Shown: positions 1 to 20,711 of the stretch, in pieces
Layout of the letters: each line of letters begins with the position of its first letter
How positions within the stretch are numbered: the first letter of the stretch is position 1
Virus record (IMG/VR): IMGVR_UViG_3300031111_000040
Coordinates: 1 to 20,711 of that record
Length of the DNA stretch: 20,711 nucleotides
DNA from: a virus
Direction: 5' to 3' (one strand)
Position numbers and translations under genes: made by a program
The notes under the pieces: model-generated
Seen by the model: the letters and a program-made list of their open reading frames with translations, nothing else
Databases searched by the model: none
Told to the model about the DNA's origin: nothing

Positions 1-1047
1 GTGTTAGCTTTAGGAAGTGAGTTAATGGTTAATGGCAATATGGAAAGCGGGGACCCGCCGAGTTCATGGACGGCATTAAACGGCGCGACCCTGGCAAGCG
101 TTGCAGATGAAAGGACGGGCGGTGCCGGATCCGCGGCATTAGACTCTTTGTATGGTGTTTCAAGCGACACATTAAGACAAACCGTTTCCGGTCAAACGAT
201 TGGCACCCTGTACTATACGTCATGGTGGATGAAAAATATTGACGCGACCCAGGCCACGGGCTATTGGAATACGGGCGGGACTCAACTCAGCCAGTCCCAG
301 GTAGACACAATATGGGCCGAATTTTCGGGTTATTTTAATGCGGAAACTGTGGACCTTGATTTTTATGGTCGATCAACACCAGGGGCGCATACACGTTTTG
401 ATGATGTCTCATTAAGGAAAGTCACGGACTGCCCCGCAACCGGAGTTCACATAACCACAACGCCCGGAGGGACAACCGAAAACTGGACAACCGTCGAAAC
501 GGGGTTTGCTCATAAAGATATTGTTTCGATTAAAATCTATAAAACCGGATTCAACATAACCGGAGATATAAGCGGGTTTGTGGTCGCGCGTATGGATGAT
601 GGGGTGACACCCGGCTCAGGCCACGGAATGTTAGCTCGATGGGACTCCTTCAATGCCCGATCCTGTTATCTGTTTTGTATTTCGACCACAGGGACACTAA
701 GGTTTTACGCTGACGACGACGGCGCGGACATCACTAATTATGAGGATAGCGACGCCGCGGTTGTGCCGAATGGTCAAACGAACTGGTTTATCGCCGGCTT
801 TTCTTACGATGCCAGTACACAAACCGTGGTATTGTATTTTAACGGTCTCCCCGTCGCGTCCACTACAAACGGCGCATTTCCCGCGGCAATCTATGACGGT
901 CCTATCGCCGCCGAAATAGGATCTTTAAACGAAGGGTCCGCGTGGTTGTGGGACGGAGAACAAGCGACCCTGGCCCTCTTTAGCCGGGTCCTTTCAGCGG
1001 AAGAACAAGCGAATTTTGCGCGATCTTTTAATTTATACTCCAAATGA
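1..1047 (+). CDS. LamG/ConA-like carbohydrate-binding protein, probable tail fibre or spike (possibly 5'-partial)
   Basis: The reading frame is open from base 1, a GTG, to a TGA at 1045-1047 (348 codons). The true start may lie upstream of the window. Residues about 5-140 resemble a jelly-roll carbohydrate-binding module: an ELMVNGNMES start, a W at the first strand and an FDDVSLRKV end, a common ending of CBM-like domains. Residues about 150-348 look like a LamG/concanavalin-A-like sandwich, with a VVLYFNGLPVAS strand, a LWDGEQATLALFSRVLSAEEQ segment and an F-N-L-Y end, all typical of LamG-3 domains. The position just before lysis-type genes fits a receptor-binding tail protein that touches host surface glycans; that role is inferred. 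Secreted host lectin-like proteins share the fold, so tail fibre is not certain. Confidence 0.6.
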   Translation: MLALGSELMVNGNMESGDPPSSWTALNGATLASVADERTGGAGSAALDSLYGVSSDTLRQTVSGQTIGTLYYTSWWMKNIDATQATGYWNTGGTQLSQSQVDTIWAEFSGYFNAETVDLDFYGRSTPGAHTRFDDVSLRKVTDCPATGVHITTTPGGTTENWTTVETGFAHKDIVSIKIYKTGFNITGDISGFVVARMDDGVTPGSGHGMLARWDSFNARSCYLFCISTTGTLRFYADDDGADITNYEDSDAAVVPNGQTNWFIAGFSYDASTQTVVLYFNGLPVASTTNGAFPAAIYDGPIAAEIGSLNEGSAWLWDGEQATLALFSRVLSAEEQANFARSFNLYSK

Positions 1048-1068
1048 TTTTCTACCAGGAAAATAAAA

Positions 1069-1287
1069 ATGATGATTGAACCGGAGACACCTTACCTCTT
1101 AGCAAACGGCGCGGTCCTGGTCCTGATCCTCGGTCAGATGCTACGCATGGAAAGAAGGTTCGGCCAGGGGGATTCCTTCCTGGACCGGATACAGAAACAC
1201 TGCCCGTTGTTTAACGGCAATGACAACCTGCAGACCGGAGGCCGGAATGTATCTGGTGAACCCGACAGGAAGAAAAATCCGGAATGA
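1069..1287 (+). CDS. Small single-TM protein, holin candidate
   Basis: 72 aa, ATG preceded by an AGGAAA-type ribosome site. Residues about 9-25 (LLANGAVLVLILGQML) form one hydrophobic segment, followed at once by a basic stretch and a hydrophilic tail. The gene overlaps the start of the M23 peptidase gene by 41 nt, so the two are translationally coupled. Small membrane proteins next to a peptidoglycan hydrolase are often holins or spanins, so a lysis role is a reasonable inference, but no family is recognised. The segment LDRIQKH (residues about 38-44) is repeated, with identical DNA, near the end of the gene at 4391-4654. Confidence 0.55.
   Translation: MMIEPETPYLLANGAVLVLILGQMLRMERRFGQGDSFLDRIQKHCPLFNGNDNLQTGGRNVSGEPDRKKNPE
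1179..1201 (+). repeat. 23-bp perfect direct repeat, copy 1
   Basis: The 23 bases here are identical to 4621-4643 and are read in the same frame in both genes as (P/Y-adjacent) LDRIQKH. Flanks on both sides differ. A perfect 23-mer would not be expected by chance in 20.7 kb. Confidence 0.9.
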
Positions 1288-1666
1288 TTCCCGCGGCGCG
1301 GGATATTATGGTGTCCGGCGCACCAAGACGGTCGATGGCCACCAGATCGAGTACCGGCACGACGGTACAGATTACGAGGCTGAAGTCGGCCAGGAAGTGG
1401 TCATGCCGTTTACCGCACTGGTTGAGCGAGAGGCCAAACCATGCGTGGGATATTCCGGGGTCTACCTGGTCGGCCGCCGATGCAAGGCGAAACTATTCTA
1501 TGTGCAACCGGATCCATGCTTGATCGGAACGACCGTCAATATCGGGCACAGGGTCGGCGTCGCCCAGGACATCAGCCGGAAGTATCCGGGCGTCACGCCG
1601 CATGTCCATTTGAGGATAACGTCCCTCGATCCGGAATTGATCATCAGTGATACACCTGTCTATTGA
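1247..1666 (+). CDS. M23-type (LytM fold) peptidoglycan endopeptidase, probable endolysin
   Basis: 139 aa from the ATG at 1247, which has a GGAGG at 1237-1241, 5 nt upstream; an in-frame ATG 27 nt earlier has no ribosome site. The protein carries the two halves of the M23 zinc site: H38-x3-D42 (YRHDGTDYEAEVGQ) and H119-V-H121 (TPHVHLRI). The usual G-Q-x-V-x-M/A-P turn follows the first motif. Most of the chain is the catalytic domain and there is no signal peptide, which fits a cytoplasmic endolysin released by a holin. M23 enzymes cleave peptide cross-links in murein. A virion-associated lysin for DNA entry is the alternative, since the gene follows a tail-fibre-like gene. Confidence 0.75.
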   Translation: MYLVNPTGRKIRNDSRGAGYYGVRRTKTVDGHQIEYRHDGTDYEAEVGQEVVMPFTALVEREAKPCVGYSGVYLVGRRCKAKLFYVQPDPCLIGTTVNIGHRVGVAQDISRKYPGVTPHVHLRITSLDPELIISDTPVY

Positions 1667-1673
1667 GGCCGGC

Positions 1674-2213
1674 ATGATAAATGTAAAGCTCGGAGATTTC
1701 TTCACGACAAAAAACCCCATGGCCCTCGGGATCGCGATCAACGCGGTTCAGAAAGTATGGTCCAGGGACAACCGGTCGGAATACTCGCACGCCGGCATCA
1801 TCACATCGGACCTCGGGGACACCCTTGAAGCCCTGTGGACTGTTAAAAACCAGAATCTATTTGAGGCCTACGCCGGCGAAAACGTCCTGGTTGCCCGGTA
1901 TACCGGCCACCCCTGGACCCTCGAGTTCAAGGCCGAAACAGCTATTTACAAACTGCGAAAAAAGCACGAGGGCCAGGTTTATCCCATCTGGAGATTGCCT
2001 TTTCAGTTGATCCCACCCCTGGCCAAATACCTCACCTGGCGCGGCAAGTTCTGCGTGTGCTCCGAACTCGTCGCGGAGTATCTGCACATGATCGGTGCCC
2101 GGCATGATCAGTTCATGGGCACGAACCCAGACACCCTCGCGGATGAATGGCATCGATGGAAAGATTTCGAGATCATTCACGAGGGGATCCTCCCGTCCTC
2201 CCCCAACTGGTAA
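1674..2213 (+). CDS. Permuted papain-like (NlpC/P60, YiiX-type) hydrolase
   Basis: 179 aa; the ATG at 1674 follows GAGG (1665-1668) by 5 nt and starts 7 nt after the M23 stop. The layout is that of circularly permuted NlpC/P60 enzymes: the catalytic histidine comes early (YSHAGI, H39) and the cysteine late (CVCSELVAEYL, C129 at the start of a helix). Members of this fold act as amidases or peptidases on murein or lipids. Being tightly linked behind an M23 enzyme suggests a second lysis or entry enzyme; the exact substrate is unknown. The last 37 nt overlap, tail to tail, with the repressor gene on the other strand. Confidence 0.65.
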   Translation: MINVKLGDFFTTKNPMALGIAINAVQKVWSRDNRSEYSHAGIITSDLGDTLEALWTVKNQNLFEAYAGENVLVARYTGHPWTLEFKAETAIYKLRKKHEGQVYPIWRLPFQLIPPLAKYLTWRGKFCVCSELVAEYLHMIGARHDQFMGTNPDTLADEWHRWKDFEIIHEGILPSSPNW

Positions 2214-2623
2214 CCCATTACCAAATGCCACCAGGGCCGTGCACACCTCTTTGACTCCAGGCACTTCTTGAAATCGATGCCGTTTGCCCCGTTTTGGCCT
2301 TGACCATCGATCAATTTTAATTTTACGGCTTCATGGTCGCGGGTGTCCGAGATCGTCGATCCAGAACCGGATTTGGGATCCTCACGGAATTTTACGGTGT
2401 CTATAGACAACAATTCGGCGACCTTCCCGGGGCCGAAGACCAGACCCGCGGCCCTCAGATGTTCCGCGTTTACCGGCTTGCCTCGCTTTATCTCACTGAA
2501 AAAACTCGCATTTTTATTGACCGTCTTTGCCATCTTAGCCGCGGTCCCGCGTTTACTTTCAAGTAACTCTATGAATTTCTTCGATAAATCAGAATAATGG
2601 ACCGTTTTCTTGTCTTTAGCCAT
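2177..2623 (-). CDS. CI-like phage repressor with N-terminal XRE helix-turn-helix
   Basis: 148 aa, the only confident leftward gene in the window. Residues about 15-70 look like an XRE/Cro-type HTH: a KFIELLESK helix, then GTAAKMAKTVNKNASFFSEIKRGKPVNAEHL, with the recognition-helix pattern N-x3-SFFSEIKRGK. The C-terminal part is polar and ends in a short W-rich segment; no LexA-type Ser-Lys peptidase is evident, so self-cleavage on DNA damage is not expected. It faces the Cro-like gene across a 112-nt control region, the classic layout of a lysis-lysogeny switch, and indicates a temperate phage. The start has only a weak ribosome site (ACAGGG, far upstream), so translation may be inefficient or leaderless. 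Confidence 0.7.
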   Translation of the reverse strand: MAKDKKTVHYSDLSKKFIELLESKRGTAAKMAKTVNKNASFFSEIKRGKPVNAEHLRAAGLVFGPGKVAELLSIDTVKFREDPKSGSGSTISDTRDHEAVKLKLIDGQGQNGANGIDFKKCLESKRCARPWWHLVMGYQLGEDGRIPS

Positions 2624-2630
2624 ATTTTAA

Positions 2631-2660
2631 TTGACAACCCTGTCTATAGTGTAGTATAAA
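2631..2660 (+). promoter_or_regulatory. Rightward sigma-70-type early promoter
   Basis: A perfect TTGACA (2631-2636) is followed 18 bp later by TATAAA (2655-2660), or with 17-bp spacing by GTATAA. Transcription would start near 2667, at the left edge of the operator palindrome, and run into the Cro-like gene and the early operon. It overlaps the leader of the repressor gene. Confidence 0.65.
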
Positions 2661-2668
2661 CCCCCCGC

Positions 2669-2694
2669 ATACAACATGTTGTATCCAAGGATAC
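2669..2694. promoter_or_regulatory. Operator region: two overlapping palindromes
   Basis: 2669-2684 is a perfect 16-bp palindrome (ATACAACATGTTGTAT). It overlaps a second dyad, GTATCC-AA-GGATAC, at 2681-2694. Both sit at about +2 to +28 of the rightward promoter, where a bound repressor would block RNA polymerase. A further 12-bp palindrome (TGTCTATAGACA, 2398-2409) lies inside the repressor gene, and TGTCTATAG recurs inside the promoter spacer (2641-2649). Binding by the CI- or Cro-like protein is inferred. Confidence 0.6.
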
Positions 2695-2735
2695 ACCATC
2701 CAACCGAAAACTCAAGCTTTTTGAGGTCTTTTTCC

Positions 2736-2975
2736 ATGAAAAATGTCCATGCGGCCGTCGTTGAACTCAAGTCGTTGGGTTTCCCCCTGACCAACATCCG
2801 AAAGGCACTGCCCAAACTGACCGGGATCCATCAGAAAGCAATCGCGGAGGAGATCGGAACCACGGCCAAAAATGTGACGGCCCATCTGAACGATCACCGT
2901 CACAACGCACTGATCCAAAAAAAGCTTTCCAAATTCTATCGGGTTCCAACGGAGGAATTATTTGAAAATGAATGA
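2736..2975 (+). CDS. Cro-like XRE-family DNA-binding protein
   Basis: 79 aa from the ATG at 2736, which has GAGG at 2723-2726; an in-frame ATG at 2676 lies inside the operator palindrome and has no ribosome site. Residues about 28-55 (GIHQKAIAEEIGTTAKNVTAHLNDHR) form an HTH of the type seen in phage and prophage Cro/CI proteins, followed by IQKKLSKFYRVPTEELFENE, a usual ending of this group. It is divergent from the repressor and the first gene of the rightward operon, so it probably competes for the same operators and commits the phage to lytic growth. The 3' end overlaps the next gene. Confidence 0.7.
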   Translation: MKNVHAAVVELKSLGFPLTNIRKALPKLTGIHQKAIAEEIGTTAKNVTAHLNDHRHNALIQKKLSKFYRVPTEELFENE

Positions 2976-3153
2976 GACGAAAATCACCTTCAAGTGTACC
3001 GAGGCCCTCAAGGATCTCATCGGCCGGTTGACCGTGGAGACTGACAAGTCCGCGAGTGAGATCATCCGGTGCTGTATCATGCTCGGGATAGATACGGTCA
3101 GGGCCAATCCGAGTCTGGTTGATCATGTGAGGTTTGAAGACAGAAGGCAATAA
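2962..3153 (+). CDS. Small ribbon-helix-helix (Arc/MetJ-like) regulator
   Basis: 63 aa if it starts at the TTG at 2962, which is 5 nt after GGAGGA (2951-2956); 61 aa from the ATG at 2968, 11 nt after it. Residues about 6-50 fit the RHH fold: a short strand (KITFKCT), helix 1 (EALKDLIGRLTVE), a turn with S-A-S, and helix 2 (EIIRCCIMLGIDTVRA). RHH proteins bind DNA as dimers through the paired strand. It overlaps the Cro-like gene by 14 nt, so both are probably made from the early promoter. The transcript then meets the terminator-like leader at 3159-3210. Confidence 0.6.
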   Translation: MKMNETKITFKCTEALKDLIGRLTVETDKSASEIIRCCIMLGIDTVRANPSLVDHVRFEDRRQ

Positions 3154-3158
3154 GACTT

Positions 3159-3210
3159 TGGTCGGATTCTTTTCCGACCATTTTTTTTTGCGGTCGGACA
3201 AAAGTCCGAC
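3159..3210 (+). terminator. Intrinsic terminator with a second, overlapping-complementary hairpin (possible attenuator)
   Basis: Hairpin 1: TGGTCGGA (3159-3166) pairs with TCCGACCA (3173-3180), loop TTCTTT, followed by nine T (3181-3189), a good rho-independent terminator. Hairpin 2: GTCGGAC (3193-3199) pairs with GTCCGAC (3204-3210), loop AAAA. The second arm of hairpin 1 is also complementary to the first arm of hairpin 2, so an alternative fold would break the terminator. It separates the immunity genes from the long early operon. Confidence 0.75.
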
Positions 3211-3235
3211 GACGATCAGACAGGAGGTAAAAGTC

Positions 3236-3439
3236 ATGGCCGTCAAGCCCATGAACCCGCCGGAGATCCAGATCCGGAAGGCCATTAATACTAATAACAA
3301 GACTATCAGACAACTCAAACTCGCCAATCAGAGTCTGCGCTCGATGCTCCCTTCCCGCCGGCCCTCGAAAGACAAAGGTTACATCCGGGATCCCAGGTCG
3401 GGCGAAAAGCTCTATTACAGAAGGGAACGAGAAGAATGA
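3236..3439 (+). CDS. Small basic early protein, unknown function
   Basis: 67 aa from the ATG at 3236, 7 nt after a perfect AGGAGGT (3222-3228); upstream in-frame codons run through the terminator and are ignored. The protein is helical and rich in K/R (IRKAINTNNKTIRQLKLANQSLRSML, then SRRPSKDKGYIRDPRSGEKLYYRREREE). No known family is recognised. It is the first gene after the attenuator-like leader and overlaps the next gene by ATGA, so the two are coupled. Confidence 0.65.
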   Translation: MAVKPMNPPEIQIRKAINTNNKTIRQLKLANQSLRSMLPSRRPSKDKGYIRDPRSGEKLYYRREREE

Positions 3440-3675
3440 AAACATGCCTGATCTGTCAGAAGGAAGAACCCTCCGACCGGAATTCAGACCCGGACGTCGA
3501 TATTGTCTGCAGTGACTGCATCCACACCCTACTCATCACCCCCCAGGAAAAAAGAATCGAGCAATATATCGAGGCAGTCACCAAGGGCCAGTACGGAGTG
3601 TCTTACGCCCTCTATACCTTTGTGCCCCAGAATATCCGGAAGAGATATCCGCTCAAAACAAAACGGAGGAGATAA
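3436..3675 (+). CDS. Small protein with two CxxC pairs, probable zinc finger
   Basis: 79 aa. Two Cys pairs, C4-x2-C7 (CLIC) and C26-x2-C29 (CSDC), are separated by an acidic linker, a treble-clef or zinc-ribbon layout. A helical segment (EKRIEQYIEAVTKGQYGVSYALYTFV) and a basic tail (RKRYPLKTKRRR) follow. The start overlaps the stop of the upstream gene (ATGA). Function unknown; nucleic-acid binding is plausible from the zinc site and the charge. Confidence 0.6.
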   Translation: MKTCLICQKEEPSDRNSDPDVDIVCSDCIHTLLITPQEKRIEQYIEAVTKGQYGVSYALYTFVPQNIRKRYPLKTKRRR

Positions 3676-3680
3676 CGACA

Positions 3681-3875
3681 ATGGAAGGATGGGCATGGTT
3701 AACGAACGTGACGAAACGTCACTACTTTGTCAATGGCCGGTCATTGTGCAAGCAATGGGTCCGTCTGGGCGAACTCGAACTCTTAACAAAATACGACGAT
3801 ATCCAGGAGAACTGCAAACGGTGTATGGAGATCTTAAAGAAACGCAAAAACACGGAAGGGAAAAAAGCGGCATAA
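3681..3875 (+). CDS. Tiny Cys protein, tandem paralogue 1
   Basis: 64 aa; ATG at 3681 with GGAGGAG at 3665-3671. Pattern: H-Y-F-V-N-G-R-S-L-C-K-Q-W followed by C-K-R-C-M-E-I-L, that is one Cys in the first block and a CxxC in the second. The next gene has the same pattern (HFYRDGLSLCKLW, CLTCERIL), so the pair arose by tandem duplication or belongs to one family. The single early Cys plus the His may complete a zinc site. No function is known. Confidence 0.6.
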   Translation: MEGWAWLTNVTKRHYFVNGRSLCKQWVRLGELELLTKYDDIQENCKRCMEILKKRKNTEGKKAA

Positions 3876-3887
3876 CGGGAGTTTATA

Positions 3888-4088
3888 ATGTGGATCTTCA
3901 ATAGGCAGAGCAACAAGTATCATTTCTATAGAGATGGATTATCACTGTGCAAGCTGTGGTGTGAGTTCAAGCGGCCTGGATGCGATGACAATCTGATTGA
4001 GCCGGAGTCGAAATGCCTGACATGCGAAAGGATCCTAAACAACGGGAGACGACGCCGCCGGGATCCCGGTGCCGCCATGGCCTCCTGA
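3888..4088 (+). CDS. Tiny Cys protein, tandem paralogue 2
   Basis: 66 aa; ATG at 3888. It shares G-x-S-L-C-K-x-W and C-x2-C-x3-L with the upstream gene but has additional Cys (C in WCEF and PGCDD). The last 25 codons, ending in RRRRRDPGAAMAS, overlap the start of the next gene in another frame and may be the less constrained part. Start supported only by a weak GGGAG. Confidence 0.5.
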   Translation: MWIFNRQSNKYHFYRDGLSLCKLWCEFKRPGCDDNLIEPESKCLTCERILNNGRRRRRDPGAAMAS

Positions 4089-4219
4089 TCGGCCAGTGTG
4101 GAATATGTCTGGGCCAGGTTGATCGGTTCAACCAGGACCGGACACGCGGCCGTGCCCCTAGGATGAGGGAATTCAACCGGAAAAAACGGCCTCTATCATG
4201 GGACAAAAGCCCTGCATAA
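4013..4219 (+). CDS. Small basic protein with C-x-H...C-x2-C motif
   Basis: 68 aa. The ATG follows GGAG (4004-4007) by 5 nt. The core, CRHGLLIGQCGICLGQ, is a compact Cys/His cluster, likely a zinc knuckle, in an otherwise basic chain. It overlaps the previous gene by 76 nt in a different frame; both frames show plausible protein features, so I keep both, with this one the more convincing in the overlap. Confidence 0.5.
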   Translation: MPDMRKDPKQRETTPPGSRCRHGLLIGQCGICLGQVDRFNQDRTRGRAPRMREFNRKKRPLSWDKSPA

Positions 4220-4404
4220 GGTTGGACATTTCAGACATCGAGACATTAGGCCGAGTCGTGTGGGTGACATCCGCCAAGACCGGCAAGATATACAAAGTCC
4301 CGGAGTCGTGCATCGAACCGGGACCCCGGTGTGTGTGGATCTCACCATGGGCCTACGACAAATTCGTGAGAGACGGAGAGAGAGAAATCAATGTCGAATA
4401 TTAA
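4198..4404 (+). CDS. Small early protein, unknown
   Basis: 68 aa: beta-rich, with DIETLGRVVWVTSAKTGKIYKVPESCIEPG, then an aromatic stretch (CVWISPWAYDKF). It has no clear ribosome site and overlaps both neighbours (22 and 14 nt), which suggests translational coupling inside the operon. No family recognised. Confidence 0.5.
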   Translation: MGQKPCIRLDISDIETLGRVVWVTSAKTGKIYKVPESCIEPGPRCVWISPWAYDKFVRDGEREINVEY

Positions 4405-4654
4405 GATAGTCCCGGCAGTCCCGGGACATGCTACCGTTTACAAAGGCCAGGACGATGAGATGTGGCTCGAGGATGATATCGTAGCATGGTGCTACGAAGT
4501 AACATCCAACGATGATATCGTGCCCCGTGCCCCGTTAACCATCAATGGCCCAGTAAGATCCAACTGCATCGGGGTTCGAAAACCGGATGGTTCGGTCACG
4601 ATATTTGAGGAGAAAACGTACCTGGACCGGATACAGAAACACTTAAGTCTCTAA
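4391..4654 (+). CDS. Small early protein ending in LDRIQKH motif
   Basis: 87 aa; GGAGAG lies about 10 nt upstream of the ATG. Acidic, with a beta-rich middle (TVYKGQDDEMWLEDDIVAWCYEVT) and no recognised family. Its C-terminus, YLDRIQKHLSL, is encoded by a 23-bp stretch identical to one in the small membrane-protein gene at 1069-1287. Confidence 0.5.
   Translation: MSNIKIVPAVPGHATVYKGQDDEMWLEDDIVAWCYEVTSNDDIVPRAPLTINGPVRSNCIGVRKPDGSVTIFEEKTYLDRIQKHLSL
4621..4643 (+). repeat. 23-bp perfect direct repeat, copy 2
   Basis: Identical to 1179-1201 and in the same reading frame; here it forms the last codons before the stop of the gene at 4391-4654. Confidence 0.9.
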
Positions 4655-4785
4655 GGGAGTTCAAGAAAGAATTCCTCTTCGTTCGATATGGATCTCAGAC
4701 TTCACGAGTTTTTCCTTTCGATAGACCTGGTCCACCGTTCGACCGGAGGGATCTCTCAGACCAAAAACCATAAAGGAGGTGAGTC

Positions 4786-4989
4786 ATGCCGCAGGAAATA
4801 AAGGTGAAGGTCGCGATTAAAGGCGACATGGTCATGGTTGATTTCGAAACCCTGGTCAAGACGATCAGCCTGTCGGGGAACCAGGCAATTGAAATCGGAA
4901 ACGCACTAATCAGAAGAGGCCGGCAGATCAACAAGACGGCCGGCAAAAAACTCCCCCGGCCCGGCCGGAGTAAGCAAAGAGATTCATAA
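4786..4989 (+). CDS. Small early protein, unknown
   Basis: 67 aa with an excellent ribosome site (AGGAGGTGA, ending 4 nt before the ATG). An N-terminal beta hairpin (EIKVKVAIKGDMVMVDFETL) is followed by a helix (GNQAIEIGNALIRRGRQINK) and a basic tail. No family recognised. The 131 nt before it (4655-4785) holds no gene I can support; a 37-codon frame from 4688 lacks a ribosome site. Confidence 0.6.
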   Translation: MPQEIKVKVAIKGDMVMVDFETLVKTISLSGNQAIEIGNALIRRGRQINKTAGKKLPRPGRSKQRDS

Positions 4990-5004
4990 AACAGGAGGGG
5001 TCCA

Positions 5005-5196
5005 ATGCGAAAACCCTACAGGTATGACGAACTGTCGGACCGGAGATGCAAGACGCCCGGGTGCAACAGGAGGATAAAGAAAAACGTCCTGGACCGAATC
5101 CCGGCCGCCGACACATGCTACCGGTGCTTTTCTGCCAAAAGGTTCGCCCGGCGCAACAACCTGGGCCGGGTATCATTCAACTTTCAGATAAGATAA
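5005..5196 (+). CDS. Tiny zinc-ribbon-like protein
   Basis: 63 aa; ribosome site AGGAGGGG just upstream. Cys at CKTPGC and CYRC (spaced C-x4-C and C-x2-C, about 22 residues apart) in a strongly basic chain fit a zinc ribbon. Probably binds nucleic acid or a host protein; function unknown. Confidence 0.6.
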   Translation: MRKPYRYDELSDRRCKTPGCNRRIKKNVLDRIPAADTCYRCFSAKRFARRNNLGRVSFNFQIR

Positions 5197-5218
5197 ATGT
5201 AGCGTACAGGGGGGGGGG

Positions 5219-5479
5219 ATGACCACTGTAGCGGGATATAATACGTCGAACGAAAAGCAATACATCGATCAACTCATCTCCGGGGCCGCGTTCAGTGGTC
5301 CCGGAATTCCATACAAACCGCAACACCCCCCCGAGGAACGACTCATGCTGTACATCAAGCACGCCAAAAGAAGAAAAGCCCAAGGGACTTTTGGCCAGGT
5401 TGATGCGGATGAAGTTATTGCGTATGCGGAGTCCATTCTCGAGAGGATAGGAGGAGAACAGGATGGATTGGATACTTAA
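5219..5479 (+). CDS. Small early protein, unknown
   Basis: 86 aa. The ATG directly follows a run of ten G (5209-5218) that must serve as its ribosome site. The middle (ERLMLYIKHAKRRKAQGTFGQVDADEVIAYAESILERI) is helical. It overlaps the next gene by 17 nt. No family recognised. Confidence 0.55.
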   Translation: MTTVAGYNTSNEKQYIDQLISGAAFSGPGIPYKPQHPPEERLMLYIKHAKRRKAQGTFGQVDADEVIAYAESILERIGGEQDGLDT

Positions 5480-5618
5480 TGCGCCCTGGTGGGTGGGTGC
5501 CCTCGGGTGCCTGTTTGCCTTGGGATTCGGCATGGCCGTGGGATACATCTCCAGTGATGTATCGATAAAAAGAAAGCACAAACGCAAATACGAACTGAAA
5601 GCAAGAGAAGTTAAATAA
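5463..5618 (+). CDS. 51-aa single-TM protein
   Basis: ATG at 5463 with AGGAGG at about 5449-5454. Residues about 8-30 (PWWVGALGCLFALGFGMAVGYI) form one hydrophobic helix with no charge, followed by a strongly basic cytoplasmic-type tail (KRKHKRKYELKAREVK). A small bitopic membrane protein; holin-like or host-membrane-targeting roles are possible. The last codons (GAA GTT AAA) contain one of two candidate G/TT sites where the integron array may have entered. Confidence 0.6.
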   Translation: MDWILNAPWWVGALGCLFALGFGMAVGYISSDVSIKRKHKRKYELKAREVK

Positions 5619-5632
5619 TCAGAGGGCAAGTA

Positions 5633-5818
5633 ATGATTGAAGTACTAAGATCAAATGTCACCAAGCTATTAGCCCAGAAAATTACGCTATTGTTTTTGGA
5701 CGACATCAAACGGAACGGCGCCCGCCACATGGACGACACTGACCTGGACGTCTTCAGCAGTCAATACCCTGTGCGGCCGCCCGACCATGGACCTGATGGA
5801 TGGAACTCAAAGAAATAA
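5633..5818 (+). CDS. Small early protein, unknown
   Basis: 61 aa; a weak AGAGGG lies upstream of the ATG. An N-terminal amphipathic helix (LRSNVTKLLAQKITLLFLDDIKR) and a polar tail. It overlaps the next gene by 19 nt. No family recognised. Confidence 0.5.
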   Translation: MIEVLRSNVTKLLAQKITLLFLDDIKRNGARHMDDTDLDVFSSQYPVRPPDHGPDGWNSKK

Positions 5819-5970
5819 TCAAAGTTCTCAGGGATCCCCCGGGTGCTCACAGTATTACCGAGCAGACCCAGGCCATGCATGAGGCCGCGGACATCCTGGA
5901 ACGATGGTCGCAGATCTATAAGGAGAGACTAGATGTCAAAGAAACTCAGAGAATTAACCCTTATGGATAA
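5800..5970 (+). CDS. 56-aa helical early protein
   Basis: The frame ATG 5800 to TAA 5968 reads MELKEIIKVLRDPPGAHSIT, then EQTQAMHEAADILERWSQIYKERL, clearly helical and in phage-like high-GC codons. It overlaps the genes on both sides. Codon 9 is GTT (5824-5826), the second candidate G/TT entry point for the cassette array, since joining it to 7241 keeps the frame. Confidence 0.5.
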   Translation: MELKEIIKVLRDPPGAHSITEQTQAMHEAADILERWSQIYKERLDVKETQRINPYG

Positions 5971-6091
5971 AGGCTTTACAAGGAAGAATACCGAAACTGA
6001 CCTCCGTAAACCCTTCCAATTAGAGTACGATGTTGACGGTGAAACTTATTCCGGCGGCACCATCGATGTGTGCTACCTCAAAAAAATATAA
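5933..6091 (+). CDS. 52-aa protein ending at attC1
   Basis: ATG at 5933 after AAGGAGA (spacing about 7). Basic N-terminus, then a short beta-rich domain (FQLEYDVDGETYSGGTIDVCYL). The TAA stop (6089-6091) lies inside the R'' box of attC1, the arrangement expected for the last gene of an integron cassette. Codons are more AT-rich than in the upstream genes. Function unknown; the left boundary of its cassette is not clear. Confidence 0.55.
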   Translation: MSKKLRELTLMDKGFTRKNTETDLRKPFQLEYDVDGETYSGGTIDVCYLKKI

Positions 6092-6153
6092 CAAATCGTT
6101 AGAGCTAACCCCGTGCAAACAGCCGCACGGGGTAGCTCAACTCCACGTTGGCT
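6086..6153 (+). other. attC1 recombination site
   Basis: R'' ATATAAC (6086-6092), spacer AAATC, L'' 6098-6116, loop AAACAGCC (6117-6124), L' 6125-6141, spacer TCCAC, R' GTTGGCT (6147-6153). The L arms pair over 17 bp, with A6101 and A6108 left unpaired on the 5' arm, a textbook attC pattern. Confidence 0.92.
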
Positions 6154-6168
6154 TTTAAGGGAGAAAAT

Positions 6169-6345
6169 ATGGATACAGAAAGTTTAATTAGAGACGCTAC
6201 GCCTGAAGCACTTATTCGTATATTAAATGGCATCCCCTTCAATCACAAGCTGTCCGCACTTGAAGAATTTGGGATCAGAGTTACGGTTAAAAAATTAAAG
6301 GAACTCGCCAACAGGAAAATTCACCCGACTGAAAAGCTCGGGTGA
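6169..6345 (+). CDS. Cassette A protein (58 aa), unknown
   Basis: ATG at 6169 after AGGGAG (6158-6163). Acidic-to-neutral helical protein: LIRDATPEALIRILNGIPF, then EEFGIRVTVKKLKELANRK. The stop lies inside attC2, with the last residues encoded by the attC stem. AT-rich codons differ from the phage genes around the array. No family recognised; a cassette-borne accessory function such as toxin-antitoxin or anti-defence is conceivable but unsupported. Confidence 0.65.
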   Translation: MDTESLIRDATPEALIRILNGIPFNHKLSALEEFGIRVTVKKLKELANRKIHPTEKLG

Positions 6346-6359
6346 TCTTCATGTTATCT
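6306..6359 (+). other. attC2 recombination site
   Basis: R'' CGCCAAC (6306-6312), spacer AGGAA, L'' AATTCACCCGA with T6321 extrahelical, loop 6329-6337, L' TCGGGTGATC, spacer TTCAT, R' GTTATCT (6353-6359). R'' pairs in 6 of 7 positions with the R' at the start of the same cassette (GTTGGCT, 6147-6153). Confidence 0.88.
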
Positions 6360-6370
6360 ATGGAGGAAAT

Positions 6371-6571
6371 ATGTCAAGCGTTGGAACCGAGATAGTAAAA
6401 GAACAGGCAAGGGCAAGAGAGTTAAAATCGATGTATGAGTCCATTGGTCCCGCTGGAAACTTCGGGAAGTTGATGATCGAACAGGCTTTACGTCGAGCAG
6501 ACGAAGCACTTTCAAGCGGGGATGCGATTAAAATTTTGCAGAGTTACGAGGAACTTAAAAATCTGGAATAG
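6371..6571 (+). CDS. Cassette B protein (66 aa), helical, unknown
   Basis: ATG 6371 after TGGAGG. The chain is almost all helix (IVKEQARARELKSMYESIGPAGNFGKLMIEQALRRADEAL, then IKILQSYEELKNLE). The TAG stop overlaps the R'' box of attC3. The ordered heptad-like pattern suggests a small folded helical bundle rather than chance coding. Not recognised as a resistance gene; function unknown. Confidence 0.7.
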   Translation: MSSVGTEIVKEQARARELKSMYESIGPAGNFGKLMIEQALRRADEALSSGDAIKILQSYEELKNLE

Positions 6572-6623
6572 ATAACCTGTCAGTTCAGTTGACAGCAAGC
6601 TGCAACTGACTTCATCGTTAAAG
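6570..6623 (+). other. attC3 recombination site
   Basis: R'' AGATAAC (6570-6576), spacer CTGTC, L'' AGTTCAGTTG with one extrahelical T, loop 6592-6602, L' CAACTGACT, spacer TCATC, R' GTTAAAG (6617-6623). R'' is the perfect complement (7/7) of R' at the cassette start (GTTATCT, 6353-6359). Confidence 0.92.
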
Positions 6624-6630
6624 GTTTAGT

Positions 6631-6882
6631 ATGAAAATACCAAGATGGTATCATCGACAAGAAATTAAAGAATGGTTTCAACGGAGAGGAATAAAACATT
6701 CACCACAAGAAATCTTGATGTTTACTGAGGGGCTTCAAAAGGCATTTGAAAAAGGTTGGCAGAAAGGGCAACAGAATCTCCAACCAAAAGATTCAGCGGG
6801 TATTTGCACCTGTAAAAACATTGAGCATGTCCAGGGGTGTAAGTATTGGGGACTGCCTAATAACTGTTATTATAACCGCTGA
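6631..6882 (+). CDS. Cassette C protein (83 aa), Cys-rich C-terminus
   Basis: The ATG is 7 nt after the attC3 R' box; the local AAAGG (6620-6624) of the core site can act as ribosome site. The N-terminal part is basic and helical (YHRQEIKEWFQRRGIKHSPQEILMFTEGLQKAFEKGWQKGQQ); the C-terminal third has C-T-C-K, C-K-Y-W and a final NNCYYNR. That third is encoded inside the unusually long attC4, so part of the protein is made from recombination-site DNA. Function unknown. Confidence 0.65.
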   Translation: MKIPRWYHRQEIKEWFQRRGIKHSPQEILMFTEGLQKAFEKGWQKGQQNLQPKDSAGICTCKNIEHVQGCKYWGLPNNCYYNR

Positions 6883-6896
6883 TCTTCACGTTGTGC
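6778..6896 (+). other. attC4 recombination site (long, contains the gene's 3' end)
   Basis: R'' CTCCAAC (6778-6784), spacer CAAAA, L'' GATTCAGCGG (6790-6799, one T extrahelical), L' CCGCTGATC (6876-6884), spacer TTCAC, R' GTTGTGC (6890-6896). The 9-bp L stem is perfect; the apical part is 76 nt and holds the end of the cassette C gene. R'' matches the cassette's R' (GTTAAAG) in 5 of 7 positions. Confidence 0.82.
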
Positions 6897-7033
6897 GCCC
6901 TGGCATGTCATGTTAGCGGCACATGGAAACCCGTTAGGGCCGATGCTTAGATGTCGATACGGTATCAGGGCGCACAACAAATCATTTGAGTTGGATGGCC
7001 GGGAAAAGCCTCCGGCTACCACTCAATTCAACA
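6891..7033 (+). other. Cassette D: short cassette without a clear gene
   Basis: Only about 80 nt lie between R'4 and attC5. No ORF of convincing quality is present; a 32-codon frame from 6943 runs through attC5 and is probably by-product. The ends form a 13-bp perfect inverted repeat (6890-6902 with 6966-6978), extending the R'/R'' complementarity. The middle contains GTTAGCG and GTTAGGG, which resemble core sites. It could encode a small RNA, a promoter, or be a remnant; I see no clear promoter. Confidence 0.65.
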
Positions 7034-7039
7034 TTATCT
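6972..7039 (+). other. attC5 recombination site with altered crossover triplet
   Basis: R'' GCACAAC (6972-6978), spacer AAATC, L'' starting ATTTGAG (one T extrahelical), inner stem CCGG/CCGG with loop GAAAAGCCT, L' ending CTCAAT, spacer TCAAC, R' ATTATCT (7033-7039). The expected GTT of R' is ATT here. R'' is the perfect 7/7 complement of this cassette's start (GTTGTGC). Confidence 0.87.
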
Positions 7040-7051
7040 AAAGGAGAATTA

Positions 7052-7234
7052 ATGGAACAGTTGACACTTTTTGATTTGTCGCAATACAGAGAAAAATGGA
7101 GTCCATTATTTGAGCCTGGGGTAATGGATAAATTGGCAGATATTACTGCTTTAAATTGGAGAAATGAACTAAAACGTAGAAACAGTTTAGATAACCAGAC
7201 ACTTAACAACGACACGCCTTCGGTGGCGTGTTAG
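7052..7234 (+). CDS. Cassette E protein (60 aa), unknown
   Basis: ATG at 7052 preceded by AAGGAG (7041-7046). It reads MEQLTLFDLSQYREKWSPLF then EPGVMDKLADITALNWRNELKRR, helical and AT-rich in codon use. The stop TAG lies inside attC6. An in-frame start further up (6986) would run through attC5 and has no ribosome site. No family recognised. Confidence 0.65.
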   Translation: MEQLTLFDLSQYREKWSPLFEPGVMDKLADITALNWRNELKRRNSLDNQTLNNDTPSVAC

Positions 7235-7247
7235 TTCAGCGTTATCG
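7189..7247 (+). other. attC6 recombination site, right end of array
   Basis: R'' AGATAAC (7189-7195), spacer CAGAC, L'' 7201-7218, loop TTCG region, L' ending TTAGT, spacer TCAGC, R' GTTATCG (7241-7247). ACACGCC pairs with GGCGTGT; AC(T)TA pairs with TAGT across a small internal bulge. R'' is a 7/7 complement of the TTATCT at the cassette start. R' runs straight into phage-like coding sequence. Confidence 0.9.
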
Positions 7248-7273
7248 AGACGGACGAACTCATCCCCGAGTCG

Positions 7274-7528
7274 ATGTCGCAGATGATTCAAGCCCGAAAA
7301 GCGATCGAGCTTTACCAGGAGACTAAAGCAATGGAGAACTACGATCAATGGAAAACGGCGTCACCGTTCGATGACGATCCGGACTTCGCCGACCTGGCCA
7401 TAAAGATGGCCGAGGCCATCGAGAAGAAACGAACGCGGCAGGATCAGGCCGTGTGGTTTGCCCATCATAAGGATGATATTTCGCAGTTGTTGAGGCACCT
7501 CGCGGACCATATCATCGAAAACACATAA
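7274..7528 (+). CDS. Helical phage protein, probably 5'-truncated by the cassette array
   Basis: 84 aa from the ATG at 7274, but no ribosome site precedes it. The frame stays open upstream to the attC6 crossover (GTT ATC GAG ACG GAC GAA CTC..., 7241 on), reading VIETDELIPES before the first Met, in phage-like GC-rich codons. Residues such as QARKAIELYQETKAMENYDQ and DDDPDFADLAIKMAEAIEKKR are helical and acidic. The simplest reading is that integration at G/TT separated this part from its start. It may still be made from an internal start. Function unknown. Confidence 0.55.
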   Translation: MSQMIQARKAIELYQETKAMENYDQWKTASPFDDDPDFADLAIKMAEAIEKKRTRQDQAVWFAHHKDDISQLLRHLADHIIENT

Positions 7529-7675
7529 CCCTATATATTGTGGTCACCGAACGGCCGAAGAGCTCATGCCCATGGCCTCGATCGAGGCCTCGGTGACGGT
7601 ATAATAAACTGAACTCAACTTAGTTTAACAAGGTCTGTCGATAAAACGAATTTGAATCGACAGACCACAATATAT
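7529..7675. repeat. Intergenic block of nested inverted repeats upstream of the replication genes
   Basis: No gene is seen here. ATATATTGTGGTC (7533-7545) is repeated inverted at 7663-7675; GTCACCGA (7543-7550) pairs with TCGGTGAC (7590-7597) around the 16-bp palindrome GGCCTCGATCGAGGCC (7574-7589); GGTCTGTCGAT (7632-7642) pairs with ATCGACAGACC (7656-7666). The GACC at 7663-7666 belongs to two of these dyads, so the folds exclude each other. A TATAAT occurs at 7600-7605 without a good -35. A replication origin, operator cluster or mobile-element scar is possible. Confidence 0.6.
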
Positions 7676-7688
7676 GGGGGTATGTGCA

Positions 7689-7880
7689 ATGTCCGGCAAG
7701 AAACTAGACCCTCCGATCATACCCAAAAAATACGGTGAGATCCCACTGTGCAAAAAGCATCAATGGGTAAAAGTGCCGGTTGAATTCCCCGTGCAAATCT
7801 CTCCAGGCGGGATGAATTTATACATCGGCGTCGATCATGTTCGTGTCTGTACGAGATGCTATCGGGTTACTAATGCGTAG
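7689..7880 (+). CDS. Small Cys/His protein upstream of primase
   Basis: 63 aa from the ATG at 7689, about 8 nt after GGGGG; the in-frame ATG at 7674 lies in the inverted repeat with no ribosome site. Cys/His pairs CKKH (near residue 21) and CTRC (near residue 54) could bind one zinc. It is the first gene after the structured region and lies 21 nt before the primase-helicase start, so it is probably co-expressed with it. No family recognised. Confidence 0.55.
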   Translation: MSGKKLDPPIIPKKYGEIPLCKKHQWVKVPVEFPVQISPGGMNLYIGVDHVRVCTRCYRVTNA

Positions 7881-7901
7881 TTAATGCGGTGGAGGTGGAG
7901 G

Positions 7902-10511
7902 ATGAAATTCCAGGAGGTCTACAACCTCTTTTTCACGCCCGGGGAAGTAGTCGAAATCCGGGCCTACGGACTCTCGAAGACCAACAAGGCATGGGAAGGA
8001 TGGGCCGGCGGGACCGGGATCGTATATGGATACTTTGACAACCCGGAATCATTCGCAGAGGCCGCCACGGCCCTGGAGAAGGCAAAGGCCCCGGGCATCT
8101 ACTTCACTTTAAACCCGTGCCTCCCCGATCTCCTGGCCCGGGCGGCGAATCGTCTCAAGGCCGCCGGCGCAAAGACCGTCACCACTTCAGACAAGGAAAT
8201 CGCGTTTATTCGATGGTTACCCATCGATCTGGATCCAAAACGGCCGTCCGGGATATCGTCCACCGACGATGAACTCAAGAAAGCAATCACACTCCGGAAT
8301 AAAATCTATAAATACCTCGTGAACGAACTGAAGTGGCCGCCCGGGATCCCCGCGGTGTCCGGGAACGGTGCTCACTTGGTTTTCAAGCTTGACCCGGCTA
8401 TAGAAATAAAGAACCGCGACAATGTCAGTGACGACCCGGGACCGCAGGAAATTAAGCAATGTCTCCTCGCCCTGGCCCATAAGTTCGGGAGCAAGGAAGT
8501 AGACGTCGATATATCCGTCTTCAACCCCGCCCGGATCTGGAAACTGTATGGAACATCGGCCCGGAAGGGTGATCACACGGATCTGCGGCCGCACCGGAAG
8601 AGTTACATCGAAAGGAAATTTCTGAAGACCACACCGGATCATAGTCAGGTGATCGGTGCCGATGAAAAATTGAGAAAAGCACTGGCCGTCATGGCACCGA
8701 AAGATGCCGAGACAGAAGACGAATACCAAAGGTCAGACAAGAGCCAAAAGTCGCAACCTCGTGCGTCTCAGGAGACCGATCTGGGCGAATTTGACGTAGA
8801 GAAGTATTTAACGGCCCATGGGATCACTTTTAACGTAAAACACCGCGGCGATCGAACCCTTTACCGGCTCGATCATTGCTTGTTTGATCCTTCTCACGGC
8901 AAAAATGACGCATATATTCAGCGGACTCCAGGGAGTCCCTTGATCTATCACTGCTCTCACCAATCATGCAACCACACATGGAAAGAGGCCCGGTACTGGA
9001 TCTCTAAGGACCAAAGCCTGGCCCCGTACATGAGCGGATATGATCCTCATTTTAAGAAAGCAAAGTCAGAGAAACGATCGGAGTCGATAACCACCCAGGA
9101 GATGGGATCCGGGATTCTGGATAAGATAATCATCGATTACGAACCGCCGGCCGGCGTGCTCGATTCCCCGGCCGTTCCCCCTCCGAATAAAATTGACCCG
9201 CGCGAATTCTTTCGGAAAAACATGCAGGGCAAAGTGGCCTTTATCCCCCGCCGCATGGCCTTCTATTATGCGGCCTATCTCCAGAATATCATCCACACGA
9301 GTGATGTCTTTTGGCATTACAGTGGAGGCGTCTGGAAACGATTCAGCCACTTCAATCTAATGAAGATCGCGGTCAATGCCCTGGACGATGCGATCCAACC
9401 CACCTACCTCCGCGGCACCATCGATCTCCTCCGAGGCCTGGTCAATAAAGAGCACGAGGAATGGCCGGCCTGGAACAACCAGATCAATTGCCTTAACGGC
9501 ATGGTAGACATCGAGACGGGGAAACTGAAGCCGCATGATCCCAAGTATCTGTCGGTGTCGCAATTGCCATGTAAATACGGATGGGAACATTATGAGGAAG
9601 AGGTGACGCCCTGGTTGGACTTCCTCGAGGCGATATGTCCGGGAGAGGAAGATAAGAAATCCATCATTCAGCAATTCTTTGGCTATTGCCTACTGCAGGA
9701 CTGCCGATATGAAAAGGCTTTATTCTTAAAGGGTGAAGGCGGCAACGGCAAAGGAACTTTGGTCCATATGCTCCGGGAAATGCTTGGGAATGACAACTGT
9801 TCAAGCCTGACCATGGAGCACATCGCGGATCCCAGGTTTAGCCTGTATTTCCTGCAGGGCAAACTATTGAATGAGATCACCGAGCTTAGTCACCGGAAAG
9901 GGATCGAGACGGAACTCTTTAAGAAGATAGTCTCCGGAGAAAAACTCACTGTGGAACGTAAATACGGCGACAAGTACGAATATGAACCCTATGTAAAATT
10001 CGTCATCAGCATGAACAACTTGCCTATTATTCCGGACACCTCTTACGGCTTTAAGCGGCGACTCCTGGTGGTCAACCTAAACCAGAAGTTCGAGCAGGGT
10101 GTCAACGCGGATCCCCTTCTCAAGCGCAAACTTGTCCGGTGTAGGGATGCTGTGTTCATGTGGTCCCTGATGGGCCTGGAAAAGATCATGAGTCAAAATA
10201 AATTCGTCGTCGGGGGTAAAGTCCGAGAAGAGACTGAAGTGTTTTTTGAGGCACTGGATCCGGCCACGGAGTTTTTCCAGGAAACCCTCGAGGCCGTCCC
10301 ACCGGACAGAAAATCCGCCCTCCAGGTCCAGGAAGTGTACGAAAAATATGTTAGATGGTGTAAGAGCGTCGGGCACAACCCTTTGAACCGCCGGAACTTT
10401 AATTCGAGGCTTGAGAGGTATTTCGCGGCCGAAGGCGTTAAGAAGGGACCATTCGGTGATACAAGACGAATACACTGGATTAACCTGGAATACAAACTGG
10501 AGGCAATGTAA
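7902..10511 (+). CDS. Phage replication primase-helicase (AEP-like primase + D5/SF3 helicase)
   Basis: 869 aa from the ATG at 7902, with GGAGG at 7891-7895; an in-frame ATG at 7884 is less likely. Residues about 1-250 look like an archaeo-eukaryotic-type primase: acidic DLDP (about 109-112), a SGNGAH segment (about 153-158), and VDISVFNPARIWKLYGT (about 201-217). A possible zinc site follows (C near 326, HCSHQSC near 350). Residues about 440-740 are a D5-type superfamily 3 helicase: Walker A GEGGNGKGT (about 611-619), Walker B LLNEITEL (about 655-662), motif C KFVISMNN (about 699-706), and KRRLLVV as arginine-finger region. A winged-helix-like C-terminus ends the protein. Such proteins prime and unwind phage DNA at the origin; the structured regions on either side are origin candidates. 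Confidence 0.9.
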   Translation: MKFQEVYNLFFTPGEVVEIRAYGLSKTNKAWEGWAGGTGIVYGYFDNPESFAEAATALEKAKAPGIYFTLNPCLPDLLARAANRLKAAGAKTVTTSDKEIAFIRWLPIDLDPKRPSGISSTDDELKKAITLRNKIYKYLVNELKWPPGIPAVSGNGAHLVFKLDPAIEIKNRDNVSDDPGPQEIKQCLLALAHKFGSKEVDVDISVFNPARIWKLYGTSARKGDHTDLRPHRKSYIERKFLKTTPDHSQVIGADEKLRKALAVMAPKDAETEDEYQRSDKSQKSQPRASQETDLGEFDVEKYLTAHGITFNVKHRGDRTLYRLDHCLFDPSHGKNDAYIQRTPGSPLIYHCSHQSCNHTWKEARYWISKDQSLAPYMSGYDPHFKKAKSEKRSESITTQEMGSGILDKIIIDYEPPAGVLDSPAVPPPNKIDPREFFRKNMQGKVAFIPRRMAFYYAAYLQNIIHTSDVFWHYSGGVWKRFSHFNLMKIAVNALDDAIQPTYLRGTIDLLRGLVNKEHEEWPAWNNQINCLNGMVDIETGKLKPHDPKYLSVSQLPCKYGWEHYEEEVTPWLDFLEAICPGEEDKKSIIQQFFGYCLLQDCRYEKALFLKGEGGNGKGTLVHMLREMLGNDNCSSLTMEHIADPRFSLYFLQGKLLNEITELSHRKGIETELFKKIVSGEKLTVERKYGDKYEYEPYVKFVISMNNLPIIPDTSYGFKRRLLVVNLNQKFEQGVNADPLLKRKLVRCRDAVFMWSLMGLEKIMSQNKFVVGGKVREETEVFFEALDPATEFFQETLEAVPPDRKSALQVQEVYEKYVRWCKSVGHNPLNRRNFNSRLERYFAAEGVKKGPFGDTRRIHWINLEYKLEAM

Positions 10512-10614
10512 AGAATGACATGGACAATGAAAATGGGGAGAGTTCTGTCGGCCGGCCTCCGCCGCGCCCCTTCCCAGTTTAAATAGATCAGACGCGGAGG
10601 TTTCATAAAGGCCT

Positions 10615-10735
10615 GATTGAAAGACTGAAAGAAAAATTCTTTTCCCTTTTATATATTCTCTACTATTTTTTTTCGGTAAATATAGCATTAGTAAAGATAA
10701 AAAGGGGAAGGGGAATTTGCTTTCAGCTTTCAATC
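10615..10735. repeat. Long imperfect inverted repeat around an AT-rich loop
   Basis: 10615-10631 pairs with 10720-10735 as a 16-bp stem with one bulged A (GATTGAAAG-A-CTGAAAG against CTTTCAGCTTTCAATC). The pairing goes on, less perfectly, through AAATTC/GAATTT and CCCTTTTAT/ATAAAAAGGGG, giving arms of about 40 nt. The top of the loop is very AT-rich. Confidence 0.7.
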
Positions 10736-10776
10736 TTACTATAAAAATCAAACAAAACAGGATGTTAAGATAAAAG

Positions 10777-10831
10777 GATTTTGAAAGAAACCTGGAAGGC
10801 CGGCTAAAAGTTTCTTTCAGAATCGCCGGCC
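10777..10831. repeat. Interleaved hairpins (pseudoknot-like or switching)
   Basis: Arm 1 10777-10791 pairs with 10810-10824 (15 bp with one G-T wobble; core TGAAAGAAAC/GTTTCTTTCA). Its loop holds GGCCGGC (10798-10804), which is perfectly complementary to GCCGGCC (10825-10831) directly after the stem. The two stems interleave; a full pseudoknot looks sterically tight, so they may be alternatives. Confidence 0.7.
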
Positions 10832-10892
10832 GTCCGGGACCTGTGAAAAATCGAGGTCCGCCAGGTTCGGTTGTTTGTTTCGGATTCATTTC

Positions 10893-10920
10893 GGGTGAAG
10901 ATGGGTGAAGACGGGTTAAA
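10893..10920 (+). repeat. Iteron-like tandem repeats (10-nt period)
   Basis: GGGTGAAGA at 10893-10901 and 10903-10911, then GGGTTAAA at 10913-10920, spaced exactly 10 nt, one helical turn. Candidate initiator binding sites. Confidence 0.55.
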
Positions 10921-10932
10921 TCCGGGCACTCG

Positions 10933-10946
10933 CGCGGCCGGCCGCG
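10933..10946. repeat. 14-bp perfect GC palindrome
   Basis: CGCGGCCGGCCGCG at 10933-10946, 12 nt after the iteron-like repeats. Possible protein-binding dyad; the general GGCC richness of this DNA makes chance a fair alternative. Confidence 0.5.
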
Positions 10947-11048
10947 GCCGGGATCCCACTTTGCCGGTCTGCCAGGCCGACCAAAAGAAACAAACTGGTC
11001 TTTGTTTTTTTTTGAAAGGGGAGGCCCGGGAAATAATCGGTGAATGAC

Positions 11049-11288
11049 ATGTTAATTTGTGATTTATCTCGATTATCGGCTGAAATCGACGATTTTCTCG
11101 ATATTCCGGAGTGGCCGGAATGGTTCGATCCGGATTACGGGTATTTTCGGCCGATTACGGTCACTGAGCGGGAATTAGGGGTTTTTGTCCGTGAGACACT
11201 TTTGGGTGATTTTAGGTGCCGATCGCCTCCGGATCCTGCCAGAAATCTCCGGTTTTCAATTATGTCCATCGGAGCAGATGTACGATAA
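11049..11288 (+). CDS. Small acidic protein, uncertain gene
   Basis: 79 aa from ATG 11049, or 82 from GTG 11040; the nearest good ribosome site (AGGGGAGG, 11016-11023) is too far from either. The first 55 residues (DLSRLSAEIDDFLDIPEWPEWFDPDYGYF, then an ITVTERELGVFVRETLL helix) look like a real protein, while the tail is less protein-like. No family recognised. It lies alone between two non-coding stretches. Confidence 0.4.
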   Translation: MLICDLSRLSAEIDDFLDIPEWPEWFDPDYGYFRPITVTERELGVFVRETLLGDFRCRSPPDPARNLRFSIMSIGADVR

Positions 11289-11588
11289 AGACCATTATGT
11301 AAACTAAATGGCGTTTTCCTGGTCCGCGTTTACAGTGATTTCCAGGCGTCTGGCCGGATTAGAAAAAGGATAATCACCCGTCTTTTGCGCGAACCTGGCC
11401 CCGGCCGATGGCCGGCCGGCCGGAAAACCTTTTTTCGGGTTTTTCCTGGGGACCCCCCCCACCCCCCGGAAATTGCGCGGGGGGCCCATGCGATTGTGAG
11501 TGCATCAGCACATGCGTTTAAATTTTTACCTATCCCACCACCCTGGTCGTTTTTGTTTTTCACTGGGGGGCGCGGCGAAAATTTTGGC

Positions 11589-11654
11589 GCGGATGGTTGG
11601 CGGTTGTGAGTGGCGGCGTCATACGGTTCAAGTCCGAGAGGCGTAACCATCCGC
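11589..11654 (+). other. tRNA-3'-end-like sequence in a 10-bp inverted repeat, attP candidate
   Basis: 11627-11633 is TTCAAGT inside GGTTCAAGTCC, a canonical T-arm loop, and CCA occurs at the exact tRNA distance (11647-11649, with discriminator A11646). No matching 5' acceptor, D arm or anticodon arm is visible, and the T stem has a mismatch, so it is not a complete tRNA. A perfect inverted repeat, GCGGATGGTT (11589-11598) and AACCATCCGC (11645-11654), encloses it. Temperate phages often carry a tRNA 3' end as attP core; the excisionase-like gene lies just downstream. No integrase is in the window. Confidence 0.45.
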
Positions 11655-11656
11655 AA

Positions 11657-11703
11657 TTATGTCCCTTGAGAATTTAAGGCTTTTTGATTTTCAAGGGACA
11701 TAA
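11657..11703 (+). promoter_or_regulatory. Strong hairpin in the 5' leader of the AlpA-like gene
   Basis: TTATGTCCCTTGA (11657-11669) pairs perfectly with TCAAGGGACATAA (11691-11703), 13 bp, and pairing continues inward with one G-T wobble. It ends 2 nt before the AGGAGG ribosome site of the next gene. As DNA it could be an operator; as RNA it could control translation. Confidence 0.65.
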
Positions 11704-11720
11704 AAAGGAGGTTTATATAA

Positions 11721-11906
11721 ATGGAAACAGGCGTTATTTTCAAGCGTGATGAGATCTGTAAGAAGTATGGGATCTCAAAAAATTTCTTCTACACCCTCAG
11801 TAAACAACCCGGATCGCCCATAAAGAAAATCCGCGGGGGATGGGCCGTCGAGGTTGAACAAATGCGCCAGTTTATCCGGGATTGGCCTTCTATAGAATCT
11901 AAATGA
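11721..11906 (+). CDS. AlpA/excisionase-like small DNA-binding protein
   Basis: 61 aa with AGGAGG at 11706-11711. The sequence follows the MerR-type winged-helix pattern of AlpA and excisionases: KRDEICKKYGISKNFFYTLSKQPGSP (helix-turn-helix), then IKKIRGGWAVEVEQMRQFIRDW (wing and C-terminal helix). Such proteins direct excision by bending attachment-site DNA or act as regulators. It lies just after a tRNA-3'-like segment, where an excisionase gene would fit, but no integrase gene is present, so a regulator role for the late genes downstream is equally possible. Confidence 0.65.
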   Translation: METGVIFKRDEICKKYGISKNFFYTLSKQPGSPIKKIRGGWAVEVEQMRQFIRDWPSIESK

Positions 11907-11938
11907 TCAGTGCCCGGGATCCCACCCCGGGACTGATC
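11905..11938 (+). terminator. Stable hairpin after the AlpA-like gene
   Basis: GATCAGTGCCCGGG (11905-11918) pairs with CCCGGGACTGATC (11926-11938), one bulged G, loop about 7 nt. It overlaps the stop codon. No T run follows, so it is a weak terminator or an RNA-stability element rather than a classic intrinsic terminator. Confidence 0.5.
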
Positions 11939-11948
11939 CTGTGATAAC

Positions 11949-12050
11949 TCATGGCCTTCTCAGGTCGCGTAAGGCCTTTAACCTTGCCTTTTCAGCCTCA
12001 TTTTCCCTTTTATCCTGATTTACCGTGTCAACGTCTATTTTCCCTATCAA
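11949..12050 (-). CDS. Possible 33-aa leftward helical peptide
   Basis: Leftward frame from a TTG at 12050 to TGA at 11949, with AGGAAGG 5 nt upstream of the TTG. It reads IGKIDVDTVNQDKRENEAEK then ARLKALRDLRRP, helical and charged. The short length and rare start keep this low; it may be the end of a decayed gene. Confidence 0.25.
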   Translation of the reverse strand: MIGKIDVDTVNQDKRENEAEKARLKALRDLRRP

Positions 12051-12290
12051 AATGTCCTTCCTATAAAGACATCCCTAAAATGTCCGAATGATCTCCAGGC
12101 CGTAAAATTCACGTATAATTTATCATGTGTTTCTCGTTTTTTGTTTCTTGCCACTCCCGGGTCCGGGTAACCTCCTGGCCCGGATCCGGGCCAACCTTAA
12201 ATACTCGAGCGAGGGGCCAGGGTTCATCCGGGTTCGACGTTTCGGCGCACTAAAGACTCCTGGCCTGGCCCCGCATAAAAGGAGACTGAG
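12051..12290. other. Leader of the late operon
   Basis: No gene seen. TATAAT occurs at 12114-12119 without a convincing -35. GGCCCGGATCCGGGCC (12177-12192) is a perfect 16-bp palindrome, flanked by CCCGGGTCCGGG. This is the likely site of late-gene control, perhaps by a phage activator, but no binding site can be assigned. Confidence 0.45.
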
Positions 12291-12449
12291 GTGCCTGTTG
12301 TCGTACGTAAACGCGCGGGAAAATTCCGGGTCGTGGAAAAGGCCACCGGACGCCTGGCCAGGAACCGTGCCGGCACCCCGGTGGACGGCCGGGGCCATCG
12401 ATCGCAGAAAATGGCCAAACGTCAGGCCCGTGCCATTAACTCGCGGTAA
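12291..12449 (+). CDS. Small basic protein at the head of the late operon
   Basis: 52 aa from a GTG at 12291 with AAGGAGA about 8 nt upstream; no ATG is available at the right place. It reads MPVVVRKRAGKFRVVEKATG, then RLARNRAGTPVDGRGHRSQK, MAKRQARAINSR. Small basic proteins of this make-up often precede the terminase genes of phages; the function is not established. The repeated K/R and the end QARAINSR suggest nucleic-acid contact. It ends 5 nt before the TerS start. Confidence 0.65.
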   Translation: MPVVVRKRAGKFRVVEKATGRLARNRAGTPVDGRGHRSQKMAKRQARAINSR

Positions 12450-12454
12450 TTGAT

Positions 12455-12973
12455 ATGCCAGGGAAATCCAAGATAGAAAAATACGGTTTCGAGGCCAGAG
12501 TCGAGGCACTCGCCTTTAACCAGGGGAAGACGGTCGAAGAGATCGCCGAGATCCTCACGGCCGCCCTCAAGGGCCAGGACGTCATCACTAAATCCTCCGT
12601 GGCCAGATATCTCCAACCCCGCCGGGACCAACTCCGCGGCGAGATCCAGGAACGTCTCAACCAACATGCCAAGGAAAAGCTTGAGACGGATCTCGAGTGC
12701 ATCGAGGAGATCCAACTCTTTTTGATGAATGAAATGCGTAACGAATACCGCGAGGACATGATCGACGGCAAGAAGGTTGTCTCCGGTCATTCCGTCAAGG
12801 ATAGATCCGAATATGCCATTAAAGCGGCCCGGGTCATCGATATGAAACTGGCCAGGTCCCTCGGGGATCCGCACGGTGGCGGATCCGGCCTGGACCCCGT
12901 AGACCTGGACAAGTTCCGGTCGGAGGCCGACGAACTCAAGGCCGAGGCCTTAAAAGAGGAAAGTATTCACTGA
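12455..12973 (+). CDS. terS: Terminase small subunit
   Basis: 172 aa. N-terminal residues about 8-55 form an HTH-type DNA-recognition domain (ARVEALAFNQGKTVEEIAEIL, then KSSVARYLQPRRDQL); the long central helices (ERLNQHAKEKLETDLECIEEIQLFLMNEM) fit the TerS oligomerisation region, and the Gly-rich, acidic tail (PHGGGSGLDPVDLDKF) fits contact with TerL. TerS binds the packaging site and regulates the motor. The start has no strong ribosome site. The stop overlaps the TerL start by one base (TGATG), the usual TerS-TerL coupling. Confidence 0.75.
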   Translation: MPGKSKIEKYGFEARVEALAFNQGKTVEEIAEILTAALKGQDVITKSSVARYLQPRRDQLRGEIQERLNQHAKEKLETDLECIEEIQLFLMNEMRNEYREDMIDGKKVVSGHSVKDRSEYAIKAARVIDMKLARSLGDPHGGGSGLDPVDLDKFRSEADELKAEALKEESIH

Positions 12974-14487
12974 TGGTTGAATTCACTCCGATCAAAGGTG
13001 TCGTTTATAAGTACGATTACCCGGCAATCTTCCGGAGTATCGCGGCCGGCGAAATCGAGGCCGTGCCAACCTATCGTGAGCTTTGCAGAAACGATCTCTT
13101 CTTCCTTTTGTATTTCGGCCTCGAACGCACCGATGTGAATGATCCATTTATTATCGAATGTATCCGCGAGGTCGAACGGGATCATGTCGATACTGTCGAT
13201 CTCTGGGCCAGGGAGCATTATAAGAGCACGATCATCACCTATGCCCTGCCGATCCAGGAGATCATAAACAACCCCGAGGAACGCATCGGGATCTTCTCTC
13301 ATACCCGGCCTATTGCCAAAGGGTTTCTCAGGCAAATCAAGCAGACCCTGGAGAACAAAGAGGTCCCGGTCGTCAAGTGGTTCCCGGATATCTTCTGGCG
13401 GACCCCCAGGACCCAGGCCCCGAAATGGTCTGAGGACGACGGCATCACCGTGCGTCGCAAGAGCAACAGCAAGGAGGCCTCGATCGAGGCCTGGGGCATG
13501 GTGGACGGGCAACCGACGTCTAAACATTTCACCGTCAGAATCTACGATGACGTCGTCACTAAAGAATCAGTCACCACCCCGGATCAGATCCAGAAGGTGC
13601 TCGATGCATACGAGACATCCGAATCACTGGGAACCGACGGCGGCACGGCCAGGATCGCCGGCACCCATTATCATTTCGCGGATCTCTACGCCCATTTACG
13701 AAAGCAACGAATCTATAAGGTCCGCATTAAACCCGCCACGCACGACGGCACCCCGCAGGGCCGGCCGGTACTACTAAGCCAGAAACGCTTGAACGAACTC
13801 CGGCAGAAACAAGGGCCTTACATATTCGCATGTCAACAGTTGCTCAACCCGGTTGCCAGTGAAGAGCAGAAGTTTAAGCCGGAATGGGTCCGGTACTACG
13901 ATATCCTGCCGGCGATCCGGAATAAATATCTCCTGGGCGATCCCGCCAATGAAAAGCGCAAGCAGAATGATTACACGACCCTTGGCGTTATCAGCGTGGA
14001 CCCGTACGGCAACTGGTTCTTAGAGGACGCGGTCCGTCAGAAGTTATCCCTCGGCGAACGATGGGAGGCCCTCCGGAACATGTGGCTTGACAATCAACCT
14101 ATCCAGGCCGTGGGTTATGAGAAATACGGGAAGGACGCGGACATCAACTATTTCGAGGAGAAACAGAAAGACGAGGGGACGTATTTCATGATCACACCCC
14201 TGGGCGGCAATCAGTTGAGTAAGGGCGACCGGATCCTCCGCCTGGTGCCGCGGTTCAAGAACGGCACATTTTACCTTCCCAGGCGTCTCATCCGCGACGG
14301 CGAGGACCTGGTCCAGGTCTTCATTGATGAAGAATACGTTTTTTTCCCGTTCGTGATCCATGATGACCTTTTGGACATGATGTCCAGGATGGAAGACATC
14401 GGGCCGGTGAGGCCGGCGGACAGCCCTGCGGGTCCAAGGAAGGCTAAGACCACCGACGTCATGGCCAGGTTGCGGGGGCACGCATAA
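12973..14487 (+). CDS. terL: Terminase large subunit (packaging ATPase and nuclease)
   Basis: 504 aa. The ATPase part shows a Walker-A-like AREHYKST (79-86), Walker B VRIYDDVV (catalytic acidic pair near 192-193) and a coupling motif RIAGTHYH (about 228-235). The RNase H-like nuclease starts at YLLGDPANEKRKQNDYTTLG (first acidic residue D323) and ends with a HDDLLDMMSR segment that supplies late metal ligands. Length and order are normal for TerL. It cuts concatemers and pumps DNA into the prohead through the portal encoded downstream. Confidence 0.9.
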   Translation: MVEFTPIKGVVYKYDYPAIFRSIAAGEIEAVPTYRELCRNDLFFLLYFGLERTDVNDPFIIECIREVERDHVDTVDLWAREHYKSTIITYALPIQEIINNPEERIGIFSHTRPIAKGFLRQIKQTLENKEVPVVKWFPDIFWRTPRTQAPKWSEDDGITVRRKSNSKEASIEAWGMVDGQPTSKHFTVRIYDDVVTKESVTTPDQIQKVLDAYETSESLGTDGGTARIAGTHYHFADLYAHLRKQRIYKVRIKPATHDGTPQGRPVLLSQKRLNELRQKQGPYIFACQQLLNPVASEEQKFKPEWVRYYDILPAIRNKYLLGDPANEKRKQNDYTTLGVISVDPYGNWFLEDAVRQKLSLGERWEALRNMWLDNQPIQAVGYEKYGKDADINYFEEKQKDEGTYFMITPLGGNQLSKGDRILRLVPRFKNGTFYLPRRLIRDGEDLVQVFIDEEYVFFPFVIHDDLLDMMSRMEDIGPVRPADSPAGPRKAKTTDVMARLRGHA

Positions 14488-14831
14488 TGCCGATGATGGT
14501 GCTCGAAAACAGGCCGGAATGTTTCCGGCATTTCGTCGAACCTTTCGTGTGGATCCAGGGATATGACGAGCACGGGCCATACGCACACCTGGCCATTGCT
14601 TACATTCACGAAACGGCCGTGGTTCATATCGATATCAATCGATGGACCCCTAATATTCTGAAGTTGATGAAAGAGGAATGGCAGGAGATCGTGGACATGT
14701 GCCGTGAAAAAGGAATGGTTTATATCGTGGCGCAGACAGACAAGTTGGATGATCCCAAGTGGCCGCGTTTGGTGGGCTATTTCGGGTTTCCGGAACCAAC
14801 AAAACTGGCGTTATCGGTTATGACTTTATAG
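14487..14831 (+). CDS. GNAT-like small protein between terminase and portal
   Basis: 114 aa; the ATG overlaps the TerL stop. The sequence suggests a small acyltransferase-type fold: beta strands (YAHLAIAYIHETAVVHIDIN), a long helix (TPNILKLMKEEWQEIVDMCREKG) and a strand-loop end (MVYIVAQTDKLDDPKWPRLVGYFGF). The G-F-x-F/P end resembles the last GNAT motif, but the acetyl-CoA loop (Q/RxxGxG/A) is not seen, so enzyme activity is doubtful. Podovirus late operons often have a protein of this kind here. Confidence 0.5.
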   Translation: MPMMVLENRPECFRHFVEPFVWIQGYDEHGPYAHLAIAYIHETAVVHIDINRWTPNILKLMKEEWQEIVDMCREKGMVYIVAQTDKLDDPKWPRLVGYFGFPEPTKLALSVMTL

Positions 14832-14842
14832 GGAGAAAATAT

Positions 14843-15115
14843 ATGGCACCAGTAGCCGGCGTTGTTGGAATGATTATCCAGGCCGTTGCCGCGGCCGGAT
14901 CCGCGTATATGAGTTATCGTGCAAGTAGAAAAAGTGGTGGATCGATTATCGGCCCGTCTGACAGTCTGCCGACGGAAGATGACACGAATGCAAAAAAGGC
15001 GGAGGCCCGGCGTCGTGCCCTGTCTAAGTTCGGACAGGAAAAGATGAAACTGACCCCCGCCCTGGGGCTTGATGAAGACGCACCCGTGGCAAAGAAAAAG
15101 CTATTAGGTGAATGA
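14843..15115 (+). CDS. Small membrane-associated phage protein upstream of portal
   Basis: 90 aa from the ATG at 14843 after AGGGAGA. Residues about 3-22 (PVAGVVGMIIQAVAAAGSAYM) are hydrophobic. The rest is charged (KKAEARRRALSKFGQEKMKLTPALGLDEDAPVAKKKLLGE); the end motif, a T-P/S-x-L-G-L run followed by a kk-LLG tail, recurs in podovirus proteins at this position. It may be an internal virion or ejection component; role inferred. Confidence 0.55.
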   Translation: MAPVAGVVGMIIQAVAAAGSAYMSYRASRKSGGSIIGPSDSLPTEDDTNAKKAEARRRALSKFGQEKMKLTPALGLDEDAPVAKKKLLGE

Positions 15116-15116
15116 T

Positions 15117-16781
15117 ATGGCTGAAACAGAGGCTAAAAAATACATCCGGTACATGCAACACCTGGAACAGAACCGCTTGTACTGGGATAATCGCAATATC
15201 AACATCATGAAGTTCGAGATCCCCGGCCGCGGGAAGTACCCGTCCGTGAGTCCAGATCCTGATCATGGGGAAGACCGGTGGGACGATATCATGAACGAGA
15301 GCACGGCCCTGGCGGCCAGGACCACCGTCTCCGGAATGATATGGGGTCTGTCCTCTCCCGCCTCCGAATGGTTCCGGATCGGCATCACGGACAAGGACCT
15401 CCAGAAATACGGCCCCGTCAAACAGCATCTGAATACAATCCAGAGAGGATTGAACAGCATTTTCCATCGGAGTAATTTCTACAGTGCCCTGTATCCCTTG
15501 TACGAGGAGGAGATCGGTTTCGGCGGCGCGGTTCAACTCGCGTTAAGTGACGAAGACATTCTCGCATATTACCACATGGTCCCCGCGGGGCAATACGTCC
15601 TCGCAAACGACTCCCGCGGCGAACCCGACACCATGGGCCGGCGTTATTTTCGAACGGCACGGCAGATCGTGGAAACATTCGGGTTTAATAACGTGTCCAT
15701 GAAGATCAAAAAGGCTTATTCCAAAAATCCCTACGAGTGGTTTTCAATCATACACTTCATCGAGCGGAACCCGGACTATGACGCCCGGCACATGGACAAG
15801 GGGCACATGAAATACCGGTCCGTATATATCGATCCGTCGTCCGAAGGCAGGATCCTGCGAAAGGCCGGATTTAAGACGAAACCGTTTTTCACTCCCAGGT
15901 TTTCGAGGCTTGCCGAGGAGACGTACGGCCGCGGGATCGGCGGCATGATGCTCGGATCCGCCATGAGTCTCCAGGAGATGGAGAAGACAAGTCTGAACGC
16001 CCTGTACAAAACCGTGGACCCGCCCGTTGTCGGGCCGCCGGAATTTTCGGAAAACATAGATGTATCCGCAGGAGGTTATAACGTGGCCCCTGCGGCCGCA
16101 CGAATGGACACGATCAAGGCACTGTACCAGATCGACTACAATATCCGCGGCGTCGAAGAAAAAATCCGCCAGGTGGAGCAACGGATATCCAGGGGTTATT
16201 TCAATGACCTGTTCCTCTTCATTCTCAACCACCCCAACGCCACGGCCACGGAAATCCTGGAACGAAAGTCGGAAAAGGTCATCCTGCTCGGCCCGGTGGT
16301 GACCGCTCAACAGGACGAATATTTTGAGCCGGCCATCATCAGGACATACGAACTGGCCCTGGACGAAAATTATTTCCCGGAACCACCCCGCGAATTGAGC
16401 GCGGCGACCCTCGAGATAGAATTTGTGTCGCAGTTGGCCATTGCCCAGAAGATCGCGTGTACCGAAAGCGTCTATGGGTACATGCAGTTTGTGGGCGCGG
16501 CCGCGGGAATCGATCAGAATGCCGCCGATAAGTTTGACGCGGACCAGGCTATTGACGAGATCGCCGACCTCCTGGGCGTGCCCCCGAAAATCAACCGGGG
16601 TGAGGATGAAGTGGCACCCATCAGGGCGGCAAAGGCCCAGGCCGCGGCCCAACAGGAGCAACAGGCCGGCATTTTGACGGCCATAGGTGCCGCCAAGGAG
16701 ATGAGTAAGACGGATACGTCCGGAAAGAACGCGTTAACCGATGTGACAGGCGCACAGGAGGAACCGATCGTTGAAGAATAG
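15117..16781 (+). CDS. Portal (head-tail connector) protein, T7-like/Bbp family
   Basis: 554 aa from the ATG at 15117, 6 nt after AGGTGA. The N-terminus (YIRYMQHLEQNRLYWDNRNI) and segments such as TALAARTTVSGMIWGLSSPASEWFRI, a VPAGQYVLANDSRGEPDTMGRRY region and LNALYKTVDPPVV are those of the Head-tail connector family found in podoviruses. The long helix EEKIRQVEQRIS and the acidic/Ala-rich C-terminal tail fit a dodecameric portal. It forms the vertex through which TerL loads DNA. It lacks a stop gap from the next gene (11-nt overlap). Confidence 0.85.
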   Translation: MAETEAKKYIRYMQHLEQNRLYWDNRNINIMKFEIPGRGKYPSVSPDPDHGEDRWDDIMNESTALAARTTVSGMIWGLSSPASEWFRIGITDKDLQKYGPVKQHLNTIQRGLNSIFHRSNFYSALYPLYEEEIGFGGAVQLALSDEDILAYYHMVPAGQYVLANDSRGEPDTMGRRYFRTARQIVETFGFNNVSMKIKKAYSKNPYEWFSIIHFIERNPDYDARHMDKGHMKYRSVYIDPSSEGRILRKAGFKTKPFFTPRFSRLAEETYGRGIGGMMLGSAMSLQEMEKTSLNALYKTVDPPVVGPPEFSENIDVSAGGYNVAPAAARMDTIKALYQIDYNIRGVEEKIRQVEQRISRGYFNDLFLFILNHPNATATEILERKSEKVILLGPVVTAQQDEYFEPAIIRTYELALDENYFPEPPRELSAATLEIEFVSQLAIAQKIACTESVYGYMQFVGAAAGIDQNAADKFDADQAIDEIADLLGVPPKINRGEDEVAPIRAAKAQAAAQQEQQAGILTAIGAAKEMSKTDTSGKNALTDVTGAQEEPIVEE

Positions 16782-17109
16782 CCCGTTTTTCAAGGAAGAG
16801 GCCGAGAAACGAAAGAAGGCCGAGGATCTCAGCGGGATGAAATACGCGGCCCTGATGCAGGATCTGCGCGATGTCTTTGGATCGGAGGCCGGCGGCCGTG
16901 TGCTCAACTGGATCTTCGGCATATGCAAGACCGGAACAAGTGTGTTTACCGGCAACTCGCAGACTTTTTATAACAGTGGTCAGCAGGATATCGGCCATAT
17001 TATTGAAAACAAAATTATCGAGGCGGACCCCGCGATATATGCCCGGCTTTTGGCTGAAAAGTCGGAGAAACTGAAGGCCAGGACAAGGATCCAAACCCAA
17101 AAACAATAA
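16771..17109 (+). CDS. Bbp19-like phage protein
   Basis: 112 aa from a TTG at 16771, 9 nt after AGGAGG (16756-16761); no better start exists. A pattern of ALMQDLRDVFGSEAGGRVLNWIFGICKTGTSVF, then FYNSGQQDIGHIIENKI and ADPAIYARLLAEK fits the Bbp19-type family (phage BPP-1 head region): a conserved G-R-V-L-x-W helix and a G-x-R/Q-D-I/V-G motif. Function is not settled; it lies between portal and scaffold, so assembly of the head is likely. Confidence 0.65.
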   Translation: MKNSPFFKEEAEKRKKAEDLSGMKYAALMQDLRDVFGSEAGGRVLNWIFGICKTGTSVFTGNSQTFYNSGQQDIGHIIENKIIEADPAIYARLLAEKSEKLKARTRIQTQKQ

Positions 17110-17176
17110 AAAAATTGCTGACCGACGCACGATAACACGAAGGCGGCCAGGCGGCAGAAACCAAAAGGAGAATATC

Positions 17177-17923
17177 ATGGAAAATTGGATGGAAGGTCTT
17201 CCGGATGACCTGTTGGGGAATGAAGTACTCCAGGGGATACAGAGCACAGAGGATCTGGCCAGGTTGCATCTGAAATTAATAGATGCACAGAAACCGTGGA
17301 AAGAAACCCTGTCGCCAGAATTCGACACTGAAGAGAATCGTGAGGCCTTAAAAGACTTCGACAGTGTCGAGGACCTGGCCAAGGGCATGGTGAACCTCCG
17401 GACCAAGGTGCCCGTTGTGCCGGAATCCCCGGATGACTACACGTTCCCGGACCCGGAGCAGGAAGGCGTTGAACTGTCTGATGAGGCTATGTCGTATTTT
17501 CGTCCGATTTTACATGAGGCCCATGCAACGCAGGAACAAGCGGACATTTTGACCAAGGGCTTCAATAATTTCATATTTAAACAGGTCGAGGCCCAGGCGG
17601 CGGCGGATGAGAAGGCCGCCGAGGACGCGGTCAATGAACTCAAGACCACGTGGGGTCCGGACAAATATGAATCAAACAAGAATGCCCTAAATAAAGCCCT
17701 TGTCACAGTGGCAAAATCTGCCGGCATGGGAGAAGAAGACATCAAGATTCTATCAGACCACTATGCTCATGATTCCCGCCTGGCAAGAATTCTGTTCGCG
17801 GTATCTCAGGTGATCTCCGAGGATCCGTTCGATACCGGAGGATCGCCAAAAGGCAAGAAGGAAGATCTGACAGGCGAAGAATTCATGAAAGAGGTCTTTA
17901 AAAAGGGAGACAAAGGAGAATAG
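17177..17923 (+). CDS. Scaffolding protein
   Basis: 248 aa; ribosome site AAAGGAGA. Strongly acidic and helical, with coiled-coil-like FKQVEAQAAADEKAAEDAVNEL and a lysine-rich C-terminal (GEEFMKEVFKKGDKGE). The middle SPDDYTFPDPE is a typical segment of phage scaffolds. Position directly before the major capsid gene and length fit a prohead scaffold, which shapes the shell and then leaves. Confidence 0.75.
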   Translation: MENWMEGLPDDLLGNEVLQGIQSTEDLARLHLKLIDAQKPWKETLSPEFDTEENREALKDFDSVEDLAKGMVNLRTKVPVVPESPDDYTFPDPEQEGVELSDEAMSYFRPILHEAHATQEQADILTKGFNNFIFKQVEAQAAADEKAAEDAVNELKTTWGPDKYESNKNALNKALVTVAKSAGMGEEDIKILSDHYAHDSRLARILFAVSQVISEDPFDTGGSPKGKKEDLTGEEFMKEVFKKGDKGE

Positions 17924-17926
17924 ATC

Positions 17927-18826
17927 ATGCCTACACTTAAAGAACTCAGCATCATGTATGCGAAAAAACAACCCAAGATGGTTGACAGCATCACCGAAGA
18001 GGCCCCGATCCTCGATATTATCCCGTTCGCCGAGGCATCCCACGGCCTGTGGAACATGTACGAGGAAGTCGAGTCCGTGACAGGCGCGGCCTTCGGGGAT
18101 ATGGACGCGGCACTCACCACTCTGAATGTCACCAGTGAACTCAAGAAGTTCGATCTGAGTGTCATGGGCGGCGAGATGGAGTGCGGCGAGGATAAGGCGA
18201 AAATGTACGGCGGCAAGGAGAAATATTTCGCGGACCGGATGGGACCCGTGCTCAAGAAATCCGGCATGACGAGCGAGGTTGCCATCCTGTATGACTGCCT
18301 TCGCCAGTATTGTATCGACAATTCACTGCTCATCGACGCGGCCGGGACCGAGGACACATGCTACACCATCCTGGCCGTCCGTTTCGAGGAGGGCGTGACA
18401 TACGGGTATTACTCGCCCGAGGGGTTCAAGCAGGGCGCGATGCTCCACACCCTGCCGATCAACGGCGGCAACGTGTACAAAAACTCGAGCGGCATCCTGG
18501 TCTACGGTATTCGTCTCAAGGGGTATTTCGGGATCCAGATCGCGAGTACATACACCGTTCACGCCATCGTCAATATCTATTCGGGCAAGATCCCGACCGA
18601 GGCGCAACTCGATGACCTGATCGCCAATGTGCGCGGGACACCGGCAAACACCTTCCTGTTCATGCATCCTAAGTGCAAAAACCTGATCAACGGGTACAAG
18701 GAGGAAAAGGTGTTTATGAGCGTGAGGGATAAGGATCTAAATACGTTGTACGACGCGTATCAGTCCATCCCCATCGTGCCGAGCTACAATTTCCTCAACG
18801 GCACCGAGGAGGCGATTTCGGTTTAA
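17927..18826 (+). CDS. Major capsid protein (HK97-fold, Bbp17-like)
   Basis: 299 aa; strong ribosome site 6-10 nt upstream (AAAGGAGAATAG). The N-terminal arm (PTLKELSIMYAKKQPKMVDSITEEAPILDIIPF) and the late strand-rich part (VYGIRLKGYFGIQIASTYTVHAIVNIY) fit the short podovirus type of HK97-fold coat. A P-domain-like helix lies near 220-245. It has no long delta domain, so a separate scaffold is needed, and one is encoded immediately before it. Forms the icosahedral shell with the cement protein encoded next. Confidence 0.75.
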   Translation: MPTLKELSIMYAKKQPKMVDSITEEAPILDIIPFAEASHGLWNMYEEVESVTGAAFGDMDAALTTLNVTSELKKFDLSVMGGEMECGEDKAKMYGGKEKYFADRMGPVLKKSGMTSEVAILYDCLRQYCIDNSLLIDAAGTEDTCYTILAVRFEEGVTYGYYSPEGFKQGAMLHTLPINGGNVYKNSSGILVYGIRLKGYFGIQIASTYTVHAIVNIYSGKIPTEAQLDDLIANVRGTPANTFLFMHPKCKNLINGYKEEKVFMSVRDKDLNTLYDAYQSIPIVPSYNFLNGTEEAISV

Positions 18827-18832
18827 TGACCC

Positions 18833-18877
18833 GGGTTGGTTGAAGGGTGAAGGGCAACCCATAACAAAAAGCGTTAT
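18833..18877 (+). other. Small hairpins between capsid and cement genes
   Basis: GGGTTG (18833-18838) pairs with CAACCC (18855-18860), followed by ATAAC/GTTAT (18861-18865 with 18873-18877). Possibly mRNA-stabilising or a weak terminator; no T run. Confidence 0.35.
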
Positions 18878-18895
18878 TTGAAAGGAGATATTATC

Positions 18896-19336
18896 ATGGG
18901 AGAAGCATACGACCACATTCAAAGGGCATATGGCGAATACTATGCCTCGGCCCAAACCATCCCGGCGAATGCCACGGAAGTCGGAGATGAGGGTGCCCAA
19001 CAGCATTCCGGGGCCATGGGCGGCATCGAGATCATCACCCAGGTGAATACCGCGGTGAGTTTCCACTATATCACGGCCCTGCTCGAGGTGTGGATCCTCC
19101 ACGCCACCACGAATGCCGCGGCCTATTTCCAGACACTGTGCCGGGCGTGCAGTTTCCGGGCATGGCCGACCAAACTGGGCGCGGCGGCCCCGACAGGGCC
19201 TTACGCCGCCGGCACCGTGTTCGGCCGGTATGTCCTGCCATCCGATGCGTACAGATACACCAAGGCGGTTCTCAAGACCGACGATGATTCCGCATCCGGT
19301 GCGCTCGATATTTTTCCGTCTCTGTTGCCAAGGTAA
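18896..19336 (+). CDS. Bbp16-like capsid cement (decoration) protein
   Basis: 146 aa from the ATG at 18896, behind AAAGGAGAT; an in-frame TTG at 18878 is not used in my call. Almost all beta-strand: FHYITALLEVWILHATTNAAAYF, TVFGRYVLPSDAYRYTKAVLKTDD, GALDIFPSLLPR. Layout and length fit the Bbp16-type capsid cement family, which stabilises the shell after expansion. Its place just after the major capsid gene supports this. Confidence 0.6.
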   Translation: MGEAYDHIQRAYGEYYASAQTIPANATEVGDEGAQQHSGAMGGIEIITQVNTAVSFHYITALLEVWILHATTNAAAYFQTLCRACSFRAWPTKLGAAAPTGPYAAGTVFGRYVLPSDAYRYTKAVLKTDDDSASGALDIFPSLLPR

Positions 19337-19356
19337 CCAGTATCACAACCTTCTCC

Positions 19357-19380
19357 GGTCCCCCGGTAAAACGGGGGACC
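19357..19380 (+). terminator. Terminator-like hairpin after the cement gene
   Basis: GGTCCCCCG (19357-19365) pairs with CGGGGGACC (19372-19380), loop GTAAAA. The stem is strong but the following DNA (TTAACAGC) is not a T run, so it may act as partial terminator or RNA 3' stabiliser for the abundant capsid message. Confidence 0.6.
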
Positions 19381-19403
19381 TTAACAGCAAGGAGTCGGAG
19401 AGT

Positions 19404-20711
19404 GTGGAAATCTATTACATCATTTTTTGCGCGGTTATCCTCCCCCTGGTTAATCTCTACCAACCGCACGAGGCCAGACATTACCTGTTCGCACTGGGAT
19501 CTGCAACGGTCCTATTATATGTCGTGTCAACCAGGCTTTTTTATGGTGATGGATCATCCGTGCTCCACATGCCCGATCTTTGGGTTGCCGGATTCGGAGT
19601 TTGCACAGTTATGTCCTGTGCATGGGCCACGAATGCGCGAGAGGCACTGTCAGACGGAGTCGTCTGGGCCGGATGCCTCGTGCTGTATTTTGCGGCCGGC
19701 CGCGTCAATACGGACGGCATGATGTTGGCCCTCTTTGCGCCGGCCGTGCTCATGACGCCCATGGCATTGTATCAGGCATATTCCGAAAGACGTCACGGCC
19801 ATGTCATCGAGATCGATGGGCTTCAACTGGTGACCATGCCGTCCGGCATGTTCGGCAATACGAATTTTTTCGGGGTCTACCTGGCCGTGGTCTTTTTTGC
19901 CGGCCTATGGTTGTCGGAGAATGTCAGTCCATGGTTTTATGCGCCCTTGTCCCTGGTCGCAATATGCCTGGTCCTGACAAAATGCCGGGCGGCCTGGGTC
20001 GGGTGCTCCGGCGGCCTGGCCTTGTTCTGTTACTTGAACGGGTTCCTCTTTGAAATGGCAATACTGCTGATTGCCGGAGGGGTTGCCTTTATGACTAAAC
20101 TGCTCAAGGCAAAGGGATCGCCGCTCGAAAGCAGTGGCACGGCCCGGATCTCATTTTTTTTGAATGCGCTGAAACTGATCCGGCAACGCCCATTGTTCGG
20201 GTGGGGGTTGCGGTCCTTTCGCGTTGAGCAGTATTACGCCCACCGGGACCTCGCGGCCGAGTCCGAAAGTCTGGGTAAGAAATCCTCCGCACCCACCGAC
20301 CGGATTCATAACGATTACCTCGAAATAGGAGTGGAAACCGGGCTTGCCGGCCTGATCCTGTTCGGCGTGTTCCTGGTGCATCTCCCCTGGTCTGCGGATC
20401 CCTGCCTTTCCGGCGGCCTGGCATCGATGCTTGTATCCGCGATGTTCTTCTTCCCGTTCTATACCATGCCCACGGCCGTCGCCTTTTGGTGCTTTGCCGG
20501 GGCCGCCGCATCCCGGACCCCTGCGGAAATCACATTGGATGTCCCGGTCCTGATATATGCCGTCCTCGCCGCGTGTTTTCTGGGTGTCGTCTGGCAGGTG
20601 TCACTGTTCAAGCTGATCGCCCTGATGATCTGGCACCACCGCGCAAACAGGGCGCAAAACGTGCCCGGGCTTTTGCATGTCGTCATGAAATGCTTGAAGT
20701 ACGATCCGTAT
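19404..20711 (+). CDS. O-antigen ligase/polymerase-like membrane protein (Wzy/WaaL type), 3'-partial
   Basis: Frame open from GTG 19404, 9 nt after AAGGAG (19389-19394), to the window end: 436 codons, no stop. It has about ten or more hydrophobic segments. Family motifs seen: FGNTNFFGVYLA (about 150-161), LTKCRAAWVG (191-200), RPLFGWGLRSF (262-272), and HNDYLEIGVETGLAGLIL (302-319), the His-Asn and E-x-G-x-x-G pattern of the periplasmic loop of Wzy_C proteins. These enzymes join or polymerise O-antigen at the inner membrane. Lying directly after the capsid genes, it may change the surface of the infected or lysogenic host. The gene could also be host-derived cargo. Confidence 0.75.
   Translation, partial: MEIYYIIFCAVILPLVNLYQPHEARHYLFALGSATVLLYVVSTRLFYGDGSSVLHMPDLWVAGFGVCTVMSCAWATNAREALSDGVVWAGCLVLYFAAGRVNTDGMMLALFAPAVLMTPMALYQAYSERRHGHVIEIDGLQLVTMPSGMFGNTNFFGVYLAVVFFAGLWLSENVSPWFYAPLSLVAICLVLTKCRAAWVGCSGGLALFCYLNGFLFEMAILLIAGGVAFMTKLLKAKGSPLESSGTARISFFLNALKLIRQRPLFGWGLRSFRVEQYYAHRDLAAESESLGKKSSAPTDRIHNDYLEIGVETGLAGLILFGVFLVHLPWSADPCLSGGLASMLVSAMFFFPFYTMPTAVAFWCFAGAAASRTPAEITLDVPVLIYAVLAACFLGVVWQVSLFKLIALMIWHHRANRAQNVPGLLHVVMKCLKYDPY

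Follow-up and report, generated by a model that had tools for sequence, protein, structure and literature searches.

How did a tandem series of integron-type attC sites come to lie among the early genes of a phage, and do these sites delimit gene cassettes supplied by a bacterial integron? Integrons are gene-collecting devices of bacteria, and phage-defence genes have lately come to be counted among the genes they carry. The locus lies in a 20,711-base viral contig from IMG/VR, and we refer to this whole stretch of analysed DNA as the window. It has no end repeats and is a linear fragment of unknown completeness. A preliminary description, made from sequence alone, had proposed a CALIN-like array without integrase in the phage early region, and this proposal held on the evidence of the attC sites and the lack of an integron integrase (IntI) in the record. 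We consider it very likely that the array is a genuine CALIN (an integrase-free cassette cluster) within the early operon that was loaded by a host IntI, with the loading itself being an inference.

The window phage is a BPP-1/epsilon15-like podovirus, with the following genes to the right of the array.

7902 to 10511, plus strand: primase/D5-like helicase adjoining the array (phrog_864, E 3e-82; D5_N and DUF5906 domains)
12973 to 14487, plus strand: terminase large subunit, TerL (phrog_38, E 3e-55; 69% to L196/L278)
15108 to 16781, plus strand: portal (head-tail adaptor) of BPP-1/epsilon15 type (phrog_332, E 6e-117; ~33% identity to BPP-1)
17927 to 18826, plus strand: probable major capsid protein (placed after a scaffold/protease-like ORF; similarity to prophage ORFs)

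Both flanks are phage DNA, with homologs of early genes on the left and the primase, TerL, portal, and capsid genes on the right. This result upholds the earlier assignment of small early genes to the left flank and a primase-helicase to the right. The probable capsid protein shares 51-57% identity with ORFs found in Desulfovibrio prophages and in other viral contigs, which merely hints that the host might be a sulfate reducer. The phage had also been called temperate. We regard this lifestyle as likely only, and it remains unproven for a 20.7-kb fragment that contains no integrase gene; a related contig (L275, described below) carries a phage-type tyrosine recombinase. Pfam gave no match for a minus-strand ORF that resembles a repressor, and viral scans with single proteins (the primase, the portal, and one cassette ORF) found no close relatives. 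Directly after the capsid genes, positions 19320-20711 encode an O-antigen ligase-like protein (Wzy_C, PF04932) with a 32% homolog in L198 (8581-9591). By analogy with epsilon15, for which lysogenic conversion is known, this gene may possibly serve such a conversion.

Upstream of the primase, six attC sites lie on the plus strand at 6086-7247, a span of 1162 nt within the phage early region.

6086 to 6153, plus strand: attC1 (grammar score 11; R1 28.0 bits; R3 34.7 bits, E 2.6e-7; fold z = -5.0)
6306 to 6359, plus strand: attC2 (grammar score 9.4; R3 24.2 bits, E 2.3e-4; fold z = -4.2)
6570 to 6623, plus strand: attC3 (grammar score 9.0; R1 14.7 bits; R3 21.2 bits)
6778 to 6896, plus strand: attC4 (grammar score 11.0; no covariance-model match; L arms the same as those of the L275 attC at 6486-6602)
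6972 to 7039, plus strand: attC5 (R1 20.2 bits; R3 23.1 bits, E 4.6e-4)
7189 to 7247, plus strand: attC6, the right end of the array (R1 21.0 bits; R3 24.6 bits, E 1.7e-4)

Every site has 5-nt spacers on both arms and an extra base past the third L-stem pair on the 5' arm of the top strand. The full set of attC criteria (AAC...GTT outer boxes, spacers, pairing L arms, and an extrahelical base) is satisfied by all six, with the one exception that attC5 has ATT for GTT at 7033, and its crossover base is thus altered (G lost). The preliminary description had reported these six tandem sites with the same boxes, spacers, and extra bases, and all were confirmed where it had placed them apart from this triplet. 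In attC1, the 5' arm has two extra bases (A, A) and the R'' box includes the stop codon of the ORF at 5933-6091. At the second position past the extra base, 12 of 13 phage sites have an A-T pair, a feature that known attC sites also show.

The grammar scores come from a detector built on the published attC layout (AAC, 5 bases, 3 pairs, 1 extra base, further pairs, a loop, the pairing arm, 5 bases, and GTT), which was applied both to the window and to ~3.6 Mb of DNA from other phages. This fixed-grammar detector recovers all six reported sites on the plus strand. Five GTT-bounded matches scoring at least 7 fall within the 1162 nt, whereas the rate in 7.3 million strand-bases from other phages predicts 0.042 (Poisson p ~1e-9).

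The covariance models were home-made, and default-filter scores were used because searching with filters off gave truncated, lower-scoring matches. Model R1 was trained on 24 sites from class 1 integrons, a Vibrio anguillarum phage integron, a Shewanella prophage, and phage TJE1. Although restricted to these known integrons and phages, it matched four of the sites when the 3 kb surrounding the array was searched (28.0, 21.0, 20.2, and 14.7 bits). Model R3, trained on 12 of the R1 sites plus seven of another phage and on no window sequence, matched five of the six sites (E 2.6e-7 to 1.6e-3), with no further match across the 20.7 kb at an E threshold of 10. The covariance check suggested beforehand therefore yielded five same-strand sites rather than six. 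The remaining site, attC4, was missed by every covariance model and was recognised by the grammar and by its arms; it is 119 nt long, and its long terminal region is the 3' end of the ORF at 6631-6882. An Rfam search gave no matches. When the bottom strands were folded alone, z-scores ranged from -1.3 to -5.0, with attC4, which has a long terminal part, folding only weakly. Across a set of 24 sites (12 of them from the window and L275), 94% of L-stem cells are paired, and there are 68 two-sided changes versus 21 in shuffles.

An alternative explanation is that these are ordinary early phage genes separated by hairpins, either terminator-like or regulatory, with only the appearance of attC. In its favour, the bottom strands fold stably and the operon consists of small genes anyway. 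However, the array contains a single terminator-like site, on the minus strand, and hairpins of this kind do not predict AAC/GTT boxes, fixed 5-nt spacers, or an extra base. The ends of the cassettes bear on the same alternative. In the circular form of a cassette, the start (TTRRRY) faces the R'' of its own attC, and these ends are expected to match. When cassettes lie in a linear array, the matching ends are one gene apart, and each R'' adjoins the start of the next cassette. Five bounded cassettes are present.

6148 to 6353, plus strand: cassette 1 (ORF 6169-6345, 58 aa, with a GGGAG ribosome-binding site; start codon 19 nt from the boundary; own R'' GCCAAC pairs with start GTTGGC)
6354 to 6617, plus strand: cassette 2 (ORF 6371-6571, 66 aa; start codon 15 nt from the boundary; own R'' AGATAAC pairs with start GTTATCT)
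6618 to 6890, plus strand: cassette 3 (ORF 6631-6882, 83 aa; own R'' CTCCAAC pairs with start GTTAAAG through two bottom-strand G-T wobbles)
6891 to 7033, plus strand: cassette 4 (no convincing gene; start and own R'' complementary over 13 nt, GTTGTGCGCCCTG / CAGGGCGCACAAC)
7034 to 7241, plus strand: cassette 5 (ORF 7052-7234, 60 aa, with a GGAG site upstream of its ATG; own R'' AGATAAC pairs with start TTATCT)

Beyond AAC/GTT, the own ends of the five cassettes form 3, 6, 4, 7, and 7 pairs, and neighbouring ends paired in situ form 0, 1, 1, 1, 2, and 3. The true assignment of starts to R'' boxes is the best of 120 permutations, and the corresponding ranks for controls are 2/120 for a class 1 integron and 1/5040 for the V. 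anguillarum phage integron. Both ends of every window cassette match, as they would in a former circle; this best-ranked pairing is like that of known integrons, and the units therefore once existed as circles. A search over 4.0 Mb for two neighbouring sites with own-cassette pairing returned 28 pairs, 26 of which belong to known integrons, the host integron of the metagenome-assembled genome (MAG) containing L115 (see below), TJE1, L115, L275, or the window. Hairpins do not predict ends that match across the gene but not across the hairpin, and no such hairpins are present in other relatives. Own-cassette pairing and the covariance models together rule out ordinary hairpins or terminators, and we regard this alternative as all but excluded. 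A chance origin of the six sites is excluded by the grammar statistics, the R3 and R1 matches, and own-cassette pairing.

The earlier count of five cassettes, four with a small same-strand ORF, also held, with 6891-7033 being the one that lacks a convincing gene. The start codons of the four ORFs lie 11-19 nt past the boundary. None of the cassette ORFs had a convincing match in Pfam, PHROGs, NCBIfam, or PADLOC, and BLAST searches of the region and the cassette proteins against phages and plasmids gave no match. Among 574 genomes related to Desulfovibrio or Geobacteraceae MAGs, no convincing relative of the cassette proteins was found; the sole weak match (E 5e-4, to a 1188-aa frame) was taken as chance. 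As a separate observation, one cassette in each of two phages has an ORF that runs through its attC (window 6631-6882 and L275 6327-6593). The terminal region of the attC encodes a Cys-rich C-terminus in both cases, and the two attC sites have common arms, GATTCAGCG/CGCTGATC.

The limits of the array are less clear than its interior, and two ORFs adjoin them.

5933 to 6091, plus strand: ORF ending in attC1 (52 aa), whose upstream sequence lacks a convincing matching cassette start
7244 to 7528, plus strand: right-flank ORF with no stop in its frame as far back as the attC6 crossover

The left boundary is unresolved, since nothing upstream of attC1 convincingly matches as a cassette start. The ORF at 5933-6091 is either a cassette gene that lost its left boundary or a phage gene beside the array. 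Likewise, the right-flank ORF either starts at a codon at 7274 or represents a gene cut short by the array. Partial decay or freezing of the array is possible, given the attC5 crossover change and the left boundary at attC1.

With six same-strand attC sites within 1162 nt and no match to the integron integrase family (TIGR02249) anywhere in the window record, which is a fragment, the CALIN criteria are satisfied. The criterion for a complete integron fails, as there is no intI in the record and no recognisable attI in the window. A second alternative is that an integron integrase gene of the phage lies beyond the 20.7-kb fragment and that the phage thus carries a complete integron. The record is indeed a linear fragment of unknown completeness, but IntI is missing both from it and from the 26-kb L275 record, where the only match is the phage-type tyrosine recombinase, below the cut-off. 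We consider this explanation very unlikely.

Relatives were gathered by scans with terminase and primase alignments. The contig L275 (also listed as L171; IMGVR_UViG_3300009311_000021) encodes a primase 42% identical to that of the window from the same start codon, and seven plus-strand attC sites lie upstream of it. The distance from the last attC to the primase is 554 nt in L275 and 659 nt in the window. Own-cassette pairing ranks 1/120 in L275 with six sites and 2/720 with seven. Model R1 gave no match on L275, and a further model (R2, trained partly on window and L275 sites) found the seventh L275 site, which was absent from its training set. No cassette ORF of the window is matched in L275, and one L275 cassette ORF corresponds to phrog_2821, a phage family of unknown function (E 6.5e-10). 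The array is absent from six other relatives (L274 and L276-L280). Arrays are therefore gained and lost within this group, and two of them precede the primase. The CALIN reading would have been refuted by a lack of attC-model hits or by related phages carrying the same sequence as ordinary conserved genes, and neither outcome occurred. No empty site for the window array could be defined among the relatives because the early genes of L278 and the others differ too much.

Two further attC carriers, L160 and L115, were found by the models among prophage loci with the same portal family. The minus strand of L160, a prophage in a Geobacteraceae MAG, bears two complete cassettes. One, which spans 259 bp with exact GTT-to-GTT limits, is 98% identical end to end to a host-integron cassette located ~0.2 kb from IntI on a different contig of the same MAG. 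This IntI is genuine (342 bits versus a cut-off of 265), and the orthologous prophage L167 lacks the insert and so provides an empty site. The two copies of the 259-bp cassette differ, which argues against an assembly duplicate. Nevertheless, this host-to-phage evidence rests on MAG binning, which can err. L115 has attC sites in the MAG of a gammaproteobacterial symbiont with three IntI genes, and a cassette there carries a phage-type adenine methyltransferase. L160 and L115 are distant from the window phage, and therefore the process is shown for the phage family and not for the window itself. The earlier proposal that a host integrase loaded the array in trans was thus only partly upheld: such loading is likely in general, being strongly indicated by the L160/L188/L167 comparison, and for the window it is an inference without recombination data.

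A third alternative is that the array is a passive relic, a piece of a host integron acquired by illegitimate or homologous recombination rather than cassette by cassette and useless to the phage. A left boundary without a matching cassette start and the altered attC5 crossover base are consistent with this view, and Qi et al. 2023 suggest off-target recombination for phage CALINs (PMC9892861). Against it, the window ORFs are intact with ribosome-binding sites near each boundary, an entirely different array occupies this position in L275, and the L160 insert ends exactly at GTT and has an orthologous empty site. We judge the relic explanation unlikely.

Under the preferred reading of a host-loaded CALIN, phage DNA would enter a cell that has an integron, and the host IntI would act on folded attC bottom strands. 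Circular cassettes would be inserted by IntI first at a GTT-like secondary site in the phage and later at resident attC sites. Their small ORFs with ribosome-binding sites would then be read along with the early operon, and the same reaction could shed cassettes or return them to the host integron. Related phages would represent other stages, with L275 having a different array in the same place and the L160/L188/L167 set having a host-common cassette and an empty orthologous site. The recombination step is inferred from anatomy and from L160, with no assay data. Several points weigh against the main reading: the record has no IntI, no convincing relatives of the window cassette proteins were found in phages, plasmids, or 574 related genomes, attC1 lacks a matching upstream start, attC5 has an altered crossover base, and the direct evidence comes from a distant relative and depends on MAG binning.

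A bolder reading is that the phage lineage maintains a site dedicated to exchange immediately before the primase and swaps early genes through host integrons. We hold this to be tentative and lean slightly against it; the swapped genes might include counter-defence functions, such as methyltransferases. If correct, phage and host integron would have one cassette pool in common. If phages load host-integron cassettes at a favoured early-gene site, integrons would also feed phage evolution, and phages would become carriers of cassettes between hosts. The L160/L188/L167 trio offers a natural example, with a common cassette and an empty site.

CALINs had been described from phages before, and the window adds one more case. 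Qi et al. 2023 reported 17 of them and showed IntI1 to be active on several attC sites from phages (PMC9892861). Among these, the CALIN of Tetrasphaera phage TJE1 resembles the window array in having same-strand attC sites and small ORFs without an integrase in a phage; its sites pass the same detector and were part of the model training set. The window differs from those CALINs in its phage lineage (BPP-1/epsilon15-like portal) and in having six sites in 1.16 kb. The main text of that study presents IntI1 assays and array maps, not comparisons of locus, pairing, or host cassettes (PMC9892861). Our analysis adds own-cassette pairing, a relative that bears a different array at this locus, and, also in a relative, a cassette in common with the host. 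No later studies of phage cassette arrays were found in the literature searched, and as far as that literature shows, the repeated position, the own-cassette test, and the host-common cassette appear to be additions.

Chromosomal CALINs and sedentary integrons share with the window the attC structure and one small ORF with its start codon just past the boundary, whereas the window array lies in a phage early operon with no intI or recognisable attI. The V. anguillarum phage Va_90-11-286_p16 (MK672802) likewise carries cassettes with own-cassette pairing. However, it has a complete integron with intI, and the window has an array inside the early operon and no intI. The cassettes of that phage are a subset of the host chromosomal integron, taken at excision (Qi et al., PMC9892861). 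Cassettes are also reported to insert at scattered genomic sites termed attG (Loot et al. 2024, cited in PMC11023631). This is similar to L160, where cassettes occur at GTT sites away from any attI, but in the phage cases the target is a phage, and the target site of the window array is unresolved.

Some minor features of the distant prophages were also recorded. The cassettes at L160 6763-7526 and L115 6358-6895 are antisense to phage transcription, and the ORFs inside them have the same direction as the phage genes; in L115 such an ORF encodes a Dam-type methyltransferase. Between the two L160 cassettes is a 254-bp segment (7021-7273) with no visible attC that is also missing from L167, and it is perhaps a cassette that lost its attC. 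Finally, contigs 11, 14, and 65 of G581, a MAG of a Ctena orbiculata symbiont, encode three separate integron integrases that score above the family cut-off.
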